64,000 nt of DNA, taken from NCBI GenBank assembly GCA_022508345.1, contig JAFLVK010000002.1, positions 248,001-312,000 on the forward strand, read 5' to 3'. This stretch comes from Clostridiales bacterium. Lineage in GTDB: Bacteria; Bacillota; Clostridia; Christensenellales; CAG-314. Both the position numbers and the translations under genes were made by a program. The notes beneath the pieces are model-generated. The model was given only the letters and a program-made list of their open reading frames with translations, was not told the DNA's origin and did not search any database. Shown here piece by piece: positions 1 through 64,000 of the stretch (position 1 is its first letter; the number at the start of each line of letters is the position of its first letter).

Positions 1-194
1 AAGCCCATAAAATCAACAAAGAATGTTATCACGCCCACCAAGGACAAAATAAACCCTACCAGCGCGCAATTATTTAGTTTAGTCTTTTGCTGACCTATCG
101 GTGCTGGCGCATTATTAGTCCAGCAGCCGCATTTAGTGCAAAGCACAGCATCATCCATTATCTCCGCGCCACAGTGTGTACAGTATTTCATCAT
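1..194 (-). CDS. Zinc-ribbon membrane protein (partial)
   Basis: The C-terminal part lies outside the window. The visible N-terminus has two CxxC pairs (Cys5/Cys8 and Cys19/Cys22), as in the zinc-ribbon family of small membrane proteins, then a short Pro/Gln linker and the start of a hydrophobic segment that runs off the edge. The start is ATG at 194, with GGAGAAAGG just upstream; the ATG at 191 would also work. Cysteines and a membrane segment are seen directly. The function is unknown; such proteins usually have a cytoplasmic zinc ribbon followed by one or more membrane helices. An AT-rich stretch near 205-245 could hold its promoter. Confidence 0.7.
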   Translation of the reverse strand, partial: MMKYCTHCGAEIMDDAVLCTKCGCWTNNAPAPIGQQKTKLNNCALVGFILSLVGVITFFVDFMG

Positions 195-331
195 CCTTTC
201 TCCTTATAGATATATTATCACAAAACATCTGCTAACACAACAATTTTCGCCAATTTATACGCTGGCGTGGTATGAGCTAGATGTTTCTACCTATACAACA
301 ATTTAAATGTAGCAGTTGTCCCACTTTTACA

Positions 332-1168
332 CTAGTTTTTTTGCAGTAGATACAGCACCGCCATTGCAACGGATACGTAACAGCTTTCGCGGGTGCTTAC
401 GATGTTGTGAGCGTACTCCTTGATGCCGACGTTATCTACAATGAAACGGTTGCCCAAAAGAGGACAGTTGATACGCGCCATATCCATGAGCTCCTCGGAT
501 ATACCGCCACTTGTGCCGTAGTACTTTTCGGGGTCGGAAAAGGGTGCAAGTCCCAAGTCTATTACCGCATCCACGCCCGAGAACGCTGCGGCGGCCCTGT
601 CGATAATTATGCCCTTGCGGGTAGTAACAAAGTCATCGGGAGGAAGATACCACACAGCGTTGGAGCCAAATAGCTGCAAGCAGTGATTGAGCTCATTTAT
701 CTTGTTGACGTCGCGGTTACCCACGAACAGCACGTTGAGGTTTGACAGTCCGTCCAGCTTCATATTCAGTGCCATAAGGTCTGCAAGCACGCCAATGGGG
801 TCGTACTGGCTTGAGCCTCCGTTGATAACACCCGCGCGGGAAAGGCTACCGAAGCTCTTGGCAATGTTACCGTTGTCGCAAGCAATTACCATGGTATTTA
901 CACCCATGCTGTCGAACGTGCGGCATTGCTCCAGCACATCATCCGCGCCAAACACGGGGCATATCGTGCCAGACAGATACAGCGTTGCCAACTGAAACGC
1001 TGTACTGGATACGCTGGGTTTGTTCCATACGCCGGCTACAACGTGACCGATAAGCTGCGGTCCCTTTTTGTAGTTGGCGGTGACAATCCTGCGCATTTGT
1101 GTTGCTACTTCGAGAATGTTACTTATTTCCTTTTTGGTAAGGTCTGTAAGTGTTAGCAGATTTTTCAT
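332..1168 (-). CDS. Aspartate/ornithine carbamoyltransferase-like protein, active site degraded
   Basis: The 278-aa protein has the length order and fold signature of the transcarbamoylase family: an N-terminal MKNLLTLTDLTKKEI helix as in PyrB/ArgF, and a central VLFVGNRDVNKINEL segment where the second domain begins. The carbamoyl-phosphate motif normally written PSTRTR reads PSVSST, and the normal HPTQ reads YDPIG, so the phosphate-binding arginines and the catalytic histidine are missing. It lies 7 bases after rluD, where many Bacillota carry pyr genes after lspA-rluD. GAGG precedes the ATG. It could be a regulatory or structural paralogue of PyrB rather than an enzyme. Family assignment is by motif alignment by eye. 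Confidence 0.6.
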   Translation of the reverse strand: MKNLLTLTDLTKKEISNILEVATQMRRIVTANYKKGPQLIGHVVAGVWNKPSVSSTAFQLATLYLSGTICPVFGADDVLEQCRTFDSMGVNTMVIACDNGNIAKSFGSLSRAGVINGGSSQYDPIGVLADLMALNMKLDGLSNLNVLFVGNRDVNKINELNHCLQLFGSNAVWYLPPDDFVTTRKGIIIDRAAAAFSGVDAVIDLGLAPFSDPEKYYGTSGGISEELMDMARINCPLLGNRFIVDNVGIKEYAHNIVSTRESCYVSVAMAVLYLLQKN

Positions 1169-1175
1169 ATATACC

Positions 1176-2087
1176 TCAAGTGTGTTTATTGCGAAGTGTA
1201 TTTAGTACTTTTTCAAAGTATGGGGGAATGGGTGCGGAAAAGCTCATTTGCTTGCCTGTTGTGGGATGGGTGAACATGAGCGTGTGTGCATGCAGCAGCT
1301 GACCGTCCAATGCAAAGCGACACTTTTGATATCCGTAAGTTTTGTCACCCACTACGGGGTGCCCCAAAAACTTGGCGTGAACCCTAATCTGGTGCGTGCG
1401 CCCTGTTTTCAGTTCGAACTGCACCAAGGTGTAGTCCTTGAACCGCTCCAACACCGTGTAATAGGTCAAAGCGTTTCTTCCGTAGAGGACAATGTCCATC
1501 TTTTTTCTGTCCGCGACAGAACGCCCTATCGGCTTGTCCACTGAGCCGCTGTCGGTTTTGAGCACTCCTTCCAGCAGCGCGACGTAAATACGTCTGCACT
1601 CCTTTTGCTGTATTTGACGTTGCAGCTCCACATGCGCATTGTCGTTTTTTGCAATGACCAGCAAGCCACTTGTGTCCTTGTCAAGGCGATGTACAATGCC
1701 CGGTCGAAGCACTCCGTTGATACCGGACAAATCCTTGATGTGATACAGCAACGCGTTGACAAGCGTGCCCTCGTAAACATTGTTTGCAGGGTGTACTGTC
1801 ATGCCCTGCGGCTTGTTGATAACAGCTAGGTCACTGTCCTCGTACACTATATCAAGTGGAATATCCTGCGCCACAACGTCCAAGGGAATGTCCGGCGGTA
1901 TAGATGCCTCCACCGCACTGTCGGCTTTAACAGGCGTTGACGGCTTGGTAATTACCTTTCCGTCCACAGTAACTAACTGTTGAGCAATCAGCTTTTGAAC
2001 GTGGTTACGCGTAAGCCCGCTACTTTCCGACAAAAAGACGTCAAGTCGCCTACATTCGTTTTCACAGATCAGCTTGATCGTTCTCAT
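1176..2087 (-). CDS. rluD: 23S rRNA pseudouridine synthase, RluD/YlyB type
   Basis: This is a pseudouridine synthase of the RluA/RluD family, which modifies uridines in large-subunit rRNA. In order it has an S4 RNA-binding domain (about residues 10-60) and the catalytic domain with HRLDKDTSG (catalytic Asp136) and the later TGRTHQIRVH motif. The 303-aa length is normal. The chosen ATG at 2087 has AGGAG nine bases upstream. A longer reading from 2120 lacks such a site and runs deep into lspA. With this start it overlaps lspA by 26 bases, which suggests coupled translation. The lspA-rluD order is standard in Bacillota. The exact target uridines cannot be told from sequence. Confidence 0.93.
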   Translation of the reverse strand: MRTIKLICENECRRLDVFLSESSGLTRNHVQKLIAQQLVTVDGKVITKPSTPVKADSAVEASIPPDIPLDVVAQDIPLDIVYEDSDLAVINKPQGMTVHPANNVYEGTLVNALLYHIKDLSGINGVLRPGIVHRLDKDTSGLLVIAKNDNAHVELQRQIQQKECRRIYVALLEGVLKTDSGSVDKPIGRSVADRKKMDIVLYGRNALTYYTVLERFKDYTLVQFELKTGRTHQIRVHAKFLGHPVVGDKTYGYQKCRFALDGQLLHAHTLMFTHPTTGKQMSFSAPIPPYFEKVLNTLRNKHT

Positions 2088-2667
2088 CTGTTTGCTCCTG
2101 TTTCTGTTTGAGCTTTTCATTGCGTTCGTTGATAAGTGACCACATTAGCGAATCGTGGTCAACAAACACAATTGCCACAAGTGCCAGTATCACGCCCACC
2201 ACAAGGAAGCTATCGGCAATGTTGAATATGCCGAAAAATCCCTCCACGCGCACAAAATCGCGAACCTGTCCTGTGAAAAAACCGTCCTTGGCAAATACAA
2301 TGCGGTCTATTGCATTGCCGATTGTTCCGCCAATAATAAACGCAAATGCAACCTGCCCCGCAACACTGCGCGTACGGCTACGCCACAGCAGCCACATAAA
2401 TACAGGTATGCCGATAAGTGTCATAAAGAAAAACAGCCAATTGTTCCAAGCCAGATTGGAAAACATGCCACCCGTTGCGCCGGGGTTTGTTGTCCAGTAC
2501 AGGGTGAGCCAATTACCCAGTATTTTAATTGTGCCGTGTTTTTCGCAGGCAATACCGATAAAGTATTTCGTCAGTTGATCCAGCGCAATGCATGCGACAA
2601 TGACCGAAATGTATACGGCAAGAAATACGGGTATCGTTAGTGTTTTTCTTTGTTTTGTTTTTGACAT
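2062..2667 (-). CDS. lspA: Lipoprotein signal peptidase (signal peptidase II)
   Basis: This membrane aspartyl protease cleaves the signal peptide from prolipoproteins after lipid attachment. Four hydrophobic segments are visible. The catalytic aspartates fall in GNAIDR (Asp121) and FNIADS (Asp152). The 201-aa length is slightly long because of a charged, Gln-rich C-terminal tail. AAGGA precedes the ATG. The gene sits 4 bases after an M28 peptidase gene and overlaps rluD, so it belongs to a leftward operon. The window encodes several lipoproteins (a Cthe_2159-like protein, a VWA protein, a BspA-like protein and possibly a ComEA-like one) that would be its substrates. Confidence 0.95.
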   Translation of the reverse strand: MSKTKQRKTLTIPVFLAVYISVIVACIALDQLTKYFIGIACEKHGTIKILGNWLTLYWTTNPGATGGMFSNLAWNNWLFFFMTLIGIPVFMWLLWRSRTRSVAGQVAFAFIIGGTIGNAIDRIVFAKDGFFTGQVRDFVRVEGFFGIFNIADSFLVVGVILALVAIVFVDHDSLMWSLINERNEKLKQKQEQTDENDQADL

Positions 2668-2671
2668 TATT

Positions 2672-3877
2672 TTATTCCTTGAAAGTGAATATATCGTCGA
2701 AAGTAAATATTTCCGACGCGTCAGGCTTGTCGAATACCTTTTGCGAATTGATCTCAGCCCTACCTAGAATTGCTCTCTTTTGTAGCTTGCGGCTGTACAG
2801 CCATGTGAAGATTGCCAGCACTACAAGTACAGCAAGGATAACCAGCGAAGCCCACCACTTGTTGTACCAAAAGCCTAAATTTACAAGCTGACTGCGCGCA
2901 TTTTCGGCAATTTCCGCAAAGCCGTTTGACAGTACTGTATTTGCTATTGCTTCACCTACGTTTTGTATGCGCACAGCCCATGCAACACCGCTATTTACCA
3001 AATTTTCGTATGTGTCGCTTGCAGTGTTGATGACGTTACCGGCATTGAAATTCCAAATCTCATTTGAATAATCACCCGAGAAAAAGAATGCTATTGGTAT
3101 GCCTGCAAGACGGAATGGGGTGTGGTCGCTACCCTGAACAAACTCGTAATAGCCGTATCCGTATATGTCTTCCATATATGAACCGTAGATACCCTTTGCG
3201 TAAGGTTTTTCGACAATGTCTTTGCTGTTTTTCAATATGGCATCGGCAAGCCTTGTATGCTTGTTTTCGCACATCAGGTACACGTCCTCGCCCAAAGCTA
3301 TGCTGTCGATATTGAACATCACAAGTGTGTTGACAGCTTGCTCTGCCGATAACCTGTCAACAAAGTGCCGCGAACCAAGCAGCCCGTTCTCCTCGCCGTC
3401 AAATGCCACAAATGTTACATTGTACGGGATGTCATTGGCACTTGCAAGAAGCTTCATTGTGTAGTACAACGCTGCAACACCCACGGCATTGTCGCCTGCG
3501 CCTTCACCGCCTATTGCGTCGTAGTGAGCGCCAACAATTATTTGCTTGAGTGAGTTATCTTTTTTCAAACGCGCAACAATGTTGCAGTAATTTCCGTCAC
3601 CGTCAATGAAGGGGGCGGTTGTCACTTCGCTGTCCAATGCGGAACTGTCCAACGCTTCACGGAATTTAGTTACAAGGTAATCTACCTTATCCGCCTTGTT
3701 GCCCTGCGCATTAAGCTCACACAGCTCTTTGACAAACTCTTTTACTTCGGCATTTTCTTCAACAACTGTCGGTGCGTTCGCTGTCGGCGAAGCTTGCTCC
3801 TCGGCAAAAGCCACACAGGAAATTACCGACAACACCGCAAGCAGCACTATCAAAACAAAAATCAGTATTTTCTTCAT
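2672..3877 (-). CDS. M28-family zinc metallopeptidase with C-terminal membrane anchor
   Basis: This is a secreted or surface-exposed zinc aminopeptidase-type protein. An N-terminal signal peptide (MKKILIFVLIVLL...) precedes the M28 domain, whose metal ligands appear in order: HYDA, GAGDNAVG, the catalytic pair in FDGEENG, NIDS and GSDHTPF. Near the C-terminus a single hydrophobic helix (WWASLVILAVLVV...) is followed by about 45 polar residues, so the catalytic domain probably sits outside and the tail in the cytoplasm. The ATG at 3877 overlaps the stop of the upstream membrane-protein gene in an ATGA arrangement, indicating translational coupling. The peptide substrate is unknown. The C-terminal anchor with a cytoplasmic tail is less usual for M28 enzymes. 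Confidence 0.85.
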   Translation of the reverse strand: MKKILIFVLIVLLAVLSVISCVAFAEEQASPTANAPTVVEENAEVKEFVKELCELNAQGNKADKVDYLVTKFREALDSSALDSEVTTAPFIDGDGNYCNIVARLKKDNSLKQIIVGAHYDAIGGEGAGDNAVGVAALYYTMKLLASANDIPYNVTFVAFDGEENGLLGSRHFVDRLSAEQAVNTLVMFNIDSIALGEDVYLMCENKHTRLADAILKNSKDIVEKPYAKGIYGSYMEDIYGYGYYEFVQGSDHTPFRLAGIPIAFFFSGDYSNEIWNFNAGNVINTASDTYENLVNSGVAWAVRIQNVGEAIANTVLSNGFAEIAENARSQLVNLGFWYNKWWASLVILAVLVVLAIFTWLYSRKLQKRAILGRAEINSQKVFDKPDASEIFTFDDIFTFKE

Positions 3878-4410
3878 AGCAGCACCCCGAATACAAATGC
3901 AAACACGAAGTACACTATTGCCATATTGCGGAAGTAATACTGCGCTGTAGCGTCGTTGAAATACAGCTTCTTTGTTACTGCATAAAACCAAATTACGCAC
4001 CCCGTTGCCACAATAAAGGGGAACATTTTTTCACCCCAGGTGAGCAATAGCGGCGTAACCAAATTTACAAGACTTAGCAGCCCGCACACAAAGTAAAACA
4101 ACGCAAAAAACATCAGCGTTATAAGTCCGTACTCAGCTCGCGGAACATTGTAAAAGCGCGAAATGTTCAAAAACACATTTGCAACCAATGGCACAATGAA
4201 CACCAACACCACGCCAATCAGTAATGCGGCGAAAAATGCAATCAACAACACGTAGGCGTCGGACGCATTTAGCATGGTGCCGTACATCGATTGCACCATC
4301 TGTGCAGTGGCAAGGATATTTTGCCAACTGTACAAAACATACGCCAGCACAAATGCTATGCGCACCAACACATTGGACAGTCGGAAATTGCTTCTCAGTT
4401 TGCTAAACAA
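3874..4410 (-). CDS. Polytopic membrane protein of unknown function
   Basis: The 178-aa protein has about five hydrophobic segments and short loops, and no motif I recognise. The start appears to be TTG at 4410, preceded by AGGTGG at 7 bases; no ATG fits. It lies between holA (17 bases upstream) and the M28 peptidase, with which it shares an ATGA overlap. The tight coupling suggests that it works with the peptidase, for example as a membrane partner, but this is inference from context only. Confidence 0.7.
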   Translation of the reverse strand: MFSKLRSNFRLSNVLVRIAFVLAYVLYSWQNILATAQMVQSMYGTMLNASDAYVLLIAFFAALLIGVVLVFIVPLVANVFLNISRFYNVPRAEYGLITLMFFALFYFVCGLLSLVNLVTPLLLTWGEKMFPFIVATGCVIWFYAVTKKLYFNDATAQYYFRNMAIVYFVFAFVFGVLL

Positions 4411-4427
4411 TTGGGTACCACCTCACA

Positions 4428-5387
4428 TTACAGAGAAATAAGTTGCATGATTAGTATCTGCATTACCTCGTTTTCGTCTACAAACGCCTTTATTCGTTCG
4501 TCCGCCAACGACAGATAATCCAACGCGCGCTTGAGCTGCATGGGCTTGTAGCGATTGGCGGTATCCTTGGCGAAGCTGATTGCGCCCGCCTTTACACCGA
4601 GGTAATTTGCCATTTCTTCATTGGTAAAGGTTGATGTTTTGACGTAGTAGACACGTCGGTAAAAGTTGTAGATGAGTGCAAATAACGCGCGCGCCTCTTC
4701 GCCACGGGCAATCAATCCACGGTAGATTTCCGTAGCACGATTTGCGTTTTTGTCGGCAATTGCACCGGATAGGTCGTACACCGCGTACTCGGTATCCTTG
4801 TGCACCAGCATGTCGATGGACTCAACACTGATATCGCCGTAGTCTATTAGCTTTTGTGTTTCCACCTCCACGCGCGACATGTCCAGCAAGCAGTAGGTAG
4901 CTATCCTGTCGGCGCACAAAGCGTCCACTGTCACACCGTTTCTTTTGCAGTAGCTAGTTATCCATTTAACAATGCTTGCCTTGTCCAACCTGTTGCAGTT
5001 GACTGTTTCCATGCCCGAAATGTCGGTAAAATTCTTGTCCGAATCGGACACAAACAGCAAGCAAAAACTACCGTCGCACTGCGCCACCGTCTCCGATAAA
5101 TGGCGCTTGATTTCGGCGACCTTTGCGTTACCCTCAGGCCAAAGAAAATCCTCACACACCACAAGCTTTTTTGCAGAAAACATCGACGGCGTAAAACAGG
5201 CAAGTCGAATGTCCTCAACTGTGGGTGCAACAAGCTTATCCACGCTGAAGCCATCGTCCACAATGCCGTACGCTTCGCACACGTTAGCTACAGACTTACG
5301 TTTGAGCCAAGCATCGTTACCGTACAGACACAACGCGTTAAATTCGCTCGTTTTAAGTTTTTCCCTTAGCTCGAGAAATTTTAACAA
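4428..5387 (-). CDS. holA: DNA polymerase III delta subunit (clamp loader)
   Basis: HolA opens the beta sliding clamp within the clamp-loader complex. The N-terminus has the delta-type CLYGND segment, the middle carries the long helical region, and the C-terminal collar domain contains YRRVYYVKTS and NRYKPMQLKRAL, as in other delta subunits. Length is normal (319 aa). The start is uncertain: TTG at 5387 has AGGTGA eight bases upstream and gives the usual distance to LYG, whereas GTG at 5399 overlaps the comEC stop as GTGA but has no good site. Placement right after comEC matches the comEA-comEC-holA order of many Bacillota. Confidence 0.9.
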   Translation of the reverse strand: MLKFLELREKLKTSEFNALCLYGNDAWLKRKSVANVCEAYGIVDDGFSVDKLVAPTVEDIRLACFTPSMFSAKKLVVCEDFLWPEGNAKVAEIKRHLSETVAQCDGSFCLLFVSDSDKNFTDISGMETVNCNRLDKASIVKWITSYCKRNGVTVDALCADRIATYCLLDMSRVEVETQKLIDYGDISVESIDMLVHKDTEYAVYDLSGAIADKNANRATEIYRGLIARGEEARALFALIYNFYRRVYYVKTSTFTNEEMANYLGVKAGAISFAKDTANRYKPMQLKRALDYLSLADERIKAFVDENEVMQILIMQLISL

Positions 5388-5395
5388 AGTCCACC

Positions 5396-7534
5396 TCACC
5401 TAAATGTTAAAACTATTTTATCACCTTTTTGATTTATTGTAAAGTTTCCATACTTATTTGCACCGTAATTAAAACGAAGATTACTTTGATAGGGTGTGAC
5501 AGTCAGCGCATACCTGTCTGAGTATTCTTGGTTTGCTTCGGGCAGCACATACAAATCTGCCACAATCCCGCTTTCAATCAGGTCTGTTACGGTATTGATG
5601 TTGCCGCAGGCTATGCAAATTTTCATTTTGTTCACGGATACACTTACGCCCATTAGTCCCGCGCCGAAATGGGATTGGACCTTAACGTAATTGCCCGTTG
5701 TGGAATTGGGAAACTGATGTATCACCTTTACACCACGGCTTGCAAATTTCGCCTCAACCGTTTCGCTGTCGTCCGCGCCAAGAATGTACACTTCGTCTAT
5801 CGGCAGGCGGTCAAGCATTGCAAGCGAAATGGACGTTGCCGACGAACAGTCGGAAATATACACTGTGCAGCTTTTCAAGTTAAACTTATGCAAATATTCA
5901 GTTGCGTAATAAAGGGTGTAATATTCATTAAAATCCAACACAAGTGCCGCTTCACCGCTATTGGACACAGCTGCGACAACTGCACTATGCTCTTGTACTG
6001 AAACAAATATTTGATTGCGTGCAGATATTGGAATAAATGAGAAAAACATACTACATATCAGTAAAATTGCGCATATGGGGTAAAAAATTCGCTTGCCCAG
6101 CTTGTTAATATTTACAAAGCCGCCAAACACAAATAACACAACTGCTACAATAACCGTACTAATTGAAACAGCAGCTATCACAACCGTTGCAAAGCTTACT
6201 AGCGAAACGGCATGCGCAAGTGACACTACAACTCGCAACACGTAATCTGCTGCAAGTAGCAAGTAATGAAATACGGAGGGAATAAGCCCACAAATGCCCA
6301 ACGTAAAGGCAACGGAAATAAGGGGAATAACAACAATATTTAACAGTGCAGCAAACACGGGAACTTCGCCGAAATTTATCGCCACCGTAAATACGGTTGC
6401 AACCCCACAGGACAACGAAAGAACAAAAGCATTTACCATGTAACGCAGCACCCTGTTTATCCTACGTTTGCGTAGCCACCTGTTAATTGGCGTGTACATT
6501 GTGGCTATTCCGTAAACGGACAGAAAGGACAACTGAAATCCAACGTCGAAAAGATAAAATGGGTGTACCAGCAAAATCAGCAATGCCGACCAGGAAATGG
6601 CGGAAAGCATATCGTACCTGCCAAAGCATGCCCTAGCAACGTAGCTACACACCACCATTACAATTGCTCTCATAACCGACGGAGTAAATGCGCAAATGTA
6701 TGCGTACAGCAGCAATGGCACAAGAAGTATCGCACATTCTACTAGCGTTGGAAGACGAAGCCGCTTTAGCGCCAAGCAAATGATAGCTACAACAAAACCG
6801 ACGTGCAAACCGCTAACAGCCAGCAAATGCAAAATACCTGCCCGAGAGAAAACGTAATTTATCTGATTGGAAATGGGCGTTCTGTCTCCCGTAAGCAACG
6901 CATACATTATGTCGCTGTTTTGAAGCATGAAGTCGCAAGACACGTCGTAAATGTATTTACGAACCTTTTCGTCCAACTTGAGCGCACCCGACTGTTGTGA
7001 AATTACTGTGATATTTGTCAACTCGTAATTGATGTTGTTGCGTATATAGTAGGAATTGATATCCGAATTGACTGGATAAGTAGAGGACAGCTCACCACTG
7101 ACATTAACAACGTCGCCAACCATTAACTCCGTGCTGTACACACGTATATGCACGCGCCCATCCAGCTTCTCACCGCTGGAAAGTGTGCAGTCTTCCAAGT
7201 AGTAGATACCGTTGAAATCATCTTTGTTTCTGTTTAAGTCGCACACCCTTGCAGTAAGTGTTACACTCTCTTGGCACACTTCGCGCTGTTCCTTTCGAAA
7301 CAGGAACAAACGTGCAATTCCGAACCCCAGTATGACAAAAGCAAGCATGATAACGGTGATTTTCCACACCCCATATCTTTTTATTGCGAAAAATACAGCT
7401 AAAGCTACAAGCAGTAACACCGAAATCAAACCGAAGTAGAAATTGCCTAAATACCACTCGTAGCATGAAAATATTCCCAAAATAAAAGCAACCGCTAAAA
7501 ATAGCGGTACGCGAATGTTAATCAGTTTCTTCAT
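5396..7534 (-). CDS. comEC: ComEC/Rec2 DNA-uptake channel protein, degenerate C-terminal domain
   Basis: ComEC is the membrane channel that passes single-stranded DNA into the cell in natural competence. In order: two or three N-terminal membrane helices, a soluble OB-like domain (about residues 80-190), and the competence core with HLLAVSGLHVGF followed by many membrane segments. The C-terminal 200 residues have the position and length of the usual metallo-beta-lactamase-like domain but lack the HxHxDH metal motif; IYISD-like and YILGADDS strands remain. The ATG at 7534 is chosen (AGAGAAAG upstream) over a longer reading from 7588 that runs into the previous gene. It overlaps the ComEA-like gene by 17 bases. 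Whether DNA uptake works here cannot be told. Confidence 0.9.
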   Translation of the reverse strand: MKKLINIRVPLFLAVAFILGIFSCYEWYLGNFYFGLISVLLLVALAVFFAIKRYGVWKITVIMLAFVILGFGIARLFLFRKEQREVCQESVTLTARVCDLNRNKDDFNGIYYLEDCTLSSGEKLDGRVHIRVYSTELMVGDVVNVSGELSSTYPVNSDINSYYIRNNINYELTNITVISQQSGALKLDEKVRKYIYDVSCDFMLQNSDIMYALLTGDRTPISNQINYVFSRAGILHLLAVSGLHVGFVVAIICLALKRLRLPTLVECAILLVPLLLYAYICAFTPSVMRAIVMVVCSYVARACFGRYDMLSAISWSALLILLVHPFYLFDVGFQLSFLSVYGIATMYTPINRWLRKRRINRVLRYMVNAFVLSLSCGVATVFTVAINFGEVPVFAALLNIVVIPLISVAFTLGICGLIPSVFHYLLLAADYVLRVVVSLAHAVSLVSFATVVIAAVSISTVIVAVVLFVFGGFVNINKLGKRIFYPICAILLICSMFFSFIPISARNQIFVSVQEHSAVVAAVSNSGEAALVLDFNEYYTLYYATEYLHKFNLKSCTVYISDCSSATSISLAMLDRLPIDEVYILGADDSETVEAKFASRGVKVIHQFPNSTTGNYVKVQSHFGAGLMGVSVSVNKMKICIACGNINTVTDLIESGIVADLYVLPEANQEYSDRYALTVTPYQSNLRFNYGANKYGNFTINQKGDKIVLTFR

Positions 7535-8048
7535 AATCTTTCTCTGCAATGAACAACTTGTAGAAATTATCTGCATAGTCGTCACCAAGTGCTTCTAGCA
7601 GTTGGTTTTTATTTGTAATCTTGCCGTGCACTTCAATATAATCTGCAAGCTTGTCGATAACATCGGCGGACAGCCCGTCAACAGGCATACGCGCAGCAAT
7701 CATCGGGTTGTTTGCATTGATGCTGTCGTGGGTAGCTTCGCCGTCGTAGTATCCAACAATTATCATTGTTAATTTTCCGTCCACATATGACGAACTAAGT
7801 GTCGGCATCACACTTTCGGGCAAAATTCCGGCAAGACGCAGCACCTGTACGTAGTCAGTACCCATTTCCACATCGTAGTAGCCTTCATGTTCCACTGCTC
7901 CGCAAATATAGATACGGATAGTTTCCACATTTACATGAATTGGAACTTCAAATTTATCTAACGGCGCTTCAAAGGGATTGCCACAGCAGCAAAGTAGCGA
8001 GCAAAGGGTAAATAATAAAATAACGGTTGTAAAAAACCGTGCTCTCAT
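7518..8048 (-). CDS. ComEA-like protein, possibly a lipoprotein (SLBB plus degenerate HhH)
   Basis: The 176-aa protein begins with a hydrophobic export signal ending in a cysteine cluster (SLLCCCGN), a plausible but not perfect lipobox. Next comes an SLBB-like stretch (IYICGAVEHEGYYDVEMG), as in ComEA. The last third (NANNPMIAARMPVDGLSADVIDK, then ADYIEVHGKITNKNQLLEAL) matches the layout of the ComEA helix-hairpin-helix domain, but its central PGIG-type glycines are not intact. ComEA binds incoming double-stranded DNA; the position directly before comEC supports the call. A GTG at 8063 is an alternative start. It begins just after the 3' end of a probable 6S RNA gene. Confidence 0.65.
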   Translation of the reverse strand: MRARFFTTVILLFTLCSLLCCCGNPFEAPLDKFEVPIHVNVETIRIYICGAVEHEGYYDVEMGTDYVQVLRLAGILPESVMPTLSSSYVDGKLTMIIVGYYDGEATHDSINANNPMIAARMPVDGLSADVIDKLADYIEVHGKITNKNQLLEALGDDYADNFYKLFIAEKDYEETD

Positions 8049-8051
8049 TGC

Positions 8052-8262
8052 AAAAAACCCCACTATAGCCGTGTTTTACTATGGTTCAACCTATATAAAT
8101 AGGTGGGTGATCTACCAAATGCTATCAATCTTTACCGGAACTGACGTTCTTTGACTTCACACGGAAGCCGTAGTAACCTGACATCAGCGTTTGGACGCAA
8201 TCCCCTTTTACGAACTGTAGTTGACGCATTTTGTAAAACTTGAAGGGCTAAGCAGGGTTCTA
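8052..8262 (-). ncRNA. ssrS: Probable 6S RNA
   Basis: Read leftward, this 211-nt stretch folds like 6S RNA. A long-range closing stem pairs 8255-8259 with 8056-8060 and 8246-8250 with 8066-8070. A large central bubble contains a small hairpin on its 3' side (8089-8104, ACCTAT/ATAGGT). An apical rod includes 8181-8187 paired with 8141-8147 (one G-U) and an ACGG/CCGT hairpin. The 3' end is GGGG followed by six Ts. An extended -10 (TGTGATACT; GATACT at 8269-8274) lies 6-7 nt before the proposed 5' end. 6S RNA binds the housekeeping RNA polymerase. The call rests on size and fold, not on sequence search. Confidence 0.55.
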
Positions 8263-8332
8263 TTACAGAGTATCACACAATTGTGTAATTTGCAAACATA
8301 ATAGCAGTAAATGTTACAACCAGCTGCTCAAC

Positions 8333-8479
8333 TCACATCAGGTTAATTTTCGCACAAAACAGTCGCCCAAGATAGTAAACGGATACCGTGACAGACAATG
8401 ATACGGATTTTGCCTGCACAGTGTTTCCATTCACAACTACTGCTGTAATTTTACCATATTTAGGCTTCACTTTCAACAT
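8333..8479 (-). CDS. Possible small protein, 48 aa
   Basis: This short open frame (ATG at 8479, TGA at 8333) encodes a basic, beta-rich 48-residue product starting MLKVKPKYGKITAVVVNGNT. Its composition looks protein-like rather than random, and a promoter-like pair (TCGACA, 16 nt, TACAAT) lies about 30 bases upstream. No ribosome binding site is visible. It could be a real small protein, a remnant of a larger gene, or chance. No family is recognised. Confidence 0.25.
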   Translation of the reverse strand: MLKVKPKYGKITAVVVNGNTVQAKSVSLSVTVSVYYLGRLFCAKINLM

Positions 8480-8512
8480 AAATATGCAAGAAATTGGTTA
8501 AAATCGTCGTTT

Positions 8513-8540
8513 ATTGTACAAAAAAAGTCTTTTTTGTCGA
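8513..8540 (-). promoter_or_regulatory. Promoter candidate for the 48-aa frame
   Basis: Leftward TCGACA (8540-8535) and TACAAT (8518-8513) are separated by 16 nt, each one mismatch from consensus. Transcription would begin near 8506. Confidence 0.4.
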
Positions 8541-8613
8541 TTTTGTAAAAATGTATATTTTATATATACTTCTTCTATATTACAAAAGTTAATGTTATTG
8601 TTAAAAATAAAAT

Positions 8614-8644
8614 TTTACATATCATGACGCTGTTTCCATATACT
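8614..8644 (+). promoter_or_regulatory. Promoter candidate for yedK, possibly leaderless
   Basis: TTTACA (8614-8619) and TATACT (8639-8644) are 19 nt apart, a long spacer. The -10 box ends exactly 6 nt before the ATG at 8651, so the transcript would start at or next to the start codon. No ribosome binding site is seen. Between the 6S promoter and here (8275-8613) I see only the possible 48-aa frame and AT-rich DNA. Confidence 0.4.
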
Positions 8645-8650
8645 ATCGGT

Positions 8651-9196
8651 ATGTGTGGAAGATACCGAATTGATACTAATTACCGTGATATGAACGACAT
8701 TTATCAGATTCTCACAGACGATGCCGATCCGTACTTTGTCGGGGATATTTATCCGTCAAATCAAGCGCCGATATTTACGTCCGATTCGCTGTTGCCTGTT
8801 TTTTGCAAATGGGGATTTAACAGCTTCGACAAAAAACTTCTCATAAATGTACGGGCAGAAACAGTAACGGACAAACCGATATTCAAAAAGCACTTTGCCG
8901 AACAGCGCTGTGTTGTACCGTGTAACGGCTTTTACGAATGGGACAGTGCAAAGAACAAATTTTATTTTACCCGTGCCGACGGCAAGCTGCTGTACCTTTG
9001 CGGCTTTTGCAAAGCTTCGGCAGGAATAAATAGCTTTGCAATTCTCACCAAGAGCGCCACACCGCCCGTTGCCCAGTTCCACCACCGCATACCCGTGATG
9101 GTAGACGAAACAAACAAAGATGCCTACCTGCAAAATACATCATATGCAATGTCCTTTGTCACTGAGGACTGCAACATTGATTTAATCTATAACTAA
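8651..9196 (+). CDS. yedK: SRAP/HMCES-family abasic-site-protecting protein
   Basis: YedK/HMCES proteins crosslink covalently to abasic sites in single-stranded DNA through Cys2 and shield them during replication. The start must be the ATG at 8651, because this puts Cys at position 2 (MCGRYR), which becomes the N-terminal residue after Met removal. The remaining active-site residues are present: Asn66 in INVRAE, Glu96 in GFYEW and His145 in HHRIPVM. At 181 aa it is a little shorter than E. coli YedK. No ribosome binding site is visible, and the -10 box sits 6 nt before the ATG. No LexA-type box was recognised. Confidence 0.92.
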   Translation: MCGRYRIDTNYRDMNDIYQILTDDADPYFVGDIYPSNQAPIFTSDSLLPVFCKWGFNSFDKKLLINVRAETVTDKPIFKKHFAEQRCVVPCNGFYEWDSAKNKFYFTRADGKLLYLCGFCKASAGINSFAILTKSATPPVAQFHHRIPVMVDETNKDAYLQNTSYAMSFVTEDCNIDLIYN

Positions 9197-9240
9197 GTGG
9201 TAAAATAAACACCGACAACTAAAATGTTACATTCAAACAG

Positions 9241-9269
9241 TTGCGTAAAATGTAAAAATGTGTTACACT
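9241..9269 (+). promoter_or_regulatory. tRNA-Glu promoter
   Basis: TTGCGT (9241-9246) and TACACT (9264-9269) are 17 nt apart. The predicted start near 9276 is about 11 nt before the mature tRNA end. Confidence 0.6.
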
Positions 9270-9286
9270 GTATAAGCATTAGATAT

Positions 9287-9362
9287 GGCTCCTTAGTCTA
9301 GTGGCCTAGGACGTTGGCCTCTCACGCCGATAACATGGGTTCGAGTCCCATAGGAGTCACCA
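9287..9362 (+). tRNA. trnE: tRNA-Glu (anticodon CTC)
   Basis: A full cloverleaf is visible. The acceptor stem GGCTCCT pairs with AGGAGTC. The D stem is GTCT/GGAC, and the anticodon stem TTGGC/GCCGA encloses the loop CTCTCAC with anticodon CTC. The T stem is ATGGG/CCCAT around TTCGAGT. The 3' CCA is encoded in the DNA. CTC reads GAG; a TTC-anticodon tRNA-Glu would be expected elsewhere in the genome. Two partial copies of the 3' end follow at 9435 and 9621. Confidence 0.95.
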
Positions 9363-9365
9363 TAT

Positions 9366-9398
9366 AAAAGGAATACACGAAAGTGTGTTCCTTTTTTA
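9366..9398 (+). terminator. Intrinsic terminator after tRNA-Glu
   Basis: A 12-13 bp stem (AAAAGGAATACAC paired with GTGTGTTCCTTTT) with a GAAA loop is followed by a T run. Confidence 0.85.
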
Positions 9399-9434
9399 AT
9401 TGCATATGGGACGAGAACCCACTAACATTTGTTA

Positions 9435-9459
9435 GTTCGAGTCCCATAGGAGTCACCAT
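9435..9459 (+). repeat. Partial duplicate of tRNA-Glu 3' end (copy 2)
   Basis: These 25 bases are identical to 9339-9363, covering the T loop, the 3' T-stem strand, the acceptor 3' strand and CCA. The 5' half of the T stem is not preserved, so this is not a tRNA gene. It has the look of an integrase attachment core left at a tRNA 3' end. Confidence 0.75.
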
Positions 9460-9489
9460 TGGTAGCGACTTCGCGTATTAGTCGCAACA

Positions 9490-9522
9490 GAAAGAGGGTA
9501 CCGCAAGGGTACCCTCTTTTCT
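9490..9522 (+). terminator. Intrinsic terminator between tRNA 3'-end copies
   Basis: AAAGAGGGTACC pairs with GGTACCCTCTTT around a 5-nt loop (GCAAG), ending in TTTTCT. It separates copy 2 from copy 3 of the tRNA 3' end. Confidence 0.8.
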
Positions 9523-9620
9523 ATTGTTCCTTTATGCTCGTCGCCTTATCGTTTTACCTATGTGAAGTCGAAATAACGTAGCGCTCCACTTCGTTCCGCT
9601 TACTCCCACTGCGTGGGAGA

Positions 9621-9639
9621 CGAGTCCCATAGGAGTCAC
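9621..9639 (+). repeat. Partial duplicate of tRNA-Glu 3' end (copy 3)
   Basis: Nineteen bases match the tRNA T-arm and acceptor 3' strand exactly (compare 9341-9359), but the following CCA has become CTA. A CTCCCA/TGGGAG hairpin lies just before it. Together with copy 2 it fills the 348-base gap between the tRNA and the helicase gene. Confidence 0.7.
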
Positions 9640-9675
9640 TATTTTTATTTTGGAAAACATCAAAATATGTGTTTA

Positions 9676-9704
9676 TTGACAGCGAAAATGGTTTATGCTA
9701 CAAT
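9676..9704 (+). promoter_or_regulatory. Consensus promoter giving a leaderless helicase mRNA
   Basis: TTGACA (9676-9681), a 17-nt spacer and TACAAT (9699-9704). The -10 box ends 6 nt before the ATG at 9711, where transcription should begin, and there is no ribosome binding site. Confidence 0.75.
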
Positions 9705-9710
9705 CGAGTT

Positions 9711-12359
9711 ATGTTTGAAAAGGTTTATTTCGACGGACAGTTTCGCTCCTATCAACAGAGTGTTCTTGACCGAGCTGACGAGTATCTGAAAGACGGGCGT
9801 GTGCACGTAGTTGCCGCCCCCGGTAGCGGAAAAACAATACTCGGACTGGAGCTAATACGCAGGCTCAATTCGCCCTGTATAATACTCTCCCCCACAACTA
9901 CAATTCGCAATCAGTGGGGAGAGCGTTTTGCCGAGCACTTTGTACACGGTGAGCAGGCAGACATATACCTGTCCTACGATTTGAACAATCTTGCACCCAT
10001 CACTTCCGTCACCTACCAAGCGCTACACGCTGCCATGAAACGCACCAAGGACATCGAGGACGGAGAGGACTACACAACGCTGGATTTGATTGCGGAAGTC
10101 AAACGCTACGGCATTGGAACAATATGTCTTGACGAGGCGCACCACCTACAAAACGAATGGCAAAAGGCTTTGGAAAACTTCCTTTCCTCAATTGCAGGCG
10201 AGGTACGAATAGTTGCGCTTACAGCCACTCCTCCTTACGACGCCAAGCCAAGTGAGTGGAACCGCTACGTGAACGTATGCGGGGAAATAGACGAAGAGAT
10301 ATTCGTGCCCGAGCTTGTCAAGCAACAGACGCTGTGTCCGCATCAGGACTATCTGTATTTCAACTATCCAACGGACGATGAAACAAGCGAGTTCAAAGCA
10401 TACAGAGAACGTGCAAATGCAGCAATTTCCGAGTTTTTGTCATCGTCGCTTGTAGAGCATTCGTACAAAAAATTACTAACCCATTCTACCGATTACGACT
10501 TTTTGTACTCCAACACGAAGGAAATTGTTGCGCTGCTTTCACTGTACACCCGAGCAGGCATTGCCGTAAGCAAAAAGCTTGTCCACACCATTACATTTGG
10601 CAAAAAGCTGCCCGCTTGCAACACGCAGCGAATGGTTGTCGCAATAAACTTTTTGTTGCAAAGCAACCTTTTGACAGAGGACGAGCGTTCGTCAATAATA
10701 GAAATATTCAAGCATCACAGTGTGTACGAACGTGGTGAAATAACGCTGGAACTAAACGAAAAACTAAAGAAACGCCTTGTGTCGTCTGTAGGCAAACTAA
10801 AAAGCATTGCGGAGATTGCCAAGAGCGAAAACGAACACCGAGGCGCCGATTTGCGTATGCTCGTACTCACCGATTACATCCGCAAAGAAAGCCTGTCCGT
10901 TATCGGCACAGACAAAAACCCTGATACGGTTAGCATTGTTAGTGTTTTTGAAACAGTACGTCGCACAGGGCTTACTGTAGGGGCATTGTCCGGCGGGCTG
11001 GTAATTTTGCCCGATAGCTGCGCCGAAATACTGCAAGAATACGGGGCAAGCTTTAGCACTACGCCACTTGGCGACACGCACTACTCCTCGTACGAGTTCA
11101 AGTCGAACAATCGTGAAAAGGTACACCTTGTCAGCAAATTATTTGACATGGGTGCAATAAACGTCCTTGTTGGGACAAAATCCCTGCTTGGTGAAGGTTG
11201 GGATGCGCCTTGTGTCAATTCGCTGATTTTGGCAAGCTTTGTGGGTAGTTTCATGCTGTCCAACCAAATGCGCGGGCGCGCTATTCGCATGGACAAAAAT
11301 CAACCGGACAAAACGGCAAACATATGGCATCTTGTTACAGTGGAACGTCCCTACCTTTACGCCACGGATGTCAAAGAAAAGCTGTCACTACTGGCAAACG
11401 AAAACATAAACGAACTAACGTCCTACGACCTGGAGACTGTTGAGCGTAGATTTGACTGCTTTGTTGCGCCCAACTACGACACGGGTGAAATAGAAAGCGG
11501 AATTTCCCGAGTTACAGTAATCAAGCCGCCTTTTAACGAAAAAGGTATCGAGCGTATCAACAATGAGATGGTGAAACGCTCACAACAAAGCCAAAAACTG
11601 AAATCTGTGTGGCAGTCGGCAGTAAAAGAATCGGCACGTCTAAATGAAGTAAGCAACATACCCCAAAAAGGCAAAACACCGCCATTTCTGTTTGTCAACA
11701 TTGCAACAGCATGTTTTATGCTTTCACTGTTTGTTGCAGGAGTAGCTGCCTTTGTTTCTGCATTTACAAATTCTTTCGTTTCCGAAAGTGCGTACAAAAC
11801 ATTGATTGCTGTAGTGGCAATGCTAGTGTGCATTGTTACCTCAGTTGTGCTGTACGACCTGATATCTGCAAAAATCCTCACCCATCTGAGCCCTGTGCGT
11901 TCCATTCGTACACTTACACAATGCGTACTGGATGCCATGCAGGAACTGGGAATAGTATCCAAAAGCGCGCGCGTAAAAGTAGCGGCGGACAACCAAGGAA
12001 TATTCATTCTAACGGAGTTGTTGAATGCAACTACTCACGAACAAAATCTATTTCACAATGCAATTAAAGATTTACTGTCCCCCATTGAAAACCCGCGCTA
12101 TTTGCTAATTCCCGTCAACAGGTTTGGGAAGCTGCGCTATCGCTACGCGCTTGCCTGCCCCGAAATACTCGGCTCAAAAAACGAATACGCCGAATGCTTG
12201 GCTTCAAAGCTAAAGCATTCCATGGGCAAAATCGAAACTGTCTACACGCGTACAGAAAAGGGGCGCAAACTAATACTGACTTGCCGCAAAGCGTCGTATA
12301 TAACAAAAAACGACAACGTCCTTTACGGCAGAAGCAAGCATATCTCCCATTGGGAATAG
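9711..12359 (+). CDS. Superfamily 2 DEAH helicase with two C-terminal membrane helices
   Basis: The 882-aa protein carries the SF2 helicase motifs in order: APGSGKT (about residue 36), DEAHH (about 141), TATP (about 169), and in the second RecA domain TKSLLGEGWDAP and QMRGRAIR (about 517). After a polar linker come two hydrophobic segments (about 660-685 and 697-720), then a 160-residue soluble tail of unknown fold. A membrane-bound SF2 helicase is unusual. The ATG at 9711 is preferred to one at 9669, because a consensus promoter puts the transcript start at 9711. It stands alone, downstream of a tRNA with duplicated 3' ends, which hints at acquired DNA. A role in defence against foreign DNA is possible but unproven. 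Confidence 0.8.
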   Translation: MFEKVYFDGQFRSYQQSVLDRADEYLKDGRVHVVAAPGSGKTILGLELIRRLNSPCIILSPTTTIRNQWGERFAEHFVHGEQADIYLSYDLNNLAPITSVTYQALHAAMKRTKDIEDGEDYTTLDLIAEVKRYGIGTICLDEAHHLQNEWQKALENFLSSIAGEVRIVALTATPPYDAKPSEWNRYVNVCGEIDEEIFVPELVKQQTLCPHQDYLYFNYPTDDETSEFKAYRERANAAISEFLSSSLVEHSYKKLLTHSTDYDFLYSNTKEIVALLSLYTRAGIAVSKKLVHTITFGKKLPACNTQRMVVAINFLLQSNLLTEDERSSIIEIFKHHSVYERGEITLELNEKLKKRLVSSVGKLKSIAEIAKSENEHRGADLRMLVLTDYIRKESLSVIGTDKNPDTVSIVSVFETVRRTGLTVGALSGGLVILPDSCAEILQEYGASFSTTPLGDTHYSSYEFKSNNREKVHLVSKLFDMGAINVLVGTKSLLGEGWDAPCVNSLILASFVGSFMLSNQMRGRAIRMDKNQPDKTANIWHLVTVERPYLYATDVKEKLSLLANENINELTSYDLETVERRFDCFVAPNYDTGEIESGISRVTVIKPPFNEKGIERINNEMVKRSQQSQKLKSVWQSAVKESARLNEVSNIPQKGKTPPFLFVNIATACFMLSLFVAGVAAFVSAFTNSFVSESAYKTLIAVVAMLVCIVTSVVLYDLISAKILTHLSPVRSIRTLTQCVLDAMQELGIVSKSARVKVAADNQGIFILTELLNATTHEQNLFHNAIKDLLSPIENPRYLLIPVNRFGKLRYRYALACPEILGSKNEYAECLASKLKHSMGKIETVYTRTEKGRKLILTCRKASYITKNDNVLYGRSKHISHWE

Positions 12360-12384
12360 GTTGTAAGAAACATCACAAATATTA

Positions 12385-12414
12385 ACGGCGGCACAGAAGC
12401 TTCAGTGCCGCCGT
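12385..12414 (+). terminator. Intrinsic terminator after the helicase gene
   Basis: A perfect 10-bp stem (ACGGCGGCAC/GTGCCGCCGT) with a 10-nt loop is followed by ATTTTA, a weak T run. Confidence 0.7.
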
Positions 12415-12460
12415 ATTTTACTAATAATATATATTATATTATCTAATTCATTATTATTTC

Positions 12461-12489
12461 TTGACTTTGAGGCGGTAAAAGTTTATAAT
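12461..12489 (+). promoter_or_regulatory. nifJ promoter
   Basis: TTGACT (12461-12466), a 17-nt spacer and a perfect TATAAT (12484-12489). It gives a leader of about 70 nt, fitting strong expression of a central metabolic enzyme. Confidence 0.85.
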
Positions 12490-12564
12490 TGTTTTTGCAT
12501 GGTGTCTACGCGAAATACGGACATCTCAAACTAAATTGATAATAATTTTTTTGGAGGAAAAAAT

Positions 12565-15500
12565 ATGGCAAAGAGAACTATTGACGGTAATACCGCTGCT
12601 TCGCACGTTGCGTATGCATTTAGCGACGTTGCAGCTATTTACCCCATCACTCCTTCAAGCCCTATGGCAGAGGTTGCAGACGAATGGTCGGCAGCAGGAC
12701 GTAAAAATCTGTTTGGGCAGACGGTGAGAATTGCGGAAATGCAATCGGAAGCAGGCGCTGCAGGCGCAGTACACGGAAGTCTTGTAGCAGGCGCGCTCAC
12801 AAGCACATTCACAGCCAGCCAAGGCTTGCTGCTGATGATTCCCAACATGTACAAAATTTCCGGCGAATTGCTCCCCTGCGTATTCCACGTATCGGCAAGA
12901 GCATTGGCTGCACATGCGCTCAACATTTTCGGCGATCACCAAGACGTAATGGCATGCCGTCAAACGGGCTTTGCAATGCTAGCAAGTAACAGCGTACAGG
13001 AAGCTATGGACCTGGCACTTGTTGCACACCTTTCCACATTGGAAGCAAAGGTTCCCTTCCTGCACTTCTTCGACGGCTTCCGCACAAGTCACGAAGTATC
13101 TAAGATTGACGAAATCCCCTACGAAGCAATGGACAAGTTGCTTGACAGACGCTTTGTGGACGAATTCCGTGCACGCGCTTTGAACCCGGAGCACCCCCAA
13201 CTTCAAGGCACGGCTCAAAACGCAGACATCTACTTCCAAAACAGAGAAGCTGCAAACAAATACTATCTTGCAACCCCCGCTATTGTTGAAAAATACATGA
13301 AGAAGGTTAGCCGTCTTACAGGCAGAAATTATCACCTGTTCGACTACGTTGGCGCTAAAGACGCAGACAAGGTTATCGTAATCATGGGTAGCGGCGCAGA
13401 GGCAGTTGAAGAAACTGTTGAATGGCTTGTTGCTCGCGGCGAAAAGGTGGGCGTACTCAAGGTTCGTCTGTACAGACCTTTCTCGGCTGCTCACTTTGTA
13501 AAGGCACTGCCCAGATCGGTAAAGAAGATTGCCGTTCTCGACAGAACCAAGGAACCGGGAGCTCTTGGCGAACCGTTATACCTCGACGTAGTTGCAGCAC
13601 TTGCTGAAATGAAGAGAAAGGCAACCGTTGTTGGCGGCAGATACGGCCTGGGCAGCAAGGAATTTACCCCCTCCATGATCCTTTCCATTTACCGCAACTT
13701 GGACGGCGAACTTAAAAACCACTTCACCATCGGTATCAACGACGACGTAACAGGCACAAGCTTGCCCGTTAGCGAAATGATTGACGTTGCTCCCGCTGGC
13801 ACAACACGCTGCAAGTTCTACGGATTGGGCAGCGACGGAACGGTCGGCGCAAACAAAAACAGCATCAAGATTATCGGTGACCACACTGATTTGTATGCTC
13901 AGGGCTACTTCGAATACGACAGCAAGAAGAGTGGCGGACTGACAATATCTCACTTGCGCTTCGGCACTTCCCCCATCAAGTCCAGTTACCTGATTGACCA
14001 AGCAGAATTCATTGCTTGCCACAACCAAAGCTACGTAACACGCTACGACGTGCTTGCCGACGCTAAGGACGGCGCAACATTCCTGCTCAATTGCATATGG
14101 AGCGACCAAGATCTTGAAAAGGAACTTCCCGCTTTCATGAAAAATCAAATTGCTAAAAAGCACTTGAAGTTCTACACCATTGACGGTCTTCACATTGCAA
14201 TAAAGGCCGGTTCTGCTAAGTCCACCAACATGGTAATGCAGGCTGCATTCTTCAAGCTGGCAGACATCATCCCCTACGCTCAGGCAGAAGAATACATGAA
14301 GCAAGCTGTTGTTAAATCCTACGGCAAGAAAGGACAAAAGGTCATCGACGCTAACTTTGCAGCTATCGACGGCGCAATTGCAGGGCTACACGAAGTAAAG
14401 GTGCCCGCTCACTGGGCAACCACAACCGAAGGCGCACCGCTTCCCGCAAAGACAGACAGCGCATACTACGAAGAATTTGTACGTCCCATCGTTGAACAAA
14501 AGGGTAACACATTGCCCGTATCTGCATTCAACGAAAGCGGCGTTGTACCCACAGGCACCACCAAGTACGAAAAGCGCGGAATTGCCGTTAATGTACCCGC
14601 ATGGCAGGTTGACAAGTGCATTCAATGTAACCAATGTTCATTTGTTTGCCCGCACGCTTGTATCCGCCCCGTACTTATCGACGAAAACACGGAAACTCCC
14701 GATGGCTTTGTAACTAAGCCCGCTATTGGCGTAAAGGGCGCTAAGTACCGCATGCAGGTTAGCCCCTTGGACTGCACAGGTTGCGGAAGCTGCGCAAATG
14801 TTTGCCCCGCTAAGGAAAAGGCACTAGTTATGACCCCCGCAGAGCAAGTTCACGAGGAAGCTAACTACGAATTTTCCGAAAAGGTTAAGCGTGTTGACAG
14901 CCCGTTCAAGGCAGACACAGTAAAGGGTAGCCAATTCAAGCAACCCCTGTTCGAGTTCTCGGGCGCATGCGCAGGCTGCGGCGAAACTCCATATGTCAAG
15001 CTTGTAACACAGCTGTTCGGCGACAGAATGGTTATCGCTAACGCAACAGGTTGCTCCTCCATTTACGGCGGATCAGCTCCCACCTGCCCCTACACAGTAA
15101 ACAACGAAGGTCACGGTCCCGCTTGGGCTAACAGCTTGTTCGAGGACAACGCTGAATTCGGTTACGGTATCAACCTTGCTTACACGCAACGTAGAAACCG
15201 CCTTGTAGAAAAGGTTACCGCACTCATCAAGAAGTGGAAAGGCTACGACGAAGGTATCGAGGCATGCAAGGCATGGCTTGAGAATAAGGACGACGCTGAA
15301 GGCAGCAAGAGCGCATCTGCAGCTTTGGTAAAATGTCTCAATGAATGCAACGGTTGTGGTTGCAACTGTGACAAGCTTGTTGCGGAAATTCTTTCCGAAA
15401 AAGATTGCCTTGTCAAGAAGTCCGTTTGGATCTTCGGTGGCGACGGCTGGGCATACGACATCGGCTACGGCGGACTTGACCACGTGCTTGCAAGCGGTGA

Positions 15501-16062
15501 AGACGTAAACGTACTTGTACTGGATACGGAAGTTTACTCCAACACCGGCGGACAGGCTTCTAAGTCCTCCCCCACTGGCGCAGTTGCTAAGTTTGCAGCA
15601 GCCGGTAAGCGCGTAAAGAAAAAGGACCTTGGTATGATGGCAATGAGCTACGGCTATGTATACGTTGCACAAGTTGGTATGGGCGCAAGCCAGGCTCAGC
15701 TTGTAAAGGCGCTTGCCGAAGCAGAAGCTTACCACGGACCGTCACTTATCATTGCATACGCTCCCTGTATCAACCACGGTATGAACATGGGCAAATCTCA
15801 AGAAGAAATCAAGCGCGCTGTTGACTGCGGTTACTGGCAACTGTACCGCTACAACCCCGATTTGATTGAACAGGGACAAAACCCGTTCATTCTTGACAGC
15901 AAGGAGCCCACGGCTGACTATCAAGAATTTATCAAGAGCGAAACACGTTACTCATCACTTGCAAAGACCCGTCCGGAAATTGCGGAACAACTGTTTGCTA
16001 AATCCGAAAAGGACGCAAAGGAACGTGTTGCTAAATACCAAAAACTCGCAAATAAAGAGTAA
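12565..16062 (+). CDS. nifJ: Pyruvate:ferredoxin (flavodoxin) oxidoreductase
   Basis: This enzyme converts pyruvate and CoA to acetyl-CoA and CO2 while reducing ferredoxin, a central step in anaerobic fermentation. The 1165-aa single chain has the full layout: an N-terminal pyruvate-binding domain (IYPITPSSPMAE), two CxxCxxCxxxC clusters (near residues 686 and 737) for the two 4Fe-4S centres, cysteines CAGC and CSSIYGG for the third cluster, and the thiamine-diphosphate motif GDGWAYDIGYGG (near 957). Length is normal. GGAGG precedes the ATG at good spacing. It is monocistronic, between its own promoter and a terminator. Codon choice looks more biased than in neighbouring genes, fitting high expression. 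Confidence 0.97.
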   Translation: MAKRTIDGNTAASHVAYAFSDVAAIYPITPSSPMAEVADEWSAAGRKNLFGQTVRIAEMQSEAGAAGAVHGSLVAGALTSTFTASQGLLLMIPNMYKISGELLPCVFHVSARALAAHALNIFGDHQDVMACRQTGFAMLASNSVQEAMDLALVAHLSTLEAKVPFLHFFDGFRTSHEVSKIDEIPYEAMDKLLDRRFVDEFRARALNPEHPQLQGTAQNADIYFQNREAANKYYLATPAIVEKYMKKVSRLTGRNYHLFDYVGAKDADKVIVIMGSGAEAVEETVEWLVARGEKVGVLKVRLYRPFSAAHFVKALPRSVKKIAVLDRTKEPGALGEPLYLDVVAALAEMKRKATVVGGRYGLGSKEFTPSMILSIYRNLDGELKNHFTIGINDDVTGTSLPVSEMIDVAPAGTTRCKFYGLGSDGTVGANKNSIKIIGDHTDLYAQGYFEYDSKKSGGLTISHLRFGTSPIKSSYLIDQAEFIACHNQSYVTRYDVLADAKDGATFLLNCIWSDQDLEKELPAFMKNQIAKKHLKFYTIDGLHIAIKAGSAKSTNMVMQAAFFKLADIIPYAQAEEYMKQAVVKSYGKKGQKVIDANFAAIDGAIAGLHEVKVPAHWATTTEGAPLPAKTDSAYYEEFVRPIVEQKGNTLPVSAFNESGVVPTGTTKYEKRGIAVNVPAWQVDKCIQCNQCSFVCPHACIRPVLIDENTETPDGFVTKPAIGVKGAKYRMQVSPLDCTGCGSCANVCPAKEKALVMTPAEQVHEEANYEFSEKVKRVDSPFKADTVKGSQFKQPLFEFSGACAGCGETPYVKLVTQLFGDRMVIANATGCSSIYGGSAPTCPYTVNNEGHGPAWANSLFEDNAEFGYGINLAYTQRRNRLVEKVTALIKKWKGYDEGIEACKAWLENKDDAEGSKSASAALVKCLNECNGCGCNCDKLVAEILSEKDCLVKKSVWIFGGDGWAYDIGYGGLDHVLASGEDVNVLVLDTEVYSNTGGQASKSSPTGAVAKFAAAGKRVKKKDLGMMAMSYGYVYVAQVGMGASQAQLVKALAEAEAYHGPSLIIAYAPCINHGMNMGKSQEEIKRAVDCGYWQLYRYNPDLIEQGQNPFILDSKEPTADYQEFIKSETRYSSLAKTRPEIAEQLFAKSEKDAKERVAKYQKLANKE

Positions 16063-16087
16063 AGCTTGGGTACCACTAAATAGAATA

Positions 16088-16115
16088 AAGGACAACCAAA
16101 TTGGTTGTCCTTTTG
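16088..16115. terminator. Bidirectional terminator between nifJ and the XRE pair
   Basis: AGGACAACCA/TGGTTGTCCT hairpin with TTTTGTT on the right. On the other strand the stem is followed by CTTTATTC, so it may also serve the leftward gene ending at 16116. Confidence 0.8.
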
Positions 16116-16391
16116 TTATACGCGAATTATTACTTTTTCGCCGTCGTGGGTTTTCACTTCGATAATGTTGAAGTGTCCGTTGTCTTTTATGCACTGCTTG
16201 AGCGCCCTGTACAGCTTTAGGTGCTGTAAGCGAGTAATGTGAATGGGCTGTTTCTCATCAGTATTTGCACGCTTTTCAACTTCTTTGGACACTGCGTGTT
16301 TAACAATGCTGTAAGCAATGCGGCTTTTTAGCAGACTCGTCGGAAACCACAGGTATATGTTGTGTCCTCGGGCTTTTATTCGCAGTTTCAT
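16116..16391 (-). CDS. Small protein paired with the XRE regulator
   Basis: The 91-aa protein is of unknown function. Its opening (MKLRIKARGHNIYLWFPTSLLKSRIAY) resembles a segment of the regulator encoded just upstream (RVNIHSKNGDKVKVNLPLALVKAI): a short beta strand, a polar turn, then LPxxLVK-like hydrophobic text. The two genes may therefore share a small domain of the kind seen in LiaX/YvlB-type proteins (inference). Its ATG at 16391 shares one base with the regulator's stop codon (TAATG), so translation is coupled. A TTG at 16403 is a possible longer start. It probably acts with the regulator. Confidence 0.6.
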   Translation of the reverse strand: MKLRIKARGHNIYLWFPTSLLKSRIAYSIVKHAVSKEVEKRANTDEKQPIHITRLQHLKLYRALKQCIKDNGHFNIIEVKTHDGEKVIIRV

Positions 16392-16879
16392 TACTCTACC
16401 CAAACTTCCACAATGTCGCCGTCGGCGCTTTCTATTTCCACAAGCTTACCCACCACACCCTGTTCGATAAGCGCGAAAATTTGCCTGAAATCGATATTAT
16501 TTAATACATCTTTGCCGTTGATTTGCGGTAACACCATTCCACTATCCAAAATTGCTTTCACAAGTGCAAGCGGTAAATTAACTTTTACTTTGTCGCCATT
16601 TTTTGAGTGAATATTAACCCTAAAGAACATTTTGTCTATGTCCTTGCGTTGTTCTTGTGGAACAAGTGTTGTTGTTGGCGTTTTGCCTAGCAACTCGTCA
16701 ATGCTTACAGATAAAATTTCCGACAGCTCCACCAATACGGATATGTCCGGCGCAGATACGTCGTTTTCCCACTTGGAAATTGCCTGAGCAGTGATATTCA
16801 ATTTAGTTGCCACGTCCTCCTGCGTAAGACCGGCATTTTTGCGTAGTCTTTGAAATCTTTGACCGAATGTTTCTTGCAT
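16391..16879 (-). CDS. XRE-family transcriptional regulator with C-terminal sensor-like domain
   Basis: An N-terminal helix-turn-helix of the Cro/C1 (XRE) type spans about residues 6-62 (LRKNAGLTQEDVATKL, ITAQAISKWENDVSAP). A linker follows, then an 80-residue C-terminal domain starting FFRVNIHSKNGDKVKV. The ATG has AGGAG upstream. A perfect 10-bp inverted repeat in its promoter region (16901-16957) suggests autoregulation. It is followed by a small gene that appears to share the C-terminal domain. Ligand and targets are unknown. Confidence 0.85.
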   Translation of the reverse strand: MQETFGQRFQRLRKNAGLTQEDVATKLNITAQAISKWENDVSAPDISVLVELSEILSVSIDELLGKTPTTTLVPQEQRKDIDKMFFRVNIHSKNGDKVKVNLPLALVKAILDSGMVLPQINGKDVLNNIDFRQIFALIEQGVVGKLVEIESADGDIVEVWVE

Positions 16880-16900
16880 TTATGCGTTCTCCTAATTTTT

Positions 16901-16957
16901 GGTATTGTACGAAACGACGGTTTTGCGCGCGTCTGTAACCGTATTTTGTACAATACC
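16901..16957. promoter_or_regulatory. Candidate operator: perfect 10-bp inverted repeat
   Basis: GGTATTGTAC (16901-16910) is repeated in inverted form as GTACAATACC (16948-16957), 37 nt apart. The right arm covers the -10 box of the regulator's promoter, and the left arm sits just ahead of its ribosome binding site. This is what one expects of dimer sites bound by the adjacent XRE protein. Confidence 0.6.
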
Positions 16958-16978
16958 AGTTTACTCCACTTTTGGCAA
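16950..16978 (-). promoter_or_regulatory. Promoter of the XRE regulator
   Basis: Leftward TTGCCA (16978-16973), 17 nt, TATTGT (16955-16950). The -10 box lies inside one arm of the 10-bp inverted repeat. Confidence 0.6.
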
Positions 16979-16994
16979 TTAAAACAGCGACTAG

Positions 16995-17025
16995 TTGGCG
17001 AGTTTTAGGCTCAAAACTCAACCAA
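16995..17025. repeat. Imperfect palindrome upstream of the XRE promoter
   Basis: GAGTTTT (17000-17006) and AAAACTC (17013-17019) form a 7-bp inverted repeat, flanked by TTGG and CCAA. No T run follows, so it is more likely a protein-binding site than a terminator. Confidence 0.4.
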
Positions 17026-17092
17026 ATGTCTAGTTTTCGCTCAACCGCTAGTTGAATTAACAATATTTTACTATCAAACGGCTAAAAACACA

Positions 17093-17122
17093 ATAAAAAA
17101 CCACCGTTTTTGCGCGGTGGTT
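17093..17122 (-). terminator. Terminator of the phosphoesterase operon
   Basis: Read leftward, AACCACCG pairs with CGGTGGTT around an 8-nt loop and is followed by six Ts. It ends the dnaG-rpoD-trmK-17143 series. Confidence 0.85.
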
Positions 17123-17142
17123 ATTACATATCTAAAAAACTA

Positions 17143-18447
17143 CTATTTGTAAAAGCTACTGCCGCGGTCGTTAACGATAAGCGCGCCGTAACCGCTGTCG
17201 TCAAGGGCTATTTGTATCACAGTTACGCCCTTTTCCATCTTGTTGCCTTCGTCGTCCGTCCACAGGTTGGAGTTGTACAGCACCTTGCCTGTGAAGATCT
17301 TGGGATTGTTGAAGAACGGATAAGTGTGGTAACCGCAACACAGCCCGTAACCTAGATATATGCCGTCGTAGTAACCCTTGAGGTTGTTCACGTGGTCGTG
17401 TCCTACAAACAACGCCTTGGTACAACCCAATTCCTTGATGTATTTGAATACGTCGGGATGGTCCGTTACGCCCTCGGCATTGCCTTGGTAGAATATACCC
17501 ACCGTGTAACCGTCGTCGCCGTACACGCATTCACTTTCCTTTTTGTCGCTTTCGCGCACTACGCCTTTGACATCACTGATTTTTACAGTGCCGTGCAACA
17601 CGTTTTTCACAAAGTCGGGCACATTGTTGTTACCCTTGTTTTCATACTCGTTGAGATAGTACATATTGGCAAATTCTTTCAAGGGAATGTGGAAGAACAT
17701 GCTCGTTTGTATGTCCGCCTTGCATTCGCGTAGCCCCTGTACTGCCCACTCGTACCAGTTCATTTGACTTTGCTTTATCCAGTCGTAAACCCAATCACTA
17801 AGCGGCACGTTTTCCGCCTCGGGATACATTCCGCTATCCAGTAGAACCAGGCTATAAATTAAGTTTTCTGCCCGTTTTTCCCCCTTGAAGATGTTTACAA
17901 GGAAGTTACTTGCCCCGTACACGTCGCTGGGTCCGCAATCAAACAGACAGTAATCGAATTCTTGCAAAATTGTGCAAATTGTGTACTTGCTGCAATCGAA
18001 CTGACTGTCGTGGTTGCCGAAAGTAAATGTCCAGTACTGCTCACGCTCTTCCATGAAGTTGGCAAAGTACCTAAACGCATCGTATGTAAATACGGATAAT
18101 GTAAGGTCGCCCGTGACAACGCAAATGTCAGGTTGCTCGGCTTTTATTGCCCTATCCAGCAAGTCCATTGTCTTTGTGTCGCGCGTAAAGCTACCAAACT
18201 TTATCTGCGGGTCGGCAATCTGCATGATTTTCAGCTCATCAGCGTCCTTGTCCACTACCAGTGACGGGAACAAATCCAGGTCGAACTGCGTGTTGCCCCC
18301 GTCGAATTGGTAACTACCGAAGTTGTCTGGCGACTTCTTGTGAATTGACCAACGTATACCGCACACAGCAACAAATATCAGTATTACTGCAAGTATACCG
18401 CCAATTATCGACCATGCTATTATTCTTCTCTTGCGTTTTGTTGACAT
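17143..18447 (-). CDS. Membrane-anchored calcineurin-like phosphoesterase
   Basis: A basic N-terminus and one membrane helix (about residues 9-30) precede a metallophosphoesterase domain facing outside. The metal-binding motifs appear in order: QIADPQ (normally DxH; here DPQ), VTGDLT, FGNHDSQ, FFHIPL and VGHDHVNNL. The 434-aa length fits this family of secreted or anchored phosphodiesterases. Substrate unknown. The ATG at 18447 has AGGAAG upstream and starts 5 bases after the previous gene's stop, so the two are co-transcribed. The change from DxH to DPQ in the first motif is typical of a PhoD/YkuE-like subgroup in some lineages and may or may not reduce metal binding. Confidence 0.85.
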   Translation of the reverse strand: MSTKRKRRIIAWSIIGGILAVILIFVAVCGIRWSIHKKSPDNFGSYQFDGGNTQFDLDLFPSLVVDKDADELKIMQIADPQIKFGSFTRDTKTMDLLDRAIKAEQPDICVVTGDLTLSVFTYDAFRYFANFMEEREQYWTFTFGNHDSQFDCSKYTICTILQEFDYCLFDCGPSDVYGASNFLVNIFKGEKRAENLIYSLVLLDSGMYPEAENVPLSDWVYDWIKQSQMNWYEWAVQGLRECKADIQTSMFFHIPLKEFANMYYLNEYENKGNNNVPDFVKNVLHGTVKISDVKGVVRESDKKESECVYGDDGYTVGIFYQGNAEGVTDHPDVFKYIKELGCTKALFVGHDHVNNLKGYYDGIYLGYGLCCGYHTYPFFNNPKIFTGKVLYNSNLWTDDEGNKMEKGVTVIQIALDDSGYGALIVNDRGSSFYK

Positions 18448-18452
18448 ATTGA

Positions 18453-19160
18453 CTAATCTTCCTTGTAGATAATGCGTCCGCAGGACTCGCAACGCATGTA
18501 GGACTTGCCTGCCATTTGCGCGTCAACAACTGCTTTGGGCATTTCCATCTGGCAACCGCCGCAACGGCTACCATCGCGAAGCGGCACAAATACAGGCCTC
18601 AGGCCACCCTCGGACACCTTTTTGTAGATGTCAAACAGTGAGCCATCAATAACCTTTTTCAGCTCTGCCTGCTTTGCCTTAAGCTCGGTAACCCTGGGCT
18701 TCACCTCTTCCGTTGCCTTGTTGAAGTCGTCGTTTGCCTTTTTGTAAGCGACAACAAGCTTGGGGAGCTTTGCATTGATTTCGTCAAAGGATTTGGCAAT
18801 TTCCTCACCCTCGCGAATAATGCGCTTGATTTCCTTGTCTACGTTGGTTAGCTCCGTAAGCTGAGCGTTGAGCTGCCTGTTCATGTAGTTGAGCTCGTCA
18901 ACGTCCTCAAGGGCGCCTATTTCCTTGCTGTGCTCTTCAATTACCTCGGTAATCTTTTCCATAGTTTGACGTGCAGCGGCAAGCTGATTTTTCAGTTCCT
19001 GTGCTCTGATGTCCAGCTTGGCAAGGTTTTCTTCGCACTCCTGGCTCAATGCCTTAAATTGCTTGCGCTTGATGTAGCTGTCGTTTTTGCGCAAATCTTT
19101 TTCTATACGGTTAAGCTCGCTATCCAGCGATTGATATTGAATCATTTCCTGTTGAATCAT
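18453..19160 (-). CDS. Coiled-coil protein with C-terminal C4 zinc ribbon
   Basis: The first 175 or so residues are strongly charged heptad-type coiled coil. The last 45 hold a C4 zinc ribbon (CGGCQ ... CESCG). This matches a widespread bacterial family of zinc-ribbon coiled-coil proteins (CT398/DUF164-like), thought to act in nucleic-acid or secretion processes but without a firm role. The ATG at 19160 is chosen, because AAGGAG lies nine bases upstream; an ATG ten codons earlier has no such site. It follows trmK in the dnaG-rpoD-trmK operon, a common order in Clostridia. Confidence 0.85.
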   Translation of the reverse strand: MIQQEMIQYQSLDSELNRIEKDLRKNDSYIKRKQFKALSQECEENLAKLDIRAQELKNQLAAARQTMEKITEVIEEHSKEIGALEDVDELNYMNRQLNAQLTELTNVDKEIKRIIREGEEIAKSFDEINAKLPKLVVAYKKANDDFNKATEEVKPRVTELKAKQAELKKVIDGSLFDIYKKVSEGGLRPVFVPLRDGSRCGGCQMEMPKAVVDAQMAGKSYMRCESCGRIIYKED

Positions 19161-19216
19161 GGTGTTTTGCTCCTTATGTATGTTTGCCATCTAAACCAAT
19201 TTCAGACGGTAAAAGT

Positions 19217-19864
19217 CTATTTAATCTTTTTCAGAATGATGTTGAGTGTTTGCTGTACCACATCGCGCTTTGCAGTGACCTCGGCGTCACTTGTGCCTTC
19301 GAGTATTTTGTTCAGCTTTTTCAGTTCCAGCTGTAAAAAGTTCACGAAATCGTCCGATGGCGCTTGGAGATTGCTTTTGCCAAATTCCAGTTCCAACTCT
19401 GTTAGGGTAGACGGCTTGTCGCACTGCTTCGCTACTATCACGTCGTAGAACTTGCCGTCGTGGAATTTCACATCTGTTACTATCTCGTACTTTTGCGTGA
19501 GATATTTTCGCACGTCCCTTTGATTGCGCATTGGTTGCAGCACAAGCTGCGGGGGCAGGTGTTGCGCATTGCTCAAGATGGAAATTATTTCCAGCCCGCC
19601 CATGCCAGCAATAATAACGCAATCGGCTTCAATTGCACCCAGACCGTCCTGACAGTAAAAGCTGACAACGCTGTTGAATTCCTGCGGGCAATTATCACGC
19701 GCCTTGTCGAGGCTTGGTTGCGAAATATCTGTAAAAGCAACGCGTTGTGCTTTCCCCAAACGGAGTGCCTCAATGCCCACATAGCCGTGGTCGCACCCCA
19801 CGTCTGCAAGCAGGTCGCACGTAGGTAACAGTGATACAAGTTTATTTAATCTTACACTAAACAT
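19217..19864 (-). CDS. trmK: tRNA (adenine22-N1)-methyltransferase
   Basis: TrmK methylates N1 of A22 in tRNAs using S-adenosylmethionine. The SAM-binding loop is seen as DVGCDHGYVG (about residues 21-30), with the family's IIAGMGG motif near residue 87 and LVLQPMRN after it. Length (215 aa) is normal. The start codon shares its A with the rpoD stop (TGATG), so it is translationally coupled. The rpoD-trmK pairing is conserved across Bacillota. Confidence 0.93.
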   Translation of the reverse strand: MFSVRLNKLVSLLPTCDLLADVGCDHGYVGIEALRLGKAQRVAFTDISQPSLDKARDNCPQEFNSVVSFYCQDGLGAIEADCVIIAGMGGLEIISILSNAQHLPPQLVLQPMRNQRDVRKYLTQKYEIVTDVKFHDGKFYDVIVAKQCDKPSTLTELELEFGKSNLQAPSDDFVNFLQLELKKLNKILEGTSDAEVTAKRDVVQQTLNIILKKIK

Positions 19865-20913
19865 CAGTCGAGGTAGTCGCGCAGTTTTTTCGACTTGGTG
19901 GGGTTGCGAAGCTTGCGAAGTGCCTTTGCTTCAATCTGACGGATACGTTCACGCGTTACGTTAAATTCCTTGCCCACTTCTTCCAGTGTGCGTTGCTTGC
20001 CGTCGTCCAAGCCGTAACGCAAGCGAATAACCTTTTCCTCACGCGGAGTAAGCTTGTGCAGTGCTTGAATGAGCTGTTCGCGTAGCATTGCCTGGGCAGC
20101 CACATCGCTTGGGGGAGCTGCCTTGGTGTCTTCGATAAAGTCCACAAGGTGGCTGTCCTCTTCCTCACCGATGGGCGTTTCAAGGCTTACGGGGTCTTGC
20201 GCAATCTTTTGTATCTCCACTACCTTTTCGGGAGAGATACCCATGTATTCGGCAATTTCCTCCGGCGTGGGTTCACGTCCCAGCTCCTGTAGGAGTGTAC
20301 GTTGCGCGCGTACCTGGCGGTTGATTGTTTCCACCATGTGTACGGGGATACGAATTGTGCGCGCCTGGTCGGCAATTGCACGGGTTATAGCCTGCCTTAT
20401 CCACCAGGTTGCATATGTACTGAACTTAAAGCCCTTGGTGTAGTCGAACTTTTCCACCGCTTTCATAAGTCCCAGGTTGCCTTCCTGAATCAAATCAAGG
20501 AAAAGCATTCCGCGGCCTACGTAACGCTTTGCAATGGATACAACAAGGCGCAAGTTAGCCTCCGACAGCTTTTGCTTGGCGTCTTCGTCCCCTTCCAGCA
20601 TGCGCTTGGCAAGCTCCGCCTCCTCGTCACTTGTAAGCAGGGGAACCTTGCCGATATCCTTCAAGTACATCTTGACGGGATCGTCCACCGCTACGTCGCC
20701 AATGTTGCGATACAGTGCAGAATTATCCTTTTCGAAGGTGTCCACAATCTTGATACCGTTTTGTTCAAGATATCTGTAGATTTCAGCATTTTGCTCGGGG
20801 GTGAGGTCGGTTTTTTCCAAACGGGATTCCAAGTCCTCGTAAGAAATCTTCGTTACGCCGCCACTCTTTACGTCTTCGAGCAGGTTTTGCAAATATTGTT
20901 GTGTAATTTCCAT
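19864..20913 (-). CDS. rpoD: Primary RNA polymerase sigma factor (sigma-70/SigA)
   Basis: The housekeeping sigma factor recognises TTGACA/TATAAT promoters, which abound in this window. Visible are region 1.2 ([18 protein letters not shown]), region 2 with [14 protein letters not shown] and [15 protein letters not shown], region 3, and region 4.2 ([21 protein letters not shown]). At 349 aa it is compact, with a short region 1.1 and no non-conserved insert, as usual in Clostridia. GGAGG precedes the ATG. It lies 29 bases after dnaG in the classic macromolecular-synthesis order. Confidence 0.97.
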
Positions 20914-20942
20914 AAATCCTCCGTTTTTAGTCGCACGTATGG

Positions 20943-22709
20943 TTACTTGATGTCAGTTATCTTTTTACTAAGCTCGGACAGCTCGGTAAGTAAAGAGCTG
21001 TCAGCCGGGTTGTTTTTGATTTTTGCCATGAGCTCTTCACGCTTGCGCTTGAGCTTTTCCACCGTTATTATTCGCTTGCATTCCTTGAAATACCGTTCGT
21101 TCTTTTCCAAACGCTGCTTGGAAAAATCCAAGTCGAGAATCTGCCCGTACTGTTCGGGTGTACCGTTGGGGCACACCGTGTACAGCATATCCGTTGTTGG
21201 GGCTTCGTCTCGCTCCTTGCATGTGAGCAGATAGTCGTACAAATCGGATAAAAATGCCGAGTTGCATATTGGTTTTTCCTCTATTGTGGCGTAGCTTTCA
21301 CAACGCAACAGACACGCCGCAACAAAGTATTTCGCCTTGTCTTCGGGTGAGAGTTCCGTTACTGTAAGTTCCGGTAATGGCTCGTCTACCGTCTCTTCGG
21401 AAAGCTTACGGCGGAAGTAATCTTCGGAATAACCTGTCTTTAGCGACACTGCCGTGATGTAACGCGCCTGGCGCACGTCGTCCAAGGCCTTCAACATGAC
21501 AAGCGCCCCCTGTACGTACTTGGGCAATGCGTTGTTGCGCGTAGCTTGGTCGGGGCTGGCAATGTCAAATGAGGCATCCAACAGCTTCAATTTGTAGTCG
21601 GGCAAGGGTAACGCTTCCGTTATCAATTGCTCGAAAGCCTCTTTCCCGTATTTCTTGATGTATTCGTCGGGATCCAGCTTTTCGGGGACGGTCATGACAC
21701 GCACTTCCAGCCCTGCGCGGTCCAGTATATCCAGCCCGCGAACGGTTGCCTTTTGCCCTGCTGCATCGCCGTCGTAGCATATGTAAACAGTGTCCGTCAG
21801 TCGGGATAACCACTTAGCTTGGTTTTCCGTCAGCGACGTTCCCATGCTTGCCACCGCACTTTTGAAGCCTGCTTGGTACATGGCAATTACGTCCATGTAG
21901 CCCTCCACAACCACAAGGTTGTTGAGAGCCGTCTGCTGCTTTTGCTCCTTGGCAATGTTGATGGCAAACAGGTTTTGATTTTTCACAAACAGCGGCGTTT
22001 CCGATGTGTTTTTGTACTTGCCACGCTCGATTGTGCGCTGGTCCAGTCCCCTACCGCCAAAGGCAATAACCTGCCCCTGCATGTTGAATATGGGGATAAT
22101 TAACCTGCCGTACAACGCGTCGGTGTAGCCGTATTTACCGTTTTGAATAACTCCGCACTTTACACAGTCCTCAAGGTCGTACTTCTTGCTTTGCAAAAAT
22201 TTCACCAACGAATCGTTGTCGGGAGAGTAGCCAATGCCGAACTTTTTGACGGTGTCGGCGTCAAAGCCACGCTGTTCGATATAGGCGCGAGCTTTTGCGC
22301 CCGACGGACCGTAGTAACACTTGTAATAGAAGATAGCCGTATCGCGACAAATCTGCAAATAGACGTCTTTTTTCTTTTTACGTTCGTTAAATTCCTTGTC
22401 CTTGCGCTCACCTACCGTTTCGGGCATCTTGAGGTTAGCGCGTTTGGCAAGAATTTCCAACGCTTCCATAAAGGTGCATGACTCGTACTTTTCGACAAAC
22501 TTGATTACGTCTCCACTTTCGCCGCAACCGAAGCATTTGTAAATTTGCAAGTTGCGGTTGACGTTGAAGCTGGGAGTTTTTTCGCCATGGAAAGGACAGC
22601 GAGCCATGAAGTTAGCCCCGCTGTGTCGAAGTTCCAGATGTGAGCCAATTACGTCAACGATGTCGTTAGCGCGCTTGACCTGTTGTATGAAATCCGTCAA
22701 ATCTGCCAT
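20943..22709 (-). CDS. dnaG: DNA primase
   Basis: DnaG lays down RNA primers at the replication fork. The N-terminal CHC2 zinc finger (Cys38, His41, Cys59, Cys62) is complete. The TOPRIM core has [10 protein letters not shown] and [11 protein letters not shown]. The C-terminal region, which contacts the helicase DnaB, is present. Length (588 aa) is normal. AAGGA precedes the start. It is the first gene of a leftward operon with rpoD, trmK, a zinc-ribbon protein and a phosphoesterase. Its promoter must lie in the AT-rich 22710-22875 stretch, but no single -35/-10 pair stands out. Confidence 0.96.
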
Positions 22710-22875
22710 AGCATATCCTTATTTGATACTATTTACCTTAAAAAGTGCTTGTAAGTTAAGTAAAACAGTGTAAAAAGTGCTAATTTCGCCAAAATCAACA
22801 CACTTACCTACATTAAAATACCACCAAAAATGCAAAATTCCCCTATATAATATAAATATAATTATAAATATTAAA

Positions 22876-22938
22876 AACATATTTTTGCTAGTGAAAGTAC
22901 GCGGAGCAGGACTTGAACGGAGCAAGCAAAAATATGTT
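22876..22938. repeat. Perfect 13-bp inverted repeat
   Basis: AACATATTTTTGC (22876-22888) is matched by its exact inverse at 22926-22938, with a 37-nt loop. It stands just before a terminator-like hairpin and may be part of the structured element that follows, or a separate mobile-element scar. Confidence 0.6.
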
Positions 22939-23182
22939 AAAAACCTCGGGCGTGTACCGAGGTTTTTTCCTTGCGTGAGGGGGTGCGGGGGAGAGCGGCG
23001 GTCATCGCCCCTGCAGTCAAAAAAACGAAGGACGCGGTAGCATCCTTCCTTACTAGTCCGACCGCGTGGAAGCTTGACCTACAGCGATTGTTGCGAAGCC
23101 AATCGCGTGAAGCGTCAGCTCACAAAGTGCAAGGTTGCAAGGCTTAGCCGCAGTCAACCTAGTCCACGCGCGTGTGGTCGGA
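22939..23182 (+). ncRNA. Structured intergenic element, copy A
   Basis: This 244-nt stretch shares fold and key sequences with 52446-52252 on the other strand. (1) A long hairpin has loop GCGTGTA closed by CGG/CCG (loop 22950-22956, stem 22939-22949 with 22957-22967). (2) A purine-rich CCTTG...GGGGG block leads into a G-rich/C-rich hairpin. (3) A terminal multi-stem unit is closed by TCCGACC (23057-23063) and GGTCGGA (23176-23182), with inner helix GCGTGG/CCACGC and a 6-nt bulge GCGTGT. Helices differ in sequence between copies but keep pairing. It ends one base before the ntpD stop codon (opposite strand). The first hairpin has a T run and could terminate rightward transcripts. Function unknown. 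Confidence 0.55.
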
Positions 23183-23809
23183 TTAACTATTTAAGATTGT
23201 TTTCACCTTCATTAGCCGCACCGTCGCTGCGCGTTCGCTTTCGTCCAGCTTCATCTTGATGTACTTGATGGTTTCGCTCAGTTGCGGAATCATGATGTTC
23301 TCAAGTGCGTTTACGCGGCGCTTGTTCTTTTCGATTTCTTCTGCTAGCATATTGCATGTTTTTTCCGTTTCGGCTAGCTTCACCAGCTTTACAAGCACAG
23401 CGGACAGCCCCCTTACGGAGTCGTCCAGTTGCTCGGTAACGGACAAAAAGCTGTACGGGTAAATGTCTCCGCTTGACGTTTCGGAAATTTGAATTTCAGG
23501 CACATCTATTCCCATAATCTTGCGCTTGGAGCAGGTTAGCGTTACCTTCCTCGCGGGCATAAGGATAGCCTCCTCCACCACGCGGGCGTCCGTTGTCGCC
23601 TTTGCTTCGGAAAACGCCGAAAGCGCGCGGCAAAGTTCCCTTTCCGCATCAAGGCGCAATCGCTTGTTTTCTTCAGCAAGGGTTATGAAACGGCGAATCA
23701 TCTCGTCCGTTTTGTCCTTTAACAGTTTGTGTCCACGCGTTGCGGTCTTGAGACGTGCTTGCAGACGTTTCATTTCCATACGCGTGGGGTTGACATTCAT
23801 TACAGCCAT
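23183..23809 (-). CDS. ntpD: V-type ATPase subunit D (central stalk)
   Basis: Subunit D forms the rotating central shaft of the V1 head. The 208-aa protein has the family's long N- and C-terminal helices, starting NPTRMEMKRLQARLKTATRGHKLLKDK, a strong family signature. GGAGTG precedes the ATG, and it begins 5 bases after ntpB. It is the last gene of the operon, and its stop codon abuts a structured intergenic element rather than a simple terminator. Confidence 0.93.
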   Translation of the reverse strand: MAVMNVNPTRMEMKRLQARLKTATRGHKLLKDKTDEMIRRFITLAEENKRLRLDAERELCRALSAFSEAKATTDARVVEEAILMPARKVTLTCSKRKIMGIDVPEIQISETSSGDIYPYSFLSVTEQLDDSVRGLSAVLVKLVKLAETEKTCNMLAEEIEKNKRRVNALENIMIPQLSETIKYIKMKLDESERAATVRLMKVKTILNS

Positions 23810-23813
23810 TTTT

Positions 23814-25193
23814 TCACTCCGTTACGGGTTTATAATATTTGTCAAGCATTTCTTCGGAAATACGCTTCAGTTCGCTACGGGGCAGTATCGTGAGCAACTC
23901 CCAACCAAGGTCCAATGTTTCCTCAATTGTGCGGTTGGTGGTAAAGCCCTGTGCTATGTAGCGCTTTTCAAATTCTTGCGCAAACTTTGCATACAGCTTG
24001 TCAACGTCGGAAAGCGCAGCTTCGCCCAAGATTGCGGAAAGCTCCTTAGCTTCCTTACCTTGCGCATATGCACTGAACAATTGGTTCATTGTGCTTGCGT
24101 GGTCCTCACGAGTTTTGCCTTTGCCGATACCCTTGTCCTTCAAACGGGACAGGCTGGGCAGTACGTCTATCGGCGGATTGTAGCCGCGCTTGTACAGCTC
24201 ACGCGACAGGATAATTTGCCCCTCGGTGATGTAGCCTGTAAGGTCGGGTATGGGGTGAGTTTTGTCGTCTTCGGGCATGGAAAGAATGGGTATCTGTGTG
24301 ATACTTCCTTTGCACCCGTGGATACGACCTGCACGCTCGTACATTTGTGCAAGGTCGGTGTACATATATCCGGGGTAACCGCGACGTCCGGGCACTTCCT
24401 TGCGTGCTGCAGACGTTTCGCGCAGAGCCTCAGCGTAGTTGGTAATGTCTGTTAAAATTACCAACACCTGCATACCCTTTTCAAAAGCAAGGTACTCCGC
24501 TGCTGTAAGCGCCATACGCGGCGTGGATATACGCTCGATTGCAGGGTCGTTTGCAAGGTTCATGAACATGACAGTACGCTCGATTGCGCCCGTCTTGTTG
24601 AAGTCCTTGATAAAGTAATCGGCTTCCTCGTATGTGATACCTATTGCGCCGAACACGACTGCAAACTTTTCGTCATTGCCTAAAACTCTTGCCTGACGTG
24701 CAATCTGTGCTGCCAGCTGAGCGTGAGGCAAACCGCTTGCGGAAAACACGGGCAATTTCTGTCCGCGAACAAGCGTGTTCAGTCCGTCTATTGCGGATAC
24801 GCCCGTTTGAATAAATTCGTTGGGGTAATCGCGTGCGTAGGGGTTGATGGGTTGTCCGTTGATGTCAAGGCGCATTTCGGGCAGCACAGGCGCGCCGCCG
24901 TCGATGGGTTCGCCCATACCGTTGAACACCCTGCCCAGCATATCTTCGGACACGGCAAGCTCCAGGCTTCTGCCCAGGAAACGAGCGCGAGATGTGGAGA
25001 TTTTCAATCCCTGCGTTCCCTCAAACAACTGCACCAGCGCCTTGTCGCCGTTGACCTCCAGCACCTTACCCTTGCGGATTTCGCCGTTTTCCTGCCTTAT
25101 TTCCACAAGCTCGTTGTAGCTTACGCCGGAAACATGGTCCACAAGCATCAACGGGCCTACTACTTCACGAATGGTTTTGTATTCTTTAAGCAT
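23814..25193 (-). CDS. ntpB: V-type ATPase subunit B
   Basis: This is the regulatory, non-catalytic subunit of the A3B3 hexamer. The 459-aa protein shows the family landmarks [16 protein letters not shown], where the P-loop of subunit A is replaced, and [17 protein letters not shown]. It overlaps the end of ntpA by 8 bases and precedes ntpD. With subunit A it forms the nucleotide-binding sites at alternate interfaces. Confidence 0.96.
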
Positions 25194-26943
25194 TGGTTTC
25201 TCCTTTGCTTATTAGAGCTGTTATTTCTTTCTTGATGTTGCGTTGAATTTCGTCGAAACGGGACAAAGCCGCTTCTTCGATATATTTACTACGTCCAATT
25301 TGCTCGCGCACCGTCAATGTCAACAAATCGTTGAGTTCTACGCCCTTATCCAGTGCGTCCAGTGCCTCGTGATAGAAGCCCAGTATCAACTTCATCATCT
25401 TGTACTGCTTAGTAAGCGAGCTATAAGTATCTACGTCGTGGAAAGCGTTTTGGTGCAGGTAGTCCTCGCGGATAGACTTGGCTGTTTCCATGGTAAGTCT
25501 GTCGCGCGCGCCCAGTGCATCCATACCCACCAGACGTACAATTTCGTTGAGTTGGTTTTCTTCCTGCAAAACGAAGCTCAGTTCGTTCTTCAATGCGCTG
25601 AAGTCTTCGGCGACGTTGTCGGCATACCAATCTGCCAGCTTGTCGTCGTACAGAGAATAGCTTGTTAGCCAGTCGATTGCGGGGAAGTGACGTTTGTATG
25701 CAAGGCTTGCGGACAACCCCCAGAAAACCTTGACAATGCGCAGCGTTGCTTGGGAAACAGGTTCGGATAGGTCGCCACCCGGAGGAGATACAGCGCCTAT
25801 TGCTGAAACTGCGCCCACTGTGTCGGAACTACCCAACACCTTGACAATACCTGCACGCTCGTAGAACTCTGCCAAGCGGCTAGCCAAATACGCTGGGTAA
25901 CCTTCTTCACCGGGCATTTCCTCTAAGCGGCCGCTCATTTCACGCAAAGCTTCCGCCCAACGCGACGTGCTGTCCGCCATGATAGCTACGGTATAGCCCA
26001 TGTCGCGGAAGTACTCGGCAATGGTTATGCCTGTGTAAATGCTGGCTTCACGCGCAGCAACGGGCATGTCACTGGTGTTTGCGATAAGCACAGTACGCTT
26101 CATCAGCGGCTCGTTTGTTCTTGGGTCGTTCAACTCGGGGAACTCCCTCAAAACGTCCGTCATTTCGTTACCGCGTTCGCCACAGCCAACGTATACGATA
26201 ATGTCGGCATCCGCCCACTTTGCAAGCTGGTGCTGAACAACTGTTTTGCCGCTTCCAAACGGTCCCGGAACTGCCGCCACACCGCCCTTGGCAATGGGGA
26301 ACAACGTGTCAATAACGCGTTGACCTGTAACCATTGGCAAATCGGGCGCCATCTTGGACTTGTACGGACGTCCCTTACGAACGGGCCACTTCTGCATCAT
26401 GGTAAGCTGTTTATCGCCCACCTTTGCAATGACCTCTGCCACGGTGTAGTTATCCTCGTTGGCAATTGAAGTTACCTTTCCTTCAACGCCGAACGGTACA
26501 AGAATCTTGTGCAGCACTACCTTGGTTTCCTGCACGGTACCAAGGGTGTCGCCTGCGGTAACGTAATCGCCTACCTTTACGGCAGGAACAAAATGCCATT
26601 TCCTGCTGCGGTCGAGCGAATTAACCTCGATACCGCGGCCGATACGGCTTCCCGATGCCTCCATCAGCATGTTCAAGGGGCGTTGAATACCGTCGAAAAT
26701 ACTCTCGATAAGTCCCGGTCCAAGCTCCACTGAAAGCGGCGCGCCTGTTGAAACAACTTCGTCGCCAACCGTCAGTCCGCTGGTTTCTTCGTATACCTGG
26801 ATACTGGCTTTGTCACCGCGCAGTTCGATTACTTCGCCGATAAGCTTTTTGTCCGAAACCTTTACAACGTCGTACATTTCGACGTCGCCTAACCCCTCAG
26901 CAATGATAAGCGGTCCGCTGACTTTTACTATTTTTCCAATCAT
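25186..26943 (-). CDS. ntpA: V-type ATPase catalytic subunit A
   Basis: Subunit A hydrolyses or makes ATP. The 585-aa protein has the P-loop GPFGSGKTV, the following [11 protein letters not shown] catalytic-glutamate segment, and the non-homologous insertion region before the P-loop that marks V/A-type A subunits. [13 protein letters not shown] motif ([25 protein letters not shown], split here by reading) is intact. Its ATG overlaps the ntpF stop. Downstream is ntpB, overlapping by 8 bases. Confidence 0.97.
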
Positions 26944-27275
26944 TGTTTGTCCTCTTTGTTAAATATGATATCCACCCCGATTGCTTTTTCCACGTCGCTC
27001 TTGATGCCGGAAAGCCCAAACCCACTTGGGTGCTCCGTTGTAGGAATGGGCACCACCGCTGGATAAGTTTGTAGCTTGGCTTTTGCAAGCGTTTCGGGAA
27101 TAAGTTCGGCAAGGCTTTCCGCAATTAACAGCACGGCATACTGCCCCTGTTGCGAAAGCTTTTTTATTAGACCTTGCGCCTGTTCGGCGGTTGTGGCGTC
27201 GAAAACCTCCACGCCCACAGCCTTGAATGCAAGCACGCTGTCTTTATCTCCGATAACTGCAATTTTACTTGGCAT
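26940..27275 (-). CDS. ntpF: V-type ATPase subunit F
   Basis: This small central-stalk subunit (111 aa) binds subunit D and can regulate the motor. The opening [18 protein letters not shown] is diagnostic, and the PxIIPxP-type segment appears as [15 protein letters not shown]. It is nested between ntpC (1-base overlap) and ntpA (4-base overlap), so translation is tightly coupled. Confidence 0.92.
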
Positions 27276-28240
27276 TACTTCAATCTGTCCTTAATTTTAT
27301 CTTTGTCTACACCGTTTTTGACGTCAATAAGCACACGGCGCACTTTCTCCGTTTCGTCCACCTTGCTGAAAAAGTACTGCAACGCAGGTTGAACCGTGAG
27401 AAAATCTTGATACTCCGCAATTAGCTTGTTGCGGTAGGATATTTGCTCCTGCTCGGCTAATCTCAACGATGTGTTTGCTGTGTTGCACAGCGCGTAAAAG
27501 CTTCGGTACAGCTCGGGCAAGTCAATTGCCGCACCCTCGTTATCCCACAGGTTAAGTAGCGTTTGGCGCTTCAAGCTTGCACCGTCAACAATCCACTGCT
27601 CGTATTCATCTCTTGGGTAACCTGCCTTTTTCAGGCGGTAGATGAGCATGAGATTAGACGTGTTCACTAGCCAATCGTACAGCTTGTAAACAACGCGACT
27701 GCTGCTGTGCTTGGCGTATTTCTTCATTTCGTCAAAGCTAGCCTGGTCCAGTATCTTGTCCACTACTTGCGGGCTGCGATTGCCGTTGGCGTACTCGGTA
27801 TCAATCTTGTCGCACGCCTTTGCCATGATTGTGCCGAACTCAAGGTAGCTGTCGTTTAGGAATGCTTCCTGCATCTTTTCCTTAGCATACAAAGCCTCGT
27901 CAAAGCAATATGCAGAGAAGTCCTCTCTTAAATACTTGCCCTTCATTAGCAGCTTTGCGTTAGTGTAATCGTATTTGCACAGCAGGAACTTGACAGCGTT
28001 CAAGTCGTAGCACAGTTCTTTAACAGATGCCATTGCGCTGTCCAGTTCTGTTTTGAGCAGCTGCTCGTAGTCATTGGGATTGTCCAGTGTCACGCCACTG
28101 CCGTAGCCGCTTTCCTGCAAGACGCGTAACGCCTCGATAAGAGTTTTGCACTCGACAAGCCGTTGAAACTTGTCCGCGCCAAGCAGCCTTGTGGACATAA
28201 CGGCAATGCGACCGTTTGCGTAAAGTTGATCGCTATTCAT
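27275..28240 (-). CDS. ntpC: V-type ATPase subunit C (subunit d homologue)
   Basis: This funnel-shaped subunit joins the central stalk to the membrane rotor. The roughly 320-aa protein has the mainly helical composition and length of the family, with conserved pieces such as YANGRIAVMSTRLL at the N-terminus. The ATG at 28240 is chosen because AGGTGG lies five bases upstream; a GTG at 28249 reads three codons longer. It overlaps ntpE by 8 bases. Confidence 0.9.
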   Translation of the reverse strand: MNSDQLYANGRIAVMSTRLLGADKFQRLVECKTLIEALRVLQESGYGSGVTLDNPNDYEQLLKTELDSAMASVKELCYDLNAVKFLLCKYDYTNAKLLMKGKYLREDFSAYCFDEALYAKEKMQEAFLNDSYLEFGTIMAKACDKIDTEYANGNRSPQVVDKILDQASFDEMKKYAKHSSSRVVYKLYDWLVNTSNLMLIYRLKKAGYPRDEYEQWIVDGASLKRQTLLNLWDNEGAAIDLPELYRSFYALCNTANTSLRLAEQEQISYRNKLIAEYQDFLTVQPALQYFFSKVDETEKVRRVLIDVKNGVDKDKIKDRLK

Positions 28241-28814
28241 TGTGTCCACCTAACAGCAATTCGGCAACCTTGCCTTCCGTTTGCTCACGCAGATATTTTA
28301 TTACGCTTGTTAGCGTCAAATCCTTTTCGTAGCCATCGCCCTCAAGAATGATACCGCCGTCTGCTTTGATGTACTTTTTGCCCAGCTTGAGATTTTTGTC
28401 AAACCCATTGAGCCACACTTGCGTAACCGACTTCGCATCTGATTGCGTGATGTACACCGTTTCGCCCGTTTCCGCGTGCGTTTCAATCAATGAGCCAATG
28501 AGGTCAAGCCTATCCGCATCGGACATCTTGATTAGCTTTTCGTAAGCTAACTCGTAACAGCGCGAAATAAGCTGTTGTTTGCGGTTAAGCGTGTACTTTT
28601 TAGCGTCCAGTTCGGCTGTAGCTTTTCTGTTGCGTATGCGTTCGGCAGCGACACTTTGCAAGCGTTGCTCCAAGGATACGCTGTCAGTTGCGATTGCTTG
28701 CTCGGCATTTGCAATTACTGCCTGCGCCTGAGCTTCAGCTACGGACAAAATGTCGGCACATCTGGCGTCTGCATCGGAAAGAATTTTGTTGATGATATTT
28801 TCTTTGCCGTTCAT
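28233..28814 (-). CDS. ntpE: V-type ATPase subunit E (peripheral stalk)
   Basis: Subunit E and the small G/H subunit form the peripheral stalk that holds the head still. The 193-aa protein opens with a long Ala/Glu-rich helix (ILSDADARCADILSVAEAQA) and ends with a mixed alpha/beta domain that binds the head. Order and length fit. GAGGT precedes the ATG; a 29-nt gap separates it from ntpK. Confidence 0.88.
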   Translation of the reverse strand: MNGKENIINKILSDADARCADILSVAEAQAQAVIANAEQAIATDSVSLEQRLQSVAAERIRNRKATAELDAKKYTLNRKQQLISRCYELAYEKLIKMSDADRLDLIGSLIETHAETGETVYITQSDAKSVTQVWLNGFDKNLKLGKKYIKADGGIILEGDGYEKDLTLTSVIKYLREQTEGKVAELLLGGHNE

Positions 28815-28843
28815 TGTAACCTCGTTTAGGTTTTGTTAATTGT

Positions 28844-29410
28844 TTACGCTCCAAAGAAAGCGGTCAATGCATGCAATGCACCTGTCAATGCTTGAGGAGC
28901 TTCGGGCGCCGTAACCGTCTTGGAAATGTCTTCAACGGGAATGTTGCCGAACATCATGATGGATACGACCAAGCCAAGCAATGCGTAGAACTCGATCATT
29001 GCAGGGAAGATGATGGAACGTGATGCGATTTCACCCTTTTTGCCTACAGCGATAATTGTGCTGGCAGCAGTACGTCCTTGCAAATAAGCGGAAGCTGCGC
29101 CACCCAACATCATGGGCAGACAAGCCCAAAATACGTTCCAACCTTGCGCTGTAATCTGAGCGTAGGTTGCGCCAGCTGCATTAGCAGGTGTGGGCAAATT
29201 GCTTGCGCCAAGAATTGCAATAAGGAAACCGTAAATACCTTGTGTTGCGGGCAACAGCGAAAGCACGATAACCTTGCTGAACTTAGAGGGGTCTTCTGCA
29301 AGAACGCCTGCAGATGCCTTACCTGTAGCTTTGAGTCCCAGTCCCGAACCGATACCGCACAGCAGTACAGTCAAAACAAGACCGATGATACCTATTGTTA
29401 AACCTGTCAT
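28844..29410 (-). CDS. ntpK: V-type ATPase proteolipid subunit K, Na+-type
   Basis: The 188-aa protein has four membrane helices as two fused hairpins and forms the rotor ring. The ion-binding glutamate is in the second hairpin (Glu140 in FPAMIEFY). The first hairpin has Leu53, Thr56 and Gln57 in LLPATQGIYG, and Gln111 lies at AYLQGR. These match in kind and largely in spacing the Na+ ligands of Enterococcus hirae NtpK (Leu61, Thr64, Gln65, Gln110, Glu139). Na+ transport is thus likely (inference). GGAGG precedes the ATG. Confidence 0.95.
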   Translation of the reverse strand: MTGLTIGIIGLVLTVLLCGIGSGLGLKATGKASAGVLAEDPSKFSKVIVLSLLPATQGIYGFLIAILGASNLPTPANAAGATYAQITAQGWNVFWACLPMMLGGAASAYLQGRTAASTIIAVGKKGEIASRSIIFPAMIEFYALLGLVVSIMMFGNIPVEDISKTVTAPEAPQALTGALHALTAFFGA

Positions 29411-29494
29411 AATATTTTCCTCCGTTTAGGTTTAATTTTGAATTTTGTGTATTTGTTCAAGAATTTTGTTCTTGAATTTTTAGTCAATATGTTG

Positions 29495-31525
29495 CTACTT
29501 CACCAGAGAGTACCGTGTGTCGCTACCGAAGGGCACAAACAGCTGTCCGTCGCCCGTGTAGAACTTGCCGAAGAACTCGACGTATTGCAACCTGCCGTTG
29601 TGAATGTACACGCTCAGCAGCCCCATCACAAGGTTGAACAGGTGTGCAAATATCAGCACTACAGCGGCAAACACGTAGCCTATTCCACCGCCACCCATTA
29701 TCATTTCGGACAATGTGTTAATAACCTGCCCCATGATTGCCGAGCTTAGCATAAGCCCGAATACGCGAATGTAGCTCATGATGTCGGAGAAGTAGTTGAT
29801 AATTCCGTACGCACTACTAAAACTCTTAATTACCTTGCCCAGTATTCCCTTTGAGCCCAGTCCTGCAAATATCAACGCTACCGCAAGCGCACCCAAGCAT
29901 ACATACAGGCTGATTTGGCTGACTATTGCCGGTAATCTCAGCACCTCGTAGGGCTCGTACGCAGCCATGTCCAACGCGGAGTTGAAGATTGCAAGCACAA
30001 AGCCTACGAAAACGATTATCCAAGGGAAATCGCACAGCCACGCCGCAAGATGTTGCTTGTGCTTGATCTTTACAGCCATGCTACAACCAATACCTGCCAT
30101 GATGTGAACCACGCCGAACAGCAGGCTGATTATCATCATTACCATGGGATATTCGCCCGGGTCGGGAATAAGCGCATTGTCGCCGTACAGCGGTATTATT
30201 GCACCCTCTCCGTACATCGGATACGAGAAGAAGCTACCGAACATAAACCCGACAACTATTGCAGATATTCCGCAAATGCCAAACAGCTGCAACATGGTTT
30301 TGATACCCGTTGATTGCTTGATTACAAGGGCTGCAAATGCGCCCAGTATCAACAGCAACAAGCCGTAACCTACGTCCGCAACCATAAGCCCGAAAATGAT
30401 GAAATAGAACACCGACATTACAGGGTTGGGGTCTACCTCGTGGTAATCGGGAACGGAATAGGAATTGGTTACAAATTCGAACTGCTTGGTAATATTGTTG
30501 TTCCTGGTAAGCGTGGGGGCAAATTCGTCCTCCGCTATTTCGTCAAAAGCCAGCACAATGTTGTTGGTAACAGAGCGAATTGCCTGCTCCACTTGCTGCT
30601 CCGACTCGGCAGGGTAAAAGCCCTCCAACACAAATGTGCTTGCCGTTTGCTGCAGGTCGCCGTCGGCAATGAGTTTCTTTTCCGAAAGCTCCAGGTAGTC
30701 AACATATATCTTCCATGTGGGGATATGCTGAGCAAACTGCGCAATGTCGTGCGTGACGTTTGCAATTTCTTCGCTTATGCCGTTTAGCTGGCGCTCGATG
30801 TCTTCCATCATGACCTGTGGAAGAACGTCGGTAACAAGGCTGCACTTTACAAGCCCGTACGCTGCCGCCTTTTCGAAAACGTCAGCGGAGCTGTTGTGAG
30901 CAACCACAACTACAAGCGCGGTTGGCTTGCTGGAGTCGACAATTTCCAGTTCCACAGCTTCGTAGCCGTCAACAAGCTTGCTCAAATTGGCAAGTTCGCT
31001 GTTGGGTAGCTGGCAAAGCCTTACTGTTGCGCTTGATGTGTCGTGATACCAGGTTGTGGCATGTGGCAAATTCTCGTACAGGGACAGCTTGTCGTGCTCG
31101 GCAAGCTTAGCTGCCCTAAGCGCATTAAGCTCGGATGCTCTGTCCTGCAAGGTGCGAAGCTGATGTAGCGTTTGCTCGATATCCGCGACGTTTTGTCCGA
31201 AATTAAGGAAGTAATCGAAGTCAATTTCCTTTCTTGGACGGGCAAAACTGCCTTTTTCAACTGCTACCTGTGCGTTCTTGTCCCGCTTGTGCGCAATATT
31301 GAAGCTTTGCACAGCTTCACCGACGTAGCGAATTGCCTCCTCTACGCGGGCGATATTTGTGCGCACCTGTTCCCTCTCGGACGAAACGTCAACGCTTGTG
31401 CAGCTGTCGATATCGGCACTACGCTTGAGCTGTACCGAACCTGTACGTATCAACGCGTCGTATATATTGTCCTTGTAGGCAAGGCTTGCCAACAAGGTTA
31501 GCCTTTTCATTTTTACAATTGCCAT
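29495..31525 (-). CDS. ntpI: V-type ATPase subunit I (stator membrane subunit a)
   Basis: Subunit I carries the ion half-channels facing the proteolipid ring. The 676-aa protein has a soluble N-terminal half with coiled coils (MAIVKMKRLTLLASLAYKD) and a C-terminal half with about eight membrane helices, including the key RVFGLMLSS segment, whose arginine contacts the ring glutamate. Length is normal. Its start overlaps the preceding small-subunit stop by one base. Confidence 0.95.
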   Translation of the reverse strand: MAIVKMKRLTLLASLAYKDNIYDALIRTGSVQLKRSADIDSCTSVDVSSEREQVRTNIARVEEAIRYVGEAVQSFNIAHKRDKNAQVAVEKGSFARPRKEIDFDYFLNFGQNVADIEQTLHQLRTLQDRASELNALRAAKLAEHDKLSLYENLPHATTWYHDTSSATVRLCQLPNSELANLSKLVDGYEAVELEIVDSSKPTALVVVVAHNSSADVFEKAAAYGLVKCSLVTDVLPQVMMEDIERQLNGISEEIANVTHDIAQFAQHIPTWKIYVDYLELSEKKLIADGDLQQTASTFVLEGFYPAESEQQVEQAIRSVTNNIVLAFDEIAEDEFAPTLTRNNNITKQFEFVTNSYSVPDYHEVDPNPVMSVFYFIIFGLMVADVGYGLLLLILGAFAALVIKQSTGIKTMLQLFGICGISAIVVGFMFGSFFSYPMYGEGAIIPLYGDNALIPDPGEYPMVMMIISLLFGVVHIMAGIGCSMAVKIKHKQHLAAWLCDFPWIIVFVGFVLAIFNSALDMAAYEPYEVLRLPAIVSQISLYVCLGALAVALIFAGLGSKGILGKVIKSFSSAYGIINYFSDIMSYIRVFGLMLSSAIMGQVINTLSEMIMGGGGIGYVFAAVVLIFAHLFNLVMGLLSVYIHNGRLQYVEFFGKFYTGDGQLFVPFGSDTRYSLVK

Positions 31526-31830
31526 TACAATGACTCCAAAATAACCTTTACAGCACCTTGAATGCGTTTTTCCAGCTGTGTCAACTCGCTGTCCGTCTTG
31601 GCATTGAGGCGTTCAAGCAGTTCGCTCGCTTGGCGTTCTGCCTCGGCGTCCGCTTCGGTTAAACTTTTTGCCTGGCGCTCTTTGTTGCTAGCAGACGCTT
31701 GCTTTCTGAGCGTTTCCGCCTGAATTTCCGCCTGAGCGACAATCTCGCTAGCCTTTGCTTCGGCTTCCGCTATGCGGCGTTTTGCCACGTCTTCCGCTTC
31801 CAATATGGAATTTACAACTTCTTCAATCAT
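31525..31830 (-). CDS. ntpG: V-type ATPase small peripheral-stalk subunit (G/H)
   Basis: The 101-aa, highly charged helical protein (EAEDVAKRRIAEAEAKASEI) fits the G/H subunit that pairs with subunit E in the peripheral stalk. It is first among the ATPase genes, in the order G-I-K-E-C-F-A-B-D seen in Clostridia. AGGGTG precedes the ATG. The preceding gene in the operon, rpiB, ends 9 bases away. Confidence 0.85.
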   Translation of the reverse strand: MIEEVVNSILEAEDVAKRRIAEAEAKASEIVAQAEIQAETLRKQASASNKERQAKSLTEADAEAERQASELLERLNAKTDSELTQLEKRIQGAVKVILESL

Positions 31831-31839
31831 ATTTTCACC

Positions 31840-32271
31840 CTAGTCCAACTCTATTTTACTTACTCTCACTTCGTGCACTCCGCCGTCAAAGGGAGTGTTC
31901 AAAAAGTTGTCTACAATTTGTTTGGCAGTGTCAAAGTCGACGTACTTTTGCCCCATAGCAATGACGTTGGCGTTGTTGTGAGCGCGCGTCATCTTTGCCA
32001 TGTCGGCATTGACACACAGTGCACACCTCACACCCTTGATTTTGTTCGCCACCATCGATACGCCGATACCCGTTGTGCACACAAGTATGCCGCGCTCGCA
32101 TTCGCCATTTGCAACAGCCAATGCCGCAGGGCGGGCGAAGTCGGGATAGTCGCACCTGTCCACACTGAAGGTTCCGTAGTCGGTGACGCTGTGTCCCAGC
32201 TCTTCAAGATAGTTTGCAACTTTATTTTTCAGCTCAAGGCCGCCATGATCGCTTGCCAATGATATTTTCAT
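31840..32271 (-). CDS. rpiB: Ribose-5-phosphate isomerase B
   Basis: RpiB interconverts ribulose-5-phosphate and ribose-5-phosphate in the pentose phosphate pathway. The 143-aa protein shows LASDHGGLELK at the N-terminus and the active-site segment CTTGIGVSMVANKIKGVRCALC. The usual CGTGIG reads CTTGIG, a tolerated variation. GGAGAG precedes the ATG. It sits between tsaC and the V-ATPase genes on the same strand, with short gaps. The tsaC-rpiB pair is common in Bacillota. Confidence 0.94.
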   Translation of the reverse strand: MKISLASDHGGLELKNKVANYLEELGHSVTDYGTFSVDRCDYPDFARPAALAVANGECERGILVCTTGIGVSMVANKIKGVRCALCVNADMAKMTRAHNNANVIAMGQKYVDFDTAKQIVDNFLNTPFDGGVHEVRVSKIELD

Positions 32272-32283
32272 CGAAACTCTCCG

Positions 32284-33276
32284 TTATATAATATTGTTGC
32301 CTGCAGCTCTAACAAGGCGGTTCAAGATACTTTGTCCAAATGCCGTATTAGACGTAAAGCTTGCAACGATGTAATCGTATTTTTCTTCCAAAATGCGCAA
32401 GTTTTCAAATAGGGCTTGCGCGACCTGTTCGTCAGTGCTGCCAATTGGGTAAACATTGCGATTGCCGTAGCTTTGCGGTTGCTCCACAAGCAGCACGGGG
32501 GTAAAGCCCTGCTTCACCAAGCCGTCGTAATACGCTGTGAGCTTTGCAACGTCTCCGCTCAAATCCAGCGCCATGGGCACCTTGGGGGCGTAATGACGGT
32601 AACGCACTCCGGGGGAATTGACCTTCGATTTCGGGTTGGTTACCACTTCTACGCTTTTGCCCAACACCTGTTCAATCTGCTGCGCCGTTACAACACCTGG
32701 GCGAAGTATCAAAGGGTGTGCTCCACTCAGGTCCAACACGGTGGACTCAATGCCCACGTTGCAGTCCTCTCCGCATAGAATTGCGGCTACCCTGCCGTCC
32801 ATGTCGTCTCGTACGCGTTGCCAGCTTGTGGGGCTGGGACGTCCGCTCAGGTTGGCACTTGGCGCGGTTACGGGAACCTGGGCATAACGCAAAAATTCCC
32901 TTGCCTGAACTGAGCTTGGCATGCGTATCGCCACAGTGTCAAGCCCCGCTGTAATTACGTCGGAAATCGTATCCCGCTTGGGCAACACTACCGTCAGGCT
33001 TGCAGGCATAACTTGGTCGACAATCTTTTCCGCATCGGCGCTTACCTCGCGCGCAATTTCGTAAATCTGACTTTTGTCCCAAACGTGCACGATTAGCGGA
33101 TTGTCACTGGGCCTGCCTTTGGCAACATAAGTACTGCTAACAGCCCTAACATCCAGTGCGTTTGCGCCCAAGCCGTACACCGTTTCGGTTGGAAATGCCA
33201 CCAACTCCCCTTGGCGAATAAGCTCGCCTGCTAGGCTCAAATCGGCGCTGTTAAATTGTAAATACTTTGTTTCCAT
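32284..33276 (-). CDS. tsaC: L-threonylcarbamoyladenylate synthase (Sua5/YwlC type)
   Basis: This enzyme makes threonylcarbamoyl-AMP, the first step toward the t6A tRNA modification. The YrdC domain (about residues 10-200) has the signature GELVAFPTETVYGLGANA, plus KGRPSDNPLIVHV and SAPSANLSGRPSPT. The C-terminal Sua5 domain (about 240-330) makes it the long form. It is the first gene of the rpiB/V-ATPase operon. No clear ribosome binding site is seen before the ATG. Confidence 0.95.
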   Translation of the reverse strand: METKYLQFNSADLSLAGELIRQGELVAFPTETVYGLGANALDVRAVSSTYVAKGRPSDNPLIVHVWDKSQIYEIAREVSADAEKIVDQVMPASLTVVLPKRDTISDVITAGLDTVAIRMPSSVQAREFLRYAQVPVTAPSANLSGRPSPTSWQRVRDDMDGRVAAILCGEDCNVGIESTVLDLSGAHPLILRPGVVTAQQIEQVLGKSVEVVTNPKSKVNSPGVRYRHYAPKVPMALDLSGDVAKLTAYYDGLVKQGFTPVLLVEQPQSYGNRNVYPIGSTDEQVAQALFENLRILEEKYDYIVASFTSNTAFGQSILNRLVRAAGNNII

Positions 33277-33320
33277 AATTTACTTACGACGGCATAACCG
33301 CATTATATGCATTATAAGTT

Positions 33321-33349
33321 ATTGTACCATAACTCACGCTATTTGTAAA
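33321..33349 (-). promoter_or_regulatory. Promoter of the tsaC-rpiB-V-ATPase operon
   Basis: Leftward TTTACA (33349-33344), 17 nt, TACAAT (33326-33321). It gives a leader of about 38 nt before tsaC. Confidence 0.7.
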
Positions 33350-33410
33350 CACAGAAAGGGTAGTATATATATTATTTAATTTTTATTATTATAATCAAAA
33401 AAACCAATAA

Positions 33411-33438
33411 AAAATGGCACAGCAATTTGCCATGCCAA
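33411..33438 (-). terminator. Terminator of the Cthe_2159-like gene
   Basis: Read leftward, GGCA/TGCC encloses a second stem GCAAATTGC and is followed by ATTTTTTATT. Confidence 0.65.
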
Positions 33439-33452
33439 TTTTAATACACTTT

Positions 33453-35372
33453 TTACCGTCCGCCTGGACCGTTACCGGGTCTACCACCTGGACCGCCTGG
33501 ACCGCCACCACCTGGGAATGTGCTTCCTGACGACCCCACATTTGTGATGATTGATGAAATTGTAAAGCTTGCCATCTGCGTTTCGCCACCGTAAATGTAG
33601 TAGGTTTCGCCCTTCTTCATCGCCGAGCAGCTGATGATGATGGACTGACAGTTTTTCAGCACTTGTACGGACACAAGCGCCTTTCCGCTTGCATCGCACA
33701 GCGACACCGTTGAGCCTGCCGTGATTGTTGATTGGTGCGCGTAGGACACAACGTACTGTGTGGAGTTAGTGGACGGAGTTTCCACCATTTGAAGTGTGGA
33801 AGCCACGAACAGCGTTCCGCCTGTAACAACTATGCCTTTGTCGGCATCCAAGCCTGCATCTCTTCCTGACGTAGGACCGTGTACGGTTACCGTGCCGCCA
33901 CTGATGAGAATACTGCCGTTACTGTCTATACCGTCGCCACTGGCATTTACGGTAATGTTGCCACCACTGATAATAATATGCGGGGTTACATTCTTGTTGT
34001 CGCTTGAAGCGTTGATACCGTCGTCGGTTGACACAAGATTGATTGTTCCACCGCTTATTTCAACGTAGCCACCTTCAATGCCTTCGTAGCATGTAGTGAT
34101 GGTAATGTCGCCACCCGTAATTTTGGTCAACACGCCAGCTGTTATACCGTCGTCATTGGTGGATATTGTAAAGCTACCGCCCTCAATCATGACGTCACCG
34201 CTGTTGGTGTGAATTGCATCGTCTGTGCTATCGATATTGAATGTACCGCCGACTATTACGATAAGGTAATCGCCCTCCGTCACTACCACGTCGTTGCCGT
34301 CGTCGTCGGTGTACTCTATCTCGCCCACCTTGATACCCTTGCAACCCTGCGTCAGTCCGTACAGTGTACCGCTCGCCTCGTCGCTGGCAACCTTGTAGTA
34401 ATTGTCACCGCTCTTTTTGTAACGGAAATCGTCCGCAGTCATGCCGTAGTTTTGCATATTTGCAGCGCTCTTGACCACGAAGCTACCTGTTGTTTTGATA
34501 CTGTAGCTACCGCCGTTAATGTACACTACCGTGTCAGCCTGTATGCCGTCGCCATATACGCTACAGGTGTAGTTCACTTCCGTCAGTGATACGAAACCGT
34601 CACTTGTCCTGAACTCAGTAGCTTCGTCGCACTCGGCATTGATACCGTCCTTGCCTGCAACAACATTGACTGTGCAGTTAGCTGCAATTACCGAAGCGCC
34701 TGTTAGGGCATGGTTTTCCGCAGTAAGGTTGAGCGTGCAGTCAACAATTTTTATTTCCTTGGACGCTTTCAACGCGCTCTTACTTTCGGAAATTACATTC
34801 AGTGTTCCCGTGCCGTTGAATGACAGTGAGCCTTTGATGTGAATGGCGTTGATAGCTTCGCCCTTGGTATTTGTGCCGCTATTTGTAACAGTGTTTAAAC
34901 TGCCCTGCTTTAATGTAATTACAAGAACGGTATTTTTGTAATCGGTACCGTCGATTGCAACACCGTTTTCGCGCGTGATGGTCACACCGTCGAAAATGAA
35001 GTGTAAATCAAGCTTTTTATCCGCGATATAAATTCCGCCGTATTCGCCCTTGAACAAATAGGTTCCGCTTTTGGAAATATTTACAATACCGCTTGAAGCT
35101 TGCACAACCTCTGCGCCGTCGCTTGACGTGTTTTCCTGTAAATCGCTAAGGTCGGATTTAGCCTGTATTTCCCTCTTGACGGCATCGCTATTTGAGCTGT
35201 CCACTGCATCGGGTACTTCACCTGTGCCACCGCCGCCAAGCTTGTCACCCGGGTTTACGAAGCCGCCATCGTTGTCAGGCACTAACGCAGGGTTGAGGTT
35301 ACACGCCGAAAGTATCAACGCAAGCGTCAACATGCAAGCAATCAAAATGAGCAACCTTTTTTTGGATTTCAT
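33453..35372 (-). CDS. Cell-surface lipoprotein, Cthe_2159-type carbohydrate-binding beta-helix
   Basis: The 639-aa protein has a lipoprotein signal (LILSAC, Cys about residue 23), a Gly-rich linker and then repeated short strands such as GDITITTCYEGIEGGYVEISGG, DDGINASS and GDGIDSNGSILISGGTVTV. This is the pattern of the right-handed beta-helix carbohydrate-binding family first described for Clostridium thermocellum Cthe_2159 (DUF4353), which binds acidic polysaccharides and calcium. The C-terminal 20 or so residues are almost all Gly and Pro with Arg. AAGGAG precedes the ATG at 35372. It appears to be a single gene with its own terminator. Binding specificity is unknown. Confidence 0.85.
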   Translation of the reverse strand: MKSKKRLLILIACMLTLALILSACNLNPALVPDNDGGFVNPGDKLGGGGTGEVPDAVDSSNSDAVKREIQAKSDLSDLQENTSSDGAEVVQASSGIVNISKSGTYLFKGEYGGIYIADKKLDLHFIFDGVTITRENGVAIDGTDYKNTVLVITLKQGSLNTVTNSGTNTKGEAINAIHIKGSLSFNGTGTLNVISESKSALKASKEIKIVDCTLNLTAENHALTGASVIAANCTVNVVAGKDGINAECDEATEFRTSDGFVSLTEVNYTCSVYGDGIQADTVVYINGGSYSIKTTGSFVVKSAANMQNYGMTADDFRYKKSGDNYYKVASDEASGTLYGLTQGCKGIKVGEIEYTDDDGNDVVVTEGDYLIVIVGGTFNIDSTDDAIHTNSGDVMIEGGSFTISTNDDGITAGVLTKITGGDITITTCYEGIEGGYVEISGGTINLVSTDDGINASSDNKNVTPHIIISGGNITVNASGDGIDSNGSILISGGTVTVHGPTSGRDAGLDADKGIVVTGGTLFVASTLQMVETPSTNSTQYVVSYAHQSTITAGSTVSLCDASGKALVSVQVLKNCQSIIISCSAMKKGETYYIYGGETQMASFTISSIITNVGSSGSTFPGGGGPGGPGGRPGNGPGGR

Positions 35373-35476
35373 AAAAACTCCTTGTTCCAAATATACAAAT
35401 GAACTATCCTTGCGCATTGAGTATTTACAAAAATAGGCAGAAGTTTACCCTCTGCCTTTTTGCGCTATTCCGTAAA

Positions 35477-35728
35477 TTACGCGTTTTGGGAAGCAAGATA
35501 CTGTTCAAGCGCAGTTGCAAGCTGGTCGGGGCAGGATGTACCCTTCATGCCGCATTTGATACCCTTAAGTCTGGTAATTGCTTCGTGAATTTCCATTCCC
35601 TCAACTAGCGCGCCAACGCCTTGCAAATTACCGTTGCAACCTCCAAGGTAACGCACGCCGTGAAGTTTGCCGTCCACTACTTCAAATTCTATCTCGCGAG
35701 AGCATACTCCGCTGGTTGTGTATTTCAT
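35477..35728 (-). CDS. TSCPD-domain protein (TIGR03905 type)
   Basis: The 83-aa protein carries the TSCPD motif (KGTSCPDQLATAL), a domain otherwise found at the end of some ribonucleotide reductases. It also has conserved cysteines in GVCSREI, GGCNGN and IKCGMKG, suggesting metal binding. These short stand-alone proteins are common in Clostridia and uncharacterised. AAGGAG precedes the ATG. It lies between the Cthe_2159-like lipoprotein and the NadD fusion gene on the same strand. Confidence 0.85.
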   Translation of the reverse strand: MKYTTSGVCSREIEFEVVDGKLHGVRYLGGCNGNLQGVGALVEGMEIHEAITRLKGIKCGMKGTSCPDQLATALEQYLASQNA

Positions 35729-35790
35729 GGTGATTTCTCCTTGTTTTTCTTATATTATATATCCCAATTTTCGATTAGTCAAATAGCAGG

Positions 35791-37302
35791 TTAGTCTGCA
35801 TTGAAGGTAGTTACGTTTGAGCCGTTGTTCCACAGTGTGTCTAGCGAATAAATTTCGCGCGTGTCCTTGTGGAATATATGCACGATAACGTCGCCGTAGT
35901 CCACGGCTATCCACCTGCCCTCTGTGTAGCCTTCCTTGCGGATAGCGAAACGTCCCTGTTTTTCCAGATGCTCCTCGAGATGCTCGAATATTGCCTTTAC
36001 CTGTGGCATGCTTCGTCCCGAGCATATTACAAAGTAGTCGGCAATGTCGCTTATGCCGCTTATTTCAACAATCTTTATGTCCGTTGCCTGTTTATCCGCA
36101 AGCAGCTGGCAAATTGTCTTTACAGTTTCACTAGATGATGTATTTTTTACCATATCTTTCTCCATTTGTATTGTGTTGTTTCTACTGTATTTTATGCTTT
36201 CCTCTACGTTACAGTAATAGTCAATTGTCTGTTCGGACAACGGACACACACTGTCTGAATGTCGCTCCAGGCACACACCGTACGCCTCCACCAGGCAAGC
36301 TACGAACATATCGTCAAGGCTTCCCCTCTTCAGGTGGGATAGCGGATAGGGGCGTGTATCTTCCGTTTTGTCGGCAACGTACACAATCTTTTCCAGCCGT
36401 GACATGTTGGGTCTGCCCGTTGTGTGGTACGCTATTGCATCGAGAACTTCCCTGTCCGTCACATTGAAGTCGCGCTTTGCAACCTCTGCGCCCAGGAATG
36501 AATGCACCACCGAATTGGGCATGTCGCTTGGCTTTGTAAAGCCGTATTTGCCGTAGTCGGCAGGCGAAATGTATTTGGCGCAGTCATGCAGTAAGCAGGC
36601 GGTAAATACCTTTTCCTTTTCATCTTCCGTTGCCAGTTCCAGCCCGCGCTTTACAACGTAAAATGTGTGTGTAAACCGCTCGGGCTTGAGGTAGTCACGA
36701 AGCTTGTCCACAGTTTTACGGTGTTGGGCGTACAGCTTGTGTTGCACAATGTATTTGTCAACACTGTCGGGTACGCTGTCGGCATTGCTCAGCCCGAAGT
36801 CGTAGCGAAGCCGAATTTCCGTCGAGCTTACGGCGTTAGCTTTGAGATTCAACCGCAACACAGTAGCCGCGTAATCGCGTTCAATGCGCCTTACCGTAGC
36901 CGACGAGGTTTTCCGCGTGCGGTCGGCAACAACAAGGGTTGCAAGCTTTGCAATTTCCTTGGGGCAGTACCATTTGCCAAAGTTCACCAAGCTGTCGCCG
37001 CCAATTATCAGGTACAGTTCGCTATCAGGGTACAGCTCTTTGAGATGGCGCAGTGTTTCCACCGTGTAGCTCTTGCCCTCTTTGTTCAGTTCGTAGTCGC
37101 TCACATCGGCAATTCCGTCAAAGGCAATGCGGGTTAGTGTCATGCGCGTTTGTTTGTCGACGTCCACCGTTTTGTGTGGTGGGTCTCCGCAGGGTACCAC
37201 TATCAGCTTCTCTAGCGAAAGCTGTTCGCGTGCTGCCAGCGCAATGCTTAAATGTGTGTTGTGCGGCGGATTGAATGTTCCGCCGAAAACGCCTATTTTC
37301 AT
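35791..37302 (-). CDS. nadD: NadD-YqeK-RsfS triple fusion
   Basis: One uninterrupted 503-codon frame encodes three proteins normally separate but adjacent in Bacillota. Residues 1-195: nicotinate-nucleotide adenylyltransferase (GGTFNPPHNTHL, SSTEIR) for NAD synthesis. About 196-385: a YqeK-type HD phosphohydrolase (THTFYVV, LLHDCAKY, VVHSFLGAE, YVADKTEDTRPY), which cleaves Ap4A. About 390-503: RsfS ribosome silencing factor (DIADYFVICSGRS, GRWIAVDYGDVIVHIF). The DNA at the YqeK/RsfS junction reads in frame, without a stop. An internal ATG at 36153 has GGAG seven bases upstream, so free RsfS may also be made. The gene has no ribosome binding site; a -10 box ends 6 nt before the ATG. Confidence 0.9.
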   Translation of the reverse strand: MKIGVFGGTFNPPHNTHLSIALAAREQLSLEKLIVVPCGDPPHKTVDVDKQTRMTLTRIAFDGIADVSDYELNKEGKSYTVETLRHLKELYPDSELYLIIGGDSLVNFGKWYCPKEIAKLATLVVADRTRKTSSATVRRIERDYAATVLRLNLKANAVSSTEIRLRYDFGLSNADSVPDSVDKYIVQHKLYAQHRKTVDKLRDYLKPERFTHTFYVVKRGLELATEDEKEKVFTACLLHDCAKYISPADYGKYGFTKPSDMPNSVVHSFLGAEVAKRDFNVTDREVLDAIAYHTTGRPNMSRLEKIVYVADKTEDTRPYPLSHLKRGSLDDMFVACLVEAYGVCLERHSDSVCPLSEQTIDYYCNVEESIKYSRNNTIQMEKDMVKNTSSSETVKTICQLLADKQATDIKIVEISGISDIADYFVICSGRSMPQVKAIFEHLEEHLEKQGRFAIRKEGYTEGRWIAVDYGDVIVHIFHKDTREIYSLDTLWNNGSNVTTFNAD

Positions 37303-37308
37303 AAATCT

Positions 37309-37337
37309 ATTCTACAATATTTTTGCAAACTTTTCAA
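37309..37337 (-). promoter_or_regulatory. Promoter of the NadD fusion gene, probably leaderless
   Basis: Leftward TTGAAA (37337-37332), 17 nt, TAGAAT (37314-37309). Six bases separate the -10 box from the ATG at 37302, so the mRNA should begin at the start codon. Confidence 0.7.
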
Positions 37338-37364
37338 TTAAAAACGCAAAAAAAGGTCAACAAT

Positions 37365-38153
37365 ATGCATATGAGTAAAATATTGAACTGTTTGTTGTGT
37401 ACGGTAATAATTTTTTTGTTGTGTTTGGTGTGGATAATCTACTGCCTACGCGACGTAACACTGGCATTTGCGTTGTCGGCTATTGTTGCGCTTGCTAGCT
37501 GTTATCTCATATTTAGGTCGCTATCCAAGTTGGAAAATGGAAGAAAACTGAAGCAGGCAAAGAAAAGCAATATTGCAAGCTTAAGCGAGTACCTGCGTTT
37601 TAACGAAAACAACGCCGAGCTATTTGCCGACATGCTGCGCTACTACCGCTTCGACGTTGAAGCTGTCGACTACGACAACCTGATTGTAACAAAAAACAAC
37701 CTAACCAGCTACGTTGCTTTGCTTTTCAGCCAGGACAGCCTCAGTCGCGAGGAACTGAGTAAAACGGTTGTATCCGCCAAACGCAAAAAGTGCACTAAAC
37801 TGTATTTGTTTGCCAACAAGGTGGACGGCGCACTTGTGAGGCTTGCGGACAAATATCTACATACCGTATCGGTGGATATTGCCAACACATACGCCCTATT
37901 GGAAAACTGCGACAAATTGCCCACTCTACCCAAAAAATCTCAAAAAAAATCTTCAATTGTTGCAAGCTACGCATTTAACAGACGGCGTTTCGGTTGGTAC
38001 TTTGTAAGCGCCTTGTTTATGCTTGCGGTGTCTGTTATCGCATATTTCCCGTGGTACACGCTTTGCTGGGCAACAGTGTTTTTTGCTGTTGCCTTGTACT
38101 GCCTGCTCAACACGCGATACAACACACCGCCCACAAATATCACTTTGGATTAG
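37365..38153 (+). CDS. Four-helix membrane protein with a central soluble domain
   Basis: The 262-aa protein has two membrane helices at the N-terminus (about residues 5-50), a soluble domain of about 140 residues, and two more helices near the C-terminus (about 210-250). The soluble part (YYRFDVEAVDYDNLIVTK ... KVDGALVRLADKY) loosely recalls the layout of membrane-linked restriction-endonuclease-fold domains, but no catalytic motif is certain. The ATG at 37365 follows AAGG at eight bases. It is the only rightward gene here and its end overlaps the end of the M50 peptidase gene by 14 bases. Function unknown. Confidence 0.65.
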   Translation: MHMSKILNCLLCTVIIFLLCLVWIIYCLRDVTLAFALSAIVALASCYLIFRSLSKLENGRKLKQAKKSNIASLSEYLRFNENNAELFADMLRYYRFDVEAVDYDNLIVTKNNLTSYVALLFSQDSLSREELSKTVVSAKRKKCTKLYLFANKVDGALVRLADKYLHTVSVDIANTYALLENCDKLPTLPKKSQKKSSIVASYAFNRRRFGWYFVSALFMLAVSVIAYFPWYTLCWATVFFAVALYCLLNTRYNTPPTNITLD

Positions 38154-38991
38154 CAGCGACGAAATTGCTCAGCGGCGTATCCAACGGGTTGTCGATAATG
38201 AGCTCCTCCAGCTCGGCAACGCTAAAGCTACGCAAGGTGCGCATGTCGGAGTTCACCACTTCCAAACAGTACAAAAAATTACCCTGCATACGCTTTGCCA
38301 CGTCGGACAGGGTGTTGTTTTGGTAAAATACCAGCGTTTTCTTTTCCATACCTCTTTTCATAAACCGTCTTGTATTCATTGCAAAGACGGTCCTTTCATA
38401 TGTTTCCCGACCGCGTGCGAACACACCGGAAAACAAGCCTATTGCAAACAGCCCCAAGCTGAACAAATTTAAGCCGACAAACAGCGAAAAAACAAACACG
38501 CCAAACAGCGTTAACGAAAACGCCACCGTGAACCTTTTTGTCAACGTCAGTGCCTTGCTGCCCAGCTTTTTTTCAAACAGCCCTGTAAGCACGCGACCGC
38601 CGTCCAATGGGTAACAGGGCAGCATATTTACGCATGCCATGGTCAAGTTGGCTGTAAAGAAGCTTTCGGTATAGTAGTAGGTTACAGGGGCAATCCACCA
38701 CACCGACAGGCACACCAGGCACAGCGCAAGGTTGCACAGCGGGCCTGCCAATGCAATCTTTACCCGATCGGTGCCGTTGACGTCCTGGAAGTCTCCGTAC
38801 AGCACCGCGCCGAAAATTCCCAGCTGTATTTCCTTGCAACGGTAAAACAGCTTGCTTGCAACAATATAATGGGATATTTCGTGCAACAACACCGCAAAAG
38901 AATACATGGTAGCGAAGTATCCTTGTTTGAACACTATCGCTACCACTAGAAATATCCAAAAGCTCGGTTTTATTACAATTTTAAGCCGCAT
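38140..38991 (-). CDS. spoIVFB: SpoIVFB-like site-2 protease (M50 family)
   Basis: This intramembrane zinc protease has HEISH (about residue 37) and the second metal motif in MLPCYPLDGGR. About six membrane helices are followed by a cytoplasmic C-terminal domain, as in SpoIVFB, which cleaves pro-sigma-K in Bacillus sporulation. The gene order minD-minE-spoIVFA-spoIVFB supports the assignment. Whether this organism forms spores cannot be judged here; the substrate could be another membrane protein. No ribosome binding site is obvious before the ATG at 38991. Confidence 0.85.
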   Translation of the reverse strand: MRLKIVIKPSFWIFLVVAIVFKQGYFATMYSFAVLLHEISHYIVASKLFYRCKEIQLGIFGAVLYGDFQDVNGTDRVKIALAGPLCNLALCLVCLSVWWIAPVTYYYTESFFTANLTMACVNMLPCYPLDGGRVLTGLFEKKLGSKALTLTKRFTVAFSLTLFGVFVFSLFVGLNLFSLGLFAIGLFSGVFARGRETYERTVFAMNTRRFMKRGMEKKTLVFYQNNTLSDVAKRMQGNFLYCLEVVNSDMRTLRSFSVAELEELIIDNPLDTPLSNFVAANPK

Positions 38992-39141
38992 GTGATTTGA
39001 ACCTGTAAGGGTGTAGCTTGTGTGGAATTGACATCATTGCATTGAGACAGCGTACTAGACCCGTACGTGGGAGCAAGGGAATGCGGCAAGGACGCGCAAG
39101 ATACGCGCTTGTCGGCTTGCAGTGTTCCAATCCCATGCGGC
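38992..39141. repeat. Intergenic element with CGTAC hairpin (family member, divergent)
   Basis: This 150-base gap contains the hairpin CGTAC-TAGACCC-GTACG (39051-39067) and flanking text similar to the elements at 48173 and 60770. Outer pairing is weaker (TGGAA near 39022 with TTCCA near 39123). It begins right after the stop codon of the spoIVFA-like gene, like the other copies. Confidence 0.45.
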
Positions 39142-39768
39142 TCACACGTTCCATGTAAGTTGCGTTTCACTGCCGATAACGTCCTTGACAGTTTCACCTG
39201 CAACGGTTAGCGTTGCAGTAAATGTACCGTCGTACTTGCCAATCAGCGAGTTGATGGCAACAGTGTCGCCCACTGCTACGTACACACTTACAAGATTGTC
39301 GTAGGTGATACTTGTAGTTTCGTCGATTGCAACCTTCACCGACGAATCGGTAACTTCCGTAACTGTGCCTGCGGTAAAGGAAGTTGTTACCCTACCACCG
39401 TCAAATGTAGCCACGCCGTCTACAACATCTACAAGATTTACATTAGCAGGGATAGCCACCGTTTGCGCAGTTACATCCTGTTCTGCCTTGTGGAAAATGG
39501 TTGTGGAAATTGCTGCTTTTGCCGTTTGGAACACATCACTTGCAAATTCGCCGTCGATAAACAGCATTGCAGTAAGTATCGCTACGCACAGCACAGCTAC
39601 CGCAACAATCTTCATTGTTCTTGTAAGCTTGAAGTTTATTTTTTTGAATTTAATTTTTCTCTTAGCGCGCTCGGGCTCTTCAACATACTTGCGCTCCGAA
39701 TAGGAAACGTCCAGCCAATCGCTTTCTTCCGCATCACATACGATACTGTTTACACCGTCGAAATCCAT
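39142..39768 (-). CDS. spoIVFA: SpoIVFA-like membrane protein with degenerate LytM domain
   Basis: The 208-aa protein has a charged N-terminus, one membrane helix (about residues 53-70) and an outer domain whose last 80 residues read like a metal-less LytM/M23 domain (SITYDNLVSVYVAVGDTVAINSLIGKYDGT). SpoIVFA holds and inhibits SpoIVFB in sporulating bacteria. The neighbouring M50 gene and the min genes fit that role. GGAGG precedes the ATG at ideal spacing. Sequence likeness is weak, so the name rests partly on gene order. Confidence 0.65.
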   Translation of the reverse strand: MDFDGVNSIVCDAEESDWLDVSYSERKYVEEPERAKRKIKFKKINFKLTRTMKIVAVAVLCVAILTAMLFIDGEFASDVFQTAKAAISTTIFHKAEQDVTAQTVAIPANVNLVDVVDGVATFDGGRVTTSFTAGTVTEVTDSSVKVAIDETTSITYDNLVSVYVAVGDTVAINSLIGKYDGTFTATLTVAGETVKDVIGSETQLTWNV

Positions 39769-39816
39769 AGTTACACCTCCGTTAGTTCACCATAGACTAT
39801 GAGGCGAATTAGCTGT

Positions 39817-40035
39817 TTATGCCAGTGGCGGCAAAGTTGGCTTGATTTTTTTTACCGATATTGTTATCACCATATTTGCATGTGCGCCCTTTCCAACCTC
39901 CACGGTCATCCCGTCGCAGTCCATATAGCGCGCAACAAGCTTACTAAGCTCGCTGAAGAACTCCGTTTGTCGGTAGTTGAATTTGTCATGCAGTACCATT
40001 GCCTGCGCTCTCTCGTAAACCACAGATTGTTTCAT
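39817..40035 (-). CDS. minE: MinE cell-division topological factor
   Basis: MinE stimulates MinD ATPase and drives Min oscillation. The 72-aa protein is short for the family. The first part resembles the helical MinD-contact region (RAQAMVLHDKFNYRQTEF); the rest is the beta-rich dimer domain. It lies 6 bases after minD, and GAGGAA precedes the ATG. Similarity is modest, but the neighbouring minD and the size make the call likely. Confidence 0.75.
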   Translation of the reverse strand: MKQSVVYERAQAMVLHDKFNYRQTEFFSELSKLVARYMDCDGMTVEVGKGAHANMVITISVKKIKPTLPPLA

Positions 40036-40041
40036 ATTTCC

Positions 40042-40803
40042 TCACGCGTTACGCTTCATTTTACGTTTAAGCCTGCCGAAAACGCCCTTGTACTGCGTAA
40101 CACAGTCGTATATTTCCGTAACACCCGTTTGCAGATTGTTGGCAAGCACGTCAAAGGCGCGGTTTTCGTGCAATCTCAGGCAACAGTTGACGTCGTCATT
40201 TTCCGGCAACACCCCAAGGGCATTGTGACCAAGCAGGCTGAATATTTCAAAGGCGGACAGCATTTCCCCGCTTGCCACAAGGTCGCCCCTTACGCGGTTG
40301 ACAACTACGTTGATTGGCAGGCTGTTGCCCAGCTCCGCTATTGTTTTGTCGGCATCGCGCACGCTGCTGAGGTGCGGAGTAACAACCACAATCGCCTCGT
40401 CTGCGCACGCCACTGCCCTGCGAAAGCCACTTTCAATACCTGCGGGGCAGTCGATGAGAAGAAAGTCGAAGTTATCGCTCAGCCTGTCCACCACCTTTTT
40501 TACTGCGTCGGCGGTTATCTGACGCTTGGCTAGGTGACAGTTGGGCATGACGTACAGCGTTGGTTCGTTAGCGTCCTGAATTAGTGCCTGGCTAGGACGG
40601 CAACGGTTTTCCACCACGTCAACAAAGTCGAACACCACCTTGTCCTCCACCTGCATTACTACGTCCAGGTTGTTTAACCCAATATCCAAATCCATCAGCA
40701 GCACCCTCAAAGATTTTTTGGCAAGTGCCAAGCCCAGGTTTGCGCACACCGTGGTTTTGCCCACTCCGCCTTTGCCGCTTGTTACAACAATTTTACGCGC
40801 CAT
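40042..40803 (-). CDS. minD: Septum-site-determining ATPase MinD
   Basis: This membrane-associated ParA-type ATPase positions the division site. It shows the deviant Walker A GKGGVGKT (residues 10-17), LLMDLDIGLNNLDV, and IDCPAGIESGF. A C-terminal amphipathic helix (YKGVFGRLKRKMKRN) serves as membrane anchor. AGGAGG lies upstream. minE follows. No minC lies in this window, and the gene upstream is a surface protein, so MinC, if present, is elsewhere. Confidence 0.95.
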   Translation of the reverse strand: MARKIVVTSGKGGVGKTTVCANLGLALAKKSLRVLLMDLDIGLNNLDVVMQVEDKVVFDFVDVVENRCRPSQALIQDANEPTLYVMPNCHLAKRQITADAVKKVVDRLSDNFDFLLIDCPAGIESGFRRAVACADEAIVVVTPHLSSVRDADKTIAELGNSLPINVVVNRVRGDLVASGEMLSAFEIFSLLGHNALGVLPENDDVNCCLRLHENRAFDVLANNLQTGVTEIYDCVTQYKGVFGRLKRKMKRNA

Positions 40804-40917
40804 TCGTTACTCCTCCTTTCGGCAAGCAACATTGTAGCACCATTTTTCAATCTGATTACATCTTCGACAAATCTTTCAACAACTAAAAAGTGCGTATATT
40901 GGCACAAAAGCAAGAAA

Positions 40918-40945
40918 AAGAAAAGGACGGAGAAAACCCCGCCCT
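40918..40945 (-). terminator. Terminator of the BspA-like gene
   Basis: Leftward AGGGCGG pairs with CCGTCCT (one G-T) around an 8-nt loop, followed by TTTTCTTTTTC. Confidence 0.75.
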
Positions 40946-40962
40946 AACGAAAATAATGAACC

Positions 40963-43900
40963 TTAATCTTCTTTGTTGTATACCCAAATTTCCGGAGTTA
41001 CGCCGTCATCCGCCCAATGCCAGTAATTACCGTCATACGCTGTTTCTTCAGAATTTAGACTAGGCTCCAAAGCGCTGTAATAGTAACGGGTAGCATTAGT
41101 GAGAGACGTATTGGAACTACCAATTGTAATGTTGTTCCATTGGTCTGCAGTTCCGTAGTAGAAGACAACGACAAGATTGTCACATTGACCGAATGCCAAA
41201 TTACCTATTGTTGTTAGACTTACAGGAATAACTATACGAGTTAGACTACCGCAACCATAGAATGTAGAGCCGCCTAATGCTGTTACGCCTTGAGGAATGG
41301 TAATACTCGTTAGACTACTGCAACCATAGAATGCAGCACTTCCTATTGATGTTACACCCGAAGAAATTGTAATGTGTGTCAAGTTGCCACAATCGTAAAA
41401 TGCATATTTATAAATGCTGTACTTATTACCATTCGGACTAGTGCTAGGCAAAGTCAGTTGTACTTCACTGCCACGGTAATAAACCAAATAATCTCCATCA
41501 TCAGTACAATCAAATACAAATCCGTCTTTTTCTACAAGCCTACTTTGTTCGCCTACTCCATAAACATAAAGTGCATAGTAGGCCACTTCGCCATTAGTAG
41601 TTGCGCCTTTTGTTATGTCTAAAGATGAATAGTTCCATACTTCTAACAGTCTGTAGCAGCACTGGAATGCATTACCCCCTATTGAAATTACGGTTGATGG
41701 TACGGTAATGCTTGTTAAACTATTACAATACGAAAAAGCATTTTCGTCAAACGAAACTAGCTGACTACCATTTTCGAAAGTTACTGTTACTAGGCTTGTG
41801 CACTTATAAAATGCAAACGATCTTATTTGTGTTACACTTGCAGGGATTACTATGCTCGTTAAACTACTGCACTCGGTAAATATCCATAGCTCAATTGTAG
41901 TTAATTGAATGTTGCTCTCAAACGTAACCGTTGCCAAATCGGTACACTCGTAAAAAGCCGAACTACCTATCGACGTTACACTTGCAGGTATTGTTATAGC
42001 ACTAAGACTACTGCAATTGGCAAATGCTGAGCTATCAATTGATACTAGGCGACTGTCCCCATCAAAGTTTACTGTTACCAAGCTGGTGCAATTGTTAAAC
42101 GCAGAGTCGCCTATTGACGTTACGCTTGCAGGTATTGTTACGCTTATTAGATTGCTACAACAGTAAAACGCATTGTCATAAATGCTGTATTCATCACTCG
42201 TTGGACCTTTACTTGGCAAAATCAATTCCGTTTCGCTACCCGAATAGTATACCAGATAGTCCCCGCTATCCGTGCAGTCGAATACAAATCCGTCAATTTC
42301 CACTAATTTGCTTGCCTCGTCTACATTGTATATATAAATAGCATAGTACGCAATAAAACCATAGGACCTTGAACCTTTCTCCAGCTGCAAAGAAGAATAG
42401 TTCCATATTTCAACCAATTTTTTGCAAGAAGTAAATGCAGAACTACCTACGGAACTTAAACTTTCCGGAATAGTGACACTTACCAAGGCGGTGCATCCAT
42501 AGAAAGCTTCTTGTTCTATCGATACCACTTGTGAAGGAATATCAATGCTTGTCAAACTGCTACAACCATAGAATGTCGACTCTTTTATTGATGCTAATTT
42601 ACTGTTATCTTCGAAAATTACCTTTGCCAGACTTGTGCACCCGTAGAATGCATAGCTACCCAATGACGTTACGCCTTCAGGGATGGTTATGGTTGTTAAG
42701 CTAGCGCAATTACGTAAAGCATAGTTGCCAATTGATGTTACGCTTGAAGGGATAGCAAAGTTTTTCAAACTAATGCAACCGCTAAATGCATTTGATCCTA
42801 TAGACGTTAGTTGAGTGTTTCCTGCAAAATTTACAGTTACCACACCTGTACAATTACCAAACGCAGACGATCCTAATGAAGTTACAGTTGAAGGGATTGT
42901 AACATTTGTGATACTTTCGCAACCGTAGAAAGTGTAATTTTTAACAGTTGAAACCTCAGCCGGTATCTCAAGATTTGTTACAAGTTGATTGTTGAGATAC
43001 AAGTTGTGACCATAACACAATGGATTGTAATAAGCACTGGAAAAATCGATATTGAGCCATGCCAAAAGATTGGAAATATGCACCGCATTGAGGCTACTAC
43101 AGTCGGCAAATGGTTTTCCCTTTATAGACTCAACGTCTTCGCCAATTACCACAGTTGTTAGATTTGTGCAACCGTCAAACGCTTGTGTTGTCGAATTTTC
43201 CAAAAAATTACAACTAATAGCATTTAGATAGACAGTTACCAAACCTGTGCAATTATAGAATGGAGAAGTAGCTACGAGTGTCACACCTTCGTGGATTGTG
43301 ACGCTTTCAATACTGCTACAACCATAGAACGTGTAACTCTTAATATTTGTTATTTCCGACGGTATTTCAAGATTGATTAGTAACTGATTGTTTATGTACA
43401 AATTGTGAGCATAATACAGCGGATTTGCAGTAGAATTGGGAAAGTATACCTTACACCATGCAACTAAATCCGAGATATACACTGCTTTGAGCCCACTACA
43501 GCCGGCAAACGCAGACGTATTGATCGACGTAACACTTGAAGGAACGATAATACTTTCAATACTGCTGCAATAATAAAACGCATAACTGCCTATTGACGCT
43601 AACTGGCTACCGTCTCCGAGTATTACTTCTTTAAGACTTGTACATTTGTAAAATGCCCGACTACCTATTGATGTAACACTGTTTGGAATGAATACACTTT
43701 CGATACTATCGCATTCGTAAAAAACCTCTGCAAGAATGGCAGTAACGGGATAGCTATTGTGCGTAGAAGGAATAATTAAGTCTTTATCACTTGCAGTACC
43801 GATTCCGCTAACCGAATAAGACACTCCGTCACTATTCAGCGTAAATTCCAAACCGACCGTACCTGTAGCAGTCCATTTAGCCACAAATGTCAATTGACTG

Positions 43901-44715
43901 TCGCTATCTGTCGACCAAATATCTGCAGAAGTAACAAGTGTTTCGCCAAAGTACCAACCGTCAAATTCTCCGCCAGTCTTAGTAGGAGTGGGCAATTCAC
44001 CTATGGGTTGATTAAATGTTACTGTAATTTGCGTAACGCCAAGGTTACCGTCGGCACCGTTGTAGTCGAGAGTAACCGTGTATGTTTTTGCCGTATATAT
44101 TGCGTAAACAGTTATGTTGCTGTCACTGAGGGTATAGTCCTCCCATGAGCCTGTGTAACCAACCTTTGCAGGTATTTGCGGCTCTGTTACGCTTGTATCG
44201 CCTTCATTGTAGCTTACCGTCGCTATCGTTACACCATCTGCAATGAATGTTACGCTGTATGTTTGCGGAACTACAGGAGTATCGCCACCTGTGTTGCCAC
44301 CGGTATTATCCCCAGTGTTATCGCCGGAGTTTCCGCCTTGACTTCCACCTGTGCTGTCTCCCGAGTTACCGGTTCCGCCTGTGCCCGTGTTATCACCGCT
44401 ATTACCGGTATTGCCTCCCGTATTACCACCGTTACCTGCACCTGTATTGCCACCAGTACCGGTGTTATCACCATTATTCGATGCTGTGTATCCACAAACA
44501 TCACAAGATCCATTGACAAAGTTGTGCTCTGCCTTGTCGCATGTTTCATCCGTATGTCCACAAGTAGCTTTATGCCAGTGATATGTGGCGTTAGATGACC
44601 ACTTGTCCGAATAGGTATGCGCATGGGGCAAGCTGCAAGCTGACAGTAAACATAACGCCAAAATAGACAATGCAACTGTGACAGTTATCAGTGTTTTCCG
44701 CAAAAATTTAAACAT
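40963..44715 (-). CDS. BspA-like leucine-rich-repeat surface lipoprotein
   Basis: The 1250-aa protein has a lipoprotein signal (LLSAC, Cys27), a Cys/His motif (CGHTDETCDK ... CDVCGY), a Gly/Asn/Thr-rich linker (about 77-147), and two beta-grasp repeats of the Listeria-Bacteroides/InlB-B kind (about 150-283). About 35 LRR_5-type leucine-rich repeats follow (SVTSIGSSAFYGCSSL style). The LRR run is broken twice by a near-duplicate insert (VWNYSSLDITKG ... DGDYLVYYRGSE; IWNYSSLQLEKG ... SGDYLVYYSGSE). BspA-type proteins bind host proteins or other cells. GGAGG precedes the ATG. A promoter and a terminator-like hairpin lie in its long leader. Confidence 0.9.
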   Translation of the reverse strand: MFKFLRKTLITVTVALSILALCLLSACSLPHAHTYSDKWSSNATYHWHKATCGHTDETCDKAEHNFVNGSCDVCGYTASNNGDNTGTGGNTGAGNGGNTGGNTGNSGDNTGTGGTGNSGDSTGGSQGGNSGDNTGDNTGGNTGGDTPVVPQTYSVTFIADGVTIATVSYNEGDTSVTEPQIPAKVGYTGSWEDYTLSDSNITVYAIYTAKTYTVTLDYNGADGNLGVTQITVTFNQPIGELPTPTKTGGEFDGWYFGETLVTSADIWSTDSDSQLTFVAKWTATGTVGLEFTLNSDGVSYSVSGIGTASDKDLIIPSTHNSYPVTAILAEVFYECDSIESVFIPNSVTSIGSRAFYKCTSLKEVILGDGSQLASIGSYAFYYCSSIESIIVPSSVTSINTSAFAGCSGLKAVYISDLVAWCKVYFPNSTANPLYYAHNLYINNQLLINLEIPSEITNIKSYTFYGCSSIESVTIHEGVTLVATSPFYNCTGLVTVYLNAISCNFLENSTTQAFDGCTNLTTVVIGEDVESIKGKPFADCSSLNAVHISNLLAWLNIDFSSAYYNPLCYGHNLYLNNQLVTNLEIPAEVSTVKNYTFYGCESITNVTIPSTVTSLGSSAFGNCTGVVTVNFAGNTQLTSIGSNAFSGCISLKNFAIPSSVTSIGNYALRNCASLTTITIPEGVTSLGSYAFYGCTSLAKVIFEDNSKLASIKESTFYGCSSLTSIDIPSQVVSIEQEAFYGCTALVSVTIPESLSSVGSSAFTSCKKLVEIWNYSSLQLEKGSRSYGFIAYYAIYIYNVDEASKLVEIDGFVFDCTDSGDYLVYYSGSETELILPSKGPTSDEYSIYDNAFYCCSNLISVTIPASVTSIGDSAFNNCTSLVTVNFDGDSRLVSIDSSAFANCSSLSAITIPASVTSIGSSAFYECTDLATVTFESNIQLTTIELWIFTECSSLTSIVIPASVTQIRSFAFYKCTSLVTVTFENGSQLVSFDENAFSYCNSLTSITVPSTVISIGGNAFQCCYRLLEVWNYSSLDITKGATTNGEVAYYALYVYGVGEQSRLVEKDGFVFDCTDDGDYLVYYRGSEVQLTLPSTSPNGNKYSIYKYAFYDCGNLTHITISSGVTSIGSAAFYGCSSLTSITIPQGVTALGGSTFYGCGSLTRIVIPVSLTTIGNLAFGQCDNLVVVFYYGTADQWNNITIGSSNTSLTNATRYYYSALEPSLNSEETAYDGNYWHWADDGVTPEIWVYNKED

Positions 44716-44749
44716 TTGATTTCCTCCGACTTACATAGATGATTTTCAA

Positions 44750-44781
44750 CAAAAAAGTGTCGCCCCTACCGAGACGACACT
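44750..44781 (-). terminator. Leader hairpin with T run before the BspA-like gene
   Basis: AGTGTCG pairs with CGACACT around a 12-nt loop, followed leftward by six Ts. It lies between the promoter at 44943 and the start codon at 44715, so transcripts would have to pass it. It may be an attenuator. Confidence 0.65.
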
Positions 44782-44914
44782 GTAGAATATGCGCCTTGAT
44801 AGTTACCACACTAATACCTTTCAAAACATTACACATTCACAAAGGGCACATAAATCTACCAAGAGATTATGTGTGATGTTTGAAAAAATATAAAGATAAT
44901 AATGTGGTTATTTT

Positions 44915-44943
44915 ATTTTAGAACAGCGAAACAGCAAAGTCAA
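44915..44943 (-). promoter_or_regulatory. Promoter of the BspA-like gene
   Basis: Leftward TTGACT (44943-44938), 17 nt, TAAAAT (44920-44915). The leader is about 190 nt. The gap 44716-45056 otherwise holds the leader hairpin and the ppx terminator. Confidence 0.75.
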
Positions 44944-44975
44944 GTTTATACAAAAAGCTTTTGATAAAACAAACA

Positions 44976-45006
44976 AGGCTCCCCTTGTTTGTATCAAGGG
45001 GAGCCT
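44976..45006 (-). terminator. Repeated-type terminator, copy 1 (after ppx)
   Basis: AGGCTCCCCTTG pairs with CAAGGGGAGCCT around the loop ATACAAA, followed by TTGTTTGTTTT. Near-identical hairpins occur at 60684 and 63219. Confidence 0.9.
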
Positions 45007-45056
45007 CAAAATATACAAACCGAATTTCGATACTAAAACCGCAACACACGAGCCTA

Positions 45057-46568
45057 CTACAGTATTTCAAGGTTCTTTTTGTAAATTTTCTTGAAATCCA
45101 TGGCAATGTTGTTTGCCGCGTTGAGTTCAAGGTTAGCTTCACCGTTCAACTCCGTCTTCATGATTACCGAGTCGCCCAGTACGTCGCAGGTAACCTCGGT
45201 AACTGCACTGCGCATACCGAAGTCCAGCGCGATTGCAAGCTTAAGTATTACTGCCAGCTTCTTTACTGCTTCCACATCCTCGGCAGCAAGTATACCGTTG
45301 TACTTGGCCCATTCGGTGTAGTTAACCTCTTCCTTGTTGTAGACGTCCGTTACCATTGCGGCAAACACAATGTCCTTGTGAGATATGCCGTACAAGTTGC
45401 TGTTGAGTATCATGTAGGACGTGTGCTTTGCATGGTTGTAGAACTTGAATGACTTGCCGATATCGTGCAGCATTGCGCAAACCCTCAGCACCTTGACGTA
45501 AGCGCGCGGGAACTTGTGCAGTACCCTCAGTTGCTTGAACAGCTGCACGCACAGATTGAATGTTTGCTCGGCGTGCGTTACGTTTACGCCCATATGACGG
45601 GCAAGCGTTTGCAGGCTGTAGCCCAATGTGTCGGAGATGGGTTTTTCCAGAGTTTGAGGAACAACGTAGTTGAACATGACGCCTTCGCGCAAGCCCGAAC
45701 CGCTTGCAACAATCTTGGTAAAGCCCATGTAGTCAACAAATGCCTTGATTACGGCAAGCGCGGAGGGGAACACATCTGCACGTGCAGAGCTGAGCCCCTT
45801 TATGCGGCGCTTCTTGTCCAGATCCAATGTGCGCACCATGTTGAAAACGTAGTCGAAGTCGGCAACGTCCATGTTGAAATTGTGCACCATATCCAACGGA
45901 TACTTCTTTACCTTGCGGATAATGCGCGCCAAGTTTCTGCAGCTTCCGCCAACGCCGATGAGCTGTGTGTCGGGATCGATTTCCTTGAACCACTCCACCT
46001 GCGCAAGCTCTTCGCGAACGTAAGCTACCATGTCGTCTGTGCACTGCTCCGGCGTTTTGTCGGCTGACACAAACATATTGGTGAGTGTTACCGCACCGAA
46101 AGGCAATATCTTGGTGTGGAGAATGGTCCTGCGGTTGTAGTACACAAACTTGGTCGAACCGCCGCCGATTTCCAGTATCAGCCCGCGCGGAATATCCATG
46201 GAGTTAACCACGCCTTGGTAAACGTAATTAGCCTCTTCGTCGGGGGACACAACTGTTATCCTTATGCCCGTAGCGTTGTACACGTCACTGAGGAAAGTCT
46301 TTTGGTTGCTGGCTCTGCGCACTGCCGCCGTTGCAACTGCAAGGATACGGTCTACCTTTTTGATAGCGCACATCTCCTTGAAGTGCTTGAGCGTTGCAAT
46401 AGCTTGCATAATACGCGTTTGCTTGAGGCTACCGTCCGGCTCCGTCTCGCCAAGGCGAACAGGCTCGCGACGTTCTTCGGACACGGTGAAGAAACCGCCG
46501 TTCAAAACGTCGTAGATAACCAATCTTGCGGTATTTGATCCAAGGTCAATTAAAGCAATTTTTTCCAT
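45057..46568 (-). CDS. ppx: Ppx/GppA exopolyphosphatase family protein with HD domain
   Basis: The family hydrolyses inorganic polyphosphate or guanosine pentaphosphate. The N-terminal actin-like ATPase fold (about 1-300) has DLGSNTARLVIYD, AVATAAVRRASN and EIGGGSTKFVYY. The C-terminal 200 residues form an HD-type domain (AMLHDIGKSFKFYNHAKHT). Length 503 is normal for the two-domain form. Which substrate is used cannot be told. It is followed by a repeated-type terminator; upstream lies thiT, on the same strand but separated by its own terminator. Confidence 0.9.
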   Translation of the reverse strand: MEKIALIDLGSNTARLVIYDVLNGGFFTVSEERREPVRLGETEPDGSLKQTRIMQAIATLKHFKEMCAIKKVDRILAVATAAVRRASNQKTFLSDVYNATGIRITVVSPDEEANYVYQGVVNSMDIPRGLILEIGGGSTKFVYYNRRTILHTKILPFGAVTLTNMFVSADKTPEQCTDDMVAYVREELAQVEWFKEIDPDTQLIGVGGSCRNLARIIRKVKKYPLDMVHNFNMDVADFDYVFNMVRTLDLDKKRRIKGLSSARADVFPSALAVIKAFVDYMGFTKIVASGSGLREGVMFNYVVPQTLEKPISDTLGYSLQTLARHMGVNVTHAEQTFNLCVQLFKQLRVLHKFPRAYVKVLRVCAMLHDIGKSFKFYNHAKHTSYMILNSNLYGISHKDIVFAAMVTDVYNKEEVNYTEWAKYNGILAAEDVEAVKKLAVILKLAIALDFGMRSAVTEVTCDVLGDSVIMKTELNGEANLELNAANNIAMDFKKIYKKNLEIL

Positions 46569-46729
46569 TTTTGTTACCGTCCTATATACATAGATACATG
46601 GGGCGAATTTTCGATAAATTACAAAAATCCATAATTAGCAGTCATAGTATAGCACACAAAAATTGCTTTGTATAGATGGTTTTGAAAAAAAGTTTCAAAA
46701 AAATTGAAAATTCTTCAAAAAATTAGCAT

Positions 46730-46758
46730 AAAAAAAGGCGCCAAATAACTTTGACGCC
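46730..46758 (-). terminator. Terminator after thiT
   Basis: Leftward GGCG-t-CAAA pairs with TTTG-g-CGCC around a short loop, followed by a run of seven Ts. Confidence 0.8.
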
Positions 46759-46787
46759 GAAAATTTTGCAAAAATAACAGGATTGTG

Positions 46788-47903
46788 TTAGTTTTGTACC
46801 TCTATGATTGTGCGACGAAGTGTTTTTGTGGACAATGCAAGCACTCCGATAACAAGTACGATTGCAAGGTCTGCGAAAACGAACATATTGTACACAAATG
46901 CCCATGAAACAGCCGTGTATCCTTCCATTGCCCAGGAGCTGAACACGTAATATCCGCTTACAACGTGTGAGAAATACCGTAGCACTATTGCAATGCTTGC
47001 ACCAACAGCAAATTCTGCCAGCATTTTGCCCTTAACAAACGGAATTTTTCTTGCAATACCTGCTACACCCAGTGCCCCAAACGCGATGGGATAGTCCAGC
47101 AGAACCTGCATCGGTTGGTAAAATTGCGGTGATTGGATAAACTGCAGCATGCCGTAAACAACGCCCACAACCAAGCCCTTGCGAGTGCCAAACATATACG
47201 AATACAGTATAATGGGCAGCATGCTTGCAAACGTCACGGAACCGCCCTGAGGCAGTGAGAAGAACTTGATGTACGACAATGCATAGGCAAGCGCCACGCA
47301 TATTGCGCCGTAGGTTAATGCACGCGCGTCGTACCCATCATCCTTTTTGCCACCGAGAACGGCAAGCGCGACAATTACACCTACAAGTACAATGGTCACA
47401 ACCGTCATTTGCCAATTTTGACCGTCTAGCGGTTCGTAGTACTCTTCAACAGCAGGAACAACGCATGCAATGACAATTGCATATATCACAAACGCAACAG
47501 CGAAAGCCAACGCGCACCACTTGTACCATTTTATCTGTTTTTTCTTTAGTACAAGTGTAACAACAATACTAACGACAACAAGTGCAATCAAGCCAACAAA
47601 CATCCAGTAGTAGCTGTTGATGTCGCCCGACCATATTTGGTATGACACTTCCAAAAAGCCCAGTATTGCAATCACTCCCACAGAGTAACCAATGATTACA
47701 CCTACAATAGTACGGCGTGATCTTGCAAGCTGCTCTTCGTCGCGGTTGCGTACGACAATTGCGTAGATAATCAGCGCAGCAGCAACGATAATGGTTGCGT
47801 ACAGAGCAAAGCTGCCAAGCAATGTTCTAATTGTTTTGAAGGTAGCTTTGTTGATGTTTTCGTTACCTGCAAAACCGTTGAGAATTTCCCACAGTTCTTT
47901 CAT
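46788..47903 (-). CDS. thiT: Thiamine-binding ECF transporter S component ThiT, N-terminally extended
   Basis: ThiT captures thiamine for an energy-coupling-factor transporter. The last 175 residues match the family: LSYIKFFSLPQGGSVTFASM, then GLVVGVVYGMLQFI and VLLDYPIAFGALGVAGI. The first 190 residues, absent from ordinary ThiT (about 190 aa), add roughly five more membrane helices. The ATG at 47903 is chosen (AAGGAG seven bases upstream); an upstream ATG at 47957 lies inside the riboswitch terminator. A TPP riboswitch precedes it, which strongly supports thiamine as ligand. The shared ECF energising genes are not in this window. Confidence 0.93.
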   Translation of the reverse strand: MKELWEILNGFAGNENINKATFKTIRTLLGSFALYATIIVAAALIIYAIVVRNRDEEQLARSRRTIVGVIIGYSVGVIAILGFLEVSYQIWSGDINSYYWMFVGLIALVVVSIVVTLVLKKKQIKWYKWCALAFAVAFVIYAIVIACVVPAVEEYYEPLDGQNWQMTVVTIVLVGVIVALAVLGGKKDDGYDARALTYGAICVALAYALSYIKFFSLPQGGSVTFASMLPIILYSYMFGTRKGLVVGVVYGMLQFIQSPQFYQPMQVLLDYPIAFGALGVAGIARKIPFVKGKMLAEFAVGASIAIVLRYFSHVVSGYYVFSSWAMEGYTAVSWAFVYNMFVFADLAIVLVIGVLALSTKTLRRTIIEVQN

Positions 47904-47929
47904 AAAAATCTCCTTTTGCGTGTATTCGC

Positions 47930-47968
47930 CGAGAAAAAGAAAAAGTCTTTCCTGCATGAGAAAGACTT
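47930..47968 (-). terminator. Expression-platform terminator of the TPP riboswitch
   Basis: AAGTCTTTC pairs with GAAAGACTT around an 8-nt loop and runs into TTTCTTTTTC. Placed between the aptamer and thiT, it would stop transcription when TPP is bound. Confidence 0.8.
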
Positions 47969-47996
47969 GCTAAAGTACACTTAACTACATTATTAG

Positions 47997-48092
47997 TAGT
48001 AACTAACCGTGCTTCCTTACGCAAGTGCTAACTTGACAAGTTCAAAGGGACTCTCTCAGCCGAACCATACCGCTCGGCACCCCCAGCAAGGA
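47997..48092 (-). promoter_or_regulatory. TPP riboswitch (THI element)
   Basis: Leftward reading shows the conserved aptamer parts in order: CTGGGGGTGC, GGCTGAGA, CCCTTTGAAC, then GCACTTGCGTAAGGAAGCA. These are the core of the thiamine-pyrophosphate aptamer. It stands between a consensus promoter and the thiT terminator hairpin, so thiamine sufficiency should shut off thiT. Confidence 0.95.
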
Positions 48093-48093
48093 T

Positions 48094-48122
48094 ATTGTAC
48101 TACTACTATAAATTATTGTCAA
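48094..48122 (-). promoter_or_regulatory. Promoter of the TPP riboswitch/thiT transcript
   Basis: Leftward TTGACA (48122-48117), 17 nt, TACAAT (48099-48094). Start near 48087, at the edge of the aptamer. Confidence 0.85.
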
Positions 48123-48125
48123 ATA

Positions 48126-48145
48126 AAAGAGGAGCCTCTTTTTTG
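48126..48145. terminator. Short terminator between the 48293 gene and thiT
   Basis: AAAGAG pairs with CTCTTT around GAGC, with Ts on both strands. In the leftward direction it would end the sigma/VWA operon after the repeat element. Confidence 0.6.
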
Positions 48146-48172
48146 TTACAAAAATAATTACATTTTTTAATG

Positions 48173-48297
48173 TTTGAGACGGGAGAAGCGAGATAGGCGA
48201 GGCGACTGCGGATTGACCGATGGGAGCGTACTAGGCGTACGTGACCGAGGGCAAACGCAAAGGCAACAAAGCATATCGAAGCTTATACCGTCTCAAA
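48173..48297. repeat. Intergenic element with CGTAC hairpin (family member 1)
   Basis: The outer stem TTTGAGACGG/CCGTCTCAAA (10 bp) encloses AGAAGCGAG, GAGGC, the core hairpin CGTAC-TAGGC-GTACG (48227-48241), and then AACAAAG and CGAAGCTTATA. The same blocks in the same order occur at 60770-60895 with a different but still pairing outer stem. It covers the stop codon of the leftward gene 48293-49276. About 125 bases. Function unknown. Confidence 0.7.
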
Positions 48298-49276
48298 ATA
48301 GTCCCGGTATGAACCACGCCAGCACAAACCCCAATCCGCCCGATACTACGTTAGCAACCAGGGCGTACAAGAGCGCTTTCCAAATGGGAAAACCGCACTT
48401 GTATAGCGCGATACCGTAGGTTACCGCCTCAACAAATATAACGCCCATCTCCAACGGCAGATACAAAAATATCAACATCAAAAAGCCGTCAAAGTAGCAC
48501 AACAGGTTGAGCGCAACATTGAGCGCTATTTGCGTTACGGCATTGGTAATGAGAATTGTAACAAATGCCTTGCGCCCCTTGATACGGAACAGCAACGCAA
48601 TGAGCAGCTCAACGAGAATTGTCAGTGCAATGCGCAAAAGCAGCCCCACTATTTCACTTAGGTAATCGTAGCTGTTGTGAAGTTCAAGCTGTACAGCATC
48701 ACTAAAATTCGGATTGGTTTGTGAGCCACCGACAGATGTATCAGGATTGAGCAGTACATCATTTACATTGGACATATCTACCGTGTAGTAGCTGTCAAAT
48801 GCGTAACGCTCGTAAACTCCGCTTGTAACAAAACTGTTGCTTTCGGGATAGTACAGCAGCAGCTTGAAGCTATACGGCGGATAGTAGTTCCAGTTTATTA
48901 CATTGCTTTCGCTATCCAGCTTCCACCACAGTTGCAAAAAGTAGTAGCCGTCCGCATCTTTGTAGTCTACAAATGTTTGCCAAATACGCTCCACTTCCTC
49001 GTTGTGGTATTCGTCGTCGTAGTAATAATTGCTGTCAAACGTGCCCAAATTTTTGTAGTCCCACCCTTCGTCGGGTGCGTATGCGCTATGCGGTCCTGTG
49101 CTGATATTTTTAGACAGTATTGTACCGTAGCATTCACCGTCGCCTAAGTTTTTAAAGGTTATGTTTATTGACGGCTTGGGTCCCATGTCTGCGCTTGCCG
49201 ATTGAGGCTGAGCAAACACTAACACCGCCACCAGCGCCACCACACAAAGTACAAGTAATGTTGTTTTACGTTTCAT
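48293..49276 (-). CDS. Signal-peptide membrane protein of unknown function (DMGPKPS type)
   Basis: The 327-aa protein has a signal peptide followed by the motif ADMGPKPSINITF at the start of the mature chain. A Tyr/Asp-rich extracellular domain follows (to about residue 205), then about four membrane helices. I know the DMGPKPS start from uncharacterised Bacillota membrane proteins but no function. It is the last gene of the ECF sigma operon, 42 bases after the VWA lipoprotein, with GGTGA before the ATG. Its stop codon lies inside a repeat element. Confidence 0.7.
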   Translation of the reverse strand: MKRKTTLLVLCVVALVAVLVFAQPQSASADMGPKPSINITFKNLGDGECYGTILSKNISTGPHSAYAPDEGWDYKNLGTFDSNYYYDDEYHNEEVERIWQTFVDYKDADGYYFLQLWWKLDSESNVINWNYYPPYSFKLLLYYPESNSFVTSGVYERYAFDSYYTVDMSNVNDVLLNPDTSVGGSQTNPNFSDAVQLELHNSYDYLSEIVGLLLRIALTILVELLIALLFRIKGRKAFVTILITNAVTQIALNVALNLLCYFDGFLMLIFLYLPLEMGVIFVEAVTYGIALYKCGFPIWKALLYALVANVVSGGLGFVLAWFIPGLF

Positions 49277-49318
49277 ATATCACCATGTCATTGGCACAGC
49301 TAATCGCCCTTGCCCGTT

Positions 49319-50827
49319 TTACGACCAATACCCCAGCCGACTTGCTTTTTGCACTATGCTTGCAAAGTCCTGCTTGAATTCGTCCGTTGCAAGGTAGTCC
49401 TCCAGCGTTTCCAGGCGGGCAAGCACTGCGTTGAATGTCGCTTCACCCTTGTATTTAGATTGCCTCAATATCAGCCCGTATTCCAGCACGCAACCGATGA
49501 ACACGCAATCGTTATTTGGCGTTGCGGTGTAATCTTCCGTTGTGAAAGTGATTGATACGCTCTTGTTATCCTCCGTACCGCCTGTTTGCGAGGTTGCAGG
49601 CTTCTTGTATTTCAGTTCCACCTGTGCAATGTTACCTTGCACTGCTCCGTCAGCGCCTGTCTTCAGTTCTATTTCGTAAACTGCCGTTACAGTGTGTCCT
49701 GCACCTATTTCACCTGCGTCGGTGTTTTCGTCTTCAAACTGCTCCTGTGTGAGTAGCTTTGTGTCATATCCCAACAGGCGGTATTTGGAAACGACTTCCT
49801 TATTAAATTCCACGCCGATTTTTGCGTCCTTTGCCACAGTTACAAGCGTACCGTTTAATTCCTGTACAAGCACTTTCTTCGCTTCGAATATGCTGTCAAG
49901 ATATGCGTAATTTCCGTTACCGTTGCGTGCCAGTGTTTCCATTGTGGTGTCGTTGGTGTTGGTCATGCCTACGCCCAGTACAGACAGGTATATTCCGCTA
50001 TCTCTCTTTTCGCTAATCAGCTCCTGCAATCCTGCTTTGCTGCTTACGCCCACGTTGAAGTCGCCGTCGGTAGCAAGTATAACGCGGTTGTTGCCCTCTT
50101 CGACAAAGTGTTTTTGTGCGATACGGTAGGCGTTCTCCAAGCCGCCTGCGCCGTTAGTTGAACCGCTTGCTTCCAGGTCCTCTATTACCTTGGCAATCTT
50201 CAGTTTGTTTGCGGCAAGCTCTCCGTCCAATGCCACACGGCTGTCCCCTGCATAGGTTACAATGCTGATTATATCATCGCTAGCAAGGCTATCCAACAGC
50301 ATTGTAAACGCCTGTTGGATAAGTCCCAGCCTATCATCACCGTACATGGAACCGCTGGTGTCAATCAAAAATACGATATTGTTGCGTTGTGTGTCGTCCA
50401 GCTTCAGTTCCTCTGCTGCAACGGATATGGACAGCAGCTTGTGTTGCGCATTCCACGGGCAATCGAACACTGCACCGCCCAGGGCAAGAGCGTCCTCCCC
50501 TGTAGGACGTGCGTAGTTGTAGTTGAAGTAATTTACGTATTCTTCAAGGCGCACCGAACCTGCCGAAATTTTCTGTCCGTTTTCAATCTGTCTGCGCATG
50601 AGCGAATAGGACGCCGTGTTTCGGTCCAGCGAAAAGTAGGAGGAGGTTTCCTCATCGGTGGAAACAAAAGGCTGTTCCACTATCTCCTCGTATTGGTAAT
50701 TGTCACCTTGCATTTCAGCATAGCTGGGGAATCTTTGGTAAAAATCATCTGCCCCACTACATGCTGCAAACAGCGTAGCACACAATGCCATTATTATTGA
50801 TAGTATGATTACTGTAGCTTTCTTCAT
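49319..50827 (-). CDS. VWA-domain lipoprotein (YfbK-like)
   Basis: The 502-aa protein has a lipoprotein signal (LFAACSG). An N-terminal YfbK-type region (VRLEEYVNYFNYNYARPTG) precedes a von Willebrand factor A domain with an intact metal-binding MIDAS (DTSGS near residue 165, ASGSTNG, and ATDGDFNVG). The C-terminal region ends with a conserved helix (DFASIVQKASRLGYWS). Such proteins often sit with ECF sigma factors, as here, and probably bind partners at the cell surface. The ATG at 50827 has AGGAG nine bases upstream. A 122-base gap, with a hairpin that lacks a T run, separates it from the anti-sigma-like gene. Confidence 0.88.
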   Translation of the reverse strand: MKKATVIILSIIMALCATLFAACSGADDFYQRFPSYAEMQGDNYQYEEIVEQPFVSTDEETSSYFSLDRNTASYSLMRRQIENGQKISAGSVRLEEYVNYFNYNYARPTGEDALALGGAVFDCPWNAQHKLLSISVAAEELKLDDTQRNNIVFLIDTSGSMYGDDRLGLIQQAFTMLLDSLASDDIISIVTYAGDSRVALDGELAANKLKIAKVIEDLEASGSTNGAGGLENAYRIAQKHFVEEGNNRVILATDGDFNVGVSSKAGLQELISEKRDSGIYLSVLGVGMTNTNDTTMETLARNGNGNYAYLDSIFEAKKVLVQELNGTLVTVAKDAKIGVEFNKEVVSKYRLLGYDTKLLTQEQFEDENTDAGEIGAGHTVTAVYEIELKTGADGAVQGNIAQVELKYKKPATSQTGGTEDNKSVSITFTTEDYTATPNNDCVFIGCVLEYGLILRQSKYKGEATFNAVLARLETLEDYLATDEFKQDFASIVQKASRLGYWS

Positions 50828-50949
50828 AGTGTCGCTCCTGTTATATAGGTGTTTCACTTATACAACAATGCCAAGTGTAATTTTGTCCCGTTTTGTTTGT
50901 ATTTTCAAATTTTTTTCGTCAGTATCCACACTGACTGGAGGGTTTGCTG

Positions 50950-51678
50950 CTAAGCGGAAATAATTTCCAAAATGTCTGTAGCAACATGATTAGGCATTCC
51001 GTTACGCGCCACAACGTAGAAATGCAAATCTCTTGCGGCAAAGTAGGCTTGGGTAACGTACTCACCGCTGTTGTCATAGCGACTGTCCACGCCCATTCTG
51101 TGGAGATTACTGCACAAGTCGTATATATCCTTCAGGTCCTCGCGCACGTACCCGTCCACTTCGGCGACAAGCTCAACCTCGGTAAAGGTACCGTCAGGTG
51201 AACGTACACCCAAATACGCCTTGATGTAACGTAGCTCCCCTTGTTCGGTGAAGAAAGCGTAACACCGCTGTCCCACTATTTGATAATCATTTTCTTTAAT
51301 CCTGCTCACTTGCAACATGTTGTCGTAGTCGTCTATGCTTACGCTCCTGCCCTTGACGTCTGCAAGGCTGTAATATGCAACAGTAGCAGGTTTACTTGAC
51401 GGCGATTCATCATCGCCGAACAAGCTACCCAGCCCGCCAATAAATGTGGGCAAGGTGAATATAACAACAATCACGGCGACAAACACCGCTGCTACCGGCG
51501 TTATCCAAGCGAAATGAAGCCAAAATGACGAGTTTTTGCGCGCGGAAACAGATGGCTTAGCCTGTTTCTCGGCTACCATCTCCATCTTTGCTTTTTCTGC
51601 CAAATCCACGCGCGGTGTAAGTTCCTCAGCGTAAGTATCAAACAGATTTTGTATTGTTTCGTCGTGTTTGTTCATCAT
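50950..51678 (-). CDS. Putative membrane anti-sigma factor
   Basis: The 242-aa protein has a cytoplasmic N-terminus of about 50 residues, one membrane helix (about 53-75), and an outer domain rich in beta strands. No zinc anti-sigma motif (HxxxCxxC) is seen. It starts 3 bases after the ECF sigma gene, the usual place for its anti-sigma partner, and the single-pass layout fits. The assignment is from context; the sensed signal is unknown. Confidence 0.6.
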   Translation of the reverse strand: MMNKHDETIQNLFDTYAEELTPRVDLAEKAKMEMVAEKQAKPSVSARKNSSFWLHFAWITPVAAVFVAVIVVIFTLPTFIGGLGSLFGDDESPSSKPATVAYYSLADVKGRSVSIDDYDNMLQVSRIKENDYQIVGQRCYAFFTEQGELRYIKAYLGVRSPDGTFTEVELVAEVDGYVREDLKDIYDLCSNLHRMGVDSRYDNSGEYVTQAYFAARDLHFYVVARNGMPNHVATDILEIISA

Positions 51679-51680
51679 TA

Positions 51681-52244
51681 TTACAACCCGTTATTTGGCG
51701 ATTTTGTCCCGCCCGTCAAGTAGATTTTTATTTTTTCTTCGGCGGAGACAATGGCTCTTTGAACCGCCGATTTGGATTTGCCAAGGCTCTTTGCGCTGTC
51801 CCTCACTGTGAAATCCATGAAGTATTTTTGGTAAATGACGCGCTTTTCAAATTCCGTCAAGCACTGCATTGCCTGTTTGAGCATAGCTTGTGTTGAAGAT
51901 TGCTCCGCCACGTCGTCATCACTGGACAAGTTGAAGTAGTCGTCTATATTTTCCGAACGCCGTCGGCTTTCCGCACGGAGAGCATTCAACGCGACGTTTT
52001 GTGTGATTTTGCATATCCAAGCGTAGCCGTTTGTTTGCGGCTTGAACAGGTGCGCGCTACGGACAATTCTCAAAAAGCTGTCCTGCACAACGTCCTCGGC
52101 TGTGGCCCTGTTTTTCACAACGGACAGCGCAATGGACAGCATGCGGGCGGACACAAGGCGCGACAAACCCTCCAAGGCGTAAGTGTTGCCTTGGGAAATT
52201 TGCACAATAAAAATATTTATTTGAGCGCGCATTTCGTCCGTCAT
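51681..52244 (-). CDS. ECF-type RNA polymerase sigma factor
   Basis: The 187-aa protein has region 2 (ATAEDVVQDSFLRIVR ... YAWICKITQNVALNALR) and region 4 (LTEFEKRVIYQKYFMDFTVRDSAKSLGKSKSAVQRAI) and no other domain, which defines an extracytoplasmic-function sigma. Its likely regulon includes its own operon: the anti-sigma-like, VWA and DMGPKPS-type genes. The ribosome binding site GGAG lies within the last helix of a structured element just upstream, so translation may depend on that helix opening. Confidence 0.92.
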   Translation of the reverse strand: MTDEMRAQINIFIVQISQGNTYALEGLSRLVSARMLSIALSVVKNRATAEDVVQDSFLRIVRSAHLFKPQTNGYAWICKITQNVALNALRAESRRRSENIDDYFNLSSDDDVAEQSSTQAMLKQAMQCLTEFEKRVIYQKYFMDFTVRDSAKSLGKSKSAVQRAIVSAEEKIKIYLTGGTKSPNNGL

Positions 52245-52251
52245 AATAATT

Positions 52252-52446
52252 CTCCGACCAAACGCGAGGTGGGATTTTCCCCACTCTGTCGCAAGCTCCT
52301 CCGTTCTGAAAATCTATTTCCACCTCGGTCGGACTTTCAAGGTTGCGCCTGCCACGGCGCGAACGATGAAAGCCTTCGCTGGGGAGTGTCCCGCCCCAGC
52401 ATCCCCCACAAGGACGCAAAGATTCGGTACACGCCCGAACTTTGCG
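52252..52446 (-). ncRNA. Structured intergenic element, copy B (sigma-factor leader)
   Basis: Read leftward, 195 nt contain the same parts as 22939-23182. The hairpin with loop GCGTGTA closed by CGG/CCG has a long stem (CGCAAAG/CTTTGCG). A CCTTG...GGGGG block and the GCTGGGG/CCCCAGC hairpin follow. The terminal unit is closed by TCCGACC and GGTCGGA, with inner helix GAGGTGG/CCACCTC and bulge GCGTTT. The closing strand ends GGAG, 7 nt before the ATG of the ECF sigma gene, so it is also the ribosome binding site. A cis-regulatory role for the sigma gene is therefore plausible, though copy A is not placed in this way. Confidence 0.6.
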
Positions 52447-52466
52447 AACTATAGTTTGACAATTAC

Positions 52467-52491
52467 ATAAAAACCACGGAAAACCGTGGCA
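52467..52491 (-). terminator. Terminator of the acyltransferase gene
   Basis: CCACGG/CCGTGG with a TTTT loop, followed leftward by TTTTTATG. It closes the rho-mnmA-acyltransferase series before the sigma operon. Confidence 0.85.
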
Positions 52492-52496
52492 ATTAT

Positions 52497-53399
52497 TTAC
52501 AGTATATTAAACATATCGTGCAACAAGTAGATTAGCCCGTACATCACAACCTGGCTAATGAAGTACACCCACAGAGAGCGTCTTCCGCAAAATGTAACAG
52601 GCGAAACGTACTTCGGATTGACAGATGGGAAGATACTTTTGCGTTCGCGGTAAATTGCTTTGCCCAGCACTACACCCACCAAAAACCAACCGAAATCGGG
52701 CAGGAAACTGAGGTAATCGCCACCGTACATAAACTTGCGGATAACGGCGTTGCGCCATTCGCTTTCGCCGAAAATCAGATTGAGCCAATTGACGTGCATG
52801 TATTTAGCGCAGTGTCCCAGCACCAACGCTGTCATGGTAATGGCGAAGAAAATCACGCCGAATATATTTTTTTGCCAGTTTTTAGTAAGCTTACTCCATA
52901 TCCACTCGATAACCGTGTACAGCAGCACCGACAGTGCAACGACGTGAATGACGTTGAAGTAGATTGTCAATTCTTCCTTTATCACTGCAGAGATGACGTA
53001 GGTTACAACAGAAAAAAGAATTGCAAAGGCGCACATCTTGATTGCACGCTTGCCGTTACTGCGGGAAAAACTGCAAGACACACCGCTTGTCAGTACAAAC
53101 ATGGTAACGAAAACGTCATGCGTTACGTTTCTTAACGCACCGCTGTAGTAAGCACTGCCCAATTTATACAGCCACTGAAACAGTGCCGTGTTGTAATCCG
53201 ATCTAAACCCGTAGTACACGTCCCACATGAAGTGGTCCCACACCACAAACAGTATCATCAAGCCGCGCACAAAGTCCACTTCCCATATGCGTTCACGCTT
53301 GGGAGTAGCTGCAAGCTCGTTTATTTCCGCTTCTACCTGTTCCGGAGTAGGTTGCTCGGATATAACATTATTCTTTTGTTCTTTGTTCTTTTTTCTCAT
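52497..53399 (-). CDS. Membrane acyltransferase, heparan-alpha-glucosaminide N-acetyltransferase-like (DUF1624)
   Basis: The roughly 300-aa protein has a charged N-terminus and about eight membrane helices. The hallmark VDFVRGLMILFVVWDHFMWD at the first helix is typical of the HGSNAT/DUF1624 membrane acyltransferases, whose conserved His in WDH is thought to be catalytic. In bacteria these may acetylate cell-wall or surface sugars. The ATG at 53399 is used because the longer reading from 53453 would run into mnmA. It follows mnmA by 14 bases. Confidence 0.8.
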   Translation of the reverse strand: MRKKNKEQKNNVISEQPTPEQVEAEINELAATPKRERIWEVDFVRGLMILFVVWDHFMWDVYYGFRSDYNTALFQWLYKLGSAYYSGALRNVTHDVFVTMFVLTSGVSCSFSRSNGKRAIKMCAFAILFSVVTYVISAVIKEELTIYFNVIHVVALSVLLYTVIEWIWSKLTKNWQKNIFGVIFFAITMTALVLGHCAKYMHVNWLNLIFGESEWRNAVIRKFMYGGDYLSFLPDFGWFLVGVVLGKAIYRERKSIFPSVNPKYVSPVTFCGRRSLWVYFISQVVMYGLIYLLHDMFNIL

Positions 53400-53413
53400 A
53401 TTTTTGTAAAATT

Positions 53414-54487
<1,074 letters not shown>

Positions 54488-54508
54488 TTAGTTAAGTTAA
54501 TTCGTTTT

Positions 54509-55930
54509 TCAAGATTTTTTCATTGCGCGCCGTTGCTCTGCCGACCGCACAAGACGTTTCAATGTGTCGATTGTATCGTCGTTGTTTTCGGTGGTCATTA
54601 CAACTTCAAGCAGCTCTTCCGTTGCCTGCACGGTGTCTTCGCGCGAAAGCATACGTCTGACAAGGTACATGCCCTCCAGCTGAGCTTGATTAAGCAACAG
54701 CTCTTCACGGCGTGTTCCGCTGCGGTTGAGGTCCACCGCCGGGAAAATACGCTTTTCGCTCATACGGCGATCCAGCTGAATTTCCATGTTGCCTGTGCCC
54801 TTGAACTCCTCGTAAATGATGTCGTCCATCTTGCTACCGGTATCAATGAGGGCTGTGGCAAGTATTGTAAGGCTACCGCCGTTACGCGTGTTTCTGCCTG
54901 CGCCAAACATCTTTTTGGGTTCCTGAAGTGCTGCAATGTCCAGTCCGCCGGTGAGCGTCCTGCCCGTTTGTTCGGCAATTTGGTTGTAAGCGCGGCCAAG
55001 GCGTGTAATGCTGTCCATCAGTATCATTACGTCCTGACCTTGCTCCACCCTGCGTTTGGCGTTTGCAAATACCAGCTCGGCAACACGGCAGTGATTTTGC
55101 GGTTGTTGGTCGAACGTGGAATACACCACCTCGCAATCTACGCTTTCCTTGAAGTCGGTAACCTCTTCGGGACGTTCGTCAATGAGCAACACCGTCAAGT
55201 GAACTTCAGGGTGATTAGCTTTGACCGCCATTGCAATCTTTTTGAGGAGAATGGTTTTGCCCGTCTTGGGCGGGGCAACAATAAGCCCGCGCTGTCCCTT
55301 GCCGATGGGCGCAACCAAATCCAATACGCGCAAAGAGTAGTCGCTCTTGTCCGTACGCATGTTGATACGCTTGTTGGGGAAGCAAGGCTCCAACGCTTCA
55401 AACGGAACACGTTGAATGTTGTTGCAAGGGGTATCGTTGATTTCGTCAATGAAAATTACCGTCGGGGCCTGTCTGTCGGGGTACTGGCGGATAGCCACCT
55501 TAAGCTTGTCGCCCGATTGCACTTTCATTCGGCTTATCATGTTTGCGGAAACGTAGTAATCCTTGTTGGGCGTAGATGAGTAGTTGTTGGTGCGCACAAA
55601 GCCGTAGCCACCCTCAGCGTTGATTTCCAGTATTCCCGTACGGGGCAGGCTGGGGTCTACGTTGTCGGATGATGTTGCTTCTTCCTTGCCGTCGTATTCC
55701 AACATCGGCCTTGAAACCTTGTCCACGTCTCTGGGCGGACGTCCGCTTCTGATGGGAATTTCGGCGTCAATTTCCCCCTTAAGTCTGCCCACAATCACCT
55801 TGATAAGCTCGTCGCGCTTGCGGCTCTTGGGGAACAAATCGACACTGCGCGCTATTTTGCGCAAATCATGTACGTTGAGGTCGGGTAGGCTCGCCAAAAA
55901 CTCCTCTACTGTCGCAAATTTAATAGACAT
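54509..55930 (-). CDS. rho: Transcription termination factor Rho
   Basis: Rho is the hexameric RNA helicase that ends transcription of untranslated RNA. In order: N-terminal helical Rho-N domain (to about 45), a variable linker, the cold-shock RNA-binding domain (GILEINAEGGYGFVR), and the ATPase domain with P-loop APPKTGKT (219-226), VLLIDERPEEVTD, ILMDSITRLGRAYN and the Q-loop/R-loop region. The ATG at 55930 has AGGAGG upstream; the longer frame to 56038 is leader. The 140-nt leader may allow autoregulation. Confidence 0.97.
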   Translation of the reverse strand: MSIKFATVEEFLASLPDLNVHDLRKIARSVDLFPKSRKRDELIKVIVGRLKGEIDAEIPIRSGRPPRDVDKVSRPMLEYDGKEEATSSDNVDPSLPRTGILEINAEGGYGFVRTNNYSSTPNKDYYVSANMISRMKVQSGDKLKVAIRQYPDRQAPTVIFIDEINDTPCNNIQRVPFEALEPCFPNKRINMRTDKSDYSLRVLDLVAPIGKGQRGLIVAPPKTGKTILLKKIAMAVKANHPEVHLTVLLIDERPEEVTDFKESVDCEVVYSTFDQQPQNHCRVAELVFANAKRRVEQGQDVMILMDSITRLGRAYNQIAEQTGRTLTGGLDIAALQEPKKMFGAGRNTRNGGSLTILATALIDTGSKMDDIIYEEFKGTGNMEIQLDRRMSEKRIFPAVDLNRSGTRREELLLNQAQLEGMYLVRRMLSREDTVQATEELLEVVMTTENNDDTIDTLKRLVRSAEQRRAMKKS

Positions 55931-56077
55931 GTAATCCTCCTGAAAAAAGCAAAAAATCCGTATTGACGGTAACTTACGAAATGTTAAAAGTAATACACAA
56001 ATAAAAAGGTAATGACGTCCTACTAAAACAAAAAACAAACGATAACATTAAATAGACGTCGCAAAATCTTTTTACTT

Positions 56078-56106
56078 ATTTTAGTATATATTTTAGTCTT
56101 TGTCAA
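56078..56106 (-). promoter_or_regulatory. rho promoter
   Basis: Leftward TTGACA (56106-56101), 17 nt, TAAAAT (56083-56078). The leader of about 140 nt carries two GACGTC palindromes (near 55.99 and 56.06 kb) and U-rich stretches. The rest of the 329-base gap (56110-56212) shows nothing I can name. Confidence 0.8.
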
Positions 56107-56212
56107 CATCAATGATACCCAAAATTTTGTAGAAACACAGTGTTATTTGTAAATTAAAGCTGATAAAAACCGCAAATATTACAAGCCGATACCGCTTGCT
56201 ACACAAACAATA

Positions 56213-56245
56213 TAAAATGCGTAGAAGGTTGCCTCTACGCATTTG
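56213..56245 (-). terminator. Terminator after yfcE
   Basis: Leftward AAATGCGTAGA/TCTACGCATTT stem with an 8-nt loop, followed by TTTTAT. It ends the tmk-holB-ricT-yfcE series. Confidence 0.85.
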
Positions 56246-56259
56246 TTGTGAATATAAAC

Positions 56260-56796
56260 TTAGTTGAATTGTTGTGTTAAGATAACCTTGTCGTCAAAGT
56301 CGTAAATAGTTGCGCCCTGTTCGTCAATGATACAGTAGGCAGACGTATCCTTGGGGAGGCTTGCGCTGCTGACGTTAATGCAATACACGCCGTCAACTAC
56401 TGTGCAATCGTTCACGTGGAAATGTCCGTAAACTACAACGTCACCTTGACTTACCATTGGCAAGGAATGCTTGTTGTAAATGTGTCCGTGAGTGAGAAAC
56501 AGCCTGCGTTTGCCCAGTGGAATGATATTGTGCGGAACAATTGGAAACTTGCTTATCATTTGATCCACGTCGCTGTCGCAATTGCCCTGTACCGACATAA
56601 CCTTGGCGGAAATAGCGTTGAGCATCTCCGCTACCTTCATTGGCGCGTAGTCCTTGGGTAAGGGATTGCGCGGCCCGTGATTGTACACGTCGCCCAGCAG
56701 TATCAGCATATCCGCATTTGATTTGTTGAACTTGTCTATTACGCGCTCGGTGTAAAATGCCGAGCCGTGCAAGTCCGTTGCAATAAAAAGCTTCAT
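56260..56796 (-). CDS. yfcE: YfcE-family phosphodiesterase
   Basis: The 178-aa cytoplasmic metallophosphoesterase has the motif set DLHG (a variant of DxHG), LGDVYNHG, GNCDSD, LTHGH and GHFHV. YfcE proteins cleave phosphodiester test substrates; the natural substrate is unknown. GGAG precedes the ATG, and it lies 12 bases after ricT, last in the operon. Confidence 0.92.
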   Translation of the reverse strand: MKLFIATDLHGSAFYTERVIDKFNKSNADMLILLGDVYNHGPRNPLPKDYAPMKVAEMLNAISAKVMSVQGNCDSDVDQMISKFPIVPHNIIPLGKRRLFLTHGHIYNKHSLPMVSQGDVVVYGHFHVNDCTVVDGVYCINVSSASLPKDTSAYCIIDEQGATIYDFDDKVILTQQFN

Positions 56797-56808
56797 ATCT
56801 GCGCTCCC

Positions 56809-57717
56809 TTATTCTTCGGTGTCGGGCAAAATATCTGTGTCGTCCTCATCCGTTTCGCCGTCGTTAGCTTGACAGCCATTGCACGTTGCGCATTTGTCGG
56901 GGTACACGGGGGTGATACCCAGCTGTTCAAGGTTGTATTCGTCGTTAACAACGCTTTCGTCCGCCAACGTCGTTTTTACCACCACTGTTTGACGCAATAC
57001 GTCAATACTTGCAACAACACCGCGCCCCTTGGGCGTATCTATTTCGCTACCTATCTTGGGCATGAACTTGAGTGTATCGGCGTAGTAGTCGTCCTCGAAC
57101 TTCAAGCAACACATGAGCCTACCGCACAAGCCGGAAATTTTGCCGGGGTTAAGGGACAATCCTTGGTGCTTAGCCATCTTGATGGAAACACGTTCGAAGT
57201 CTTTCATGTAGTCGTTACAGCAGCACACTCTGCCGCAAGGACCCAAGCCGCCCTTCATCTTGCATTCGTCGCGTATGCCTATCTGACGGAGCTCAATGCG
57301 CATGTGGAAGCTAGCCGCAAGATCCTTTACAAGGTCGCGGAAGTCTATGCGGTTGTCCGACGTGAAATAGAACACCACCTTGCTGTTGTCAAATGTGAAC
57401 TCGGCATCTACAAACTTCATGTCCAGCTTGCGCTTGTTTGCCATTTCCTGCGCCGTCCTGATTGAGCTGTGGCGTTTGTTGACAATTTCTTCGTGTCTTT
57501 GTGTATCCTCTTCGGTTGCCTTCCTCACAACGGGCTTCAGTTCGCCCTTGATTTCCTCGTCAGGCACTTCCTTGTTGGCAACGGCTACTGTGCCGTATTC
57601 CGCACCGCGAGCAGTTTCCACTATTACGCCCTCGCCCTTTTCAAAGGTAAGTCCGTTGGGCGCAAAGTAGTACAGCTTGCCAGGTTCTTTAAATTTAATT
57701 CCTACTATTTCCGACAT
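56809..57717 (-). CDS. ricT: PSP1-domain protein RicT/YaaT
   Basis: RicT is part of the Y-complex (RicA, RicF, RicT) that aids RNase Y and RNA maturation in Bacillus. The 302-aa protein has the PSP1 C-terminal domain and conserved cysteines (CGRVCCCND, GLCGRLMCCLKFE), which bind iron-sulfur clusters in the Bacillus complex. An extra C-terminal tail carries CATCNGC and many acidic residues. It overlaps holB by 13 bases. The tmk-holB-ricT order is conserved in Bacillota. Confidence 0.93.
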   Translation of the reverse strand: MSEIVGIKFKEPGKLYYFAPNGLTFEKGEGVIVETARGAEYGTVAVANKEVPDEEIKGELKPVVRKATEEDTQRHEEIVNKRHSSIRTAQEMANKRKLDMKFVDAEFTFDNSKVVFYFTSDNRIDFRDLVKDLAASFHMRIELRQIGIRDECKMKGGLGPCGRVCCCNDYMKDFERVSIKMAKHQGLSLNPGKISGLCGRLMCCLKFEDDYYADTLKFMPKIGSEIDTPKGRGVVASIDVLRQTVVVKTTLADESVVNDEYNLEQLGITPVYPDKCATCNGCQANDGETDEDDTDILPDTEE

Positions 57718-58688
57718 CTGTATCGTATCTCCAATATCGTATTTAACAGTTGGTCGATTACAACGGTAACATTTCCGTTGTCGTCCAGCCTCTTTTTAGC
57801 AGCGTTTATTTTTTCTATACAAATCTCACACGCTTCCAGCGTGTAGTATGAGCAAATTTGGTCAATAGTATCTTTTAGGTGAGGCAGCATGCACAGGCTA
57901 GGCTGAAGCCTATACACGATGCTTTCGTAAAGTAGCGTTGTCAAAAAGCCCAAGCAGTCGTAAACGTAATCTTTGTTGGAAAGGATAACGGATGCGAACT
58001 TTAGGGCGTTTTTGGTAGATGTCATTTGCGTAGCCACGTCAATAGCCGCGTCGTACGCTTCAAATATTGCGGGGTTGGCAAGTATGCGCTCGCCGGTATT
58101 CACACTACCGCCGGACATCGCCGCAGCCATTTCGCAGGAAGTGAGGTTGAAGCTTTTTTCAAGCAGTGCCTGGCGAACTTCCTCCACCGTAAGCTTGGTT
58201 TGCTTGAGAATTTGACACCTACTGCGCACAGTGGGCAACAATGCCTCTGCATCGGTAACACCTACGAAAATGTAAACATTAGGGGTAGGCTCCTCCAATG
58301 TTTTTAACAGCTTGTTTTGCCACAGCTCACTGCCCACACCCGATGTGGAGTTGGACGCGTCCACCAAAAACACGCGTTGATTGCTTGTGTCTACGGGGCG
58401 CTTGTAGCTTTCTTCAACAAGATACGCCATATCCGCAACACTCAGACGCGCTTTTGCCGTATCAAGAGGCAGCCGAATAACGTCCTGGTGGCTGTTATCC
58501 TTCACCTTTTTGCAGGCTTCGCAGTCGTCTCCAACGTGGTTTGCGCACATGGTTACAATTGCGCACTCGGTAAGCAAGCTTGGCAAGTACTGCCTTTCGC
58601 CCACTACAATGTACGCGTGAACGGCGTGCCCTTCCTTAAAAGCCGTTGAAAGATACCATCCGACGTTTTTGTCAAAAGCGGTCATCAT
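57705..58688 (-). CDS. holB: DNA polymerase III delta' subunit
   Basis: HolB is the stator of the clamp loader. The 327-aa protein has the delta'-type zinc cysteines (Cys42, Cys48, Cys56, Cys59), a degenerate P-loop, the segment LLKTLEEPTPNVYIFV, and the sensor VRSRCQ. Length is normal. Its ATG overlaps the tmk stop codon. Together with holA at 4.4-5.4 kb, two clamp-loader subunits are encoded in this window. Confidence 0.95.
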   Translation of the reverse strand: MMTAFDKNVGWYLSTAFKEGHAVHAYIVVGERQYLPSLLTECAIVTMCANHVGDDCEACKKVKDNSHQDVIRLPLDTAKARLSVADMAYLVEESYKRPVDTSNQRVFLVDASNSTSGVGSELWQNKLLKTLEEPTPNVYIFVGVTDAEALLPTVRSRCQILKQTKLTVEEVRQALLEKSFNLTSCEMAAAMSGGSVNTGERILANPAIFEAYDAAIDVATQMTSTKNALKFASVILSNKDYVYDCLGFLTTLLYESIVYRLQPSLCMLPHLKDTIDQICSYYTLEACEICIEKINAAKKRLDDNGNVTVVIDQLLNTILEIRYRCRK

Positions 58689-59311
58689 TTCAAAATTCCC
58701 CTGCGAACAAGTATCTCGCGGAGTTTTTCTTGCGTTTGCTCTTTCGTGCCCGACGCGTCGATAACCTCAAACTGTTCGGGGTGCTCGGCGATGAGCTTTT
58801 TGTAGCCCTCGTACACGCTAACGTGGAAAGCGTAGTCCACCGCCTCCATACGGTCGGTTTTGTCTGCGCCTCCCTTGCGCTTGAAAGCCTGTTCGGGGGA
58901 CAAATCGAGAAAGATTGTAAACTCGGGCATGTATTCGCCAACGGCAATTTCGTTGAGTTTGACAATCTTGTCCAGTCCCAAGCCGCGGGCTATACCCTGG
59001 TAAACGTAGGAGGAATGCACAAAACGGTCGCAAAATACCACCTTGCCCTGTGAAAGTTGCGGCTTTACAATGTCTTTGAGGTGCTGAATACGGGACGCCG
59101 CGTACAAAAATGCTTCGCACATGTCGTCCATTGCACTGTTGTTGGCATCAAGTAGAATGCGGCGAATCTGCTCGGCAATGTCGCTGCCGCCCGGCTCACG
59201 GGTGAAAACCACGTTATTGAAACCGTTTTCTTCGCAATACTGTTTGAGCATTCTCGTCTGATACGTTTTGCCGACGCCTTCGCAGCCTTCAATGGTAATA
59301 AAATTGCGCAT
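58685..59311 (-). CDS. tmk: Thymidylate kinase
   Basis: Tmk phosphorylates dTMP to dTDP. The P-loop GCEGVGKT (residues 9-16), the DR(Y/F)-type motif CDRFVHSSYVYQG and LDLSPEQAFKRKG are intact. At 208 aa the length is normal. The ATG at 59311 has GGAG upstream; the longer frame to 59374 has none. It heads a leftward operon with holB, ricT and yfcE. In Bacillus yaaQ and yaaR lie between tmk and holB; here they are missing. Confidence 0.95.
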   Translation of the reverse strand: MRNFITIEGCEGVGKTYQTRMLKQYCEENGFNNVVFTREPGGSDIAEQIRRILLDANNSAMDDMCEAFLYAASRIQHLKDIVKPQLSQGKVVFCDRFVHSSYVYQGIARGLGLDKIVKLNEIAVGEYMPEFTIFLDLSPEQAFKRKGGADKTDRMEAVDYAFHVSVYEGYKKLIAEHPEQFEVIDASGTKEQTQEKLREILVRRGILK

Positions 59312-59395
59312 AATTTCTCCTGTTGTGCTCAAGCCTCTGTGGCTGGTAAAACACTTAGAGATATCATACCACAATTTTTACAATCTTTCAAGTCA

Positions 59396-59424
59396 TTGAC
59401 AAGCAGGAGTAAAAAAAGTATAAT
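59396..59424 (+). promoter_or_regulatory. Promoter of the MGMT-like operon
   Basis: TTGACA (59396-59401), 17 nt, TATAAT (59419-59424): a perfect consensus. It yields a 165-nt leader starting with a hairpin (GTGTGC 59438-59443 with GCACAC 59460-59465). Confidence 0.85.
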
Positions 59425-59595
59425 GGACTCGGGTATTGTGTGCAAAACGGCTTCGCTTCGCACACGCACACTTTTAGTTATTAGACGAAAGATAACTGTG
59501 TGCATGTGCTTGTTGCAGATTGTTTTGCTACCCAACACCCTCGCCCCTGCAATGGCAATCTGCTACACTTGTTTGCGGTGTGTACATTTTTCAAT

Positions 59596-59904
59596 ATGAG
59601 CGATTTTTTCAATAAAGTATATGAAATAGTCAAGCAGATACCGCGTGGCTCAGTTACAACCTACGGCACCATTGCGCGCCTGTGCGGAAACAAGCGGATG
59701 TCGCGTCAGGTGGGATGGGCATTGCACGTCAATCCCGAGCCGTTTGTAATTCCGTGCCACCGCGTGGTTAACCGAGAGGGGAAGCTATCGGGTGCATTTG
59801 CATTTGGCGGCAAAAACGTCCAACACGACTTGCTTGCCGATGAGGGCGTGGAATTTACCGATTACGACACAGTAAATATATCCAAACATCTTTGGGAGGG
59901 TTGA
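59596..59904 (+). CDS. MGMT-like protein (alkyltransferase DNA-binding domain)
   Basis: The 102-aa protein is only the DNA-binding/active-site domain of O6-alkylguanine-DNA alkyltransferase: VTTYGTIARLCG, RQVGWALHVNP, and IPCHRVVNREG with the reactive cysteine present. Short proteins of this kind include alkyltransferase-like (ATL) proteins, but those lack the cysteine, so this one may transfer alkyl groups. The ATG at 59596 is chosen from homology; no strong ribosome binding site is seen. It heads an operon with two small proteins; gaps are 1 and 14 bases. Confidence 0.85.
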   Translation: MSDFFNKVYEIVKQIPRGSVTTYGTIARLCGNKRMSRQVGWALHVNPEPFVIPCHRVVNREGKLSGAFAFGGKNVQHDLLADEGVEFTDYDTVNISKHLWEG

Positions 59905-59905
59905 A

Positions 59906-60271
59906 ATGCTAGACAAAAAAACCGACACAGTACTGGAGCTGCTAACCAAAAAGGTAGGCAACAGCTACAAGGTTCTCAACAAGACGCAATTACTGGAAGA
60001 GCTGCCAGACAAGCTCAACATAGATATGCAAGGGCTACTTGGCATAATCACGTTTTTGAAGGAAAACGAATACGTCGACGTCAAGTACCAGGATAAGGAA
60101 GAGATTTGCATAACCACCACCGTCAAGGCAGAAAGCTACGTGGAAGGGGAAAAAAACATCACACAAAAGGCAAAAATTACCAACGGACAGGTAGGGCTGC
60201 TAATGCTGGGAGTATTTCTTGCGGCGTTTTTCGGAGCGTTTGCGGCAATGCTAATAGGCAAGCTGTTTTGA
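59906..60271 (+). CDS. Small winged-helix-like protein with C-terminal membrane helix (first of a pair)
   Basis: The 121-aa protein has an N-terminal helical domain (about 1-75) that resembles a winged helix, ending in YVDVKYQDKEE. A linker follows, then one C-terminal membrane helix (about 97-119). GGGAGG lies upstream at 5 bases. The next gene has the same layout, so the two may be diverged duplicates forming a membrane-bound pair. Function unknown. Confidence 0.6.
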   Translation: MLDKKTDTVLELLTKKVGNSYKVLNKTQLLEELPDKLNIDMQGLLGIITFLKENEYVDVKYQDKEEICITTTVKAESYVEGEKNITQKAKITNGQVGLLMLGVFLAAFFGAFAAMLIGKLF

Positions 60272-60285
60272 TATAAGGAGTACGT

Positions 60286-60654
60286 ATGCTTAACAGAAAA
60301 GAAATTGCAGTAATGCGCGTGATATACGACTTGTGCAGTAAAAATAACGACAGCGGGATAATAGCCGACGACTTTATCATACAAAGCACGCCGGAGAAGT
60401 TCAAGCTAACCGCCTCCAAGGTGGACACGATACTCAACCAACTGGAATACGACGGATACTTTGAATGTACCAAGTCGGAAAGAAATGGGGAAACGGTAAA
60501 CGTGGTCACGCTCAAGCAAAAGGGCAAGGCGTTCAAGCGCGAGCTGATACAGCGCCGCCGAGAGCTAATCAACACCACTGTGTGGAGGGTAGTTTTTGCC
60601 GCACTGGGTGCTGTGGTCGCACTTGTGGTCAACAAAATTCTAAACAGTTTATAA
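60286..60654 (+). CDS. Small winged-helix-like protein with C-terminal membrane helix (second of a pair)
   Basis: The 122-aa protein repeats the architecture of its upstream neighbour: an N-terminal helical/winged-helix-like domain (DTILNQLEYDGYFECTKSE, with a YVTLKQKGKAF-type end) and a C-terminal membrane helix (about 99-116). AAGGAG precedes the ATG. It is the last gene before a strong repeated-type terminator. Function unknown; membrane-tethered DNA binding is a guess. Confidence 0.6.
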   Translation: MLNRKEIAVMRVIYDLCSKNNDSGIIADDFIIQSTPEKFKLTASKVDTILNQLEYDGYFECTKSERNGETVNVVTLKQKGKAFKRELIQRRRELINTTVWRVVFAALGAVVALVVNKILNSL

Positions 60655-60683
60655 TCTTTATCTCCTCAGTATGTAAACAGACA

Positions 60684-60718
60684 GCTCCCCTTGATACAAA
60701 CAAGGGGAGCCTTTTTTC
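60684..60718 (+). terminator. Repeated-type terminator, copy 2
   Basis: GCTCCCCTTG pairs with CAAGGGGAGC around ATACAAA, followed by six Ts. The hairpin is the same as that at 44976 (opposite strand), including the loop. Confidence 0.92.
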
Positions 60719-60769
60719 TTAAATTTTATTTTATTGTAGTTGTTTTCATCGAAATTACTTGCACTCAAG

Positions 60770-60895
60770 CTTGAAGCGGTTAGAAGCGAGCAAGACGAGG
60801 CAAACGAGCATTTTCGAGGGGAGTGTACTAGGCGTACACGACCCGAAGAAAAGCGCAGTTTAACAAAGTATTGCGAAGCTTATAAGCGCTTCAAG
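60770..60895. repeat. Intergenic element with TGTAC hairpin (family member 2)
   Basis: The outer stem CTTGAAGCG/CGCTTCAAG (9 bp) encloses AGAAGCGAG, GAGGC, the core TGTAC-TAGGC-GTACA (60824-60838), and then AACAAAG and CGAAGCTTATA. It parallels 48173-48297 block for block, with compensatory changes in both the outer stem and the core stem. The leftward GNAT-like gene ends inside it. Confidence 0.7.
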
Positions 60896-61998
60896 AAGCA
60901 GCGGCGACGCTTATTTTGCACCGCATCAAAGTACTTCCATGCGTTTTGAATGGGTATGTTGTGTTCCAAATTGAGGTTGGTTTCGGCGTGCTCTACGTTG
61001 TCCTTAAGCATGTCGCCCAGCTCCACCAACATTGCTGCACTCAAGCCCTTGTTTTTGTACTCGTCGGTAACGCCGATAACAGCCAAATCCACAACCTTGG
61101 GGTGTTTGATAGCCTTGAGCACCCTGAAAATGCAAGGCAAGGTCAGTCTTCCGCCTGATGGACGAACGGCATCGGATATAGAGGGGAACACTACGCCAAA
61201 CGCCACAATTTTGCCGTTCTCGTCAAATAGCACGCGCAAAAATCTCTTGTCAATCAGCAGCTTAAACTGCGCAATCATAGATTTTTTCAGCCTGTCGGTA
61301 AAGGGAACGGTACCGTAAATTTTGTCGTACGTTTCATCCCAAATATGGAATATATCTTCCGCATATTTGTTAATGAATTGACGTGTATTTCTAGCCTGAC
61401 CGAAATGCAAGTTGTACTTTTGGAGCATCATGTCGCTGATTCTCTTGTACTTGGGGTCGAACCCTCCCGCGGGTGCGCGCAACTGATGCTCTACCCAGTC
61501 CACGTCCTTGCCGTAGCCGCAGTTTTCAATCAATTTTTGGTAATACGGGTAGTTGTACTGCTCCTCAAAGGTGTTCATTTGGTCGAAGCCCTCAATTAGC
61601 AAGCCTTCACGCTCCAAGTCGGAAAAACCAAGCGGTCCTACTATTTCCTCCATTCCTTTACTCTTGGCCCAGTCCTCCACCGCACCAAGAAGGGCATTGG
61701 CAACCTCTTGGTCGTCAATGCTGTCGAAGCGGGTAAAGCGCACCTGTTTCTGCCCCCACTTTTCGTTGGCAGCCTTTTGCAAAATGCCGCTGATACGTCC
61801 AACGATAACGCCATCGCGATATGCGTTGAAGTACACCGCCTCAGCCTGCTCGTAGTACACGTAATCGGGCTTGAATATGTTCATTTCGTCGCCGTAAAGT
61901 GGCGGAACGAAGTACTCGTTGTCTTTGTACAAATTGAGCGGAAACTCAACAAACTGCTTACGTTCTTTTTTTGTTTTTACTTCGCGAATTTCAATCAT
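60880..61998 (-). CDS. GNAT-like acetyltransferase family protein (YghO type)
   Basis: The 372-aa protein starts MIEIREVKTKKERKQFVEFPLNLYK and ends with NKRRRCFLKRL, both features of a widespread uncharacterised family related to GNAT acetyltransferases. The central YRDGVIVGRISGI and AVIGVTDEYKNKGLSAAM stretches look like acyl-CoA-binding strands. GGAG precedes the ATG. Its last 16 bases lie inside a repeat element, which seems to have been tolerated there because it ends the gene in the normal place. Confidence 0.75.
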   Translation of the reverse strand: MIEIREVKTKKERKQFVEFPLNLYKDNEYFVPPLYGDEMNIFKPDYVYYEQAEAVYFNAYRDGVIVGRISGILQKAANEKWGQKQVRFTRFDSIDDQEVANALLGAVEDWAKSKGMEEIVGPLGFSDLEREGLLIEGFDQMNTFEEQYNYPYYQKLIENCGYGKDVDWVEHQLRAPAGGFDPKYKRISDMMLQKYNLHFGQARNTRQFINKYAEDIFHIWDETYDKIYGTVPFTDRLKKSMIAQFKLLIDKRFLRVLFDENGKIVAFGVVFPSISDAVRPSGGRLTLPCIFRVLKAIKHPKVVDLAVIGVTDEYKNKGLSAAMLVELGDMLKDNVEHAETNLNLEHNIPIQNAWKYFDAVQNKRRRCFLKRL

Positions 61999-62098
61999 AA
62001 GTGTTTCTCCTCAAATACGTTACCATATTACCATTTTTATTTGATAATGTCAACAAAGTAAACAAAGGTGAAATTTTAAAGGTAATGTTTGTGGAATA

Positions 62099-62127
62099 TT
62101 GACTAAAAACTTAAATATTGCTAAAAT
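62099..62127 (+). promoter_or_regulatory. plsX promoter
   Basis: TTGACT (62099-62104), 17 nt, TAAAAT (62122-62127). The leader is about 20 nt, with AGAGGTG ahead of the ATG. Confidence 0.8.
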
Positions 62128-62153
62128 GTAGTTGAACATAAAAGAGGTGAAAT

Positions 62154-63182
62154 ATGATAAAAATCGTAGTTGACGCAATGGGTGGCGACAACAGCCCACT
62201 TGTAAACGTAAAAGGCGTAGTCAAGGCACTAGGCAGCATCAAGGATATATCCATCGTGCTGGTGGGCGACGAAGCGCAGCTCCGGGCGCTACTGCAGGCG
62301 GAAAAGTACGACGCAAGCAGGCTGGAAATACTGCACGCGCCCGACGTTATATCCTGCAACGACAAGCCGACGGAGGCAATCAAGACCAAGAAAGACAGTA
62401 GCATGTCCAAGGCATTTGAGCTGCTCCGCACCGACCCCGAAGCACGCGCATTGGTAAGTATCGGTTCGACAGGTGCACTACTGGCAGGCACAGTGCTGCG
62501 CGTTGGACGTATCCGTGGAGTAAAGCGCCCTGCTTTCTGCCCGATACTGCCCACAGTTGTGCCAAACCAAATTGTTGCAATATGCGACAGCGGCGCAAAC
62601 GTCGACTGCGACCCACAGTATCTGCAGCAGTTTGCCGTGATGGGTAGCCTGTATTTACAAAAGGCATTTGGCGTACACAACCCACGCGTTGCACTGTTGA
62701 ATATCGGCGTTGAAGAGGAAAAGGGCGACGCACTGCGCAAGGAAACATATCAGCTGTTGCAAAACACACCCGCCTTGAACTTCGTAGGCAACATGGAAAG
62801 CCGCGATTTACTAAGTGGCGAATTCGACCTAGTTGTGTGCGACGGCTTTGCAGGCAACGTACTGTTGAAGTCCACCGAGGGCGCATGTATGGAGCTTATG
62901 CGCTTGCTGAAGCGCGGCATGATGAGTAGCTTCAAGTCCAAGATTGGCGCACTGCTTATCAAAAAGAAAATGTACGAAATCAAGGATCTTATGGACTACA
63001 ACAACTACGGCGGAGCAGTACTGCTTGGCGCTTCCAAGACGGTTGTCAAGGGGCACGGCAGCAGCAACGACGATGCCGTATTCCACTGCATCGAACAGGC
63101 TTACAAAATGGAAAAGAACAACCTCATTGAAGCCATCGCCACTCACCTGGCAGTTGAAGCAAGCAATTCAAGTAACGCTTAA
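62154..63182 (+). CDS. plsX: Phosphate acyltransferase PlsX
   Basis: PlsX makes acyl-phosphate from acyl-ACP for phospholipid synthesis. The 342-aa protein shows VDAMGGDNSP at the start, VSIGSTGALLAGTVLRVGRI, and DGFAGNVLLKSTEG, all typical. It is monocistronic here, ending in a terminator, whereas in many Bacillota plsX is followed by acpP, fabD or rnc. Confidence 0.95.
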   Translation: MIKIVVDAMGGDNSPLVNVKGVVKALGSIKDISIVLVGDEAQLRALLQAEKYDASRLEILHAPDVISCNDKPTEAIKTKKDSSMSKAFELLRTDPEARALVSIGSTGALLAGTVLRVGRIRGVKRPAFCPILPTVVPNQIVAICDSGANVDCDPQYLQQFAVMGSLYLQKAFGVHNPRVALLNIGVEEEKGDALRKETYQLLQNTPALNFVGNMESRDLLSGEFDLVVCDGFAGNVLLKSTEGACMELMRLLKRGMMSSFKSKIGALLIKKKMYEIKDLMDYNNYGGAVLLGASKTVVKGHGSSNDDAVFHCIEQAYKMEKNNLIEAIATHLAVEASNSSNA

Positions 63183-63218
63183 TAAAGCATATTTATCAAA
63201 CTGCAACACAACAAAAAT

Positions 63219-63252
63219 GCTCCCCTTGACACAAACAAGGGGAGCTGTTTTT
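63219..63252 (+). terminator. Repeated-type terminator, copy 3
   Basis: GCTCCCCTTG/CAAGGGGAGC with loop ACACAAA, one base different from the other two copies, followed by a T run. Confidence 0.9.
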
Positions 63253-63287
63253 ATAATGGGTATTGTTGCTAAGCTTAAAAGCGCGCC

Positions 63288-64000
63288 TTATAGATAGTTA
63301 AAGCATATAAGTACAAGGCTAAGTACCGTCAGTAGCGTGCCGACAACAATGTTTAAAATTTTGGTTTTTACTCGGTTAGCCACCAATGCGGCAATCTGTG
63401 CAAAAGCAAGCGTTGCCAAGACACAGCCCACCAGCACGCCCCAGTGATCCACCAACCCTGTGAAGTCGATGGCAAAGTGCGCAACGGAACCTGTCAGCGC
63501 CGTAAATGTCATGATAAACACGCTTGTGCCCACCGCCGTCTTTACGTCGAAGCCAAGTACGCTGGTCAGCAGCAGCAACATCATTATGCCACCGCCTGCG
63601 CCCACAAAGCCGCAAATAAAGCCAATGATTAGTCCGCACACAATTGAGCGCACCACCCTGCTTGTTGGGCTGAGGCTAAGCAGCTTTTCGTTGTTGGGCT
63701 TGGGCGGGAAAAACAAAAACCGCAACCCAAGCGACAGCATAACAAGCATGGACACCGCTTCCATAATTTTGTTACCGGTTATTGTTTGCGTTGCGAAGCT
63801 AGCCACAAAGGTGCCACCGACGGTTGCAGCAATTACAGTAACAAACAGTACCCAGCTGTGCTTGACGTCGATGTTTTTGTGCTTGGCGTAGGTAACTGTA
63901 GATACTGCGCTTGCCAAAACATCGCTTGCCAAAGCGATACCAACCGCTGTGAAGTGGTCGATACCCAGTGGGTAAACGTCCGTACCCAAAAAGACCGTCA
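63288..64000 (-). CDS. TauE/SafE (TSUP) family membrane transporter (partial)
   Basis: The N-terminal part lies beyond the window, as the frame is open to base 64000. About six membrane helices are visible. The family features SDVLASAVSTVTYAKHKNID and FICGFVGAGGGIMM, with GTSVFIMTFTALTGS, point to the TSUP family, which exports or takes up sulfite, sulfoacetate or similar organosulfur anions. It is convergent with plsX. The substrate cannot be predicted. Confidence 0.9.
   Translation of the reverse strand, partial: TVFLGTDVYPLGIDHFTAVGIALASDVLASAVSTVTYAKHKNIDVKHSWVLFVTVIAATVGGTFVASFATQTITGNKIMEAVSMLVMLSLGLRFLFFPPKPNNEKLLSLSPTSRVVRSIVCGLIIGFICGFVGAGGGIMMLLLLTSVLGFDVKTAVGTSVFIMTFTALTGSVAHFAIDFTGLVDHWGVLVGCVLATLAFAQIAALVANRVKTKILNIVVGTLLTVLSLVLICFNYL

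Follow-up and report, generated by a model that had tools for sequence, protein, structure and literature searches.

The known system most similar to the element described here is that of the GTAG-tagged REP palindromes (REP, BIME and REPIN sequences, with the transposases TnpAREP/RAYT). As described in PMC8266576, REPs of E. coli are read as folded single-stranded DNA and require both the GTAG tag and a bulge in the stem; in one other REP system covered there, only the last two bases of the tag were strongly selected, with one substrate. GTAG-tagged REPs lie mainly downstream of genes and fall into subfamilies with alternative complementary stems, and the frequent G-T pairs of their stems have been taken as a hint of transcription (PMC3733652); the main text of this survey contains no word starting with 'firmicutes' or 'clostridi'.

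Like a REP, the element analysed here has an unpaired 5' tag ending in AG beside a hairpin with a bulge in its stem, is present in many copies, forms subfamilies with alternative complementary stems and is frequently placed near gene 3' ends. Unlike a REP, it has a tag of the form [G/T/C/A][T/A]AG that is not strictly GTAG, a 6-nt bulge on one side only and few G-T pairs, and in place of a palindrome of 20-40 bp it has units of 41 to about 170 nt within a multi-hairpin element of 0.2-0.3 kb, which includes a second hairpin with a GCGTGTA loop; nor was a REP transposase found for it among the 25 genomes of the genus. Because size and transposase set it apart from REP/RAYT, we term it a REP-like variant and not a member. 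Two other systems invite comparison. IS200/IS605 single-strand transposons have hairpin ends that are read on single-stranded DNA, as the hairpin ends of our element would be, and integron attC sites are folded sites with a conserved outer and a free inner helix, placed behind genes.

Our preferred reading, to which we give a probability of just under 0.6, is that we are dealing with a family of ~0.2-0.3-kb hairpin repeats, often at gene ends, which are likely a non-autonomous mobile element that would depend on a putative REP-transposase-like (HUH) enzyme able to recognise its folded single-stranded DNA. The literature on hairpin repeats that we searched does not name this element.

Layout of the copies and pairing of the end unit

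The window, that is, the whole 64,000-nt stretch of DNA that was analysed, holds two copies, arranged with their neighbours as follows.

Copy 1
20943..22709, - strand: DNA primase DnaG gene, on one flank
~22876-22938, + strand: upstream hairpin (hp0), recurring by blastn in two further copies of the own genome; paired in the RNA fold
22939..22967, + strand: hairpin 1 with the invariant loop GCGTGTA at 22950-22956 (sequence; loop/stem test)
22983..23017, + strand: G-rich/C-rich hairpin of the CCTTG...GGGGG block (RNA fold, sequence; limits approximate, from the fold)
23027..23048, + strand: small hairpin GAAGGA...TCCTTC (RNA fold; terminator scan)
23055..23182, + strand: end unit, starting with AG (sequence, alignment, DNA fold, covariance model)
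23057-23062, + strand: TCCGAC of the end unit
23063-23069 with 23164-23170, + strand: inner helix of the end unit
23171-23176, + strand: bulge CGTGTG of the end unit
23177-23182, + strand: GTCGGA of the end unit
23183..23809, - strand: ATP synthase subunit D gene (PF01813), on the other flank

Copy 2
51681..52244, - strand: ECF-type sigma factor gene, downstream
52253..52335, - strand: end unit, made up of AG, TCCGAC, inner helix CGAGGTGG-CCACCTCG, bulge CGTTTG and GTCGGA (sequence, DNA and RNA folds, covariance model)
52334..52372, - strand: hairpin CTTTCA...TTGAAAG (sequence, RNA fold)
52378..52400, - strand: G-rich/C-rich hairpin GCTGGGG...CCCCAGC (sequence, RNA fold)
52415..52446, - strand: hairpin 1 with loop GCGTGTA at 52428-52434 (sequence, DNA and RNA folds)
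52497..53453, - strand: HGSNAT-type acyltransferase gene, upstream

A first-pass annotation of this DNA had described the two copies by the GCGTGTA hairpin, the CCTTG...GGGGG block with its G-rich/C-rich hairpin and the terminal unit, all of which are present where it placed them; its limits hold with two amendments, copy 1 extending 5' to ~22876 and copy 2 ending at 52253. It had also noted a conserved 6-nt bulge. There is one, shifted by a base: the first base of the sequences it gave (GCGTGT and GCGTTT) pairs with the base following TCCGAC (C/G 25 times and T/A 9 times among 34 units), so the bulge proper is CGTGTG or CGTTTG. The end unit follows the plan AG-TCCGAC-[variable helix]-apex-[helix']-CG(T/C)NTG-GTCGGA, with an apex of variable length. 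When the window was scanned with R1, a covariance model of the end unit built from 34 units, the end units of copies 1 and 2 scored 58 and 50.1 bits and the third match had an E value of 1.6, leaving only two copies in the window. Folding z-scores were -3.9 for copy 1 as RNA and -3.9 for its end unit as DNA, and -3.1 and -2.6, respectively, for copy 2.

The covariation of the helices claimed in the first-pass annotation is borne out. Alignment A1 comprises 34 of 61 candidate rows, the others being 18 long-apex units (>=157 nt), two alternative readings of kept units, six rows with no more than 2/6 inner pairs and one near-duplicate. For covariation it scores 0.466, where shuffled alignments give 0.128 (sd 0.017) and slid partners 0.017-0.101; 95.2% of cells pair versus 77.1% when shuffled, and six of the seven inner pairs have changed in both arms. 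Further pair types number 14, which does not exceed the shuffles, 464/500 of them reaching that count. The outer helix of A1 is biased by the search, because rows were found via the outer letters, and the inner helix is not fully free of bias either, because the rows were hand-picked and six poorly pairing ones were left out as false. In a wider set of 129 matches, 99 have six Watson-Crick inner pairs; once those with <4/6 inner pairs are removed, 119 distinct units remain, whose 714 inner-helix cells are Watson-Crick in 682 cases, G-T in 9, A-C in 3 and otherwise in 20.

An arm-free scan, which fixes only the CG[TC]NTG bulge and requires perfect arms, returned 128 distinct units from 1.90 Mb of loci, many of which had been fetched as matches, and 0-10 with eight altered bulges; the value of 10 belongs to CG[AG]NTG, which takes in genuine CGATTG/CGAGTG variants. 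A scan of 45 unrelated loci (341,641 bases) gave 0 units. The 128 units carry 31 different inner arms and the outer arms CCGAC (111), CCGGC (7), TCGCC (5), CCGCC (3), CGGAC (1) and CTTGT (1), the last probably a chance hit. An unpaired AG precedes 124 of them, although the scan did not require it, and the two tag positions ahead of the AG (n=127) read G 52, T 40, C 19, A 16 and T 57, A 56, C 7, G 7. Hairpin 1 behaves in a similar manner. At loci not chosen by the hairpin-1 pattern, perfect 6-bp stems close 22 of 158 GCGTGTA sites and come in 9 kinds, of which TACTAT is probably due to chance; a control with 25 shuffled loops, 24 of them distinct, gave 6/1919, a single loop contributing 5 of the 6. 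These loci are not independent, because many were collected for their resemblance to a copy. In some copies (L118, L315-L322), one own-genome copy included, the GCGTGTA loop gives way to alternative hairpin-1 modules built on a CACGGACCTGCGCCG core.

The paired arms change together while almost no change is seen in the unpaired AG, in the bulge or in the loop GCGTGTA of hairpin 1. Free complementary stems combined with near-fixed exposed bases form the pattern that would be selected by a protein if it read DNA as a folded single strand. On this view, the exposed bases read by the putative enzyme would be those of the AG tag and the CG(T/C)NTG bulge, perhaps with those of the GCGTGTA loop as well; recognition limited to these would then allow the stem letters to drift freely as long as pairing holds. 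Strong covariation by itself is no proof of a structured RNA, because mobile DNA hairpins can yield the same signal. The first-pass annotation, which took the paired changes as selection on RNA or cruciform DNA structure, was right that the covarying structure is real; its lean toward structured RNA is not retained, and the cruciform option comes nearer to the mobile-DNA reading.

Dispersal and turnover of copies

The first-pass count of two copies stands for the window and falls far short elsewhere. The own assembly (G000; 1.40 Mb, 47 contigs, 94.87% complete) has 8 end units by covariance model; blastn with copy 1 found full copies, truncated copies and fragments there, and pattern searches returned likely right-end remnants among chance matches. 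Across the genus, 18 of 25 genomes, all compared as draft assemblies, have R1 matches at E<=0.1; these come to at least 194, with no more than 150 candidates scored in any one genome. The covariance-model search for homologues that had been suggested earlier thus found them well beyond the starting pair, and also outside the genus: of 297 genomes sampled from the order, 19 have matches at E<=1e-4, of which 12 belong to the genus and 7 to other families, the latter with at least 27 matches when 14 candidates were scored per genome. The distant units have different stem letters on the same plan; in G127 (L409) a GCGTGTA hairpin lies immediately 5' of a unit, and in G295 (L392) a head-to-tail series alternates between units and a GCGTGTA hairpin. 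By blastn with another own copy, 20 of 61 genomes were positive, namely the own genome and 19 of its 24 congeners, with 0/12 from other genera of the family and 0/24 from the rest of the order.

In named genomes the hairpin-1 pattern occurs in at least 113 stretches; among the matches listed, those from gut Clostridia carry the element, while many others look like chance, and the named records listed that have element-like flanks are MAGs of gut Clostridia, for instance those of the 'Lapin' series and a sheep-colon MAG. Centralia_MAG_18, a gammaproteobacterial MAG, has a different palindromic repeat with the same TTCGGGCGTGTACCGAA core (L074, L081, L089, L091, L111 and others).

Individual genomes tend to have amplified their own version. 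A single inner helix accounts for 10/10 units in G006, 6/6 in G010 and 11/15 in G152, and several subfamilies are present in G000, G004 and G022; median identity of units ranges from 0.60 to 0.96 within genomes versus 0.65 between them (111 units). Between species, copies are gained and lost. Among 22 ATP synthase D loci, units stand at the 3' end of the gene in G000 and G004, at its 5' end in G018 and at no others, and among the closest 13 ECF sigma loci only that of G000 has one. Behind typA, the stop codon is followed by a terminator in G011, by a terminator and then luxC in G021, and by the element and then luxC in G000, and in G005 another element subtype lies directly behind the stop. 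One copy is common to G000 and G011, with a paired change in the apex. Copies also occur head to tail. Of 36 neighbouring pairs, with places taken from part of the genus model matches, 22 have the same and 14 the opposite orientation, the latter arguing against strict lagging-strand insertion. No target duplication was established at the two window copies and no new insertion was seen; the distinct right flanks have no target consensus after GGTCGG beyond A+T richness.

Position beside genes and the RNA alternative

The position of the units calls for weighing another interpretation, in which they are structured RNA at gene 3' ends: the 3' UTR would fold after the stop codon into a terminator and mRNA-stability element, with the fixed loop and bulge bases bound by a protein. 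Several findings speak for it. Taking convergent ORFs of >=100 codons and measuring from the GGTCGG end to the start of the stop codon, 51 of 135 distinct right flanks have a stop codon within 12 nt, 44 of them at 0-5 nt, compared with 55/3000 random positions in the same loci. At copy 1 itself, the stop codon of ATP synthase subunit D begins immediately beyond the GGTCGGA end; hairpin 1 and the small hairpin are both terminator-like on the - strand, the direction of that gene (two sites vs 0.7 in shuffles), and an ordinary terminator hairpin is found at the ATP synthase D 3' end in G011 and G021 where copy 1 sits in G000. The copy common to G000 and G011 keeps its pairing through the paired change, which would fit selection on a resident RNA, and the mismatches in the inner helix favour G-T over A-C, 9 versus 3, small numbers for a strand test.

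The same counts, however, leave 84 of the 135 flanks without a stop codon within 12 nt (25 upstream of an ORF, 23 with the stop codon further away, 36 in neither arrangement), and copy 2 sits upstream of a gene with no terminator-like site inside it, those detected by the terminator scan falling outside the element. Particular genes are not lastingly tied to the element, amplification is lineage-specific, and G-T pairs are rare, at 9 in 714 cells. Considering the dispersal beside unrelated genes, the absence in sister species, the lineage-specific subfamilies and the rarity of G-T, a REP-like mobile DNA hairpin fits better than a host RNA, and we regard the RNA interpretation as unlikely; both stretches are copies of a dispersed modular hairpin repeat and probably do not represent a host RNA gene. 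Resemblance to intrinsic terminators, seen in hairpin 1 and the small hairpin of copy 1, likewise does not extend to the fixed loop letters, the covarying second unit, the dispersal or copy 2.

That no known RNA family is involved, as stated in the first-pass annotation, agrees with Rfam searches at gathering threshold, which returned only tRNA and TPP from the window and nothing from 8 loci with copies; at relaxed threshold, the best sub-threshold match was Phe_leader (34 bits, gathering 55), covering only the terminator-like hairpins. The two window matches are a tRNA at 9287-9359 (+) and a TPP riboswitch at 47997-48094 (-), with 61.6 bits (gathering 54.3).

Within the mobile-DNA reading, the gene-end position could have a consequence for the host. 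Behind a stop codon, the hairpins of the element might serve as the terminator of the gene, and if they do, the old terminator could be lost. The repeats make it possible to test whether a gene comes to use as its terminator an element that has landed behind it. At 52244-52260, the start codon of the ECF sigma gene is closely preceded in relatives by a conserved TACAATA-like stretch; in G000 the end of copy 2 occupies that place, so the ECF sigma promoter may have been replaced there.

Candidate movers

With covarying hairpins present in these Clostridia and their transposase missing, it becomes testable what moves REP-like hairpins when the REP transposase is absent. The Y1 transposase domain (PF01797) occurs in 12 of 25 genus genomes and is absent from G000 and 12 others, incomplete assemblies from which a gene could have been lost; four Y1 proteins scanned are of IS200 type, scoring 30-37 bits with the REP-transposase model, for which the cut-off is 80. 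Unlike IS200/IS605 elements, the copies have no transposase gene seen inside or beside them, and 0 of 20 genus IS200 (Y1) loci contained a unit. Reverse transcriptase gave no match in G000, and a unit was present in 0/5 of the reverse-transcriptase loci returned. Among the clusters listed, at most 40, for 3389 ORFs near motifs at 286 loci, judged from first residues and gene context, no transposase recurred as a neighbour; the largest (85 ORFs, 59 loci) seemingly represents readings across repeats. Since draft assemblies often lose repeated genes, a missing mover is weak evidence.

Viral carriage was considered and dropped: two end-unit patterns hit 0 and 5 viral stretches, the 5 without a paired inner helix, and the hairpin-1 pattern hit 7, with flanks lacking the element. 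Neither the 50,697 phage records nor the 72,556 plasmid records searched gave any blastn match to copy 1.

The element might instead be a passenger of ISL3-like miniature inverted-repeat elements, which, like it, are short and non-coding, its hairpins being cargo that is carried along when an ISL3 transposase works on terminal inverted repeats. Of 137 distinct right flanks, 20 do start with an ISL3-like repeat, placed immediately after GGTCGG (L309, L307 and L310 of G002, and others), and several G002 copies lie between inverted ISL3-like repeats, with a plausible 8-bp duplication TAAAAGAG, read by eye, at L309; in G002 and some other genomes, copies may simply ride inside ISL3-like elements. 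The transposase is above cut-off in 4 of 25 genus genomes, G002, G004, G012 and G020 among them. Yet it has no match in G000, a unit was found at only one of six ISL3 loci returned (L380), 117 of the 137 flanks have no such repeat, and the window copies are without terminal inverted repeats with 8-bp target duplication. The passenger idea also leaves the fixed AG, bulge and loop unexplained, and we consider it improbable.

More improbable still is an attC-type recombination site, at which a tyrosine recombinase would shuffle modules or genes through a folded single strand. The outer helix, bulge and free inner helix recall the attC layout, as does the location behind stop codons, and in 14 of 110 copies hairpin 1 is preceded, at a distance of 26-32 nt, by a right-end motif (17/110 within 110 nt), as if modules were joined at a fixed point. 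Gene cassettes, however, were not found, the attC boxes are absent, and the bulge plan differs. At the one candidate locus checked, a cassette at typA (luxC/luxE in G000, not in G011) was rejected, G021 having luxC there without a unit. The luxC and luxE family genes beside typA (PF05893, PF04443) lie at L009 1944-4741 (G000:C12), and luxC has matches in 6 of 25 genus genomes.

Returning to the REP-like mobile hairpin, a more far-reaching version of it is possible, which we hold with considerable doubt: an undescribed class of mobile hairpins, spread over several families of one order including gut Clostridia, might use a two-part code (a GCGTGTA-loop hairpin and an AG-tagged hairpin with a CGYNTG bulge), settle behind stop codons, take over the role of terminator and be moved by a single-strand enzyme unlike any known REP transposase. 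In some genomes other recurring modules are nested in or between copies, for example around CGCAAAATAATCTGCAAC...GCGTGGAATACCCG (L082, L109, L163).
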